DNA of 64,000 nt from Tribonema minus. Its lineage: Eukaryota > Sar > Xanthophyceae > Tribonematales > Tribonemataceae. The notes under the pieces were generated by a model, which saw nothing but the letters and a program-made list of their open reading frames with translations, was not told the DNA's origin and ran no database searches. Position numbers and translations under genes: made by a program. The stretch is taken from contig JAFCMP010000101.1 in NCBI GenBank assembly GCA_017506865.1, positions 496,001 through 560,000 of the forward strand, read 5' to 3'. Positions within the stretch are counted from its first letter, which is position 1, and the number at the start of each line of letters is the position of its first letter. Below, in pieces: positions 1 to 64,000 of the stretch.

Positions 1-478
1 GGGGAAGGGGGGGGGGCTTTGAGACTGTTACTTCAAGTATGACAGAGAGGTGGCAGTGAAGTGGCGTTGGAGCATTTGACGCGTTTTGGTCGTTCCTGTG
101 CCCTGTACTTTCTGTTCACCCTCGCTTGCGGCACAACAAAGCTCACTTCAAGCATCTGCAGAAAAGTGCGTGTGCAAAGCACAGGTCTTGCTGCACCAGC
201 GGCACAAATCGAGGGCGGACAATGGCTGCTACTTCTGCAGAAGCGTCTGCGCATTTGCCAGGGTGACGGCGCAGCGCTACCACACGTGCTCGTGCTGCTG
301 CCTGCATTTGAGGAAGAGCTGCGACGTGCGAGCACGCACTAACTAGGGTTGGGGTCAGAGAACTGATCCCTAACCCTAACCCTAATTTAGGGTTAGGGCT
401 AGGAAAACCAAACCCTAATCCTCAGCTCCTGAAGACGCCAACGCCGGCACGCACCGAGCAGTGAGCACGGCCACTCAC
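1..478. other. Unassigned end of window with head-to-head telomeric repeats
   Basis: No exon can be defended here. The HAD phosphatase gene must continue in this direction, because its last visible exon ends in phase 1 just after the HVG motif, but I found no matching next exon. A minus-strand frame at about 60-300 is open and moderately protein-like but does not resemble the end of a HAD protein. The window opens with a G-run. Positions 368-403 hold CCCTAA repeats followed directly by TTAGGG repeats. Confidence 0.4.
368..403. repeat. Inverted (head-to-head) telomeric repeat, presumably intronic
   Basis: Three CCCTAA units run directly into TTTAGGG, TTAGGG and TAGG units, forming a short palindrome of telomere-type repeat. 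It lies just downstream of the last visible HAD phosphatase exon (donor at 478), so it is probably intronic. Such head-to-head arrays can arise by telomere fusion or by repair of a break with telomeric DNA; the sequence alone does not distinguish these. Confidence 0.8.
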
Positions 479-3464
479 CTACGTGCACCCACTCCGGGCA
501 GCCGTCAACAGCAGCGCTCTCGGGGTACCGAGCTCGTGCGTATGCGTCCAGGAACGGTCCTGGATCAGGCTTACGCGCGCCCACCTGTCGCGTGGCAACG
601 ACAGAGCGCATGCACGCAGGGGTTGAGGTTGGGGACGTGAAGTTTGTGCGGCAGGAAGCGGTAGGTATACCAGTGGCGGCAACATACGCCTGGATCATGG
701 GTGCCCCACAATGGTGAGCCGCGTACTGTGCCAGGCGCAAGCCATTGCCGATTCTATGCTATGTTGTCTCCCACGCAAGTAGAGCATGCACGCAATCAAT
801 GACATTGAAGAGTGGAACAGTTGCGGTGGGCTGGACAGAGCGTCTCTATTGAATACGAAGTGCCAAAAGCAGCTCAACAAAGTGTTTGCCACTGTTACCC
901 CCCTGTGTTGCGGACACCGCCGATCACATGACGAATTACGCGCAACATGTGCTGCAGCCGAGCGGTTACGTCAGTTGCGTCAGTTGCGCCGTCGCAGACG
1001 CGCGCACCTGCTCCGCCGTCGTGCAGAACTCAAACGCCTCCGCGAGGCACGGTATCGTGGCGGTGTCGGCGTTGCCGTTGGTGATGGCGCAGAGCCGCAC
1101 GCCACGCGTCTTCAGCGCCGCCAACCTGCAAACATCAAGTTGAAGTTGAAGTTTATGCGGAGCATGTGTTGGGAGCGCGATGTGCTGCGCGCACCGCACT
1201 CAGAGCGCATCGCTCGCGCTCGCGTGTGCGCGCGGGGAAGCGCACGCTGTCATTGGCCGCCAATGCGCGTGTTGCGCAGCGCCGACGCGCAAGGCTCTCT
1301 ACACAGGCGCATATGGCATCTACATGCTCATTCGCACGCTTGACGATCACCACACTTACTGGATGAATGATACTTCCTCACTTCCAGCAGCGCACGGCTG
1401 GCGTCGGTCTCCTGTTGCATTGGCCACCTCGATGTCTACCTCTGGCGGTATACAGCAACACGTTAGCAAGCACCAGCTCTCTGCGTTGCATCGCACAGTC
1501 CGCCTCTCAGTCAGTGCGAAGACTCTGCTCATGGAGACTGCAAGAGGATGAGATGGCCTTCATTCGCAGAGCGCGAAACACACCAGGCAGTGATACTGAG
1601 CACTAACAATACTTGCAGAATTCGTTTGTCTGGTGCCCTGATCATGCTCACAGGGAACCCAAGGCGCATTGTCGCTGTGCTCGCAGAACATGTGTGACCC
1701 CGTGCTTACCACTGTTATTGCGCGCACAAAGCGCGCACCACTGAAGTTTGACATAGAGAAACGAGTTGACATAGAGAGACAGGTTGACATATCATGAATC
1801 AATTGAGCTGCACCCAGCCCACGCCCGCGCGCTGCACCAGAAGTCACGCAGTGTCGCACGACGCAACGGCGATGGACACACATACGACGCACGCCGTGAT
1901 CAGCCATAACTGAACTTGGCCGACGTCACAGTTGGCGCGCTTGTGCAAGTGCAGCGCATACCCTAATCCCCAACCCCCGACAGCGAGCGGCGCATCAACA
2001 ACTTCAACAACATACTTCAATAAAAGGGCAGCGCTCTGCACTCACGTGCTCAGCACGCCCGGGAACATCAGCGCCTCGACGTCGTTTCGCGCCGCAAACC
2101 AAACTTCAAACGCGGCCCCCGCCGCCGCTGCCACCCCCCCCTCGTCCCCCTCCCCCCCAACCCCCCTTCCCCCGCCACCGCACCCGCCGCCTCCGCTAGC
2201 ACGCGCCGTATCGCCTCCCGCCGCAGCGCCGTGAGGTGTATCGGCGAGGGGTGAAGGGAGGGGTCCGCTGAGCGCTGCTCCCCCCACACGGCGCGCATGG
2301 CGTCGGGGACGCTGCGCAGCGGGGGCGCGGCGGCAGCGAGCACGGCAGGCGCGTGAGCGCGTGTCGGGCGGAAAGTAGATTAGCGATATGAAACTTCTAG
2401 CAGCGCACGACTGGCGTCGGTCTTCTGCCGCATCGGTCACCTGGTTGTCTACCTCTGGCAGCGTGGACCGAACAGGCTAGTGAGCAGAGCAGCTCTCTGC
2501 ATTGCAACGAGATTAACAGCCTTTGAGCGCAGCGATTGAGCACTGCAGCTGTTAGCACTGCGGTTGAGCGCTGCTGCAGCAGTCGGTCGTTACGACGCAC
2601 CTGCCGATGTTCGGATCGATGGCGCGGAGGTGCGCGGCGAGGGCGTCGTTGGCGCGCGTGATCACCTCCCTGGTCGGCCATATCTGCGGCGCGCACGCGC
2701 GCAGGCGGACAGAAGCGCGCAGCGTCAGTTATCATGGTAGGTATGTACAGGGGTATGTATAGGGGTATGTATAGGGGTATGTATAGGTAGCTTTTGTGGG
2801 CTGTGCTGCACCCCTCGAATGTGTGCGGACGCTGCTGCGGCGAAGAAGACTGCACAGCTCGGCGTTTGCTTCAGTGAGCCGCGAGTTGCAACAGCAGCGG
2901 GGAGCTCCTCCATGGGTTGTTGAGTGGTCTTTACGTGTATGTTGACCACCAGAGTGCCGGGCCATAGGCAAGCGCGACATGATCTACGCACGCCCGCTTA
3001 GCATGGTGCTGAGCACTCGCCGATTGAAGTCGTAGCGCATACAACTTGAAGTATAGACGGCGAGCGGTGACGCCCGTGGCGGCGCTCACTGAATGTCGCA
3101 GCTTCTTCTGCGCACGCGCAAGATGGCAGCAGAGGTCCCGTGCCTACTCCTCAGTGCTGAGCCACCGGCATCAGGATCAGCTCCGCGCCGCTGACTACGC
3201 CTTCAACTCAACAACCTTAGGGTTAGGTTAGGGTTAGGGTTAGGCAACAATCTGTACAGCGAGGAGGATTTGCTGTGTCGTACGGGTAATCTCTGCCGCC
3301 GCAATTTGACGAACGGCGGCGCGCGCGCATTGCCGCCCAACAGCCGGCGCAGCGCTGCTGTGACATTCAACAACTTCAGCTTGGTCAAGTGTTCCAGTTC
3401 AACAAAGTGGTGAAGTGTCGTAGCGCGCGCCACTTGCCGTGTCGTCCAGGTCGAAAGAGATCAT
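479..3464 (-). CDS. HAD-superfamily phosphatase, YigB/FMN-hydrolase-like (five exons, 3' end missing)
   Basis: Exons on the minus strand: 3464-3438, 2683-2601, 2311-2046, 1125-1008 and 584-479. Exon 1 carries HAD motif I (FDLDDT, nucleophile and general acid Asp) and runs into IWPT in exon 2, as in YigB-type phosphatases. Exon 3 encodes the helical cap and ends with the motif FPGVLS. Exon 4 carries motif II (AITNGNA). Exon 5 carries motif III (GARKPDPG) and the start of motif IV (WVHV plus the first base of Gly). Known relatives dephosphorylate FMN or the riboflavin precursor 5-amino-6-(5-phosphoribitylamino)uracil; the exact substrate here is inference. Intron 1 uses a GC donor (GCAAGT). Exon 3 is one or two bases out of frame within a G-rich stretch near 2110-2190, which may be a homopolymer error or a tiny intron. 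The start Met at 3464 is the simplest choice, but the frame stays open upstream, so a transit peptide is possible. Confidence 0.8.
2739..2788. repeat. Short tandem repeat in HAD-gene intron 1
   Basis: About four copies of a 13-bp unit (ggtatgtataggg) lie in the intron between HAD exons 1 and 2. The array is simple and nearly perfect, so it is probably polymorphic. Confidence 0.85.
3217..3244 (+). repeat. Interstitial (TTAGGG)n repeat in HAD-gene intron 1
   Basis: Four TTAGGG-type units, one of them TTAGG, sit in the GC-AG intron between exons 1 and 2 of the HAD phosphatase gene. Confidence 0.85.
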
Positions 3465-3649
3465 CTTCACCGCCGCGGCTCGTCGGACGGCAGTGCACGT
3501 CTGACCCCCGGAGGCGGAGCTCAATGCCCCTTGCTGAGCACTGGCACTGCTGGCAGCTTGCTGATCGCTGAGGTCACTGACAGCGGTTGCGGCATCCGTC
3601 GTGGTGGTCGCGGCAGCCGCGCCGCCCCTGTGACAGCCGGAGCAGTGAG

Positions 3650-5380
3650 GGGTGTCACGGCGCTGAAGTTTGCTGTCAGCTTGCGCTTTACTTTGCAATG
3701 GCACAGCCAGAATATGGTCTGGACTGGACTCACGAGGTTGATGATAATGGTGTCCATGGCACCGGCCACATGCACTCCATTGTGGCGACCAGAATCCACG
3801 CATGTGGACACCGTGGCACGTAGTGCTCAGTTGCGCCGCTTTCCGCGGCGCTTGCGATTGCAGTGCCAGATAATGTTCAAGAGCGCAAAGGGCACGTGCC
3901 ACCCGAATAAGAAGGATACTAACTTCAACATGCAATGTGGGAGGAAATACACATGATGAGGATCATTGACAAAGCCGAGGTCTTCAAGAACGACAAGGCG
4001 ATGCACAAGTTTGAAAAGGGCGACCTCATCTAGGCCAAAAGGACCTGCAGGCACAATAACCGTACAAAGGTGCATGTTCCCACGTACCCCCAATACGAGT
4101 CACCTCCCCAAGCGCCACTGCCGCCGCTCTGCTCGCCGAAAGTGCTGTCGCAGTGCTTCAGCCGAGGTGTCAAGGCCTTTGTCATTCTACTTCTGTGTGC
4201 CCTGCTATTCTGACCAAGCGTCGTAGATGCAAACGCTCGCCAATGCTGAAATGCTGGCAGGGATGTGAAGGTGCAGGAGAGCCTCAGCACCAGCAGCACC
4301 ATGCAGCGACCCTTGATCTTGTGCATCGCACAACAGTCATCAGTCCTGCATGACCCACGCTGTCACACAGCTGTACAGCAGGCTTTCTCACAGTGAGTTC
4401 AAGATGCGAAAGGAGGACTCGCCCACTTCAAGTCCTGGAAACCTGAAAAGTTTCAGTGAAAACATTTGCATACACACATCTTCATTCCAAAATTCACTGA
4501 TGATGATTCTCCAACGATGTATCACATGGACAAGTTGGGGCTGCCTAGAAATCAGTCCTGGTGAGCTAGCTTGAGGTATGGGAGTCACGTGCAACCTGCC
4601 AGCCCTTTGTGATTCTGCGATTGCCAGTGCTCTCGGCTAGCAGTATGACTGTGGTCGTGCCTACTGTACAAATTTACCACTACGTGGCCAAAACCCAGGA
4701 AGAGTGCTCCGCCCACTACATGAGCCAAAGTGATATTGTGAAGGGAGATCGTACATCATTCCTGACAGCAAACCCATTTACAGTGTACATCTTCCAGGGG
4801 ACATGGCTACAGTGCACAAGAAAAGCTATATATACTGGTTGTTCGCCTACAACACGGGGCAGAGTATGGAGCACCATGATGTTTTGACAATGCGCTAGCG
4901 AGCACTACACAGACCCTCAGCCTGCACATTTTGAGACACCAAGATTGAGTTGGTGAGGGAATGCTTTGATGATGCATTTGGGCATGTGTAACAGCATGTA
5001 TGTAGCTACCGCGCTTGACTTGATGCGCACTTGCCCGCAAACATGGATCAAACTGAAACCGTGCCACATAGGGACTGAAGGGGGACAATGATACAAGTTG
5101 GATGGCAGACCATCCCTCCCTGCGTCCAGGTGCTACAAAAGCTGCTTTTGAAAAGCATGACCGAAGAGAAGGACAAGCAGGGATGGTCAAGCACACCACA
5201 TGAACACCGCAAACTCCCACAAAACACATCAAAAATTCACAAACAGCGACATCATCCAGAGCTTAAATCTGCGGACATCACGCCTTGCGCATGGATGGAA
5301 GAAACAGCACTGAAGAGCAAGTGGAGAGTGATGTGTGGCGAAAGCAGCGAAACCTTATTACGTATAGTCGTGCGGTAACA
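3650..5380 (+). pseudogene. Decayed coding-like segment, family not recognised
   Basis: Between the HAD phosphatase and kinase genes, this stretch has protein-like translations in changing plus-strand frames, several reading-frame breaks and lower GC than its neighbours. Local segments look like folded-protein sequence, for example the words IPDSKPIYSVHLPGDM near 4750. I could not name a family. It may be a dead gene or a remnant of a mobile element. No terminal repeats were seen. Confidence 0.3.
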
Positions 5381-6275
5381 ATCGTCCCAGCCGGGCAATC
5401 CCCGGCGTGTTGCGTTATAATTCCGTTTCTAAGCTGCAGGTTTGTACAGCCAGCGCCCTAAACGTACAACGACACGGTAGCACTAGGGCTAGGAACGCTC
5501 TCCAAACCCTGACCGCAGGTCTCTGAGGTCCATCCCGCCCGTACCCTCAGAGAATCAGGCCACAGTTCCAGCAACTTCAACTCCCCCTTTGGTGTCCCGC
5601 ATTGCAGTACACGCGCGCCCCCCTTTTTCCAGCTCACTGACGAGAAGGCTCGGATGTCACACTTGAAGTTTGACTTGAAGTCTACAGTCTCTAGCGTGCG
5701 CCAGGACGCAGATGGGCAGAGTTCGTTTTTGCAGCAGCTGCATGGCCCGCAATGTTGAAAGCGGCGCAGCAGCACAGCAATGTTGAAGTGTCATGCTCCC
5801 GCGTTGCAGTTTGGTGATGTGGATTTGCTCTTGGTGTCGGGCGTGGCGGTCCGGGCTCCAGTGCTGAGCAGATGACACACAGGAGGGGGGGGGGGTTGGG
5901 GGTCAGTGTGGCTCCAGAGCATCCGAGCGCTGCAGTTGTGCTGTGAAGTATGCGGTGCAAGCTAGCTCTGCATATGTAGTCTGATGGCGGAAGCCGCAGC
6001 AAGGCATGATTCACGACACACAGGCGTTGACAACAATCTATAGAAGAGGTCGCAATCACCCTGAGCATTGAAGTGCCGGACTCACAGTGTATCACCCATT
6101 TGCCATTGCAACTGAGATGCAACTTCAGGCAGCGTATCACCCCTTCGCCATTGCAACTGAGATGCAGCTTCAACCACACTCTCAATACGCAGATTGCATC
6201 ACAAGCGGCCAGTGCATCAAGCGACATGCCTGAACACCACACATCAGGGGGTTGATTGGCACACACACCTAGTGG
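5381..6275. other. Intergenic region downstream of the kinase gene
   Basis: No supported exon. Positions 6087-6172 hold two copies of a roughly 42-bp tandem repeat (units begin near gtatcacccatttgccattg and gtatcacccc). The kinase transcript should end within this stretch. No canonical polyadenylation signal stood out. Confidence 0.5.
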
Positions 6276-9200
6276 TTACCTGCGCCCTTTGAAGAACGCG
6301 CGCAGCGGGCTGTTGACGGGGGACACTGTGGGGGACATGCCGAGGGGGGAGGGGGCGTAACTGCCAGGGGAAGTTGAAGTGGCGGGCGAGGTTGTGTTGG
6401 GTGCCGTGCATGGGCCTCCGCTCGCGAGCCGGTGAGCCTGCGCACAGCAGAGAATTGAAGTTGATGATGGTGAGTTGAAGTTAAGTGGTGGCGGCAGCAA
6501 CACCTGGCACCCAGCACTGAACAATGAAAATGGCTCAAACGCTATTATATGAGCACGCGCGCCATATGCACGGCCCAGACTTGGCGTTCACGTTTCAGCC
6601 TCTGAGTGTGTCCCCTCACTCACCCTTGCAAGGCTGAGGCTGTCAGGGACTGCCCACGATGTGTGGCGCCAGCGCTAAGCACTACAGGCTTGAAGTTTGG
6701 GGTCAGCCTACCTCTGAACAAACAGCCTGTACAGTGTGACCGCACACCCTAGATGGCACACATTCAACTCATCCTGGAAGCGCCACAAGCTAGACTCTCA
6801 TGCACACGCACGCCAACCGGGCATACGAAAAGAAACAATTCAAATCTTCAACCAAAACTTCAACGGCTGACTCACCAGCGCGTCGCCGGGGTGTATGAAC
6901 TGGTCGCGCATGGCGCCCACGCTGGGCGTCGTCGGCGCGTCCGGCGGCTGGTGGAAGCCGTGCGGCAGCAGCTGGCGCGCGCGGTGGCTCATGGAGAGCG
7001 ACTGCGCAGCGCTCAGCGCGGCCTCCTGCGCGGCGTACGGCGGCGACACCGCCTGTGGGGGGGGGGGGCGACAGCGCGGCGCAGAGTGAGGCGCGTGAGC
7101 GACGGTGTCATGGGTGGAGCGCCGCAGTGAAGGGCGAGCTCTGATGTGTGTGTGTGGGTGTTGAAGTGCGGCAGCAGCGCTCGGCAGAGACATCAGGCGC
7201 ACACGCGCGTGTGGTGGCACTGATGGCGAGCGCTCTTTGTCGGCAGTGTCTTCGCAGCAGGGCTTGTGCGCAGCGCGTCCCATCCCTGCAAAGACGCTGA
7301 AGCTACATCAGCCCCGGTGGGCAAGGCACTTGGTGGCTGCGACGCGACGGCCGAGGCGTGCGCGTGCGCACCCACTTCGGCCCAACTACTTCAATTGTGA
7401 CGCACCTGCGGCGACGCCGCATCCAGCTCATTGTCATCATCGCCGTCATCCTCGTCGCACGGCGGCGTGCACGGACACGCGTCGTCGCTGTCGACAACGA
7501 GGTCACATGGCGCAGCGTCACAGGCGCCGCCGCCGCCGCCGTCGTCCGCTGTGACAGCGCTCACAGCGCTGGCGTCGCCCCTCTCGGTGCGCTCCTGGTT
7601 GCACTCGGGGACGTCGATGGTGAGGTCGCGCCGCGGCTGCTGTGGGGGGGGAAGGGGGGAGCAGCGGGGGCAGCGCTCAGTGTCAGGCGCAGCAAGGGTA
7701 GGCAGGTATGCGAGCGCACTGCGGGTGGGGGGGGGGGGGGGGGCGGGGGAGGGGTCCTGATGGTATCAAGCGTGCAGTTGGCTAGAGGATGGCCGTTCCA
7801 GAGAAGCAGTTGCAGGAGTACGCCCTAACTGCAGAAAGCAGCTGCATGTGTTCGCGTTATCGTCAAAAACCACGCACTAGCCAGTGCAAAGCACAAGTCC
7901 TGCCCGCATCAGGGCACCACTTCTCACCTGCGCCAGCATGTGCGCGTGCGCCGAGCGCTGCTGCTGCTCCTGCGACGACGGCGGCGGCGGCGGCAGCGCT
8001 GCTGCAGCCGCGTGCCGCAGGATCCACGGGTGGCGCAGCATGTCAGCAACGCTCAGCCGCTTGCGCGCGTCCAGGTGCAGCGCGGTGAGCAGGAAGGCCG
8101 CCAGGTCAGGGCTCAGCCTGCAGGACCTCGGAGCCAGGGGTGGTCGAATTCATGAGTCAGATTCATGAGTCAGATTCAAGAGTGCTCGCCTCGGCAGCAG
8201 CGCAGCGCTTCCGGAGCAGAGCAGCAGGTGTGGGCGCGACATGTTCGGCTTCGATGCCCTGGTCAGCGTGGACGCTCAGGGTAGTGGTCAGGTGCGTGTC
8301 CTGTCATACTTAACAACACCTCCATGACACCTCAACATATGGCCTCAACAATGTGCCGCGGAAGGTGGTGGTCAGGGCGTGCCCTGCCATACCCACACCA
8401 CCACCATCACACTTCAACATCTCACTTCAACAATGTGCTGCGGAGCACTGCTCACCTGCCGGGGAGCTCCGCCTGCAGGTTCCTGGAGGCGGCCTGGATG
8501 GCCTCGTCGAAGGCCTTCGCGCTCTTGAGGTTGGTGTACTCGTAGGCACCCATCTGCACCGGGCAATGAACACAGTGCACGCAGCAGCAGGCAAGGGTCA
8601 GAATGATCGTTGTACACACAACCGCCTGCTTGGCTTCATTCATCTCCTCAGGATGAGACACATTGTTACTGGCCCAACCTGCTAGAGTCGGGCACAAGGA
8701 CTTTCGGCCGCACGTCACCAGTTGAACTCGGCAAAGCACGTCACCAGTTGAGGTCACACTCACCCAGAGAGGCGGCAGAAGTCCTCGTGCCCGAGCACGA
8801 GCTCGAGCAGGATGCAGCCAAGCGACCACGCGTCGGCCTTCTTGCCGTCGTACGCGCCGCACGTCACCGATTGAACTAAGAAAGTTGAAATTATACTCAC
8901 CTAGAGGCGGCACAAGTCCTCGTTCCTGAGCACGAGCTCGAACAGGATGCCGCGGAGGCACAACGCGTCACCGATTGACCTCAGCGAAGCACGTCGCCAG
9001 CTGAAGTCACACTCACCCAGAGAGAAGCGGCGGAAGTCGTCGTGCCCGAGCGCGAGCTCAAGAAGGGCGTATTCCGTCACCGGTTGAACTCAGCAAAGTT
9101 GAAGTCACTCACCCAGAGGCGGCAGAAATCCTCGTGCCCGAGGACGAGCTCGAGCAGGATGCAGCCGAGCGACCATGCGTCGGCCTTCTTGCCGTCGTAC

Positions 9201-11623
9201 GCGCCGCGCACGAGCATCTCCGGCGCGAAGAACCCCGGCGAGCCGCAGAACTCGTGCAGCGCGCGCGGCGCCGCGTGCGCACGCCTGAGCGCTGCCTCCT
9301 CGGCGTCCGTCTCGACGCGCGCGCACAGGCCAAAGTCGCACAGCAGCACGCGCGACGCGGCGGTGAAGGCGCCCTTCTCCGCGAAGAGGATGTTCTCGGG
9401 CTTGAGGTCGCGGTGGCAGATGCCCTGCGCGTGGCAGTACGCGACGGGGTCCATGATCTTGGCCAGGAGCTGCGCGGCGATGGCCTCGGAGACCTGGTGG
9501 GGGGGGGATGGGGGGTATAAAGGCGGGGGGGGGGGGGTCAGTGCTCGGCAGTGGAGTACACAACGTGCAGCATTCATTCATGCGTGTGCAAAATATAACT
9601 CAAGGGCATTGAAGCGTTGCGCTTGGCGCAAAGTGCAAGTGCCGGGCAGTAGTGATTTACATAGTGCTCAGCTTTCCGCTCTGCCATGTGGCCGGTCTCT
9701 GATGGGCAACAGGCGACACACCAGTGCATCACGGATACCCTTGGGTCTAACAGTATTGCCCCAAGCTTAGACCAGACTTGTTGTGACATCAGTCTCATCC
9801 CAACTTCAACTCTAGCCCCCCGACCCTTGACCCCTAACCCTAACAGAGACATAGGGCTTACCCCGTCCAGGTGCGCGTCGAAGAACTCAAACAGGTCCTG
9901 CCCCGCCTTGTCGGTGATCATGTAGATGCACTGCGGCGCGTGCACGACGTCGTACAGGCGCATGATGCCGGGGTGGTCCAGGCGCTGAGCGTTGTGGCAC
10001 AAGCAGGAATGAACACACCAGACGCGGTGGAAGGGAAGGGTTAGCTCAAGTGTTGCCTCAGAGGGGCGTACTGCGTACATGCTGTTCTGCATCTCTCCGC
10101 TGAAAGGCGCAGTACATAGTATAGTTCCTGTTGGGGTGTAGAGATATGCAGCTCGGCACACATGATGCATCCGCAGTGGGCGAGGGGGGTAGACGCGCAA
10201 GGCGGAAAGTTGCATCGGGGCGTATTATGCGCTACCCAAATAGAATTCGACAAGCTCAGCCAGCCCCATGGACTGCGCAACAGCGCTGCTGCAGCAGCTA
10301 GCCACCCCAGGACCTAAGCAAATGAGAATTGCCCACAGGTTCGCATTACGCCCGGATGCACGCGCAGGCTGCACACGTGCTATCGCCCCCCCCCCCCCCC
10401 CCCCCCGCAGCCGTCTCGTAACGTGCACAGCAGCGCAGCGCGATGCGCTCAGCAGCAGCGCTCAGCGAGAGCGAACGCACCTGCAGCGACGCGATCTCGT
10501 TGTCGACGCGGCGCAGCGTCGTCACGTTGACGACGCCGCTCTTGTCGATCATCTTGACGGCGAGCTGGCGCGCGGCGCCCGCGCCGTCGCGCATGCGCAC
10601 GCCGCGCACCGCCGCAAACTGCCCCTCCCCCAGCACCTCCCCCAGGAGGTAGGGGCCGACGCGGTCCTTGTCCTCCGCGAGCGAGCGGTCGACCTCGGGG
10701 ATGGCCTCCAGCCACGCGGGGCCGCGCCCCTCGACCGCTGGGATGCGGCACGAGGGGATGTAGTCCCACAGCACCTCGCGCAGGTGCGCCTTGACGCCGT
10801 CGTACTTCTGCCGCAGGGTGCAGAACTTGTCGAAGAGGGCGCGCTGCTGCGCGTGGAATGAGGTCACCGTGGCTTGGCCCTCCGCGGCGACCTTCTCCAG
10901 CTCCGCGATCCGCGCCTCCCGCCTCCGCAGCTCTCGCCTATATCGCTCCACGGCCATGGTCAGCAGCGCTATCTTGCTCTCCAGCTGGCCCTCCGAGGCT
11001 CCCGCGGCGGCGCCGCTGGCCTGCGCTGGTGCAGGTGGTGGCGTCGCCGTGGCGTCCGACCTCGGAGGCACTAGCCTGGCCGCCGTTTGCTGCTGCTGCT
11101 GCATCAGGTGCTGCGGAGACGGAGTGCGGCATCTGGTCACGCAGTTGCTGCCGGGCCGCCCCGGGCTGCCGCTACGTTCCCTGTGTTGGGTGTGCCCCCG
11201 TGGGGACTTTCGGCGCTTTGATGCTGCCTTTATCACAAGAGGGAAGCCCTGGCCGGCGCCCATTGTACTGGTACTACTATTGCGGTGCTGTGCTGTGGGG
11301 GTTTCATCGTCGCCATGCACGACGACAACCTGCGGTGCATGCGGCGTGCAGAAGTCATGAGTGAGCGTGAAGCCATACACATCTGTGCGTGATGCACGCA
11401 ATGACAAGCGCTCCCTGTGCGTGCTGCCTACCTTGCTAATGCATGCGGCCTTGGAACCTCCACAACCCTGCTCTGCAGCGAGACCTGCTTCGATCAGGGC
11501 CCTCAGCCGGCAGGCCGAGAGGCCGTCGCAGCAGACGGTGTACTCAGAGCCCTCCATGACTCTTTGCACTGCCCTACGTGTCCAGCCACTACACCAAGTG
11601 CCTCCTTTGCTCGTCCTCCACAC
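6276..11623 (-). CDS. Serine/threonine protein kinase with N-terminal coiled coil
   Basis: Well supported exons: 11329-10481, 9984-9862, 9493-9113, 8553-8456, 8117-7928, 7639-7406, 7052-6876 and 6437-6276 (stop TAA). A probable first exon spans 11623-11432. All junctions are GT-AG and phases match. Counting from the Met at 11263, the protein is about 715 residues. It has a Gln/Pro-rich N-terminus, a charged coiled coil (about 75-150), a glycine loop GEGQFAAV (212), the ATP Lys in AVKMIDK (237), HRDLKPEN (329), DFG (355), GSPGFFAPE (about 386-393) and the final kinase helix ending RHPWI (about 490). An acidic, Cys-containing tail follows. All catalytic residues are present, so it should be active. 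The lobes and activation loop look CAMK-like. The N-terminus and substrate are unknown. The C-terminus rests on the stop at 6276, although CAG|GTAACC there could instead be a donor. Confidence 0.88.
8756..9213 (-). repeat. Four tandem copies of the kinase exon end plus its 5' splice site
   Basis: The parental segment is the last ~100 nt of kinase exon 9493-9113 with its donor CTCTGG|GTGAG. Downstream in the transcript, three diverged partial copies begin near 9012, 8895 and 8756 (the last is the longest, ending near 8862). Each keeps a donor-like GTGAG and each is followed by a short intron-like spacer containing a GTCACC(A/G)(A/G)TTGA word. Unit spacing is about 95-140 bp. The copies would add competing 5' splice sites. 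They look like repeated local duplications across an exon/intron boundary. Confidence 0.85.
9823..9845 (-). repeat. Interstitial telomeric repeat in kinase intron
   Basis: Telomere-type units (two or three, reading CCCTAA on the plus strand) lie 17 bases inside the donor of the intron following kinase exon 9984-9862. Confidence 0.7.
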
Positions 11624-12290
11624 TCAGTCCACTTTCGCTTGTATTCGGCGGCAGCGCAGCCCCAAGCCGGGGCGGTTACGAAACCACCGATCTTCCGGGG
11701 TCCTCGAAACTGTCTCCAATTTGCGGCCCCAATTTTGCCGTGATGAGTTCCCGGATGACGCGGGAAGCGCCTCTGCTGCGCAGCACCTCTCGTAGCGATG
11801 AGATACTACGTCAACAAATCTGTTCGCACATCGTTGCGCTACACCAGATCGGGTGTGGGCTGTCTTCCACGAGAGAAGGTGTTGGCGGCGAAAGCGATGG
11901 TAGAACACGCAGGCGCATACCAACGCCATCTGATGCCAATGCAGAAGCCTGCCGCCCACGAGGCAAGCTGGCCGCCGAGGAAACTGCCATGATTTGCCGC
12001 CTGCCTGGAAAGGGACGCAGGTCAATGCCAGCAGAGGAAGCAACAAAATCATGAGGTGTTTGCTCGGTGTGCGTGGAATCGTGCACCCAAATGCGTTCTG
12101 GCAGACAAGGTTTTCTGAAATAGCAAGTCTGATAATTCAGCCAGTCTGATTATGATGCTGAGACAAGGTTTTCTGAAATAGCAAGTCTGATATAATTCAG
12201 CCAGTCTGATTATGATGCTGAATCTTGACTGTTCTCTCTGGTGCACACACACGGGCCGTATGGCGAGTCAGCAATTGGTGTTAGATCAGA
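11624..12290. other. Intergenic region upstream of the kinase gene
   Basis: No gene is supported; the stretch presumably holds the kinase promoter. Positions 12104-12221 contain a 57-bp direct tandem repeat (units start near 12104 and 12161, each with the word ggttttctgaaatagcaagt). Confidence 0.5.
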
Positions 12291-12298
12291 GTACTTAC

Positions 12299-13164
12299 GT
12301 GCCGCCCGCTGCCAATGACCGCCCGGGTGCGGCGCCCATGTCCAGTATGGCAGCAGCCACGATGATTTTGGTTGCGATCTTTATAGACGGGTGGGGCATA
12401 CAGGGCGAGGTGTGCCCATGGCGGTGCAGTGACGTGAGCCCCACCTCCACGCATGCGATCAGCTGCCCCAGCCAGCACATACGGGGGCACAACGCGACAC
12501 ACACTGCCCAAAAGCGGTGCCTACAGCGCATCTTGAGACAGCACCATGTCTCTATTGTCTGCAATGAGGACGCTAGTGTCTTCAAGGTACCGGGGTATCG
12601 GGCGGACACAGTCATTGACCCAGGGTGTCTGCACTTTAGCAGTGCATACCGTAACAAGGGAATAGTGGTAGACACAAGTGTGCGCGCGCCCACAGCGAGC
12701 TCGTACCTGACAGGCAAAACAAATGCCTCGAACACGGACGGCTATGCTGCTGGGGTGGGGGAGGAAGCGAAGGTCAAGCACCACACCGGCACCTTGACGT
12801 CATCTTGGGCTTTTGTGCCATTCGTGCAGGAGTCGTACGGACGGCTGGGCAAGCAGACAAGCCTTTTTGTTAAGGAGTTGGCAATGCACTCAGCACTGTG
12901 CTCAGGGGGGGTAAGGCAGATGTGTTACGCAAGGCCGGGTTAGCTAAGCGTCAGATCCACATTGAGCTGAGCATATTGCTGGCGCGGGAGTTGGCGGAGC
13001 GCGTCATGGCATACACACGTGGAGCGCGAATGCTGGGCTGTGTTGCGGCGCCGGTATCCAAACTCCTAGGGCACAGCGCAGACTAGGCTGCTGCGTTGAC
13101 GCAAGCTTTTCGATTGCATAGGCAACCCGGCCTCCCTTGGGCCTTTATAAACACAAGTCCATAC
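12299..13164 (+). mobile_element. 5'-truncated LINE encoding a Zn-knuckle and restriction-like endonuclease C-terminus (copy 1)
   Basis: An 866-bp non-LTR retrotransposon fragment is flanked by the 8-bp direct repeat GTACTTAC (12291-12298 and 13165-13172). Its reading frame carries a Cys/His cluster (CPWRC ... HAISC ... H) followed by a PD-(D/E)XK-like core (RADTVIDPG ... VVDTSVRAP), then FVPFVQESYGRLGK. This order matches the C-terminus of LINEs that use a restriction-like endonuclease. A G-run near 12905 shifts the frame, and the ORF resumes to a stop at 13084-13086 (GHSAD). The 3' UTR ends TATAAA plus an ACAAGTCCATAC tail, with no poly(A). It is about 98% identical to the copy at 59985-60633 over the stretch compared, so both are young. 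Family naming is by motif only. Confidence 0.75.
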
Positions 13165-13172
13165 GTACTTAC

Positions 13173-15079
13173 TGCTTGCATTTATGGTGCGGCCCCATGT
13201 ACAGATACAGCAGCCGGCGCTCTCCCTCATCAAAACGCATCTTTCATCTGGCGTAAAAACATTGCACAAACCTATACTTGTCAACCTCGCTTTGAGGAAA
13301 AAATGTTATGGCCTGGGTGCAGATTAGGTCTTGTCAGAAAGCAAGAGTGTGACGTTGACCTGAAGATACGGGGTCACGCAGAGGCTCAGACTCTGAGAGA
13401 GACATCTCTCTGTGAGCATCCCTGGCCAAGCATCTCTCATCCTGCTGGTCTGTGCGCTGACTGCTGTGCTTCTGGTGTCTTTCATCTCCCAATTCAATAT
13501 ATGGCTTCACACCATCTTGCATTGTGTGTCTCTAGCTTGTTTGATCTAGATCTCATGGCAGGTGTAGGCAAGACAGAGACATGTGCTTGACGTATGCTAC
13601 CTTTCGCTCCCCTCAGTGCGTGTAAACTGCACACATTTGTGCGGCCGTAAGTTGATTTCGCGTAGATGGTCAAAGTGAAGGAGGTGCTCTCATGAACCGG
13701 ATTACGACAGTGTCCGAGGATTCGTACTTCCTAAAAGGGTAGTAATGCACATGCGACATCTGGAAGGCACTCTGACTTGGCCTCTCAGAGTCAATCTGAG
13801 GCTTCATATTGGCTAATGCAATGTCAGCAGAATGCGTCTTGGTGGACTGAGGAAGGGCACGCCAAGGGCCCCGCCCCCGACCCATCAATGCACATGCACG
13901 AAAGTTCGGCACAAGTAAAGTGCAGCTTGTCAACTGCACGCAAACAGTGAGGAACCTCCACGGGGCTTGGAATGGCAAACCACCCAGTAGAGTAAGCGTC
14001 GGCAAAAAGACTGCATGATGTAGCGATGTTTTCAGCATGACACGAGACCGCAACATCTTTGAAAAGACGCGGCATACGACAAGATCTGTGTGCGCATGTG
14101 CTATCTATTACCATGTGATGTGATACTTCACAACCCTGTGTGATGCACAAACGCCCGATGCTGTGTTGTCCAGACACAATGTTGAGGACTGCAGTTGCAT
14201 ACGCGAGACTCACCACGGTCATGACATACCACCAGCGGCGAACAAAAGCACGGCAGGCGCGCTTGCCATCGTACTTCAACTGGTGTAACAACCCGCGACT
14301 GCAACTTCAGCTTTTAAAAAAAGTACGTCCCGAGGGGACCGCGCAAGAATGTCTGCTGCAACAGTGCCACCGCACTGCTGGAGCACTGTTATCCGCTGCA
14401 CCCTTGACAGTTGCAGGGCTCAAGGCGGCATCGCTCTTGCACACGCGCCGCGCACATGAGCGCACATGGCCACATGGACATGGATGGGGGGGGGATATCC
14501 GCCTGCACTTTCTAATGGCTGCCTAAGCGCGCCTACGACCGCAGACAGTTGCGGCAGCTGCAAACGTGTTGTTGCTCCCGGCAACCTCCCCTCTTCTCAG
14601 CCAAAAGACCTTGAAGTGCTGGGGAGCAAGGGATCCACACTGCCCACACGCTGTCCATCGCCGCAGCAGCAAACGTTGCCGCCCCCACCACTGCCCTGCG
14701 CGTTGCATGCAGCGCAGCTGTTGGGCATTGCGACGCTGTAAGGCTCATGCTGCACAGCGCGGTGGCGGAGCGGAAAGTGGGGGAAGTTGATGCAAGATGT
14801 TGCCGTACGCAGACGTCTGTGCACCCCCCCCAACGCTTGCCGCGCCACGGCCCTCCCCCCCCCCTCCCCCGGCCCGCAACACGAACGTGCATCCTGTTCA
14901 GCATGCACCCCATGAACTGCGCGGCCGTCGGGCACAGCGACGAACCCCAGCGCTCCCTTCGGCAGGTCAAGAATGATTGCAGGAGGGGTAGCGCACATGG
15001 AGCGGCGAGTTGACGGCGCTGTGTACCGCCGCCTCCTCGCTCATCCGCCTCCGCAGCAGCAGCGCGCCATGACGTGCAC
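13173..15079. other. Intergenic region between the LINE and the unknown seven-exon gene
   Basis: Apart from some short open frames I see no gene with conserved motifs or convincing splice sites. GC content rises sharply beyond about 14.5 kb. Confidence 0.45.
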
Positions 15080-15380
15080 AGATTGGGGCAGCAGCAGCCG
15101 CGAGCAGGCGGCAGGGGCAGTGGACCGTGCAGCGCCGCCGCGCGCGTAGCACAGAAGCTGCGCCGCCGCCGCTGCCGCCGCTCATGTGTCGCCCCCGCCC
15201 CACAGAGCAGGCGGCAGCGGCAGTGGAGCACGCAGCGCCGCCGCTGCCGCCGCCGCTTCATGCGTCACCCCCGCGCCACACAACAGGCGGCAGCAGCAGT
15301 GGACCACACAGCGCCGCCGGGCGCAGCGCAGCGCCGCCGCTGCCGCCGCCGCCGCCGCTTCATGCGTCGCCCGCGCCCCA
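15080..15380 (-). repeat. Tandem repeat of the 3' end of the unknown gene's last exon
   Basis: Roughly 100-bp units repeat three to four times. Each contains a Cys/Gly-rich stretch and a stop in the context GACGCATGA or GACACATGA, matching the end of the terminal exon of the adjacent gene (stop at 15360-15362). The duplications lie downstream of the stop, so they would be in the 3' UTR. The composition is very GC-rich, and the large overlapping open frames here are a compositional effect. Confidence 0.7.
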
Positions 15381-18300
15381 CAGCGCGCCTGCCGTCGCGC
15401 GGTCGCGCGCCTCTGCGGCGCCGCTCTGCCCCAGCTGCGCGCGCGCCATGGCGACGCGCGCGCTGTGCCGCGCCGCCGCGAACGTCGCCGCGAGCGCGCG
15501 GTTGCGCCACGCGCGCAGCAGCGGCTCTGCGGCGCACGCGGCGTCGCGCGAGCGCGGCTGCGCGGCGGCGGCGAGCGCCTCGTCGATTTGCGCGAGCGTG
15601 AGGCCGGGCGCGGCGCCGTCCGCAACGGCCGCGCGCTCCGCCTGCGCGCGCGTGAAGAGGCCCTGCGCGGCGGCGGCGGCGGCAGGGAGGAGGGGGTATG
15701 TCAGTTGATGTGGTAGAGGGCACCATGTAAGACTCTTGTGGCATATACACGACCGTTGAAGAGCTGGCGGTATGAAACAACCGTGACGGCGTGAGCCATG
15801 TGAGAATATGCACGGCATATACAGGACCGTTGAAAAGCCGGCAGTCTGAGACGGCCACGATGGCGCGCGCAGCCTGTGCGCCGCATGCAGACCGATCACA
15901 TCCTCAACTTTTGAGTTCAACGGCACTCGTTACGCGGCGCGCGGCGGCGGCGCGCTTCTTGCGGGCACAAAGAGGCCCTGCGTGCCGCCGACCGCGGCGG
16001 CAGCGGCGACGAAGAAGAGCGGTATGTGGCGCCCAGGCAATGTAATTAATCGTCAGATGCATGGCGCAGACTACATAGAAGGCGTGAGGTGTGGCATACG
16101 TGGTACGCGAGCGCAAAGTTCGGCCAACACCCGGGGTAACATTGGCACGCAGAATTGCAGTTGTGGTTTGCGCTGCACAGAGGCATGCGTGCTGGAGTGG
16201 TCGGGCGGAGAGGTGGCAGTTTTTAAGATTGCCACAATCACACATGTAAGCGTGAAAGTCGCTCACCTCACGTTGGTCTGCAGCCAAAGACTACAAGATA
16301 CGTGCCAGCTAGCCTGATATCAGGAGGTCAGCGTTGCTGAACACCAGCTTGCGCACAGGGAGCCGACAAAGAGCTCGGGATCCCACGCTTGCTCGCCATG
16401 AACTGCGCACATGTTTCACTTGGCTGAGAGCGCTTAGCTCAACTTCGTGCCAGAGATGGACGCCCAAGCAGACACAAGGCTCGCGCCCTAGTGCATGTGC
16501 ATGAAGAAGTGATCATTGAGAACCAGGAGACAAACATGGAACAGCCATGTGCGTCGGTGCCCAACAGGAACCAATATCAGCTCGTTCGCTACCGCACATG
16601 TGTAGAAAGTGAAGTTTACGTTGTTTCTGCAGGCAGTCCACGTCGCAACTTCAAGTCTGCTTGGGTGGCAAACTTCAAGTCCACAGCGCTCACCTGCAGG
16701 CCGTCCCACACCTCCTCGGAGTAGCCCACGGCGTTCATGGCTTCTATGACTTGCGGAATCTCCACGTCGTTAAGGTGGTCAAGCTGCAGCAGGAGCGACG
16801 GGACCGGAGCGTCACCTTCAGTTGCACTTCACACAGCTTGAGTTGAAGGTGATGTATGCAAGTTGCTGGTTGTACACGTGTTTCATGCTGCTCCATCACT
16901 GTAAAAGACAGTCATCTGTATCTAGAGGCGTGACTTTGAATGCAAGGAGCTTGTTCTACAGAGATCGCTGCGTGCCCTGGACACTCTCTGCACAGCCGTT
17001 ACAACACCTACTGCCATCGTCAGTGCGCCAACACGTGTGCTGCCATGGCGGCTGAAGTCACACGCACTCGGCCAAAGGCAATTTAAACAATAAATACGCT
17101 GCGCGGAGTCTATTGCAGCAGCCGCTGCTGCCATTGCTCTTGTGTAACTGGTGCTCGCTGCCGCACGGTGACGGCATCGGTGCACATTTCTAGGGCGGCT
17201 GAGCCTTCAGCGCAGATCCTGCCATACCCCGCTGCATCTTGAGTGCCCCTCAGCAGCTGCGCAACGATAATTTTGCGCAAAACCGAGTTGGTCACCATAC
17301 CCCCCCCCCCCCCCCCCCCCATGACGTCGTGCAGCCTTCAAGCATGCACTCGTTGTTTTCAACGTGACCACACGCTGCATCAGACAGCTGCCTGGCTCTC
17401 AACGACTCTGACTCTGTTGAATGCCTCATAATGGCCTCCAAGTCACCGCGCTCGCTCAGCCGCTGCCGTCATTACTGTCCACCACTCGCCACAGTGGGCC
17501 GTGTGAACCCAAGACGCATAGCCCAAACCCACGATACTCGCCAAGTCAGACTCCGAGTCGGACTCTCACCTCCGCGCCCGTGGCCGCCTGCACGCGGCGG
17601 TACGCGTCGTTCGCGCGCTGCATGAGCTGCATGGGCACCGCGTCGCACTCCGACAGCAGCTGCAGCGCCAGCGTGCACGTCACCTGTCGCGTGCACAATT
17701 AGGGCTAGGGTTAGGGTTGAGGTGAGGGTGAGGGTCAGGACCTGCAGTGCTCAGCGAGCAAGACAAGTAAGGAAAAAGAACGGGGCTGCGAGGGCGGGCA
17801 GATGGATGGCTACCTAGACTCACCTGTCGCGTGCGCACAAGGCAAGGGGGGGGGCGCGGCATGCCTAGGGTTAGGGTTAGGGTTAAGGGTAGGGTTGGGG
17901 CCGCGGCATGTTTAGGGTTGGGGTTAGGGTTAGGGATCACCGGCGGTGCTGCCACGCGAGGAGAGCCGTGCACAGTGAGAGAGAGAGTGCCGTATTGCAG
18001 AGCGCTGCTGCATCAGCTGCAGCATATCAGCTGCGGCTTGTGCGCGAGGGAACCCCTGCGAGAGAAGCGCCATGTGCAGAACAGCGTGCACGTCACCTGC
18101 CGTGCTCGGCGCACCGCACAAAGAGCGGGGCTCTGAGCGCGCGCAGATGGCTACCTAGACTGAAACAGAGACCAGGAACTTGTGCATCCCCTTTGTGGTG
18201 TTCTGTTAGGATATGGCGTGTTGAAGTCGGTCATGCGTGCTTGGTGCGCAGGCGCGCGCGCTTGTAAGCTGGTCGTGCAAGCATGAGTGACGCCGCAGTC

Positions 18301-21300
18301 TTGATGATCAAGCGAGCTCTACAGAGATGCAAAGACACGCACAAGCAGTTCTTGAAGCTGGCGACCGTTACGGCACTGTGTGTTGGCGTGTGACAACATG
18401 CCTCCCTGCTGCGTTGCAGGTGAGGATCTGCGGGCGGCGGTTCTGTTATGCAACAAATACCATAGACAGCGTTGCGACAAGACACCGTGAGCACTCAATT
18501 GCAACAAGCCCTTGCAGGCGGCAGATACCCTACCTACCGCATGGCGCGCAGCAGTGCTCAACAGCGCGTCACACACGCGCGCTGCTGTGGCGCACCAGCG
18601 TTTGCAACGTTACCTTGGCAAAGATGGGCTGCGCGGGCGTCGTTTTAGCGGGCACCCACTGGTCCTTCACCCAGCCCAGCACCTGCGCGCGGGCAAGCAC
18701 ACGGGACATCAATGCGTCAAGGGGGGCTTCGCGCAAACCGTAGACCTGATTCTGACTCTAGCTCCGACTTTGCCAACGCTGTGCCTCAGCATATGCAGCA
18801 GCAGCAGCAGCAGCAGCAGTGCTCAGAAGCAATCTATGGACCCTCACGTGGCCAGTGACGGTACCAAACGGCCTGCGCGTACTGCACGTGTACGGCATGT
18901 GTACTTCAGTATGCCTGCATCTGGCAGCCAGCAGAGCCGACTGTGTCCCTGTGTGTGTGAGCATCAACTTGGGCTTCACGACAGAGCTCAGCCCCAGTAA
19001 AGGCGGCTCCTTGCAGAATGCCAGTGCCGTCACTAGAGTTTAGGTACATCAGAAGGCATCGCATTATACAATCACTGCACTATACAGCAGGCACTGCAGC
19101 AGGCGCCAGTAATGATTATGGAAACGTCTAACAAGATCGTAGAGCTCTGGGTGACAAAGTTTGGTTAGCCGCCAGTGGCTTCCACCTATAACCGTGGTTG
19201 CCGCTGCAATCGGCCACGAGTCAAACAGTGCCACCATATCCACAGGAGCTGAAAAAAATTCTGTGTGCAAGTTTTTTAGCATTCGAGGCATGGGTGTTCA
19301 GTATAGAATTTCCGTGTTTTCTCACCTCTTGCATCAGACAAGGGTCGTCACACAGGTCGCGCTCGATGATGTCTAGATCCTGCTGCTCCATCGCCGAAAC
19401 CTGGTGGTGCACAGGGCCATAACACCACACAACAAAGAGGCAAAGGTTAAGTTGAAGTCTGAGCATCACACAGCAGTGATTGAAGACCACACGGCAGCGC
19501 CAATAATAGCATTGAACATGGCGGCGGGACTCAGACCTGTCCAGACGGACTGGCAACACAGCGGCTGCTGCCGCACAACGGAAGAGCGGATAGAATCCTT
19601 TGTGAAACGTGTTGTTGTTTGAAGTCTAAGACTTCAAGTCACAGGTGAGGCGCTGACGAACAAGGCCCAACGCCCGCGCTACAAAGCCAAACATAGCAAA
19701 GGTTCATTGGTGAGAATGGCCTGGAGAAACGCCCGGCAGGCCCAGAGGCTGGCATACCATTGCCGTCACATGCTCGAAATATGCTGTGCCGTCAAGTGTA
19801 CAACGAACGATGATGCTCAGAACTTCAAGTTTGAGCTCACACCAGGACACGACTCTTGTGTTCGTGACCATTGCAACCGTAGCCCACAGTATTGGTGCGT
19901 GGGCGCTGCATCGGCACTGCCATGTTAGCATATTTGGTAGCACTGATGCCCCCTCCCCGCCTCCCCACACACAAGTTGACGGTGGACCCCTCAGTGTTGG
20001 CTTAGAAAGATTCGCTGCCAGAGCGGCAGCACGTTGCGTTGCATGCTTCAGCAAGCTTCTCGAGCCGTTCAAACTACTCGTGCCACAGGAATCTTCGGCA
20101 CGGCATTGATAAGAAGGAGCCGCTGTGACCCGATTCACGATACGCTTGCCACATGAATCTACGGCATGATCCTGGAAACAAGAGCGACTGCAATCCGACC
20201 CCTGTAGTTGAGAATTGAAAGACCATGGCCTTGCTGACTGCTACTGTTACTGGGCGTCTGCGGACGCAGCATGCGCTGCCTGTGGCCGCTGCTGCGCAAC
20301 CGGCCCTGCAGTACCCCAGCCTGTGACCCTGCACCTTGGCAACCAGTGACTGACAACAGACTGCGTCTGCAAAATGATCCACGCGCTGCGCACTGCCAGC
20401 GACGCGCCATCAGGATTTGCTGAGCAGCATTCGGCTGCAGGCAGCACACTAACACAAAAGGACGTGGTTGCGCGCTGCCGCTCAACTTGGCCAGCCCTTG
20501 ACACGCACCTCTAATCATTGTAAAGTGTACAGTCACTTTTTTTCATGGCGTGGAGCACCATGCACTACTCAGGCAGCACGGCGCACTGTGGGGAGTCCCG
20601 ACGCAGCTTGCTCGGTCCGCAAGCCCAGGGGCTGCTGACATCGCGCCAGCAGGATTTATCATCACCACCAACACTTGAAGTTAAAAGACTCGAAGTGGGT
20701 GACGTCTCGAGCGCGGCGCCGGCGGCGCACGCACCTTCACCAGCATCCTGGGCAGCAGCTCGCGCTGCGCGTGGAACCCCCACACACAATGAGCTGCAAC
20801 ACTTGAAGTGAGTGACGCCCCGAGTGCGGCAGCGGTGACGCACCTTCACCAGCGTCTTCGGCAGCAGCCGACGCTGCGCGTGGAACCCCATGCACACAAT
20901 GAACTGCGACACTTGAAGTGAGTGACACCCGGAGCGCGGCAGCGGTGACGCACCTTCACCAGCGTCTTGCGCAGCAGCCCGCGCTGCGCGTGGAACCCCA
21001 TGCACACACTTGAAGTTAAAGCACTTGACGTGAGTGACAAAACTGGTGGCGACGCACCTTCACCAGCGTCTTTGGCAGCAGGCCGCGCTGCGCGTGGAAC
21101 CCCATGCAGACGATGAGGTTGCGCGTCCCGCGCATCTCATTGGCCAGGTCGCTGACCTCCCTGTGCGCGCCCGCGGGGAACGTGGGCTGCCCCATGAATA
21201 CCCACACGCTCGCGAGTTCGCTCTCGCCGTCCACCGTCGACACCATCACGAGAGAGTCCCCCGCGAAGGGGGTTTCGCACGGCCCCAGCGCGTCCGCGCG

Positions 21301-22717
21301 CGCGCTCGCCTCCTCGAACTGCGTGCATGTAGCGTTTGGCGAGCGAAGAACGTTTGATGCAATCAGAAGAGAACGCGTGGATGTATTGACCTAGGACTGG
21401 GTGCAGTATTAGGGGTAGTGTGTGTACGAGCAGACGATGGGGTTGTTGGTGAAGTGCGTCATTTGGCGTGGTGTGGGCAGCGCTGTACTGTACTGTACTG
21501 TGCTGTACTGGTGGTGTAGGGCGCCGTGCGGAATATATGACCAGACAAGGCTTCTGACACGCGCTCCGCCTGCTACGTTACTGCTCGTAGGTGAGAAAAG
21601 GAGAACGCTACGGATAGCTCGTGCTAAACAACATGGAGCCTCCGTGTCGCCGCACGTTTGGTTCAAAACCCGTTCATCACCTTCTGCACTACACGCATTC
21701 AAGAGCGCTGTCGCAAGCTGCTGAACCTCTGTGTTGGGCTGCCGGCTGGAGCTGGCCTACCGAATACGTGAGACCTGTCCATACTGAACACCCTTGCCTC
21801 GAACGCTAAAAAGCTTGCACACAGAAGTCTTATCTACTGTGGTTATGGTGGCACTGTTTGACTCGTGGCCAATGACTGCAGCAGCGGCGACCACGGTTAT
21901 TGGTGGAAGGCACTTGTGGCTAACCATCCTTTGTCACTTAGAGCTCAACGATCTTTTTGATTCGTTTTTCATATGACGTAGGCTTGTCAGACGTTAACGA
22001 AGCATTTTGAATTGGCTGCGTACCGCGGAGATCAACGTCTGATTGCGCTTGAACGCTCAAACATCGTGAATAACATCAATGGGATGCCGGCTGGAGCTGG
22101 CCTACCGAACACGTGAGACCTGTCCATACTGAACACCCATGCCTCGAACGCTAAAAAGCTTGCACACAAAAGTCTTTCTTTGACTGGTGGTTATGGTGGC
22201 ACTGTTTGACTCGTGGCCAATGACTGCAGCAGCGGCGACCACGGTTATTGGTGGAAGGCACTTGCGGCTAACCATCCCTTGTCACCTAGAGCTCAACGAT
22301 CTTTTCGATTCGTTTTTCATCAATGAAACACATGAGTTGATGTACATTTTCTTCAGGGTAAATTGTGATTTGCAGAGGAGCTGCGGTGGTGCATGTTGAA
22401 GTTGGCGAATTTGCAGTGAGAGCAACGAAGACGCCCTTTGCGGCAGCAGGGCGGTGCATAAAGCCGCAGAATGCCGCCTTCGTAAACACAACACCAAATC
22501 TCGAACCTCAAATCTCTACTGCAAACCAACACCCCATCATGTGGCATATTGGAGCGCGCGTGCAGCTTACCTTTTCTTGCAGCGCCTTCATCTCCGCAAC
22601 ACGCCTTTCCGGGGGAGGGCGCAGCACGTACTGCCCCTGTTCCACTCTCAGGTACGGCTGTGTGCGGTCGCGCTTGGGCTTGCCCTTGCCACCAGCTTTT
22701 CCTTTCTTTGGAGGCAT
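15360..22717 (-). CDS. Unrecognised protein, seven exons, all introns in phase 0
   Basis: Exons: 22717-22571 (Met), 21318-21058, 19400-19326, 18682-18614, 17683-17570, 16783-16694 and 15662-15360 (TGA). All junctions are GT-AG and every exon is a multiple of three, giving 352 residues. The N-terminus is Lys/Gly-rich and basic (MPPKKGKAGGKGKPKRD). Exon 2 looks like a compact folded domain (VMVSTVDGE ... VWVFMGQPTF ... LIVCMGFHAQRGLLPK). Exons 3 to 6 are helical and acidic. The last exon is Ala/Arg-rich and helical, with no Trp-rich or metal-binding motif. No signal peptide or membrane segment is evident. I do not recognise the family, and extra short exons in the large introns could be missing. 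A resemblance of exon 1 to NUB1 was considered and dropped. The gene carries exon-boundary duplications in intron 2 and after its stop. Confidence 0.6.
17701..17738 (+). repeat. Interstitial telomere-like repeat next to an acceptor
   Basis: TTAGGG-type and GGTGAG-type units begin 16 bases upstream (in transcript sense) of the acceptor of exon 17683-17570, inside the intron. Confidence 0.8.
17865..17935 (+). repeat. Second interstitial (TTAGGG)n block in the same intron
   Basis: Two short runs of TTAGGG/TTGGGG-type units are separated by a GC-rich spacer that is itself repeated (cgcggcatg). They lie in the same intron as the block at 17701-17738. Near 17818-17835 and 18080-18100 are fragments of the neighbouring exon's start (words around cacctgtcgcgtgc), a further sign of local duplication. 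Confidence 0.8.
19125..19312 (-). repeat. Dispersed ~200-bp repeat R1, copy 1 (inverted)
   Basis: This copy is related to 21736-21973 and 22084-22322 (opposite strand) and partly to 29367-29540. It sits in an intron of the unknown seven-exon gene. In its own sense it has an open frame with the words VALFDSWP and ATTVIGG that is conserved among copies, so it may derive from an exon or a transposon ORF. Confidence 0.75.
20727..21110 (-). repeat. Array of duplicated exon ends (cassette-exon-like) in intron 2 of the unknown gene
   Basis: The parental unit is the last ~55 nt of exon 21318-21058 (residues GFHAQRGLLPKTLVK) with donor AAG|GTGCGT. Three further units follow downstream in the transcript at about 20949, 20837 and 20727, spaced about 100-112 bp. 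Two retain the reading frame with GFHAQR-LLPKTLVK. The 20837 unit has, directly before it, an intron-like spacer ending TTCAAGTGTCGCAG (AG acceptor), so it could be spliced in as a 20-codon in-frame cassette. The most distal unit has lost a base and would end early. Confidence 0.85.
21736..22322 (+). repeat. Dispersed repeat R1, two tandem copies
   Basis: Copies at 21736-21973 and 22084-22322 are over 90% identical. Both begin near GCCGGCTGGAGCTGGCC and end near GATTCGTTTTTCAT. They lie in intron 1 of the unknown gene. Both keep the frame containing VALFDSWPMTAAAATTVIGG. Confidence 0.85.
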
Positions 22718-23316
22718 TCCAGCTACTGCGGGAAGCGAGTAGGCGATGGCACAGCAGCAGAACCCCCCAGGACAGCACAGTGCGGCGATATTTTCAAAAA
22801 AGTTTTTCACTTTTCGCCAACTTCAACTCTGTGTTCAACTTGAGGTTTATTCTGAGCTGTGAGGAGGAGGGGGGGGGAGGGATCCTTAATCGATTCCTGA
22901 CAAAGTTCACAAAACAATGGAGAATACTGATGTAGTTGCTTCACCTGACATTTCAGCCAAGTACAGCAAGTGGCTCATCCACGAGTATGTTGCAAAACTG
23001 TCAGATGACACAGGGCACACTGAAGTGTGCACTTCCATAGCAGGCGACAGCAGAGACGACCAAAACCCTAAAGGGTACTCATGTGATTGGAACATCCATT
23101 CTCTGTACAAGTGTGCGTGTGCATCAGCACCAGCCATTGTAACCACATGTACAAACATCCAGAGCGATTTCGTGGCGGTGCCGACGGTCAGTGACAAACG
23201 CCGGCTTCAGGCTGTGCCTGCACGACTGTGCCACTTCGCTTCCGACGAACAACAACACTTCCAGCAGCGCAGGCGGCAGCTCCCTTGACCACACTTCAGC
23301 TCTCTTGACCACACTC

Positions 23317-26300
23317 TCACGTAAACTGCATCACGAGCATCGCCGCGGCTTGGTCGACGTCGCCGTTCGTGCTGGCGAGCGCTGCCGCCGCCTGCTGAGC
23401 GCTGAAGCCCAGCGCGGTGAGCTGGCGCATCTTGGCCGCGTAACCGCCGCCGCTCGGTGCTGCGCTCGCGCTGCACGCACACAGCGGAACCGGGCACCAA
23501 GCAGTCAGCATATACAAGTAGGAGTACAAGAGGCGGGAGTACAGTTCCATCTCACCAGTGAATAGCCATCACGACTGTCGTGGCATGCATCGTCACGTGC
23601 ACTGTGTGATGAGCGTTGTAGCGAAAAGTGTGGGCCGCCAGGTCTACTCGGTGCTGCGCCTGGTGGCGCACACGTCAGCGGGATGACCACAACACAAGGG
23701 ATAGCAGGCTGAAGCAGACCGTAAAACTTCGCTTTGTGTACTGCCAAGCACTCCAAAGCCTACACGGATGTCACCAAGCAGACACTGGCGAGCGACGGAG
23801 CTTGGACCTCAGCATCCACCGCATCGACGCATCGTCCACGGCATGTGCAGAAAGGGCGGGCGCGACCGCACAGGCTAGGTCAATGCTACAAGCGCCAGCT
23901 CATTGTGGGCTTGCGCTTGAGCGCGTTAATACGCCCTCAAAAGTGTCATTGCATGAGCACTACATGCGCTAAACTAAACATCCAGACCATACCTACCTAC
24001 ACATTCAAATACTTCGAAGTAGGACACACGCCTGATTCATTAATCTCACCTGGCATCTGCTGCGCTGCCGTCCGCACCAGCAGGCGGCGGCGCCACGGCT
24101 CCCGCAGCGCGCGCTTCCGCCGCCGCTGCCGCAGCAGCGGGCGGGGGCAGCGAGGGGGTTGTGCCCCCCAGCGTGCCCCCCTGCCCTGCCGCCGCTGCCA
24201 CAGCCGGCGGCACATGGCCATCGCGGGCGTGCGCGGGGAGATCCTGAAAAGCGGTAGTAAGTTCAAGTGTGAGGTGAGTTTTGCATGTGCCTTCATGCGA
24301 TGGGGGGATGAGGCCTGCGATCATGGTTTGGTGATCACGCGCGTTGGAGGAAACTGCAAAATGTCAAAAGGTAAGATGGAGCTTGGTACACGTGTGTGCA
24401 GTGGCGCTTCGTGGCGCAGTCAATGTGTGAACCGGTGCACCTGGCTGCAGGGAAGCATGCTTGTACTGGTATTGAATATGGTGTTGAAGAAGCAACACCC
24501 CATGCCGCTACCTACTCTTAAATGGTTCAATTCCAGTGACGTTCATCAACCGTGCATGAAGAATCGGTTGTACTGTCGCAGGCCTGCAGTCTGCTTCAAC
24601 AGATTGGGGTAGGCGTTTTGCATGACGCACTGTCTTTTGGGCATTGCTGCTCTCTATCCAGCATTAGCTATTCGGCATCCCAACTGTCTAGCATAGGAGT
24701 CTTCAAAGTCAGCAGCAGTCGAGTAAACACTGCATCTTCGCTGACCTTGTTGAGCAGGTGTACAGTAGTTTTGCGCAAAGACATCGACGCCTTGTATGAA
24801 GCATCACATTGCTCAACTGGACTGTTTCACCCCTGAGCAAAACTCAGTTGACAGTGCACACACAACCTTGAGCACGGATGCCAGCTGCGACCACACTCTG
24901 ACCAGCTACGGCAACAAAGACCTCAGAGCGCATGCGCACCTTTTCGGAGAGGAAGGGAACGGTGACGTTCCCAGAGCCGATGTGGAGGCACCCATCCTTG
25001 AGGTTGATGGAGCATTGGTGGCGCCGCAGCATGTCCAGTCCAAACAGAAACTCAATGTCGTTGCGTTCCAGGATGGTGAAGCTGTGCAGTGACCATGCGG
25101 CAGTGTTAAAAATTCAGTCGAGGAGGTGTTGGTGCGTTGAGATGATTAGTGGTAAAGGGACGGTGACGTTGCCAGAGCCCATGTGAAGGCACCCATCCTT
25201 GAGGTTATGGCATTGGTGGCGCCGCAGCATGTCCAGTCCAATAAGAAACTCAATGCCGTTGCGTTCCAGGATGGTGAAGCTGCGCAGTGACCACGCGGCA
25301 GTGTTAAAAATTCAGTCAAGGAGGTGTTGGTGCGTTGAGATGATTAGTGGTAAAGGGACGGTGACGTTGCCAGAGCCCATGTGAAGGCACCCATCCTTGA
25401 GGTTATGGCATTGGTGGCGCCGCAGCATGTCCAGTCCAATAAGAAACTCAATGTCGTTGCGTTCCAGAATGGTGAAGCTGCGCAGTGACAGTGCGGCGGC
25501 GTTGAAAGTGGACAGTTGGATTCTCAGCTGGACAGGTGCTGATGCATCGCGATGACTTGTGGAGGAGAAATGGTGCAAACACAAGAAGCACGCCCAGCAC
25601 GAGCAGGAAGTCGGCTGGCTTCAGGAACAAGGTGTTAGAGGTGCAGGAGACGATGATGGCTCAAAGTGAGACAAAGCCGCTCGAACGTGCTTGTGTGTTT
25701 ACAAAGCTGAACTTTGCGCTGCTTTTGGCAATTACTGGCACAAACAAGCAGCAAACCGCACCTGAATTTGAGTGTGCGCTATCAAATGCACATGCACTGC
25801 TGCAAAAGACAAATGCATGGACTAGGTAAGAGCTTGCCAGTGAAGTATAATACACCTGATCGCCTCGCGCCTAATACACAGGTCTGTTGTCCTGTGCACT
25901 GGCCTGAAAGTTGCCTTGCAAAGCAGGCACCACCAGTACACCGATCAAGTGCGTGGCAATGCACTGATCTCTCACACCTGACTGTTCTATAGCGCACACT
26001 AGTGTTATTATCCCGTGTCTGAATGCGCATGCCAGATGTCCCGTAAGTGTACTATCCACCACCCGATCTGCACTAAGATTGTTGCACGCTACACCCGGGT
26101 TCTCTCCTGTACCTGCCTTGGCGTGCCTGTCCGTTGGCGCACATCGCGCCTCCTCAGCTGCACAAATGCGCACAAGCGAAAACTTCAAATTTGAACTGCA
26201 CTCACCAGCAGTCGAAGGTGACGCCCCCTATTTCCAGCGGCGCGATGTGAACGCGCCCGAGGATCTTGGCGGTGCCGACGCCGCGCGCTTCGCCCTTGAA

Positions 26301-29300
26301 CCTGCACCAGCATAGCAGCCAGTGTTGTTTGAATGTCGTGTATGAGATTGTCCCCATAACGACTCTTGAAAACGAGGTGTGTAGGTATAGGATTATACTG
26401 TAGGTATGCTGGCAGTGCCGATGGCCCGCGCGCTGGGCGCTTCACCTGCAGCGGTACGTCAGTAAGGGTAAGGGGCGCGCATTCATCACTAGGGTAAGGG
26501 GCGCGCATTCAGCACTCTAGTCACTGCAAACCTCTGCGCGGCAGCAGCGGTGGGCCTCCCTACTTGATGAAACATAGTACTTCAACAACCAGTACGGTGT
26601 ACGGCATGCCCACACAGCGCCTCGCTTTGCCTCAACGCATTGCGCCAGCGGCAAGGAGAGCTTGCTGCCGCGTGGTCCCGTGGCGCCGTCGCTCGAGGGC
26701 ACTCCAGCACTGACAAGCTGTATTTCCCATGACTGCATGCAAAGCAGTCGCTGCATGATCACGCGCGGTCGCTGCATTCCAGACCAGATGAACACACGCC
26801 CATGGAACTGTGTGCCACCAGCGCTTATAACTTCAACAGGAGTCCACACACCAAGTACCCAAAAAGGATCTGAAAGCGGTCTGCAAGCGTGGTGCAGTGC
26901 GGGTTTTCTTGTCCATACACCAGCGCTGTGAACTGTCGTAGCTGTTCACTGTCGTTGCTCGAAAAAGGCGTACCTGGTGTCGATGAGGTGCTCCAGATTG
27001 GACTTGCGTGCGCACTCAAGGCTCATGATGGTAGACTGAGGGGGGGAGGGGGGGGTGCGCAAGAAAATGGAGAGCAAGTCAATGAAGAGAGAGTGGCCGG
27101 CGCGTCAGAGCGAGAAGCGCTGAGGCAGCAGCGCTCAATGGACAAAATGGAGAGCAAGTCAATGAAGAGAGAGTGGCCGACGCGTCAGAGCGAGAAGCGC
27201 TGAGGCAGCAGCGCTCAACTGGACCGGCGCGGTCATCGGGGTTTGTGAACAGTGCTCATGGAGTGTCACACCCCCAGTCAACACCCGCACGATGCGTTGA
27301 TGCGTGCACAATCATGCGCGCGCTGCGAGCACAAGCATCGCAAATCGACAGGAGCTGCGTATCTTGCATATTTCGCGCCTATCATTTCAGGGTGTTCGCC
27401 CTCAGGCGCGGGTGAACAAAGCACAGCATTGTGGGGGAGGAGATGGCACTTGGCCCATGTCGTTGAGAAGTGATCATCAGTGCGCATCGAGACACTTCCA
27501 AGGTTGTTCACAAGATACATGTAGAATTCTGGCAGCAAGCTGGACACCCACCATCTGGGCTTTCTCACGCCCCAAGCGACAATTGACAACAAGTACGTCA
27601 AGTTCATTATCGCCCCCCCCGCCCTCTCACCTGCGCACCGCTGTCGACAAAGGCCTTGATGTTGTGGCCATTCGCGGCGGCGTCGATGTACAGCATGGTC
27701 ACGCGCCCAAACACCTCGGGGGTCTCCTCCATGGCCCTGGCGTAGCTGCGGTCGATAACCTGTGCAGCAACGACGCGATAGTAAACTTATAATAAATGCC
27801 AATAAAACTTTAAGTGTGACCAGCCAACTCACGCCTGGATTGCTGCGGTGCTGCAAGTGCACATGCGATGACCCCCGCAGCAACGGCGTGTTGCAAACTT
27901 TTGAAAGTTGAGGTTCGATGAGTCAACACGCGCGAAAACGGCTGGGGGCGCAAGTGCTGGTGCTGACGTGCACGCGCCTTTGAGTCAGCGGACTTTCTGA
28001 GGCAGTGACACGCCACAAGCAGCAGCAGCGCGCCTCAGCAATGGGTCTCGATGCCAGCGGTATATGCTCTGTGTGCGTGGACCATGGGTCATGTCGTGAT
28101 TGCTGCCGTCTGCGGCGATATGGCTCTCGTCATCTGATGCGGGGACCTGAGCTGATTGGTAGGCCAAAATTCAGTGACCGTAATCAGTGATCATGGATAA
28201 TGTCACTTAAAGTATTGTACGTGATCATGGATAATGTTACTTGAAGTATTGTACGTGAAGTACATGCATAACGTTTCCGTCCTCAAGCGGATGCCTTGAG
28301 CCATACTTCTGGATCACCATTAACATTGTGTTGGCAACTATTGACTCGCAAGCAAGCTGTAATCAAGTGCCCAATGAATACAGATGCTACTTCCGTATGT
28401 AAACATTTGTAACGCCCACAGCTGGCTTGCTAATGTGGGTACAAGGCTCATGTCACATGAGTTTTTGCTGCCACCCTGCAGAAGTTGTTTGGTCACGTCA
28501 GTCTGATGCTGCGTCGCAGCTGACTATGCGTGCACTTGCAGCAATGCTACAAGATGAAAAAAATGAAAAACAGTGAGCCTCTCTTTCAGTCTTATAAGCA
28601 CGATTTGTCAGAAGCCTTTACAGTTGTCGGAAGCAATGACAGTATCCCAACCCTGGTGCAGTATACTGCAGTCTGAGCGCGCAACACTGCACATTCCTTG
28701 TGCTTTCAATCAAGTTATCCTCTGTCTCTTCCTCGCCAGTTTGTCGCCGGCGGTGGTTTGAGCACTGCCCCTCACGCTGATGGCAAACACGACAAAAAGC
28801 CCCCAGATGCCAAAGTTGAAATCAGACGGACATGTACTTTGCAGGCGTGCAACACAGATGAAGGGGCTTGAATACGGTAGCCCCGTTGTGCTGGGCGAAA
28901 CATCTCCGCTGACCGCTTCTGCTGCGTTGAACTACAGTGCCTTCGCATCCAACACCAGAAAAGCCCGCCCTTTGGCCTTAGGAGATGAGCACACAGTTGC
29001 GCAGCGGAGGCGTGCTACAGCGGGTCCTCGCCATACGAAGCTCTTCTGCTGGTGAGCCACATTTGCAGAAGGTGCAGTGCTTTCCGAACTGACGCACAGT
29101 ATATGCGTGATGTGACAATAATCAAAGCGAGTACAGGGTGAAATGCACCTTGTAAACATTGCATCGGACACGCTGGTCACCTACTCCACCTCTGGTACAC
29201 ACTTGTTCACCCTCATTTGCCGTGATGTATACATACATGCCGACGGTTGGATATTAGCGCGGTGCTGCCTCTCCGCAGGCTGGTGTCCCCCTGACGCTCG

Positions 29301-31202
29301 TTTTTGAAGTGCTTCAACAATCGAGAGCAAACTGATTAGTTTCGCTGCCACGCAAACATACTGTTCGACTCGTGGCCAATGACCGCAGCAGCGGCGACCA
29401 CAATCATTTGTGGAGGGCATTCCATTTGACGGCTGAACACACTTTGTCACCTGTAGCTCTACGATCATTTGATTCGTTTCCATACATACGTACCTTATAA
29501 ACATACATGGAAACGAATCAAAATATCGTAGAGCTCTAGCCATACATGCATGCAAACTGGTTCGCTGCCACACAAACCACCTGCTGTCGGATAATCTCCC
29601 CCACGCGCGCCTGGTTCTCCACCGCCATGTAAACATACATACGTGCACACTAGTTCGCTGCCGCGCAAACATTCATACATACATACCTGCTGTCGGATCA
29701 TCTCCTCCACGCGCGCCTGGTTCTCCACGTTGTCCGGGTCCTCCTCCATGCGCCGCAGCGTCTGCTCGCGCGTCCACCGGTGCTTGTGGTTGTTCATCTG
29801 CGCCATCATTACCGTGATGCGGATCTTCGCCTCGTCCCCCGACTCGATCGCTGGCGCGCAGGAGCGAGCGGAATGGCACCAGATTGTCAGCGTCGCCGCA
29901 AGCGGTTTCACCGCCCGGGCGCGATGATCAGACCGCACGCTTATGGTGGCGCGCAGCATTGATTGCGGACGCGCAGGGAGGCGTAGAACGACGTGGCATG
30001 GTCAGCGTCCCCGCAAGCGGTTTTGCCGCTGGGGCGTGAGATCAGACCGCACACTTATGGTGGCACGCACCGGTAACTGCAATGAGTAGAGTGCGCAATT
30101 CATGAATGATGTCGCCGGCGTTACGAAGCGCCAGGTTGCTGTGCTAGAATTCGATGCCACGTGGTTTAGTCAAGCAGCGGAGCCAGCACCCTCACAGGGT
30201 TCATTTCATGCCGCTGCTGGTGCACGAGGAGCGCCATGCGCAGAAATGCACTGAGACGCCAAGCAAGAACGCAGCACAACTCAACAGCTCAACCGCACCT
30301 TCCGCAAGGGTCGGGTCATGGTGATGCAGAGCCCTGAGCTGCTGGGGGTTCGCTTTAAAGAACGCCAGCAGGATTTTCGGATCCTGGCTCTCCAGCTCCG
30401 CCATCGTAAACTGCCGCTGCTGCGGCTGCTGTGGCGCCGGCGCTGCCGCTGCTGCTGCTGCTACCGCAGGTGCCTGAGCCAAACAAAGAATCGGATGATT
30501 GTCATTCCCAATGCTCTAAGGCTCACAGGTAAAATACTATTCTTAGCCCAATAAACAGCATGCACTGTGGTTGCCTGCGGCGAGTGCTGAGTGTTGGCTT
30601 GGCAGCATTTACAAGTTCAAATTGCAACGACTGTGTTGACATTTCTGACAGACAGGGAGGTTGAGATTGCCGCAAAATGAGCCACCACCGCAGTTCAAGT
30701 CTTCACGGGAGCTACATGCACAAAATCCGCACACTGCAGTCAGGTGTACACACCGGAAGGCAACTTGAAGTTGCTGTAAATCATTTGTGTGAAACATGAA
30801 ACGTAAACTTGGCGTCTTTGGAAAGGTGACCACCAGTCAGGGAATTGCAACGCAGGGAGGATACAAGGCTGACAGTATGATCTGCACATCAGTCGGCGGA
30901 CATTGCACCAATTGAAGGCCTTCTGTACTTTGAGTCGTCCCTCGCACCTGATGGCTGGCCGATGGCTGTGGCGCCCCCGGTTGAGGCGCCTGAAGAAAAA
31001 GTAAATCGTCATCGTTCACACCAGCGGCGCCTAGCGTTGCAACGCTATCTGCAATCGGCGAGCCGTTGTGCAAGACCTGCAGGGAGCCCGAGGGCAGTCC
31101 CAGCTCCACCTCCGCGAGAAGCTTGATGGTCGCCAGCTCCGTGCTCGGATCCACCTCAACCACCGCCGATCTCCCGTCCTCACAGCACAGAGTCACCTTC
31201 AT
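23317..31202 (-). CDS. DDI1: DDI1-family ubiquitin receptor / aspartic protease
   Basis: Nine exons, phases all matching: 31202-30948, 30473-30299, 29850-29687, 27759-27631, 27035-26974, 26301-26206, 25081-24940, 24243-24050 and 23470-23317 (TGA). The product is 456 residues, close to yeast Ddi1 (428) and human DDI2 (399). An N-terminal ubiquitin-like domain (1-75) is followed by a Gln/Ala-rich linker, a helical region (about 144-198), the pepsin-fold protease domain with catalytic FVDSGAQ (Asp at ~237), the IMS and GLDMLRRHQC landmarks of the family, a Pro/Ala linker, and a C-terminal UBA domain (ALGFSAQQAAAAL). Ddi1 proteins bind polyubiquitinated substrates, shuttle them to the proteasome and cleave some, including NRF1 in animals. 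The protease core is intact, so activity is expected. Introns are large (up to 1.9 kb) and hold several repeats. Exons 3 and 7 have duplicated copies. Confidence 0.95.
24010..24021. other. Palindrome TACTTCGAAGTA, site 3
   Basis: An exact copy 29 bases inside the DDI1 intron following exon 8 (donor at 24049-24048). Confidence 0.5.
25101..25496 (-). repeat. Two tandem copies of DDI1 exon 7 (alternative or poison exons)
   Basis: Two 198-bp units (25101-25298 and 25299-25496) repeat DDI1 exon 7 (25081-24940) upstream of it in the transcript. Each keeps the acceptor TGCGCAG|CTTCACC and an in-frame 3-nt deletion (Ser-Ile replaced by His in the HQCSINLKDG region). The donor GAAAAG|GTGCGC of the true exon is missing: both copies diverge after GNVTVP. 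In each the frame continues only to a nearby stop. If used, they would give a DDI1 lacking the UBA domain, or trigger nonsense decay. Confidence 0.85.
27063..27220. repeat. 82-bp direct tandem repeat in a DDI1 intron
   Basis: Two nearly identical units (word aaaatggagagcaagtcaat at about 27063 and 27147) lie between DDI1 exons 4 and 5, 28 bases upstream of the exon 5 acceptor. Confidence 0.9.
28187..28262. repeat. Short tandem repeat in DDI1 intron 3
   Basis: Two copies of a unit of about 37 bp (word gtgatcatggataatgt) occur within the 1.9-kb intron between DDI1 exons 3 and 4. The rest of that intron (27760-29560) shows no supported exon apart from repeats. Confidence 0.85.
29367..29540. repeat. 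R1 repeat copy with inverted terminal piece (hairpin)
   Basis: Positions 29367-29487 are a diverged R1 copy. Its end (GAGCTCTACGAT ... TTGATTCGTTTCC) recurs inverted at 29504-29536, separated by a short spacer, so the two can pair as a hairpin. It lies in the DDI1 intron 3 region. Confidence 0.75.
29575..29627 (-). repeat. Partial duplicate of the DDI1 exon 3 end with its donor
   Basis: About 47 nt matching the last codons of DDI1 exon 3 (ENQARVEEMIRQQ) and the following donor (CAG|GT) recur downstream of the true exon end at 29687. A shared flank (acatacat, ttcgctgcc) links the units. This is the same boundary-duplication pattern as in the kinase and the unknown gene. Confidence 0.8.
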
Positions 31203-31949
31203 GATGGCGTGTCAAGCACACAGGATGAGACCAACGGGGAGAAATTGAAGGTTTCAGACTGAAAGTTGAACTTCCTCGCCGAGTTCCGCAGAACCCTGAA
31301 CCCTAGCCTAACCCCCCCCCTGAGAATTTCAACAGGCGCCGGGGGGGGGCTACTAGCAAGGGAATGTCACGTGATACAACCTGAAGGAGGAAGGTGCAAT
31401 TGACGTATGAAAAATCTTGCTGCTAGGATTGAGTGGTGACAACACAGCCCTGCCTCAATGTCATGATTGCAGCCCTGAATGTGTGCACTTACATGTCAGT
31501 TGATACCGCATCAACGATGCGTACGGTGCAGCGTGGTGACAACAGAGCGCTGCCTCGATGTCATGATTGCAGGCCTCAGTGCATGCACTTACATGCCAGT
31601 TAATGCCGCATCAATGATGCGTCTATACCTTGAGCGCAGCGTGCGTCTGGTGTGTCATGTGCCTCACTCAGCATGCTGCAGTCACTGACAGCTGCATGAA
31701 CTTTGCATGTGGCTGGTAAACCAAAGCGTTGTCAAGCGGCAAGCATACAGAATCATGAAAAGCAACAGAAATGCGAAAGAGATGCACATGTTTGCTGATC
31801 ATGTACATGAGTGTGTGTGTGATACTGGCATGAACATCCACCACTTGTGAGTGGCTGTGTTGGCTGCGAAAATGCTATGGCACATGCATAGCGCGGCGTT
31901 TGACTCAGTCTGCTAGGTACCACCCAGAAAAGCTGTAGTTCAAGTTGTT
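31203..31949. other. Intergenic region between DDI1 and the first AP2 gene
   Basis: This stretch should hold the DDI1 promoter and the 3' UTR of AP2 gene 1. It contains a degenerate CCCTAA run at 31288-31315 and a tandem repeat of about 102 bp (units at about 31431-31525 and 31533-31627, word gtcatgattgcag). Positions 31820-31949 are homologous to 44895-45034, so the tandem gene duplication includes the 3' flank. Confidence 0.6.
31431..31627. repeat. Tandem repeat downstream of AP2 gene 1
   Basis: Two units of about 95 bp, roughly 85% alike, share the words gtggtgacaaca, gtcatgattgca and cgcatcaacgatgcgt. Confidence 0.85.
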
Positions 31950-34900
31950 TCAGAGCCCCTCCAGCTCCTGTTCTGCAAGAGCCACAATGTGCTCTACAAA
32001 TTCTGCGGGAGCCTGTGGAATGCGTTCGGCAGAGGTCAGGAGCTGCATGGCGCTCTCGCCGTGAATCTGCACCTCGAGTGCGCGCTGTCGCAGCGCCACA
32101 AACTGGGCTAGAAGGGGCTCATTCTGGAACCCCTGCGGCAGTGGAGTCAACTGCTGCACTGCAATTGCTATGGTCTTGGTAACGAGGTCGTTGGGGGCGT
32201 TTCGCATGGACTCGGCAGCGCTCAGCAGCTGCAGCGCATTTCTCCCTCGCGCCTGCACCTGACGTGCACGCCGCTGCACCTCTGTAAAGCGTGGAGCTGT
32301 GATGGCGGTGCCCTCTGCCATTTGAAGTTTGTCCTGCTGCATCATGTGTTGCTGCTGCGGCGGCTGCAGCATTAGCTGTTGTTGCGGCCGCACCCCTGGA
32401 GTTCGCTGCTTTGCGGCAGCCTGCTGTGGCATGGAAGCTGGGCGTTGCTCTACTGCCGTTGCATGCTGCGACGGCGGCGCCACGAGCGCCCATGAAGCCA
32501 GTGCTGTAGGCGTGATCGGTGGCAGCTCGCTCTGCATTTGCCCTGCGGTGACTTCATCGTCCACAGCGCCTGCCCGTGGTACACGCCCGGCGGTGCGCCT
32601 CTGCCGTTTCGCACAGGGCGATGCTGCCGCAGAGGTCGATGGGGGGCACTGGTCGGCATCATCGCTGCTGATGGCCGATGCGCAACTCTCATAGTGGCTG
32701 CTGCTGTCGCCTGTGGAGTCTGGCCGGTCACCCATGCGTTGTGACGTCTTTTTTGGTCGCGAAGAGCGCAGCTCCGTTGTGACTTTTTCAATCACAGCTT
32801 TGCGCATTGCTGCCTGCTGCTCTGGGGAAAATTCGATCTCGGCTGGAATTGCTGTGAGCCGCGCCTGTGGGTTGCAAAGGGAAGTGGCAGTCACTGATTG
32901 AGAAGCGGAAGGCACCCTTGAGGCGAACTTGTAGAGTGAACAGCTGAGGTATCACGCCATTGAGTTAGCTTAGATGGACAATGATGCAATGTGTATGCGC
33001 TCGCCATCATTCTTGTGCCAGCTGCGGACCAAAATACTTCGAAGTAATCAGTTCATAGCAGCAGCGACTTTGTAGGCAGAGCCACGCCAGCTGGAGCGCG
33101 CATTTCCCCACCAATGTAGACAGCATCATGCAGACACCACTCAAAAGTGACACAGATCTAACATCATGGTGGTACTGACGGCTCGCCAAGCTGATACACA
33201 CAGCAGGATAAGTGCAACACGTGCACGGCACTGCTTGCCCGTCCGCCGCCCCACCCACGCAGCGCACTGACTGAGCCCCCCCCACCCCCCCCCCACCGCC
33301 CCCTCACACAATAGCACCAATGCACCCATCCAGCATCATCAGCAGCCAAAGCCATGCGCGGTCAGTGTTGGCGCATTGGCGTGCTGACGTTGCTGTAAAA
33401 AATTGACAACCATGCTGCAAGGCACGTGTTGGGAAGGGAGCAGCTCCTGAAAATGTTTGCATGCAACCTGAAGCTGAGTAGATGCCTTGCCATGGCGGCT
33501 GCCGCTTGCACCTCCACGCAAGCAGCACAACCTTGTCGCCGGCATAGCAGCAGAGAGAAAAAGGACATGCTATTAGCTTATCCGCACCTTATCACCGGGG
33601 AAGAGGACTTCAATCGCTGCGTTCCTCATGAAAGCCGCCTCCGCTGCAGTCTTGCAGGCCGGAGTGAACAGCCTGTCGCGCAGCCCATGCCTTGGCAACG
33701 TCCCACTAGCAGCAGAAGCAGTGGCGTGAAGATAAACGGCAGCAATGGCCAGAGTCAGAGCACAACAGAGGCAGTGGCACACAACGCAACAAAGCAACAA
33801 TGATTAAGGTAGCACAAGTACACAAATCGGAACATAGGAGTACCTCCTAAAGGGACCGTGCTTTGATAGCTGATGAACAACATCCGGAACATGGCTGCAG
33901 CGTGTATGCACATCTACACTATGTCTACCATGTTGTCATCCCACATACATGTTGTCATGTGCGCTTTGTGCCTGGTATTAATTGACGTGGAAAATGCGCT
34001 CCTCAATGTGAAAACACATCTGGCAATTGAGTCATCGCTGGCTGCTCCTTGACAGCCACGCTTGGGGCCCTCAAGTTAGCCCCTGTCAACCAAGCGCTCG
34101 GTTGTTGCATAAGAAGTGTGATGGAGCGAGCTGCTCAGCGGGATGCTCCATGCTCACAACTTGGCCGCGTATACTACAATTAATTTCTGAAGCTCCTTGT
34201 AAATACTGCTTCATAGTACTGACCTCATGTACCCAACAACCTGACAACGCACCATGACATCTCGAAAAGATCTCGGATACTTCGTGCCCATGAGGATGCC
34301 CGATGGGATACCTGCCCCCAACAAATCACGCTTAATTGAGCACACTCACTTCAACTGTACTGCCCCAAGAAAACAGCTGTTGTGTCCCTGAACCCCGTAG
34401 AAGCCTGTTTTGTTCTTGCTATTGCGCGCATCTCCGGTGGCACTGCTGTGTACTTTTGCGCTGCGGCGGCGCCCCTCCGTCATTGCTGGCAAGCTTGTAT
34501 GGCGCGGCTTCGCGTTGCTGTTGTCGCTAGCACCATCCTTGTCTTGCTCCGACTCAGAGGCCTGCTCTTGCAGAGGTGTGAGCAGGCATCCGTCACGTAC
34601 ATGAGCTTGTGTAGCCAGCTAGGCACGTAATGTGGCAAAGCCGAAACCAGCTTCTGCTGCACGATGCTGCGAGTACTTCGAAGTATGTTTAAAGTCCAGC
34701 GAGCAAATACTCTCACCAGCCTACAGCCAAGCGCTGCCACCAGATTGACCAGAATGTCAGGCTGTCGCCGACATAGATGGTTTACATGCAGCCTCAAGTA
34801 CTGAACGCAAAAGAAGGGGGGAGGGAGAGGGGTACCATTAGTGCAAGACTTGCCCATCCACCTCTTCCGGTAATGTGCTTCTGTCAGCCAACGCGTTTTT

Positions 34901-37900
34901 GTGGCGCTGGACCGCGACTGCGCTCCATTCATGCATGTGGCGCACAACATATGCTGAACGCTGACATATTGCAGCAATCGCAGCAACAGCACACCGCAAC
35001 ATTGCGCAGTGGTGCATGAGGAGACTGAGCATTCCAACTGTGGCTGCACCAGTACCAGCATTGCTCTGGCCATGCAAGTTGTCAGTACAGCTGAGTTACG
35101 ACATCAACACAAGCAACTGGTCCAAACTTAGCATGTATCACTTCAAATCGACTGTGCCTGAATTACACGCACACTTCACTCAACTCATAAATTGCATTGC
35201 TGGCCATTGCACTGCAGTCGACAAGAGATGATATCTTGACAGTAAGCACAACATTTGTTCATGCTGAAAACTAGGTGGGCTATCTGAGCGTTGCCATCGG
35301 TGTAGAACTTATTCAGTACTTAAGGACTGGACTGTGAAGACATCTTGCACATTATAAATTGCATGCCTGACTGCATACGATCCGACGCTTCTGACTTTAC
35401 AAACATATACTACGTGCACCTCATTGAATGCTCCCGCATGCCTAAGCGTGTACTTGCAGCATTTGCAGATACCTCATGTCGCATACTCTGACTTGACGGC
35501 CAAAAGCCCCATGCATGCAAGCAATGGCGTGTGACTGAAGTCAGGTGCGTCAGAAGTCAAAATCTGCCTTCCGCATAAATGACACCTGGCACCTTTGGCA
35601 ATCCTGCACACGCTTTAACCTGTAAGTTGGCAATCCTGCACACGCTTTAACCTGTAGGACAAGTTCAAGGAGGGTACTCAGATTCTCCAAGTTCTGTCCT
35701 TCTGTCGTTGATGGCCACTTTGATGATTGTAAGGTAGCTACCAGGCACACTCCAATTGAGTACTTTGCAGCATTTAGCTGTTTGGAGGCAATGACGGTAC
35801 TGTACAACACAGTGAGAGGCACTACTTACTTATTTGCAACATACGCACTACATATGCGCAACATGCAACTGTGCTGCCTGCCCCACCTGTGTGCTGTGTG
35901 GAGTGGAAGCCACAGTCAAGCCCAGCCTACGCAAGTGCTTGGCGACGGTCTCTCGCATTTTACGCTCCTGTTCTGGAGTGAAGTGCAGCCCCCCTTCAAT
36001 GATAGTCTGCCTTGACTGCATAGGTAATGTGCACAGCGAAGTGCAGGCAGATGGCTCAGATACTGAACAAAAAATCACTGGAAAATGCAGCTTATACAAA
36101 ATTACCTTGGAGTGACAACTCCGGCACACCAACTCACACATGAGTGTAACACTGTAAATGCCTGAGTAAACGCCCGTCCCCCTCAGGCTCTACAGGCCCG
36201 TCCCCTTTGCAAATGCCCACGGGCGTGCTTGACAGGATGTATTGCAACTGCAGCAGCCTTGCCAGCACTGCCACCACTGTCACCAAAGATTTTCGCCAAC
36301 ACAACTGTGCAGCACCGTGTAAAGGTCGCCCCCCTCCCAGGGTCCTTAACAATTGTAAACGTCCCTCCTGAAGCCCCCCCCTCCCCTACAGGCTCCCGCC
36401 CCTGTGTAAAGGCCCATAGGCGTGCTGTGCACAGGTCCAGATCCCGCTGGGTTGAGGGGCGGTTTACTCGGACATCGGTAGTGTACTTAATTTATGTCTT
36501 GACCACCAATTTAAACCAAGTTTGTGATTATGTTTTTCTTCACTTTTGGTCTTTTACACTTAAGGCTTTCATTATTCCCATTCTAATGCACCAACTTTCC
36601 AGGCATATACAAAGCCTAAACATAATTCTACAAAAAAGTCAAATATACACCAAATACCTAAAGATGGTAGCCATACGGTCATGTGCTTCCTGCAGCTGCC
36701 AGTGTACCTAGCTTTGCCTGTGCACGCGAGGTGGTGGTTGTATTACTGAGGGAGTATACCCATGTCCACAAAGCCTTATGTCATTATACCATGATACATG
36801 CGCCACATGATACTTGAACAGGACGCACATGCGCGTCACCATGGAAGACGCACATGCGCCTCTGAGTCACCTTGTATAAATGTGGTCCATGCACCAGCAT
36901 TCATTATCTCAAGAACAAGTTACCCTTGTGAAGAGACATGCAAAGTTGGGCAGCATGGCCAGACCTGCACTGTATTGCAGGAAACTGAAGCAGGCATCAG
37001 TACTCAAGGGGGCCAGCAAGATGGCAGGCAAGCCACTGATGATGATCAGGACGTCGCAGATGTTTTTCCTCGATAGTTACTGACAGGGCTACAAATCAGA
37101 TTCTTGTGCAGTACTTGACGTTTTTCTGCACAACCAGAGGTGAATGCGCCCTCATGAGCAAATAGTGGACAACTGCCTCTCTTGCACGGCTAGTCGAGGG
37201 CCAGAAGAATGATTTTCAAGCTTCAAGCCATAAGAGTCTGACATACCAGCAATGGCAGGCTCTATGTTACTCATCAATTATGACAATGACTGTTTTTCAA
37301 GGTCCTGCCACCTCAGGCTGCACACGAGGTAAATGTAATGCGCCATTATAATACAGTCGTGCAAGTACTGAAGGCCAGAAGTTTGCCTACCTCGTCACCA
37401 GGACAAAGCACCGCAAGGGCATAGTTCCGCATGAATGCTGCCTCCTGCACTGTGTCGCATTTGGGTATGCGGATATACCTGCCAGTAATGCCAGACGGCA
37501 GGCAACAGCAACATGCGTGATAATGTGCACTGGCAATAGCAGCAGCATCAGCAACAGACACCTGGAGCCGGTCTAGCTTCTAACCTTTGACCCAGGTCTT
37601 GACAGTTAGTATACCTGAAATCCGCGGCCCTGAAGACTATTGCCATCTTGAAATCGATTCGAAGAACTTGATGAATTTGGATTCATGCCGAAAGTGCTCC
37701 AGTAACCTGCAACTTCTGCTGGATCTTGTTGATTCCTCCGCTTCAATTCTGTTGTTCTAGAACATGGGATCAGGCACATACATGCATTGTGATATGGCCC
37801 CGCTGCGCCGCACATCAGGGCGCATTCGTCGCTGTTGGTGTTCCGCAGTGATTGGGTCCAGCAACGCCACGTCACACTGGAAGCAATGTTTGACTGTTGC

Positions 37901-40900
37901 CAGTGGCGTGGCGCGTCAACTTGATGTAAACACGGTGCTTCAAGACAGAAGACATTCTTGTTCAGGCCCAAAAGGTCCTTCGATGGAACAGGCTGCTGGC
38001 GGTGTGAACTTAGAACTGAAAGGTACACACTTAGCATGTGAGCATAGGCCCTAGTAGGCTTGCCGATAATGCTTGCTTTTTGCAGCGCAGGCTTGCGAAG
38101 AACGACTGCCACTAGGTTGCATGCCACACCATCATCTGATCTCCTACTTCTACATCGATTTTCCCAGACTGCCAGAGTTACCTCTTGATGTTGCCAAGCC
38201 ACAGGCGACTGATGTACTTGTTGTCATCAGTGCGTATTGTGCCCTTCGGGCCCTTTGTGGATGGCGACGCAAGGCGCTGATGCTCGCTTGCAGTGTCAGT
38301 GTGCTTTGCTGCCGCTGCTGCTGGCGCTGGTGGCTCTGATGCAACATCGTCACCAGCACTGGAGTCGCCAGTATCGCTGCTATCAGCCTGAGCATCACTG
38401 TGCTGCTGCATCAGAACCGCGTTGCAAGCCGCACATCGAGGAGTAAATTGCATGCTGATCATGGCTCCACTAAACAACACAGTCACTGGAATGAGAAAGA
38501 TTGGGCTAATGGTCAGTGTTGAAACGTACAATGCACCTTGCATTTTGTGCATCTATTGTTGTTCAATGTTCTCAAACGGTCTCGTGCTGACGCCACCCAT
38601 TGGCAGAGGAATGAGTACACACATCAGGAGCAACAAGGCGGACAGTCATCTATGGTAACGCCCTTTTTAATCATGCACAATGACGTGTGGCAAACTGCAC
38701 GCAGTTCACGATGTCATGCGATGATTGTGGAGGACAAGCGATCATTCTGAGTTCTTGAAGGTCAAGCTGCATGGCATTATCAAATCCCTGCAAGGAAGGG
38801 CAATTATGTCATCAGATGGCATGCTTACGAAAATTGGGCTGTGCTTTTACTGAGTGAAGCGATGATGCGTCAGCGCCCACGTGCGCTGGCAGATGTACAC
38901 TCAGGAATCCGGATACTCGACTTGCGCCATTCGCAGTAATCATGAAAGAACCGGTTTTGTTCATCCTATACATGTAGGCACTGCATGGCGTGCTGTCCAC
39001 AAAGCCAATGAATTCATACCTCAGGCTCGACGCCTCTTTTTGCAGACTTTGCCTTTCGGCGAAGCTGGCTGATCTTCCTGGTCATAATCTCGCGCATTTC
39101 TGCTTCACGCTCTGGATGGAAGTGGAGACCACCCTCGACAACGGTCAACTTCGACTGCACGCAGAAGCGCAGTGCAGTACAGAAAATGGAACACAATAGC
39201 ATTTGATATGTGAACAGCGGTGCTGTCATGGTACATGTTAGCTGCAGCGCAAGTGCATGCTGACCTCAAATTGCAACTTCTCGTACGCATCTTGCTCACA
39301 CACTCAAACCCGTTTGTTGTTGCTCATCGAGCCTGCACCTCTTGCTTTAATGACAGAGCAGAGCTCAGTACATTGGCGAGATTGGTCCTTGGTGAGCACT
39401 GATGTGCGACCTCAGACAGGTGTCGCATATTCTAACTTCATGATCCACTTCTTTGTTAGCAATATGTGCACATCTTCTCATGAATTTTGCATGCTTCGTC
39501 GGCTGTTTTTTCATATCTGGCACGCCAGGTGGTGGCGCTATGCGCTGTCAATAATCAAAACAACGTGATGCAGCCCATGATGCAAGCAACACATGCAAAT
39601 CATTGATGCGTTCATGGTGGTAAGGGAAAAAATGCAATTGACCATGCACAACCAGAAAGGTCCCATCTGCTGTGCCGAATGGCATTCTCCATGTCAACAA
39701 GTAGTGTCGTTAAAACTGTCATGTAATCAAATGTTGATGAAATGTCAGGCTTACCCTGAAAAGCTAGTCTTACAAGCATGTTAGCTCGTTTTGTGATGCG
39801 TCAGCTTGCGCTGAGAGCATAAATAACATCAAGGCCATAGCTTGCAACACCAGCCAATGAAACATGGCTAATCAGCATCAGGCTGACACTAGTATGGACT
39901 TTGTTAATGAGCATACAATACTGGTGACTTGAGACGTAGTGCTGCTACTGCATGAGCTGTACTAAGGAATTAGGCATGAGAAGCTGAACGCATGATGCCA
40001 CCTATTCTCAAGCAAAACTGTGGCGGTGCTGCATTGTGAGCGATGTTTGTTTTCTGTAGGCCCTGTTAACCTTGTTCAATGACCCTCACGTGGATAAAAA
40101 GGCCTTGCGTATTCAATCGGCAACTGACGCTCACCTCATTGCCAGGGAACAGGACTGAGGCGGCGAAGTTCCTCATGAATGCTGCTTCCTGCACCGTGCG
40201 GCATGCGGGTGTTGACAAATCCCTGTACGGACAGCAACCGCGCCAGCGCAGTCAGGGGGGAGTGCAAGCCCATAATGAAAACACCGATTGCTTATCAGCA
40301 CTTCTTGTTGATCAGCAGCAACAGGGTACATTTGCTTACCATCACTTCTCGCTGAACACCAGCGCCAAAGTGCGTTCACGTCGCGCTGACTCAGTGGGTA
40401 AAAGCGTCATCCCCAGTGCAGCACCCAATGGCAAGATCGGTACCATCCTTCGGATGCCTGGGTGCGGTCGCCACAGGTGCTACTGAGCATCCGGTCCAAG
40501 TAAACAGCGCCACTTGGTGACTCTGATATGCCTCTTACTGCACGAAGCTAAAAGCGTGCAAGATGTGTGAAGCACTTATAGTTCGTGCCTGAACCACTTT
40601 GTGGGACATGTGTCGTGCATTGCAAACCTAAAAACCATCTTTCATTGGCATTGTGCAGGCAGCAAAAGATGCCATCATCATGGTACCTGTAGAACAATTA
40701 TTGTGATTTGGTACGATTCACAGTTGGTAGCTTTCTGCTCATCGTGCAGATCTATTGAAGGCGAATGCTTGCCGGTATCAAGCTGCTGATGCATTGTCAT
40801 TGATGGTTGCGATATCATGTGTCCAGGGTTCTGTCGCCAGAATCTTGTCAAGCTTTCAATCCTGGACCACTGGGTGTGCAGAACGTCATGACAAGCAAAA

Positions 40901-42716
40901 CGCGCGTTTCTGTTGCACATGCTGCATCCCAGAGATGTCCCAAATGATAAAGTTCCGATACTTGAGGTTCATGCTCATATGGCTTGCCACCCAAGCCTGA
41001 TGCTGTCTGCACAGCCGAGGTCTGGCAGTGCTATCACCACACATGACACCCTTTAAGTTACCCTGAACCACTCACTTTCCACTATAATACAGGCGGCCGG
41101 AGAAGGTGCCAGAAGACCAGTACTTGATGCCGTACAAGCGCGGCAATGGCTGCCGCTCTGGCGATTTCCCAGGGATAGCTGCCGGCACCAGCGGTGTTGC
41201 TGCACCCATTGTTCCTTCAGCTAAGTCATGGTTGGTGCAGCTACCCTGCAGCATGCAAGGGGCATTGGTGCATCAGATGCGCATGCAAAGTGCGAGTGGT
41301 CCCTTCACATGACGGGTAGCGCAAAACTCTGATGCGCCAACATCAGGTTTATCCCCTCGAAGCTGAATACGTGGGAGCATATTGATGACCTTGTTGCGCT
41401 GATACTATAGCGCCAGGACTGACCTCTGCATGCACTGCGCTCGGCAGCACAACATCACTGCGGCAGCGGCCCTGTTTTGACGTGGCATTATTGTTTTGCA
41501 AAAAGATGACATAGAAGTACATTCTGCAATGCATACAATCAGACACATGTGGAAATCAGGCGACAGTGTCTGAGGAGTGGATGTGTAACAACTATTGTGT
41601 GACAGGATTGATTTTATGATCCTGCATCAGCCGCAAGCATTGGAGCAGCCGGTGGCAGTGCAGTGAGACATCACTTTGATCAGCTCAACCTTGAGCACTG
41701 TGTAGGTCCTTCGCTTCATCATACATCCAGGCAGCGCAGCCTGCTAGCCTCATCAATGCATGCTTGGGCCGCAAAGCAGGCCGATGCTGCTGTCTTTGGC
41801 TGAAGTTGCTGTGACTACATATCACTCCACATCTGTGATTGCCACACAATGGTGCACAGCTTTGTGCGGGGATCATTGGTTTTCTCAGTGCATGCGCCTC
41901 AATACCTCGAATGACAGTGTGGCGCCCAACATACTTCACCGGTCATGCGCTCTTGTGGCAGTTCCACATTTCAATATGATTAGTAAAGTACCTCAAGAGG
42001 CTGTTGCGGACACCGTTACAAGCGATGTGGCGCTGCTCAGAAACTGCCTGAGCACCAATCGAGGAATGTTTCAACAGCAAAGTTTTCTGAGTCATCCAAA
42101 CTTGTACCATCCAAGCATCTGACTTTGGGGCAATGTTGCAACCGCTACGGCTGATGCCTGGTGCAAGGGCCATGTCATTCCACTCAAACGTCTCGACATG
42201 GTCTATGCAGGCGGTATCAGCTTGTACCTCAGATTCGGTGATTTCACCGTTTACGTCGGAAGCACTGTGGACGTCAACGCCAGCGCCGTGTGTGTCGCCG
42301 CCTTCAAGGTCGCTTCCGCTAGCATCTCTGGGTACATTACCAGCGTCTCCCTGCTTGTGCTGTTCTCCATCAGCTACACCATGATCACCATCCAAGCTGT
42401 CAGATTCAAAGTCTGAGAGGATGACTTGGTCGGAATCACCCTGGTCGCATCATACGGTGAGAAATGACATGAGGTTCAGCACTCTGATGCCAGTAAATTA
42501 CCATTTTACTCAAAGACACTTATTTATAAAAATGTGAACAAAAGACACTGCGTGGAAGTATTCATCACAGCGTTGGATGCAGGCGTGCTTTGGATGATGA
42601 CCCTGCAGCCGGTACTGGACTCCGGAATTGCCAAATCTCTGCAACTTGCAGAGCGAGCCTTGACCAAACGTAATCTACAGGCTTGGTGTCCCAGCATCTG
42701 GCAAGTGTGCTCATCT
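31950..42716 (-). CDS. AP2 gene 1: three AP2 domains, acidic N-part, Gln-rich C-terminus
   Basis: Exons with matching phases: 42716-42602, 42440-42228 (acidic), 41245-41076 and 40222-40135 (AP2-1), 39154-39020 (linker), 38405-38182 and 37478-37391 (AP2-2), 36015-35887 (linker), 34564-34350 and 33672-33588 (AP2-3), 32864-31950 (C-terminal exon, stop). Each AP2 domain is split: exon a gives the strand part (YGIKYWSSGTFSGRLYY; NKYISRLWL; TGFYGVQ), and exon b gives the helix part (CRTVQEAAFMRN and variants). The linkers and the start of the last exon share the motif GGLHFxPExExxMRE. The last exon is rich in Gln/Pro, with a basic stretch AKRQRR. AP2 domains bind DNA, so a nuclear transcription regulator is the likely role; targets are unknown. 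The 5' end is uncertain: a further upstream exon (near 43356) has an in-frame TGA relative to its paralogue. Confidence 0.82.
33035..33046. other. Palindrome TACTTCGAAGTA, site 1
   Basis: An exact 12-bp palindrome in the last intron of AP2 gene 1. It equals the two end hexamers of the element at 51401-54237 joined together. Role unknown: excision footprint, recombinase site or protein-binding site. Confidence 0.5.
34674..34685. other. Palindrome TACTTCGAAGTA, site 2
   Basis: An exact copy in an AP2 gene 1 intron, 110 bases upstream (transcript sense) of the AP2-3 exon a. A one-mismatch copy at 48002-48013 lies at a similar place in AP2 gene 2. Confidence 0.5.
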
Positions 42717-42974
42717 CTGGACAGGCGATTCAATGCATTATTATAGACTTTGACAAGAGCACCTGTACATCAAGGTTCGCAAGCCAGGCATCAAGTCAGG
42801 CTGACATTTACTAAATGGCCAGTGAGCATGCTTTGACGAATTGCAGTGTTTGAATAGTATTAGTAAGACCTGCTAGAAGCCACTTCAAGTTTGTGCAACA
42901 GTGAAGCATGGTCCGTGTCAGTGCGCATGTTCATGGCATTACTCTGACATCTAAATTTCACTCTTGCAGTTTCT

Positions 42975-43065
42975 ACTTGTATTTATGAAGGCCGCAGGGA
43001 GGCCGGGTTGCGTATGCAATCAAAGAGTTTGCTTCAACGCAGCAGCCAACTGCTAAACACAGCGT
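42975..43065 (-). mobile_element. LINE 3'-end fragment (copy 4)
   Basis: About 90 bp match the 3' UTR of the LINE at 12299-13164 (words GGCCGGGTTGC and TATGCAATC, ending TATAAATACAAGT in element sense, here with one change to CATAAA). It is more diverged than the other copies, and its 5' end is not resolved. Confidence 0.7.
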
Positions 43066-45034
43066 CCATAAGCAACAGCTGTGTCATCGCCTCCTGAACA
43101 GACTTGCGCATGTAAAAGTGCTGTCACAACATTACAGCGCCTGCATTTGCGTAAATGACTACTGCAACGGCGTGAAGGCAAGCAGCACTTTGGTGCACTC
43201 AATGATTGTTACACCGCGTGCGTGAAGCTCGCACCTGACCACACTTCAAGAAGTTCACTTCACGCCACATATATGAATCACAACCATAACAACAGCTTGC
43301 ATACATACTGCACATGTGGGCCTCACACCATGGACAATCCACTTACGGCACTGACCGGATTCATCGCGCTCCCAGCACCTTGCAAGCTGCCAGTGTCGCT
43401 CCGAAATTGTCAATGTGAAAATGTCCAGACTTTGTCAACGTGAGTACAGTGCCGGTTGACGCGCCACAATGCCTCCGCCAGCTAACCTGTGTGCCAGCAG
43501 CAGAAGCAAAGGATGATGAATACTCACGTTGAGCATTGCCGACACTTTTTCAGCGGACAACAGCACACCGCGCGCTCGCATTTGGCCAGGCCTCTTTGCG
43601 CACCAATCTCAGTAGCATGTCGCACCCCGAGGCTCATGGACGAACATGATCGAATCAGCTGCTCTTTGCCCACACTCACCTGGCCAATATTCTCAGCAGG
43701 ATTCCAGGACACTCAAAAAGATTTCAAACTTCAACAATCCAAAACTTCAAACCCACTTTGAAGTTGCTGTAAAGGTGTGAACACAGTTGAAGCTTGAGGC
43801 ATTGCACATTTTGTTAGAGAATGCACAACAAATACATCATGTCATTCATACTACCAGACTAGAGCCAACCACCAGCGGTGCTCTGCGGCGAGCGCAACCA
43901 CTACAAAATGCTGAGAAAAAGATGAAGAGTTCATGTTTTGAAAAATTTCAACAAAGGGTTCACGAATAACTTCAACTCTGTGCATCCGACGAGTTTCATC
44001 AATTTCTGACCCTGAGTTCAATGGGGTTGCGACACTGCAGGCGTCACCCACCACATCAGGGTCGACCAGGGGCGGCGGAACTGCCGGAACACCACACATC
44101 TTTCCTGGAGCTGCTGGGCACAGATTTGCAGCCTTGTAACATGTCAGATATCTGAGCATGTTGGCGGAAACATTACTGCTGTCTTGAGGCTATGGTGTCA
44201 CATACTGGAGATCTGATATGCTGATGTGCTCAGCGCTAGGGTCGGAGCCAGGGCTAGGATCATCATGATTATTCTTGAGGGCAAGGGACGAAATCAGTGG
44301 TGCGACTGCTGAGAACGCCCCTGTCCACGCAGCAATCATAGCATAGCATTTTGAAGTGTGGTATGTGCAACCTGTATGGGAGTCCCTTGTCTTACACAAA
44401 TCCCGTCAGTTCAACGAGGGCTAGCTAACCGGAACCTTGACAAGCAGGCAGGTGTATGCAAAGCAACAGCTTGAAGTTTAGAGACAAGACAGATGCACAA
44501 ATTTGCTTCTCCATGTACGCGAGCATGTATGCACACCGCCGTCACCGACCAGGTCGCCTAGGCTATCTGAATTCTGCAGCTACACGCGTCGTCTTGCATG
44601 GTCGCGACCACATGTACCACAGAGTGAGCACAGATCTTGTGTGTGGCTGCCACAGACTGTCACCACTACAGTGAAGTGGCGCAAGTCGCCGACCATGTGT
44701 ACATATGTCAAAAGCCCTGAGATCGTGCCCCTTGGAACGCCAGCTGTCAGTGAGACTTATGCTACAAAAAAACCCATGAACCAGGCACCATGTGAGTGGC
44801 ATGAAGACCACCAACATTCAAGTGGCACTGATTGCCTTGATTGTGCATGGCACATACTATGGAAAGCGCTGTATCTACATGTATTTATGAATCGGACACG
44901 AGGTGCTTGGCGTGAACATTCACCACTTGTTGGTGGCTGTGTTGGCTGTGAACCTGTATATGGTACATGTGCATAGCGCTGCACTTGACTCAGGCGGCAA
45001 AGTACCATCCAGAGAAGCTGCAGTTCAAGTTGTT
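43066..45034. other. Region upstream of AP2 gene 1 and downstream of AP2 gene 2
   Basis: A remnant exon ending at 43356 (donor GTCAGT) is homologous to the exon 59597-59519 but has an in-frame TGA where the paralogue reads TGG. Between 43.5 and 44.9 kb I see no gene with conserved motifs. From 44895 the sequence matches the 3' flank of AP2 gene 1. Confidence 0.5.
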
Positions 45035-48000
45035 TCAGAGCCCCTCCAGCTCCTGTTCTGCAAGAGCCACAATGTGCTCTACAAACTCTGTGGGAGCTTG
45101 TGGGATGCGTTCGGCAGAGGTCAGCAGCTGCATGGCGCTCTCGCCGTGAACCTGCACTTCCAGTGCGCGCCGGCGCAGCGCCACAAACTGGGCTAGGAGC
45201 GGCTCATTCTGGAATGCCTGCGGCAGTGGAGCCAAGTGCTGCACGACAATTGCTATGGTATTGACAACGAGGTCGTTGGGGGCGTCACGCATGGACTCGG
45301 CGGCGCTCAGCAGCTGCAGCGTTACCCGCGCCTGCACCTGTCGTGCACGTCGCTGCACCTCTGTAAAGCGTGGAGCTATGATGGCGGTGCCCTCTGCCAT
45401 TTGAAGTTCATCCTGCTGCATCATGTGTTGCCGTTGCGGCGGCTGCAGCATCGGCTGGTGTTGCGGCTGCACCCCTGGAGTCTGCTCTGCAGCAGCCTGC
45501 TTTGGCACTGCGTGCTGCGACGGCGGCGCCGCAAGCTCCGATGAAGCCAGAGCTGTAGGCGTGACCGGTGGCAGCATGCTCAGCATTTGACTTGCGAGGA
45601 CTTGATCGTCCACTGCGCCTGCACATGGCTTACGATGTCCACCGCTGCGCCTCTGCCGTTTCGCACTGGGCGGCGCTGTGGCGGTGGTCGGTGGTGGGCA
45701 GTGCTTGGCATCATCGTTGCTGGTGGCGGAAGCGCGATGACCAGTGCTGCCTGTAGACTCCGAGCCATTGTTCAGGCCGCTTGACAGCTTTGTGGGTCGC
45801 CAAGAGGGCAGCTCCTTCGTTACCTTGTCGGTCATGATTTTGCGCATTGCTGCCTGTTGCCTTGGGGAAAAGTTGATCCCGCTTGGAATGACTGTGAGCC
45901 GTGCCTGCAAGTCACAAAGGGAAGTGGCAGTTGCTGAATGAGAAGTAGACTCTATCGCAGGTGCAGGAGCCACCGATAAAGCTGCAGTAGGAAAGACATT
46001 GTCGTCAGAGCCACGCCAGCTAGAGCATCCAAGTTTCCACCATCCTATACAGTATGGCGCATGCACCACTGCAGAAGAGACAAACATTGACTTCATGATG
46101 GCATAGGCGGCGTGCCAAGATGAGGCACAACGCACAATTGGTGCTGCACGTGGACAATTTCAGTGCACCAGCACACACAAGCAGCCAGAGTTATGCGTTT
46201 GGTGTCGGTTTCATGGTGTGCTGACTTCGTTAAGAAATGACATCAAAGATTCAGGAGCGTGGCTCTGTGGGGCTGTTGTGATGACTTGCAACTTGACTGG
46301 ACTCCAACCCACGCAACGGGGGAGGTGGCCACTCTTCAAAGTCCTGAATTAGTAGGCAGCAGTGCACGTGTTTTTCCATTGCAGCAGCTGCTGCTCACGA
46401 TGCACAAAAGCGGCACAATGTCATATTTCGAAGTACATGATCGCTTGCCCCAGCAGCGCAAAGAGCATGCAGAAGGCACATGGCGCGGGTCTCTGCACCT
46501 CATCACCAGGGTAGACGACTTCGACTGCTATGTTCCTCATGAAGGCCGCTTCAGCTGCGGTATCGCACGTCGGAGTGCGCAGCATCTTGTGCCTGCCAAC
46601 GCCCAATATGACAGCAAGGTAGGCGGGGAGCTGAGTGGCAGTTTATTAAGTCAGTATAAGAGCGCAGCAGAGACAGCGGCCAACAAGGCGACAAGGCATG
46701 GATGGGAACATGATAGTACCTGCAGGCTAAGCTCAGCAACAGCGTTTGACACACAGCATGTGATGATTTTCGCCATGTCTGCATCCACATTCGTCTGTGC
46801 ATCTGTGAAGCTTGGCATACTGTCGCAGGTACAGCAACTGACGCTGCAGCCCTCCCCCCCCCCCCCCCCCCCCTCGTTGTGAATGACCTGCAGATAATAC
46901 ACCAGAGTAGCTGCATGTACTTGTGTCTCTCCTCATATGGTAAAGCATGTAGGGGACATTTGCAATGCTCGTGTGCAGCACAAAATGCACTGCATTTGGC
47001 AAATGCAACGGCTCAGAAAAGGTGATATCTGCAGTACGAAGACTCAACTGAAGTTATACTTGCTGCCGCTGACTGGTGCTCAGCAACACCTAGCAATCGC
47101 AGCACCATATCCCAGGAACAGCACCGCACCATTCAAATGAGTCACAACAGAAGCAGTGGCCGTGGCGGCAGCATGATGTTGTCATCTCAGTCTCGTTCAC
47201 TATTTGAGTGCACTGCAGCAGGCCTTCACAGACAGCCACAAAAGAACTACTTGGAAGTATGATGCTCTCTCTCGAAATGTACGTACTATGAGCTTGGTAA
47301 CTTTTGCGGATGACCACAATGTCATCCCACGTAATGCAATGCCTTGCCATGCGCGTGTTGTGCTCGAACATGTCCCTCAATGTGAAAGGCGTCTGGCAAG
47401 CCGACTTTGGTGGCTTTCCTGGCACCCACGCCTGTGGGCATACCACAGCCATTGTCAACCCAACACATGGATGCGGCGTGTGAATACACGGCATGTGAAT
47501 ACATGATGGAGCCGCCATTACTTGGATGCTCCACATTGAGAGCTTGGCTGTGTAGACTAGGATCTGGAATCACAAACTTTTTCAGACTCTCCGAGGTTCC
47601 TTAGTGCCGACCTCAATACACATTGTCAACAATAGGATGCTGAGACCTCTGAGACACTGCTCATTGTGATGACTGCGCCCTATGAACCATGCATGATTGA
47701 GCACACTCACTTCATGCATACCGTGCCTTGGAAACAGCCCTTGCGCCCCTGAACTCCGAAGAAGCCTGTTTGGTTCTTGCTATTGCGCGCATCTCCAGTG
47801 TTACTGCTGCACAGTCTTGCACTGCCTCGCCGCACGCCTGTCGTTGCTGGCAGTTTTGTATAGCGAGGCCCGGCATAGCTGCTGTCATCGCTGTCGTCAT
47901 CGCCTTCTTGCTCTGACCCAGAGCCCTGCGGCGGTGCAGGTGCGGCTTTGTACCAGTCATGTACCTCGACAAGCAGAAGCCACTTGCACATTGAACTTGA

Positions 48001-51000
48001 TTACTTCGAACTATATGATCTGCAAAACATGTAAACTGGCTCTGTAACCCCCACACTGGAGCGTGATCTCGCCTGACAGTTTGTGTCTGCACATAGCTGA
48101 TGGCACACATGCGGAACACTAACATCTTGATGAAAAGCTGCTGATGCAGTTCCTGAAAACAGCTTCAGAGGTGCTCGCGCTGCGTCAGCGAACTGGATAA
48201 ACTTTAAGCGTGAACTCGGCAAAAATCAGTGACGGCAGAATCTCTCCCACTCTCAGCGAGCAAGCCAACGATTGTTGAAGGAGCTACGTGCGGAGGACCT
48301 GGTCTTGATGCTTTCTTTTTAAAAACAGTAATGTCCTCCCTCTTCACTCGCCTCACAAAAAGCACGTCCTCCCCCTTTTCAGGCCATGATTGGAGATAGC
48401 GTGCCAGGCCTTCATCATGGACAAGACAGTGACTTATGGTAACATTACGTATGCCGCATACTGCTCATGGGCATGCAAATGCGCAGCTACTTCTCAACCT
48501 ACATCTAGGAACCGAAGGGCTGGGTCGCTGCCCTACACTCAAAGTAATTTTGCGTGACTCAGGACCTTGAGCATAGTCGTCGGCGATGAATGAGCTTGTG
48601 ATTGCCAATTGGGTCAACTGCATCTGCTGCGTTGATGGTGTGTTGGCTTTGGAAACAGGAATGTGTAAGCACCGACAAAGATTAAATGCTGCACTTGCAA
48701 GGGCAACAACAAAGCTCAGGCCCGGGGGTCCCCACCATGGTAAGCACCTCAGCCCGCCAGAGGGCAGTGTCTTGCTTTATGTTATGAGCCCACCACCATG
48801 TGTGACTAGGTTGCCCTCTTCTTCAACACCAACATTGACCTGGACCACATCGGATGCTCGCACGCTTGGGTGTGTGCAGCAGTGATCATCGATGGAATAC
48901 TGACTTATAAATATGATTGTCATGATGCCGCTACGGCCGTCAGAGAGATCATAGGTAGATGGTGGCAATCAGCGGCATCTGATTACAGCAACCTGCATCA
49001 AGATCACACCCACGCCCTCCATACATGCAACTGGGCAATTTTGACAACACCACATACATACCTGGCCAAATGCAAGGCAGTACCTCCGGCAGCTTCTGCC
49101 TATTTTTCGCTGTTCTGTTTGAATGGTTTCAGAGCAGCCAGCATGTGCTACCCCCATTATAGAACACTTTGTACCCGTTCGTATTTCTGTTCAATCACGG
49201 CGTTTGTAGGACCACAGAAAGACGTACCACTCACACACATGATTGACAGTGTACTGTCTGACCTGGCTGTTGCATGCACTCTCCGCCACAGTCAGGCCCA
49301 GCTTGCTCAAGTGCTTGGCGATGGTCTCGCACATCTGGCGTTCCCGTTCTGGAGGGAAGTGCAGCCCTCCTTCGATGACAGTGCGCCGTGACTGCATAGG
49401 TTAAGCGCAACCAATACATTGCAGACAGAGGGCACAGGGATCAAACAAGAAATATTATGGTAATGCGGCATAGAAGAAGTCTGAGTGACAACCGCGGCAG
49501 AGAAGGATAATTGACGAGCACATCTGTTATCAACTTGTTGACACTTTCAGGAAGAAAATTGTTTGCTTGCTGCGGATGTCAGTGCAGGCCTGCTATAGAT
49601 ATATCTTATGTTTTGTGAGCACTGTACCTATGTTTTCTGGATCCAAAAGGTTGGACCCCGTGAAATATGCATTTCAAATATACAGCAAGAGCTGGGGCTG
49701 ATGCAACGTGATCAAAGAACCACTTGGTAGGTGGGGGCAATATGCACATGCGTATTATCTGCAACCTGTACAATGTGGTCAATGGAATATCTGCGAGTTG
49801 TAGAACGTGGTCAATAGAGCAGAACTCGAAATCTGATCTCTGTACTTCATACTTATACCTCCTAAATGGAAACAACTGGCAAAGTCACAGTGACTGCTTG
49901 GCGGCTTGGCCAAAGCACTACTTTGAAATATGTTGTTGGGGTTCAAGGCTGGCACCAAAGAATGCAGAGGACCAACGAAACAGCAGGCAACAGCTTTCAT
50001 GATGCTTGTTGATGATGATGACTTGGCAGGAGCTGTTTTGCACCAGTGACTGTGACATTGCTATTCGTATACCCAGCTTTGTGTGTAAATACTGGCATGT
50101 CTCTGCACAACTTGAGGTGACGACGCTCTTATGAGCAAAAGAAACAACCCTCATCAATTGCACAGCGAGAAAACAAGGAGCAGTGGGTGTGGATCTTTGT
50201 CACACTGGCAATGCATCATGTCATTGCGGTTTGATAATAGTGCCAGAATAAGCGCTGAAGAGCTGTAAAGCTGCCACAGATGAGGAGCAGCATGTGCCGC
50301 ACAAAAAGCATTCAATGTTAGTTCCTGTAACGCGCCAGGCAATCACCAGCTCATGGTAAGGGGTGACAGTATGAACTCCATCAGTGCAAGCATCACAAAA
50401 TGAAAGCAGGCGCTTCAGGACCGTCGGTGAACTTGCTAATTGCACTTCAAGCCAATTCTATTTTTGAGCTGGCAACAGCAATACTGCTGTCTAATAATAA
50501 CTGCATCAGTCGTTTCCCAGCTCTGGTCGGTCTTTTGAAAAATGACTATTGACCGTCAGGCAAATAATATTGCACAATGATTGTGCTGAAGGACCGAAAC
50601 GCGCAAGTACTTCATGGACGCCAGCAGCATACCTCTTCTCCAGGAAATAAGGTCTCGAGGGCGCAGTTCCGCATGAATGCTGCCTCCTGCACTGTACCAC
50701 ATTTGGGCGTGCGCAAATACCTGCCAGCAATGCCAAAGAGCCAGCCAGCAGCAGCAGGTGAGAGATACTGCAATCAGCTGCAGCGCAACAGCAGCACATG
50801 CCACTACATGCACCATGGCAAGTCAACAGCATACTGTAACATAGAGGAGGTGGCAGGACTGCAAAAGGCCTCCGCAGCCTGAGGTGGGCAGCAGCACCAA
50901 TATTCGGGCCTCCGGCTGAAGATTCAGCCTTCTCCAATCGGTCTAGATTTCAACGTTAAAGTTTGACTCTTGATTATTGACACCTACAACACCTCAGTGT

Positions 51001-54000
51001 GCTCATGATCTAGAAGTGATTTCAAGAAGGAAATCTTGGAGTTTTGTTTATGTACTAATGCTGATATACTATGATTCAACAGTCCAAGTACACTTGATCT
51101 TGTCGATTCCTCTCCTTCGGCTGCATCTGTGCAACGCACACGCCTCAGGCACAAACATCACTCTTGTGTCACTTTGTCTCGATTCGCTGCCATCAGGGCG
51201 TTCTTGTTCAATGTCGGCGCTCTGCATCGACGGAGTATGAAACATAAATACTTCTTACTCAATTGCAAGTAAGTATGTCTGCTGCATGTGCCTACATGGC
51301 TATGTCAGGCTCGCATCACAGCAGAGTTACTCTCAGGCTGTTCGGCCACCATGGACTCAACCTGGGCCAGCACTACAATGCATTCAGTACTTGTGGACTT
51401 GTAATACTTCAGAGAGAGAGATGAAAGTGGGTGACGTTTTCCGCCCTCCTGAAGGGCCCCTGGTTTGCATGGCGACAATGCCACCATTTTGTTCTAGTGC
51501 CAATTTGTGAAACTGATACTGGCATGGCAAAGCGGCAAGCAGTGCCCTCAACGCAGCACAGCAGCAGCAGGCTCGAAGCAGGCAGGTTGTGGTGCTAGCG
51601 CCACCAGTGGCAGATGTGCCACTGATAAAATATTGGTCAGTCAGTGATCACCACACAGTCATGTTCAGCATTATGACGACCAAGCGGAAGGACTCATTTG
51701 ATCTCACACCACGGCCGCTGCCACTGCCGCCACAAGCACAGGGCACCAGCATGATGCCCGGTAAGGTGCGCACTGCCAGCATAACCAGCAAGACACAATT
51801 GAGAGGACTAACCAGTGGCAGCAGCAGACTGGTGCGCCATGCACCAAGTCCAAATATCATTGTCGGTCGACATCAGGCCGCCTTGGTGCGCGCTTGCCTG
51901 GTAGCTGTGACTGCGCGTTACCTGCGGTCAAGTCGGTGCCTGCTCCACATATCCGACACCGCCAGTGGCAGTGTCGCTGCCTCCATCGCCGGCACACCTG
52001 CTTGCGATCGTCCACCTGCGCCCGCAATGCACCACCAGCCAGCAGTAGCACCCACGCCACTCGAGGCAGACGCACATACACAATCGCAACAGATACTCCC
52101 GCAACTGGGCGAACCGGGTACGCAGCGCCAGCATCTGGACGAACGAGGCACGGCCTTGATACGCACCATGTTGTCGGTGCTGAAGTACCCAAGAGCGAAG
52201 CCTTACGAGGTGCTGTGCGCCCTGGCCTGCATGTCTGGGAGGAGCATGGCAGAACTGCTGGGCACTGGACGATTCGCCGCTGCTGCCTCCACAGTATCAC
52301 ACCGCTGCTGCATTCTGTTCAAGCCCACGGACGTAACGGCAACTGCTACGCCTATCCCTCTGCTGTGCTCACCACCAACATTCTTGGGTGGACTGCGCAG
52401 ACTGCGGGAAGCGAAGCCAGGTGCTGTGGCCATGAGCGCCAGAGCCATCCACAGCAGCTATGCCAAAGGCGTCAACGCAGCCGCAAAGGCGCTGCTGGGT
52501 GATCCGCAATTTGTGTTCGGAGACCTGAGAGTTGCCTTCGCTGCGCTGACGCACAAACTCCACTGCCGCGGCAAGGGTAGTGGCAGAACTGCCACAGGTG
52601 GCGGTGGCGGTGATCATGGCGGCTGCGCTGTAAAGGCATGGCTAGACATATGCCTGCCTCATACCACCAAGCTCACTCGCAGTGCCGCCTTCCTGGCCCG
52701 CGTGGAGCATTGGTAGACGTTACCTCGTAACGTTTGTTCCCCCGTTATATTCCCCCTAAGTTCGTATATTCCCGCCAAAATGACTGCTCTCTGATTGGTC
52801 GAGTATATTCTCGCTGCTTGGGACAGAGCACGGCTTCACTACTCTGTGCTGCAACACGGCCAGCGCCGCTGTGGCTCCTGTTGTCAAAATTAGTTACGTT
52901 TTGGCCGAGCTGCTGCTGCTGCTGCCATGGTCAACAAGGACTGCATGTACGCCGGAAAGGGGTGCAGCTCTGGCAAAACGCAGCCCTTGCTAAATATGGC
53001 ATGCCGCTCGTGCATCAAGGACGGCCGTGTCGCTGGCAGTGGCAATGTGACGCACCGCGAAGCACAGGCCAAGAGGAATGCCGATTACAAGGCCAGTGGC
53101 GAGCGCAAGCAGTTCGACGACATCCACAACGCCAGGAAGAAGGCGAAGAAGGAGGCAGCCTATCGGCAGGAGGCCCAAAACCAGCTTGGCGCTGCCCTGG
53201 ATGACGAGCTGACCGATGAGGAGGCGCAGGAGGTAGTGGCCACCTGGGTTTACACCCACTCCATGGTCGCCAACTTCATCAAGCAGTCCACCACCGACGA
53301 GCCCATCAGTGGCTACTTCGGATTCACGGGCTGCCCCAGCATAGACGACGAGGCGGTCAGGTTTCTGTGGGCCCACAACTCCACCCCTGTTGTGCAGCCC
53401 CTCCATCCCGCCACGGATGCCCGCGCCAGCAAGACCAGCGGCTTCCTCACTGAGGCCAACGCCAGGAAGCTGGCAACGTGGACCCAGAAGCCCCTCTACC
53501 AGACCAACAACCTGCTCAACGTGAAGAAGATCGAATACTGGTCCCAGCAGGCGCTGGACCACCTGGACCTGGGAGTCAAGCTGTGGCGCGTGCCAGGCGC
53601 TGGGGGGGGGAAGGACAAGCGCTGCGAGATAGGCAAGGTTTGCTGCGAGATAGGCAAGGTTTACAAGCTGTTTTTCACTCAGCTGAACGACACCCCGGAG
53701 GCCCTTCGGCTGATGGTGGTGGCGTGAGCTGCTTCAGGCTCTGTACAGTTTGTGCCTGCTAGCCATCATTAGAGGTTTTGTGTGTGTGTTCGCTATGGCG
53801 CTTTTTGACTGATAGCCAGCAACGATTGTGTCTGCCACGGCACTTTTGGATTGCAGGGAGCAGTTTTTTGGTGTTGATGTGATGTGGTTGTCCCACCCCC
53901 TACGCTGACTGTGATTACACCTGCAGCAGCCTTGAGCTGTAGGTGCGCTCTGGTACAACACATGGCCATCACACAACTGACAAGAAAATGCACAGTGAAT

Positions 54001-57000
54001 TTTTGGCATCTCAGAAGATGGGCTCTATGTGTTCTGCCTACGTGCATGTCCTGTTTGCTGCCTGCTTCGAGCCTGCTGCTGCTGTGCTGCGTTGAGGGCA
54101 CTGCTTGCCGCTTTGCCATGCCAGTATCAGTTTCACAAATTGGCACTAGAACAAAATGGTGGCATTGTCGCCATGCAAACCAGGGGCCCTTCAGGAGGGC
54201 GGAAAACGTCACCCACTTTCATCTCTCTCGGAAGTACTATTTATAAAGGCCCAAGGGAGGCCGGGTTGCCTATGCAATCGAAAAGTTTGCGTCAACGCAG
54301 CAGCCTAGTCTGCACTGCGTCCTAGGAGCTTGGATACCGGCGCTGCAACACAGCCCAGCATTTGCGCTCTGCGTGTGTACGCCATGATGCATTCAGTACT
54401 CAGTTTGTTCCTACTCTGCTCAGGACTGTTTCGCCACTTGCACCAATGGTCCAATACCTAAAAAATGAGCACTCCTTTGCGATCCAGCCTGTACTGGTCA
54501 AGACTGTTCTGTGCATTCCAACAAGCTGGAGAGTCCTACTGTGCCACATTGAGTGGTTCCACCACAGTGATTGGGTCCAGCATTGTCACATTGACAACAT
54601 CCAACATACCATAAACAACGAGTCACTGTTCAGAGCGGTATGGTGTGATGTTAAAAACGAACGCTACAGCGCAGCACACTCACAGGCATGCTGACAGCCC
54701 ATTGTAGGTGATGGTACCTGCAGGCCTTCAGGAAACTGGTGCGCCCATATAACACCCCTTGTCCTACTCTCGCTTGTTCTCATGTTTCTGTTGAATCATT
54801 ACAGAGGACCATTTCGCCTCGGGTTTTCAAGGTCTTTTACAATTGAAGTTTTCTGAAGGTGTGTAATTTTAAAAGAGAACATGCCATCAAATTGTAATTT
54901 TTAGAGAACATGCCATTGAAGTTCTTAGGCATAGACTTGGAACTTATGCCTCTGGCTTACCACCGGCTTGCAAAGAATGCCTGTCACCACTTTGCACGTC
55001 ACGCAACCATCACATTCCCTGAGCTCAAACCCCAAGCCTTCATGTTCAACATGTTGACAGCAGCTACAGCAGCTACAATAAAAACTTACTTGTTACCGAG
55101 CCACAGGCGCCCCATGTACATGTTGCCATCGGTGCGCATTATGCCCTTTGTGCCGTTCGTGGATGGCAGCGCGGACCGCTGATGAACAGTGGCTGCATCA
55201 GCGTCTTCTGTTGCCATTGCTGCTGCCGCTGGTGGCTTTGATGCACTGTGGTCGCCAGCACTGGGGGTGCCAGCTCTGCTATGAGCATCACTGTGCTGCT
55301 GCAGATTAAATGCGCAAACAGCAGCAGAGCAGGCAGTGAAGGAAGCGTTGTTTGATGAGCGCGGGCTCGACTTTTAGTGGCAAGTGGTTGGTACCTCAAC
55401 ATGAAAGAATGCACTAGTCTAAAACTGTTGCACCAGTTGTTGTTCGATGTCCATTAACAATCAGTTGCTGAGGCCACCTGCAGGCGGGAAAACGAGTAAA
55501 GACTTCCCTAAGTGCAAGGCAGGGCACACACTCATTGTTGAAAGTGCCCGTCTTCTTGTTTGATGCACGCTGAAGCGCGGCAAAATCCGCTCACAGTATG
55601 TTAGATGGAAGTACTTGCTTGAATACTGCGCAGTTGAAGTTACAGGGCACTACTTCATCCGTATGTAAATGGCGTAGCATGTCACAGAATGGCATGTTCG
55701 CTGATGTACGCTTATGTACACTCATGATGGTATGGACTATCATCCACAATGCCATTGGGTTGTACCTTGGCGCCCTCTTTGTTAGCCCGCGTCTTTCGGC
55801 AAAATCGGCTAATCCTGTTGGCCATAGCCTCGCGCATTTCTGCTTCACGCTCCGGAGTGAAGTGGAGACCACCCTCCACATCAGTCAACTTCGACTGCAC
55901 ACCGAAGAGCAGAGCAGCAGAGAGCGGGGACGGCAAAAGCATTCATACATGGCCAACGGTGCGATTGTGGTGCACACTCTCATGTATCTGCTGTGCAAGT
56001 GCATCTGACCGTCGGTTCACAACTACTCATGTTCATCTTGTCCACACAGTGAGCAGCTTCTCATGGTCCATTGAGCCTGCGGGTAATACTTGAAAATTGA
56101 TCAACAAGAGGTGACACAGATGTTGGCGAACCATGACTCAAGCAACACACGCAAAAGCTGCTGACCCGGTCGTGGTGGTGACAAAGACTTTGTCTTACCT
56201 TTTACAATGAACTTTACAATTGTAGTTTACCATGCATGCACAACCACAACTTTCAACAGTCTCATTAGTTGTGCCAGATGATAATCATTGTGTCAACAAT
56301 GTGGCCGCTACGATCTCACAGTAGCATACAATATTATGAAGAGGTATATGCACCGTTAACAATGTTGTAATACTAGTACCTAAATATTGATGAGCTTTAA
56401 CAGTGATGTGGAATGTTCGCAGCTCATGCTGTAAGCGTCGCATCAGCATGACGGCCGAGTTGCAGCACCCGCTGAGAAATTCTAGCAGGTTGCTCATTGC
56501 AGCACGTGGTGAAATCATGTGCATGCTGACAGGCAAGGATGTCACCTGGGCCAAAATGCTTCAACCAGCATGGAACTTCAATCGAAATGCGCCAAGCTGT
56601 ATTTGGTCATCAACAAGCAAACCAATAATTTAAGACTCATACACTACCCAACCCTTGCCTAGTTGACAACTTGAGTATGCATCTACGGAACGTTTAGAAA
56701 CACAGCTAGTCAGCTGTCTTGAACTGCTGGAGCATGGTTTGCCGGGTAAAATGATGCTGTGCACTGAACAGAACAGTTGCTGGTCTGTATTCTGGTACTA
56801 GTGGATGTCCAGCACTTCTCCAATCCCTGCTACGTTTACTAAAATATACTGTGTGTTCAGAATTGTTCTTCTGCATGTGTTCAGCAAAGGCGACGCACCT
56901 CATCGGCAGGGAAGATAACAGCGGCGGCGAGGTTGCGCATATATGCTGCTTCTTGCACAGTACTGCACGTGCGGGTGTTCATCCGCCTGCATGGACCGCA

Positions 57001-58769
57001 GTCACAACAGCACAGGCAGGGAGATGACCAATCCCTGTACTATGTCGATTTCCACTCATGACACAGACTCATTAAAGTCCGGTGCTTGCACGTGACATGC
57101 TTCTTATGCCATTGCTAGTTGCAATGTCGTCGTGTCTGCCAAAGCTTATAATCATTCCCTCGGTCAGCAGAGCGTACATGACGTGCAAGGTGCGCACCCT
57201 GTTGCACGCGGTGCATTGCGAACATCATATTTTGAAGAAGAGTTTCACTGATGGAATGCCCATATGAGGCGCATACTATGTCACTCACGCCTGGCACGTC
57301 TGGACAACAAAGGCCTGGCAGCACCGCAACACATGATGCACTCACATATTACGTAAGCGCAGGTGGCCGCTGTAGACACCACGACGCGGACTCGAGATGC
57401 CAAACCCGTATCGCGATAGTCGGCGCGCTGACACTCCTTTGGGGGCAGCTGCAGGCATTGTCGGTGCTGCAGCTGCTGGTCCTCCTGGAAACACATCTTC
57501 ACCTGCTGCACCGGAGACACTGGATGCACCGCGCTTGGTGCGGCTGCCCTGCAGCATACAACGGGCCCAAGTGCGATATATGTTGAAACAGCAAAGGTTC
57601 GTGTTACGTGTGCCAGGCCTTGCACAGCTTGCAGCCATCAACATTTCAATTGTCTCTTCCAGAAGTACACGCATGTGCTTGTTTCTGCCTTTGACGCACT
57701 CAATCAAGAGCCATAATAAAATTTGCATGCAAAGCCTTTAACAGCAAAACATCACGATAGTTACAGCGGGTTACAGCGGCCACGCTTTGACCTGGCAGCA
57801 ATGTTGCAAAGCAGACTCATCGGATGACCACAATGTACAACACACACAATCAGAACAATGCGCCCCCAGGGCCAGTATCTGCAGGCGCAAATTGACCCAG
57901 CACAACCGCACCGCGCCAACATATATGCAGTGTCACCTACACAACATCCTCGACTGCAAAGTGGAGCAAAACACATTAAACCTTTCTTGCTCTGCTCCCA
58001 CACATGGCACTAGAGCAGTGGAGTGGCTAGTAACGGTGCAGTGAGGCTTCAATTGCATCGGCTCACCCTTGAGCACTGCTGAGGTCTTGGACTTCGTCAT
58101 TCATCCAGGCAGCGCAAAATTTTGGCACGTTCCATGCATTTGTAGGCCGCAAAGCTGGCTGGCGCTGCCCTCAAACACTTTACAGAGTTTGTACTGCTGC
58201 GAAGTAAGGGCTGCGTCTTACCACTCATCAGATGTCTCAACATGAAACATTGCAGGTGTATGAATGCGTACCTCAGATTCGGTGACTCCCCCATCTGTGT
58301 CGTTGGCACTTTCGCCCTCAGCTTCAGCGTTGGATATGGAGTCATCGAGGCCCCTGTCGCAAGCATCTTCAGGTTCATCAACGACCTCAGACTCGGCGAT
58401 TCCATGATGATCGGGACTGGCACAATCCTCGCTCCTGGCGCCAGCGTTGGAAATGGAGTCATCGAGGCCCCCGTCGCAAGCGTCTCCAGGTTCATCAACG
58501 ACCTCAGACTCGGCGATTCCACCATCGGGGCTGGCATAGTCCTCGCCCCTAGCGCCACCGTCGAGTGTGCAGCTGCCGTCATGGTCACTTGCGCAAGCGT
58601 CACCGGGCTCAGCAGCGGCCGTCATGGTGCCGTCATGGTCACTTGCGCAAGCGTCACCAAGCTCAGTAGCGGCGTCTCCCTGCTTGAGATGTGCGCCATC
58701 AGCTGCAGCATGATCATTATGGAACTGGTCCTCCCCAGCCTCTGAGTGGGTTGTCTGGTTGGAGTCGTC
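45035..58769 (-). CDS. AP2 gene 2: tandem paralogue with three AP2 domains
   Basis: Exons with matching phases: 58769-58272 (acidic), 57548-57346 and 56986-56899 (AP2-1), 55894-55766 (linker), 55298-55090 and 50720-50633 (AP2-2), 49391-49263 (linker), 47925-47711 and 46592-46499 (AP2-3), 45904-45035 (C-terminal, stop). Six of the exons have the same length as in gene 1 or differ by whole codons. The product is at least 840 residues. The acidic exon is 498 nt against 213 nt in gene 1, because blocks like EPGDAC-DGGLDDSISNA and DYASPDGGIAESEV are repeated. The AP2-2 domain is separated by a 4.4-kb intron that contains a LINE fragment with a TIR element inside it. Further 5' exons are probable at 59597-59519; the counterpart of gene 1 exon 42716-42602 (around 59056-58966) lacks an AG acceptor at the homologous point. 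Confidence 0.82.
46424..46435. other. Near-copy of the 12-bp palindrome (one mismatch)
   Basis: TATTTCGAAGTA lies in the last intron of AP2 gene 2, 64 bases downstream of the AP2-3 exon b. Confidence 0.4.
47248..47259. other. Near-copy of the 12-bp palindrome (one mismatch)
   Basis: TACTTGGAAGTA lies in the AP2 gene 2 intron between the two exons of AP2-3. Confidence 0.4.
48002..48013. other. Near-copy of the 12-bp palindrome (one mismatch)
   Basis: TACTTCGAACTA lies 77 bases upstream (transcript sense) of AP2-3 exon a in AP2 gene 2. The comparable intron of gene 1 has an exact copy. Confidence 0.4.
51402..51587 (+). repeat. Left terminal inverted repeat
   Basis: Matches the reverse complement of 54056-54236 almost base for base, from GAGAGATGAAAGTGGG through GAAGCAGGCAG. 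The outer end differs by two extra bases in the GAGAGA run and by the first base (A versus G before TACTTC). Confidence 0.92.
51661..52716 (+). CDS. Element ORF1: telomere-resolvase / tyrosine-recombinase-like protein
   Basis: 351 residues from the ATG at 51661; a second Met follows at 51673, and the open frame begins at the TIR edge at 51589 without ATG. The N-terminal half is basic and Pro-rich. The C-terminal half has the order of landmarks of protelomerase catalytic domains: SGRSMAELLGTGRF (Arg ~194), an IPLL segment, FGDLRVAFAAL (Arg ~290) and ICLPHTT (His ~334). The expected nucleophilic Tyr about nine residues after the His is not seen; a Phe stands near that place (~344), so either the Tyr lies elsewhere or the copy is inactive. 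Protelomerases (TelN, TelK, ResT) make hairpin ends at palindromic DNA. The assignment is by motif order and remembered family pattern, not by a database search. Confidence 0.55.
   Translation: MFSIMTTKRKDSFDLTPRPLPLPPQAQGTSMMPGKVRTASITSKTQLRGLTSGSSRLVRHAPSPNIIVGRHQAALVRACLVAVTARYLRSSRCLLHISDTASGSVAASIAGTPACDRPPAPAMHHQPAVAPTPLEADAHTQSQQILPQLGEPGTQRQHLDERGTALIRTMLSVLKYPRAKPYEVLCALACMSGRSMAELLGTGRFAAAASTVSHRCCILFKPTDVTATATPIPLLCSPPTFLGGLRRLREAKPGAVAMSARAIHSSYAKGVNAAAKALLGDPQFVFGDLRVAFAALTHKLHCRGKGSGRTATGGGGGDHGGCAVKAWLDICLPHTTKLTRSAAFLARVEHW
52927..53727 (+). CDS. Element ORF2: unknown protein with possible Cys cluster
   Basis: 266 residues. The N-terminus has Cys at 6, 13, 27 and 30 (spacing C-x6-C-x13-C-x2-C), which could bind zinc. 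A highly basic, helical stretch follows (about 43-80, rich in Lys/Arg/Ala), then a mixed segment with several Trp (ATWVYTH, FLWAHN, LATWTQK). No known catalytic motif was recognised. Near the C-terminus a seven-residue repeat (CEIGKVC, CEIGKVY) comes from a 21-bp tandem duplication at about 53624-53665. It is a candidate DNA-binding partner of ORF1, since the two ORFs are the only genes in the element and lie 210 bp apart in the same direction. Confidence 0.7.
   Translation: MVNKDCMYAGKGCSSGKTQPLLNMACRSCIKDGRVAGSGNVTHREAQAKRNADYKASGERKQFDDIHNARKKAKKEAAYRQEAQNQLGAALDDELTDEEAQEVVATWVYTHSMVANFIKQSTTDEPISGYFGFTGCPSIDDEAVRFLWAHNSTPVVQPLHPATDARASKTSGFLTEANARKLATWTQKPLYQTNNLLNVKKIEYWSQQALDHLDLGVKLWRVPGAGGGKDKRCEIGKVCCEIGKVYKLFFTQLNDTPEALRLMVVA
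54056..54236 (-). repeat. Right terminal inverted repeat
   Basis: Inverse of 51402-51587; the outer end reads ...CTCTCGGAAGTA on the plus strand and is followed by the duplicated TA within the host LINE tail. Confidence 0.92.
54401..55089. other. Remaining AP2 gene 2 intron sequence
   Basis: Part of the intron between the two exons of AP2-2 of gene 2. No exon, repeat or coding signal recognised. Confidence 0.5.
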
Positions 58770-59518
58770 CTGATCATGTCCACAAGTCGGGAAACGGGAC
58801 AGCGTTACAAGCATGTGCGGTTCAGCACTGTGTGCCAAGAAGAGTAGCAGCTGACCATCGGTGAAACAACAAACTTAATTTCAAGGTTCTATCACGTAAA
58901 TCAACGAAGCACGTTCTGCAGGACTGTATCACAGATCCGGACGCAGGCCTGGCATGGACGACGACACGGCAGCTAGCACAGGAAAATCTACGTCTCTGCT
59001 GCAACTTTGGGATAGGCTTCTGTGAATCCACTTTACACGCTTGAGGCCCGAGCATTTGGCAGGTGTGTTGACGTCCAGACAGACGAACCACATGTATACA
59101 GCACCGCTGCTTGTGTCAGCAGGTGGCTGTCAAAGAACTGGTGGTGGGCAACAAATTAACACAAATCATTCCACTGTATGCATGTGTCACATGACTGTGC
59201 CATCTGACTGGTAGGTTTCAATATCCAGAAAATCGAGTATCGGCTCTGGCGCAGTGTCACCAATTGCTTGCAACAGGGATACATAGAACATGCACCTATT
59301 TAGAGAATTGCATCCCCTACATCAGCTCTAAGAGCTACTGCGTTGGTGTCATTGCAATCAACGCGATGCGCCAGACGATTATTGTCACGATGTGCGCTTA
59401 ACGAAGGCACGGCATCAAGGCGCCACACAATTGAACTGCACTTCATAATCATAACGTGCCGTGCACAAATTGCACATTCGAAGCCTTACACCACATATGA
59501 GTAATGGGTTGCACTGAC

Positions 59519-59597
59519 CGGATCCATTGCGCTCCCAGCAGCTTTGCAGCAGCTGCCAGTGTTGTTGTCGCCTCGTCAAGTGTGCGGAGGTCCGAAT
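59519..59597 (-). CDS. Probable upstream exon of AP2 gene 2
   Basis: A 79-nt exon with acceptor GACAG, donor ATCCG|GTCAGT and frame SDLRTLDEATTTLAAAAKLL, plus a short tail. A homologue ending at 43356 lies at the same place upstream of AP2 gene 1 but contains a TGA. Its end phase (two bases) fits the gene 1 exon 42716-42602. Function unknown; helical. Confidence 0.5.
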
Positions 59598-59984
59598 CTG
59601 TCAAGTGTGTGCATGCCGTGACATCACTTCAGCTGAGGCCCTATTTACCAACAGCAAAGGTACGAAGTAGGTGTTGCCATCAGATGCAACAGCAGCGCAC
59701 GTCTCATGTAGCTCGCTTTGGCGAGGGTGCCAAATACTACAGTACTTCCAGTTCGTGTGAAGAAACCATGCGATGCCAAATGGCACCTGGTGTGCAGATT
59801 AGATCGCGCTAAAGCCGACGAAATCAGATTCTCTCATCCTTGAGGTTAGGGGCTCAACTTGCACGAACGAGCTGTTGTTCTGTCTACTCACCTGATTAAT
59901 AGTCCACAGCGCAGGAGTAACGCAAGCACGAGCGCTGTCTGCAAGCGTGTCTGCCACTACTATGTACTTCACCTTGAACGTGAA
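59598..59984. other. Unassigned stretch between the probable AP2 exon and a LINE
   Basis: A minus-strand frame at 59990-59895 ends at a good donor (CAG|GTGAGT) and could be an exon (IVVADTLADSARACV), but it has no counterpart in gene 1. Otherwise nothing supported. Confidence 0.3.
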
Positions 59985-60633
59985 CTTGGACGTATGGACT
60001 TGTATTTATAAAGGCCCAAGGGAGGCCGGGTTGCCTATGCAATCGAAAAGCTTGCGTCAACGCAGCAGCCTAGTCTGCGCTGTGCCCTAGGAGTCTGGAT
60101 ACCGGCGCCGCAACACAGCCCAGCATTCGCGCTCCACGTGTGTATGCCATGACGCGCTCCGCCAACTCCCGCGCCAGCGATATGCTCAGCTCAATGTGGA
60201 TCTGACGCTTAGCTAACCCGGCCTTGCGTAACACATCTGCCTTCCCCCCCCCCTGAGCACAGTGCTGAGTGCATTGCCAACTCCTTAACAAAAAGGCTTG
60301 TCTGCTTGCCCAGCCGTCCGTACGACTCCTGCACGAATGGCACAAAAGCCCAAGATGACGTCAAGGTGCCGGTGTGGTGCTTGACCTTCGCGTCCTCCCC
60401 CACCCCAGCAGCATAGCCGTCCGTGTTCGAGGCATTTGTTTTGCCTGTCAGGTACGAGCTCGCTGTGGGCGCGCGCACACTTGTGTCTAGCACTATTCCC
60501 TTGTTACGGTATGCACTGCTAAAGTGCAGACACCCTGGGTCAATGACTGTGTCCGCCCGATACCCCGGTACCTTGAAGACGCTAGCGTCCTCATTGCGGA
60601 CAATAGAGACATGGTGCTGTCTCAAGATGCGCT
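59985..60633 (-). mobile_element. 5'-truncated LINE inserted in an AP2 exon (copy 2)
   Basis: About 650 bp, about 98% identical to 12530-13164 over the compared part. It carries the same endonuclease-like frame and a longer G-run (12 G instead of 7) at the frame-shift point. The 3' end is TATAAATACAAGTCCATACGT as in copy 1. The 5' junction falls within an AP2 exon b after the codons for MRNFAA. A target duplication could not be recognised. Confidence 0.85.
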
Positions 60634-61365
60634 GCAGCGAAATTCCGCATAAATGCTGCTTCCTGCACTGTATTGCACGTAGGACTGAAGACTTTCCTGT
60701 ATGGAATGCAGCCACAACAGTATAGTCACCGACAGGGAAAGTACAAAGCAGAAACTGTGCCAGCAGCTTACATTGGCACTTCAGAATCTGACAGCACAAC
60801 AGCCCTCAGACTGCAACAAGAAATTTATGTCACAGGTTCACTGAAATCCAATGTGCGCCATTTAGGCTAATAGTGCAACGTTATTGATGATTTCTCAATG
60901 ATGACCTTCAACGTTTTTGCAATTCACTGAGTTTGCAAAGCAGTGTTGACGGTTGACGGCTAACTCATAGGCACTCTGTTATACACTGCACCAATGGCTA
61001 GTTGGATAATTTAAAGGCGCTTTCCCTGATACCAAGCAACCTCTGTGATTCGACCAATGCCTGCAAGCCTCGTGTGTGTTGCATTTTGCCACTTAATTGC
61101 TCAAATGAGAGCTTGTCAAAAAAGCAGCGCTGCAGTGTCATGCATGGTGCACTCACTTTTCACGATAACAGAGGCTGCTGTAGCAGGTGCCATTAGGATA
61201 GTATTTAATGCCGTACAGCTGAGGCAACGGCTGGCGCCTTGACAACCTCCCAGAAGCAGCTGCAGGCACTGGCAGGAGTGCTGCAGCCTTTTTTCCCGGT
61301 GGAGACACATCATCTGATGCAGCTGTTGCGCATGGAAAACCAGATGTGCCATCTTCGGTGCTACC
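60634..61365 (-). pseudogene. Additional AP2 module broken by a LINE
   Basis: Exon a at 61365-61157 (QPLPQLYGIKYYPNGT, donor GAAAA|GTGAGT, ending in phase 2 like the other exons a) is followed by exon b starting at 60696 (SPTCNTVQEAAFMRNFAA). Exon b is interrupted near 60634 by the LINE, where an intact copy would run to about 60609. It is the fourth AP2 module in this direction and has no equivalent seen upstream of gene 1. It may be the 5' part of AP2 gene 2 or a remnant of a third gene copy. Confidence 0.65.
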
Positions 61366-62726
61366 CTGCGACACGCAAGGTCAAGCGATGAATCGGTCAT
61401 CTGGGTAACTTAAAGATGGGATGCATCATTTCAACATGCAACAAGAAGCGCGCACAACTGTGGCTTGCCACCATGAAGAGCTTCCTCTGAGATGCAAACA
61501 TGCTTGCTGGACGCACATTTGCGGAGTCTCAGGCCACTGACTCGGAGCCAAGACTGTGTACCAACCCTAGCATGCACTGTCAGGTCAGGACAACTCTGAG
61601 TCACTCCACTAACGCCACAGGTTGCGCATAGACATGTCTGTGCAAGATTAGAAGGACCATATGAACAAGAAACGCGATACACGAAATCAGCAATTATGCA
61701 TTGCAAATAGCTGAGGGCACTCTTTCACACTCATCACAACCGCATGGCACAGATAATATCCTCCACCAGCACATTGACTGTGGTACAAGTGCTACCTGCT
61801 GACTGCAGATGCGGACGTTTGTTCCTCAAATCAACATGAAACGGCAACTGCTACAGTGCCATGAAAGATGGCCATAGCAGTGCAGCATGCCATTGGCATC
61901 AACGGCATTGTCCCGCCCTTGCGCCAATGAATGTGCTGCTCCTCATTGCCATGACAGTCCATTATACTGCATACTGCATTTGAGCCACCAATTGAAGGCA
62001 GCTTGAAGTCGCCGTCAGGGTAGTCATCCATTTGTCCTGCTGCATGCTTCTGTGAAGTGTCATACACTGGCAACGCAAAGTGCCAGTGGCGACGCGCATG
62101 ACGACCGGCAAGGCCTTCCTGAACCCAATCATTAATCCCATATTCCTTGGTGTGCGGCAGGTGACTTGATAATCAATACACAATGTCATAAGGGAGACAG
62201 CACATGCGGTTCACCGTACGTGTGGTGCCAGATCATTAAGCATCTTGAGGATAGCACACCACCAGTCATTCACGGAGGTTAGTACTCGCTTTAATAAATG
62301 CACCTAGTAGTACTACAAAAAAGTAACCGAAACATTATCAGCCTTTTAGGTAATTGTGTAGAATGTTTCAAAAGAATATCTCAAAGGACATAGAGGGCTT
62401 CATTTTGTGCTTCCACCAGCAGGCACCTGCAGATCTGTTGAGGGGGGTGAAACTCGAAAGGCCATGTCTCTCAGCTTTTTTTTCCACAAACAATGATCAG
62501 TACATGGAGACAGTGGCATGGCGTACTCTCAGAAAGTGTTTTTCCCGGGTACTTGAAAGGCAACGACTCCCTGGACTTCACATAGCATGGAAGCGCCTAA
62601 TCACAGGCTCACTTCCACTTCAAGGCTGCAAAGCGGCTGTCACTCTCGACATTTCATTTTTTATTCCACAGCAATTTTCCCCCACCAGCGTCAACATCTA
62701 GTACATTAAAATTTAGTGTTACGCAC
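61366..62726. other. Unassigned region
   Basis: No exon with family support. The part at about 62225-62460 resembles 62945-63080 (words accaccagtcattcacggagg and ccagcaggcacctgcagatct), so the tandem exon unit to the right is partly repeated here too. Confidence 0.45.
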
Positions 62727-63636
62727 CTCTTCATTGAGCTCAGATGCCACTGGATTTGAATGCAGCTGCACCGGTGTCTTCGCTGGCTGCAGCTTCGTCT
62801 CCTTTGCCAGCTGCTCTTGCATGCATGCCTCCTGCGCCAAGGCGTCGTGAAGCGCCCATGGAGTTGCGAACTTCCCTGGCTGCACAGTTCAGCCGCATAA
62901 AGCAAAGAAGTAGACGGCGTCATACACATATGCCTGTTGCGCAACGGAGGTATCCGAGATGGCACACCACCACTTATGCACGGAGGTCGGAAGTCGCTTG
63001 AATGACGCACCTATGTACAAGGCTTCATTGCATGCTTGCACCAGCAGGCACCTGCAGATCTATAGAACGGAGGTTCAATCATATGATCACATAATAGTTA
63101 TCCATCTCTGAGCTCTCTTTTTGACAAAGACTGACACAAACAGACAGTGGTGTGGCGTACTCTCATGAAGTAAGTTTCGCGAATGCTTCAAGCACAGTGA
63201 GGCCTTGGACTTCACGTACTACAGAACTACTAGCCTACTAGCATTGATTCTGAAGCAGCCTAATCACATACTTGCTTCTGCTGTGAGGCTGCAATGCTAA
63301 CACTCTCGACTGGGAGCAATTCATGTTCCATTCGCTGTTTGCTCACTTCTAGGCTGGTGGCAAAGTTTATTGAGCACTGCAGGTGCCCTTTCATTCCGTG
63401 GCAACGGTCTTGAGAAGCGTCAACATCTAGTACAGTAGTATGTTCATCTTGCCAATGGTCTTAATAATACGCACCTGTTCATTGAGTTCAGAGGCCACTG
63501 CTGGCTTCGAATGCAGCTGCACCGGTGTCTTCGCCAGTGGCAGTTTCGTCTCCTTTGCCAGCTGATTGCACATGTGCATGCATGCCTTCTGCGCCAAAGC
63601 GTCGTGAAGCGCCCATGGAGTTGCGAACATCCTTGG
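62727..63636 (-). CDS. Two tandem homologous exons of an unknown gene
   Basis: Exons 63636-63475 (54 codons) and 62879-62727 (51 codons), both phase 0, with acceptors GTGCAG and donors CAG|GTGCGT and GAG|GTGCGT. They encode related sequences with FATPWALHDALAQ, QLAKETKL, AKTPVQLHS and ASELNE. The differences in length are 6 and 3 nt, keeping frame, which supports coding. The unit of about 757 bp, including intron sequence, was duplicated. They could be 5' exons of AP2 gene 2 or belong to a separate gene that leaves the window. The family is not recognised; sequence is helical and charged. Confidence 0.6.
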
Positions 63637-64000
63637 CTGCACAGTTCAGATGCATGGAGCAAAGGGACAAAGAGCATCATACACATACGCCTTTGAGGTA
63701 TTGCCTTTGAGGTGTAAACAACCCAAATCCTGCTGACATGGGTTGTTGATGATCACATATCCAGCAGCTGGAAGCAGTTGAAGGTATAGACCATTGAAAC
63801 TGGAGGTGACGTTGGAACTGCAACTTCAAAACGACTTCAGCCCATTGGCAAGTAGCACGGCTGCTTTTGGCAGCTGAACATGCTGCTTCTGAGCCAGTCA
63901 GGCGGTTCTGAAAGCAAGCACCTGAGCATAAGTTTGCATGTTCCACTGGCTGTCAGTGGCACATGAATCACTCACGAGTGTTGCAAGGGTCGTCATGCCC
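63637..64000. other. Unassigned right end of window
   Basis: Contains a moderately open minus-strand frame (63946-63677), but no acceptor, donor or motif that I can defend. Confidence 0.35.

Follow-up and report, generated by a model that had tools for sequence, protein, structure and literature searches.

A mobile element of about 2.8 kb, flanked by long terminal inverted repeats (TIRs) whose arms evolve in concert, recurs in the genome of Tribonema minus and carries two open reading frames on the same strand. The first of these, ORF1, is homologous to telomere resolvases and is predicted to share their catalytic fold, but has lost the nucleophilic tyrosine on which their chemistry depends. 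We describe the copy found in a 64,000-nucleotide stretch of contig JAFCMP010000101.1 (hereafter the window), which is bordered by a TA target duplication (Table 1).

Table 1. Features of the element in the window (positions within the window).
Feature	Position	Strand	Remarks
Mobile element	51404..54237		defined by empty-site comparison and copies
Left terminal inverted repeat	51404..51585	+	begins ATACTTC(AG)n; perfect arm 51414-51585
Right terminal inverted repeat	54058..54237	-	perfect arm 54058-54229
Left TIR core GAGATGAAAGTGGGTGACGT	51418..51437	+	common to other ORF1-bearing families, <=1 mismatch
Right TIR core	54206..54225	-
Left TA of target duplication	51402..51403		rejoined flank compared with empty repeat copies
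Right TA of target duplication	54238..54239		rejoined flank compared with empty repeat copies
Abundant repeat hosting the element, left part	51387..51403		right part from 54238
ORF1	51661..52716	+	351 aa from ATG 51661; start common to relatives
ORF1 catalytic-fold domain	52135..52713	+	residues 159-351
ORF2	52927..53727	+	266 aa; no known domain; N-terminal Cys residues
Predicted GT-AG intron, JKP88DRAFT_244055	52598..52909	+	annotated gene model; coordinates read off the sequence

Boundaries and terminal inverted repeats

The element is inserted within an abundant short repeat. The initial annotation had placed it at 51401..54237; the right end held, and the left end moved to 51404 because empty copies of the repeat show a 6-nt gap at the junction. 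In a search with the rejoined flanks, 40 of 1247 candidates were scored, and 37 of these were further places with a match spanning the junction. In 29 of the 37 the net deficit relative to the query was 6 nt, the length expected of the empty site GGACTTG-TA-TTTATAA, and the remainder were shorter by 2 nt (three places), 7 nt (three) or 5 nt (two). The junction was checked in six of the 37 places, with the 6-nt gap in four and 4 extra nt in two. The TA duplication proposed earlier is therefore seen at the window copy and backed by empty repeat copies. An outer TA is absent in all four other copies with two TACTTC ends (C55, C64, C89 and C526); the sole TA shared in these is the inner one, which belongs to the TACTTC terminus and is indistinguishable from it. 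No empty sites were found for the copies in C89 and C64, whose flanks are unique.

The inverted repeats, described at first as near-perfect and about 180 bp long, contain arms of 172 nt that are 100% complementary and spaced 2472 nt apart. Beyond these perfect arms, the (GA)n run and a few of the outermost bases differ between the ends. Termini joined at the inner TA would, by eye, read GAAG-TA-CTTC. The assembly contains no exact joined-end palindrome; a single palindrome close to this pattern was present (C46:1075928, 22 nt with 2 mismatches), which is at about chance level.

A dispersed family with co-evolving arms

About eight copies of the family are dispersed in the T. minus genome, their matched pieces being 69–90% identical to the window element, and matches comprising only the inverted repeat exist besides them. 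The TIRs and ORFs recur jointly in other copies and so do travel together, though in several of these copies the greater part of ORF1 is gone. As ORF2 remains open in them, a copy may not need its own ORF1 in cis. Searched with up to one mismatch, the TIR core pattern had 44 matches, versus 0 for its backwards control. The core is also common to more distant families, and ORF1 recurs with it in diverged ones; within four 10-kb stretches of families B and C no core was found, and just one edge, of family B, was located (L071:2379), so these families may still have TIRs. A chance origin of the structure was considered and is ruled out by the 172-nt perfect inverted repeat, the 44 versus 0 core matches and the empty sites.

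Within copies, the two long arms are near-identical, that is, they evolve in concert. This comparison left out the one-ended copies C457 and C223, and the exception to it is C257, with an arm divergence of 0.145.

ORF1 is a telomere resolvase homologue without the nucleophilic tyrosine

With a GTG start, ORF1 spans 51589-52716 on the forward strand (375 aa); the ATG start coincides with a motif, M[FY][SC]I[MV]T, common to related families. The order of landmarks that had suggested a protelomerase (SGRS, FGDLR, LPHTT) is present, and profile comparison confirmed the homology: the ORF1 branch profile matched TelK with an E value of 1.3e-9 (TelA only 0.75) and the complete resolvases with 1.3e-25. 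Against the PF16684 profile, which has a cut-off of 27 bits, window ORF1 scored 13.8 bits and a family B relative 27.7 bits. The predicted structure, modelled from an input alignment that included complete resolvases, has the catalytic-domain fold of telomere resolvases; its match extends weakly to Cre and Xer, and its best viral match is EhV-86. Window ORF1 has no ordered N-terminal part, with pLDDT below 50 for most of residues 1–150. Values of dN/dS for ORF1 reach 0.98 in some pairs, suggesting weak constraint in pairs that are not independent (6 of 21 pairs, each with fewer than 60 codons, were dropped).

In TelA the active site consists of Arg255, Lys286, Arg366, His394 and Tyr405 (PMC3558466). 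Window ORF1 departs from this Arg-Lys-Arg-His-Tyr set: Arg194 (52240-52242) and Arg290 (52528-52530) are kept, Phe344 (52690-52692) takes the place of the tyrosine, and no tyrosine occurs beyond the second catalytic arginine. Throughout the ORF1 branch, whose 13 rows represent about seven lineages and are not independent, the nucleophile column holds phenylalanine (13/13), against tyrosine in all 24 complete resolvases, and both catalytic arginines are retained in every member. The histidine is lost in 12 of the 13, the window copy being the one that keeps it. The lysine is not conserved in the branch; its loss in window ORF1 is uncertain, because a lysine sits one column away. A tyrosine lies 7–8 residues past the phenylalanine in nine of the 13 members, among them relatives from families B, C and D, so that a shifted nucleophile is possible in those families; the window copy and C51 have tryptophan there. 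Eight complete loci entered the alignment together with 16 of 26 database matches; the remaining four of the 12 loci are, as judged by eye, near copies of these eight. P0006, a gene model without the region, was excluded from the residue counts and the tree. The tyrosine column was placed by MAFFT; the HMMER and hhalign alignments stop before it.

By residue comparison, then, ORF1 is not a catalytically complete tyrosine recombinase. Of the interpretation offered in the initial annotation, the resolvase homology, the eukaryotic mobile element and the joint recurrence of TIRs and ORFs stand, but a role of ORF1 itself as the enzyme that cleaves palindromes and closes hairpin ends is not supported, given the replacement in 13 of 13 members and the lack of any later tyrosine in the window copy. 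The published mutants TelA Y405F and TelN Y425F are resolution-dead. They retain annealing or end protection, activities that were traced to N-terminal domains, a part that window ORF1 lacks.

ORF2 and the predicted fusion gene

The search for a known enzyme in ORF2 was negative, with no Pfam family over its cut-off and a best PHROGs E value of 0.038. Its structure model is poor (pLDDT 50), and all six database matches among 7998 candidates scored are in Tribonema. In every copy pair compared, ORF2 has a dN/dS below 1; only two acidic residues are invariant. A comparison of ORF2 with the second ORF that C51 carries revealed no relation. The predicted gene model JKP88DRAFT_244055 would fuse ORF1, minus its conserved C-terminus, to ORF2. 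Four other copies are annotated with ORF2-like proteins of 232–266 aa, a comparison of lengths only.

Complete resolvases and giant viruses

The genome contains 12 complete resolvase loci, and for four of them a giant-virus capsid gene lies no more than 58 kb away. ORF1 branches among the complete resolvases, and some of these nearest relatives lie near capsid genes. As the deep nodes are weak and the stem of the ORF1 branch is long (1.65), this placement, from a tree built without the EsV-1, FsV-158 and EhV-86 sequences, could be an artefact. Two sister families, B and C, carry a complete tyrosine recombinase beside their own Tyr-less copy. According to PMC13236599, phaeoviruses have telomere resolvases and xanthoviruses occur in Tribonema and other Xanthophyceae.

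Up to about 1.5 kb from the 12 complete resolvase genes, all palindromes are short; the longest, in L054, is GC-rich and has 15-bp arms that differ by 2 mismatches. None there resembles a TIR junction, and the true sites may lie elsewhere; as a control, the script recovered phage telRL-like palindromes with arms of 12–39 bp. Among IMG/VR viral contigs there were 0 matches for the ORF1 branch and 0 for the complete resolvases; with metagenomic resolvases, one distant match of 31% identity was obtained. The putative link between the element and giant viruses consists of co-presence and probable ancestry.

Possible modes of transposition

We favour, with about even confidence, an inverted-repeat transposon in which a resolution-dead, resolvase-derived ORF1 holds the ends and the chemistry comes from elsewhere. 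ORF1 would descend from a telomere resolvase, probably that of a giant virus, and would have lost resolution chemistry while keeping the catalytic fold and two phosphate-binding arginines. Because the fold and arginines are kept without the nucleophilic tyrosine, the most likely role of ORF1 is to bind the ends of the element and hold them, not to cut them. The strands would be cleaved and joined by ORF2 or by an enzyme in trans, for which the resolvase of a giant virus and the complete tyrosine recombinase of the two sister families are candidates. The two arms would pair during each cycle, and a circular form, if formed, would carry GAAGTACTTC junctions. A fuller version, a eukaryotic class of mobile element with a split telomere-resolvase system, in which resolution-dead ORF1 binds and protects the TIR ends, a complete resolvase of a giant virus or sister element cuts them, and the arms become identical in a palindromic or hairpin-ended form, is tentative and on balance unlikely.

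The ORF1 branch is a natural family in which the Tyr-to-Phe change used in the laboratory to separate resolution from other resolvase activities has become fixed. It opens the non-catalytic roles of telomere resolvases to tests in a eukaryote, and it points to a possible route for a giant-virus gene into a transposon lineage. No prior description of such an element was found among the literature matches listed (the best 10 to 20 where there were more).

The TA duplication, the TIRs and the copies reduced to inverted repeats would also suit an ordinary, non-autonomous DDE transposon (e.g. Tc1/mariner) that has captured ORF1 and ORF2 as passengers. However, neither ORF yielded a DDE domain, the Tc1/mariner domain PF13358 had 0 genome matches (E 0.001; six frames, no splicing), the pairing of ORF1 with the TIR core is repeated in diverged families and ORF2 dN/dS is below 1 in all pairs; we consider this origin rather unlikely. 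Somewhat less likely still is a satellite of a giant virus, whose active resolvase would act on the element ends while ORF1 serves as a derived competitor or adaptor. The capsid genes near complete resolvases, the position of ORF1 in the tree and the reported xanthoviruses are consistent with it, but the surroundings of the 12 complete resolvase genes yielded no TIR-junction-like palindrome.

That ORF2, or the predicted ORF1-ORF2 fusion, is an unrecognised transposase responsible for every chemical step, while ORF1 supplies the DNA-binding half, appears improbable. The annotated GT-AG intron links the two ORFs and ORF2 is the better-preserved frame in several copies, but the second ORF in C51 has no relation to ORF2, two invariant acidic residues are few, and the fusion would delete the conserved ORF1 C-terminus and is at odds with the lengths of the ORF2-like proteins annotated in the four other copies. 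Finally, an active resolvase or recombinase ORF1 with an unusual nucleophile, with joined palindromic ends or a linear hairpin-ended molecule as the form in which the element moves, would fit the fold, the invariant arginines, the near-identical long arms, the GAAG-TA-CTTC joint and the shifted tyrosine of nine members, but is very improbable in view of the fixed phenylalanine, the loss of histidine, the tryptophan at the shifted position in the window, the missing exact joined end and the resolution-dead mutants.

Relation to known systems

With the telomere resolvases TelA, TelK, TelN and ResT (PF16684), ORF1 shares sequence homology, the catalytic-domain fold and two active-site arginines; it differs in the residues described above, in lacking an ordered N-terminal module in the window copy and in belonging to a small mobile element with inverted repeats. 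Giant-virus telomere resolvases (phaeoviruses EsV-1/FsV-158, EhV-86) come close through the complete resolvases in this genome, some of them near capsid genes, which are the nearest relatives of ORF1 in the tree, but the complete ones sampled have the full active site. Cryptons, DIRS and Starships belong to the same enzyme superfamily as telomere resolvases and use an active recombinase, whereas ORF1 is inactive by residue; the element also has long TIRs, which to our knowledge Cryptons lack. Unlike Tc1/mariner elements, the element has no detected DDE domain and its genome no PF13358 type; with these and other TIR transposons it shares TIRs, a TA duplication (at the window copy only) and short non-autonomous derivatives.

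Structure, copies and arm homogenisation of the element

Repeats, two same-strand ORFs and a TA duplication, as described in the initial annotation, were all borne out, the last by the empty-site comparison below. The element resides in the 158 Mb genome (554 contigs) of the yellow-green alga Tribonema minus (Xanthophyceae), and both its ORFs lie between fully complementary terminal inverted repeat (TIR) arms.

Features of the element, its relatives and neighbouring loci
Feature	Location	Strand	Remarks
Element	window 51404-54237		
TA duplication	window 51402-51403 and 54238-54239		flanks element
TIR arms	window 51414-51585 and 54058-54229		172 nt, 100% complementary
ORF1, ORF2	between TIR arms	+ (both)	
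14-nt direct repeat	window 51378-51391 and 54387-54400		ATGCATTCAGTACT
321-aa ORF	window 31950-32915	-	
366-aa ORF	window 45035-46135	-	
C51 arms			220 nt, 100%
C74 arms			212 nt, 100%
C533 arms			325 nt, 98%
22-nt palindrome	G000 (assembly) C46:1075928-1075949		CACTCTGAAGTACTTCAGAGTG
Family C second recombinase	L069:1795-2910	-	full residue set
Family C recombinase/Tyr-less pair	L069:1795-4814		
Family B second recombinase	L071:2508-4193	+	full residue set
Family B recombinase/Tyr-less pair	L071:2508-5865		
DDE_Tnp_1 ORF	L047:2233-3387		

A genome-wide search for further copies, one of the checks that the initial annotation had proposed, returned about eight members of the family (family A; matched pieces 69-90% identical) and many short inverted-repeat matches. 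Searches with ORF1 and ORF2 gave 91 and 15 matches, respectively, the latter clear on seven contigs. The TIR core GAGATGAAAGTGGGTGACGT, allowing at most one mismatch, matched 44 times, compared with 0 for the reversed control, and was present at both ends of three more distant elements, C51, C74 and C533. Both C51 and C74 encode a relative of ORF1 together with a different second ORF, for which no relation to ORF2 was found in C51; C533 contains an ORF1 fragment and an ORF distantly related to ORF2 (26% identity). This signifies that TIR core and ORF1 recur together, while the second ORF varies by family. The domain search recognised no domain in ORF2. Pairwise dN/dS values, from pairs that are not independent, were 0.25-0.60 for ORF2 (15/15 pairs, six copies) and 0.19-0.98 for ORF1 (the 15 pairs of 21 that were long enough). 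Elsewhere in the window, two related ORFs of 321 and 366 aa, with C-terminal halves similar by eye, make up a duplicated gene family.

In eight of the nine copies with two arms, the arms of a copy differed by 0-0.024, the exception being C257 at 0.145; between copies of family A, divergence had a median of 0.144 and a minimum of 0.061 (60 pairs). In the arm tree, both arms of one copy were sisters in all nine cases, with support of 76-100 where a value was printed, which was not so for the window pair. The low divergence and sister placement indicate that arms are homogenised in each lineage, as would follow if the two arms of a copy paired during each cycle, through a snap-back strand, a cruciform or a palindromic joint. 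Ordinary gene conversion could also generate identical arms. The search of the assembly turned up no exact joined-end palindrome. A perfect 22-nt palindrome on C46, two mismatches from the joined element ends, is at about chance expectation.

Insertion site

The element is inserted in an abundant short repeat. Both flanks were rejoined as a query, and 37 of the 40 candidates scored, out of 1247, were junction-spanning matches elsewhere. These were shorter than the query by a net 6 nt (29 matches), 2 nt (3), 7 nt (3) or 5 nt (2). At four of six sites inspected, the 6-nt gap falls on the junction (GGACTTG-TATTTATAA), and two of these four carry a nearby single substitution; the remaining two sites had 4 extra nt there. 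Insertion into the common empty form with duplication of TA yields the window sequence exactly. In the remaining copies that have both ends and TACTTC termini (C55, C64, C89 and C526), the inner TA of the terminus is the only TA in common, so that a family-wide TA rule is not proven. The 14-nt direct repeat bracketing the host repeat may be the target duplication of that repeat itself.

A TA duplication suggests a Tc1/mariner-type element. However, no DDE domain was found in ORF1 or ORF2, and PF13358, the only DDE superfamily domain covered genome-wide, had no match. None of the literature matches listed, a scope outside which subscription papers and preprints fall, describes a eukaryotic transposon with a telomere-resolvase protein; absence is therefore unproven.

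ORF1 lacks the nucleophilic tyrosine

Complete telomere resolvases are also encoded in this genome, at 12 loci (PF16684, E 1e-17 to 2e-27). Eight of these and 16 of 26 database hits were included in a MAFFT residue alignment of 38 proteins, with one spliced gene model left out of the counts. The active site of TelA is reported to comprise Arg255, Lys286, Tyr363, Arg366, His394 and Tyr405 (PMC3558466), and four phage resolvases read R-K-R-H-Y. Tyr occupied the nucleophile column in 24/24 complete proteins, and Phe in 13/13 members of the ORF1 branch, the Tyr-less relatives including ORF1 itself. Both Arg were kept in all 13, and His in the window copy only (1/13). Lys occurred in 1/13, a loss that is alignment-dependent because ORF1 and some relatives have Lys one column over. 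The Tyr column was assigned by MAFFT, the HMMER and hhalign alignments ending before it; independent of alignment, the window ORF1 has no Tyr anywhere past the second Arg.

In nine of the 13 branch members (families B, C and D, and C46), a Tyr follows the Phe at a distance of 7-8 residues; the window copy and C51 have Trp at that place. This speaks against too simple a view of the loss: a shifted nucleophile is possible in those families, but not in the window copy. C-terminal ends with the downstream Tyr were seen at L069, L070, L056 and L071. In the public gene model ORF1 is predicted to be spliced to ORF2, but this would remove the ORF1 C-terminal end, which is conserved in relatives and copies.

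Probable relationship to giant-virus resolvases

In a tree of 41 proteins, with weak deeper nodes and a long ORF1-branch stem (1.65), the branch formed one clade (87/92) beside complete proteins from this genome and from a metagenome (node 100/100). Giant-virus major capsid genes were found on 5 of the 11 contigs bearing complete resolvases, at most 58 kb from the resolvase at 4 of the 12 loci. A telomere resolvase is reported as conserved in Ectocarpus giant-virus insertions, and virus relatives named xanthoviruses are reported from Tribonema and other Xanthophyceae (PMC13236599). The likeliest history of ORF1, we infer, is descent from a giant-virus resolvase.

The four capsid-linked resolvases, L044 (C179), L045 (C90), L050 (C21) and L052 (C223), are 43-58 kb away from the capsid genes, and on C179 and C90 the spacing is nearly equal (~56 kb); they are likely to represent a single kind of giant-virus insertion. 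The L050 resolvase is adjoined by an AN1-like zinc-finger ORF, whose match (E 3e-5) falls below the Pfam cut-off, and a DDE_Tnp_1 (PF01609) transposase ORF adjoins another complete resolvase at L047; giant-virus insertions in Ectocarpus are reported to include IS4-type transposons (PMC13236599).

Possible role of the Tyr-less protein

TelA Y405F is reported to retain single-strand annealing (PMC7861564) and TelN Y425F to still protect hairpin ends from Mre11-Rad50 (PMC12624138); by analogy, end binding or protection is a natural guess for ORF1. The TelA and TelN activities were mapped to N-terminal parts in these reports (PMC7861564, PMC12624138), and the first 150 residues of the window ORF1 are for the most part predicted to be disordered, which counts against such a role. 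By eye, families C and D and the metagenome protein P0004 retain N-terminal sequence that can be aligned with complete resolvases.

In families B and C, the Tyr-less protein adjoins a second recombinase whose residue set is complete. Against the complete-resolvase profile, the family C recombinase scored E 3e-5 (probability 73%) and that of family B weakly (E 0.054, probability 1%). As far as sequence can indicate, such pairs in sister families support a division of labour between a complete recombinase and a Tyr-less protein. The two genes lie in divergent orientation in one family and in convergent orientation in the other, and three copies of family C share at least 99.7% identity over 3.56 kb.
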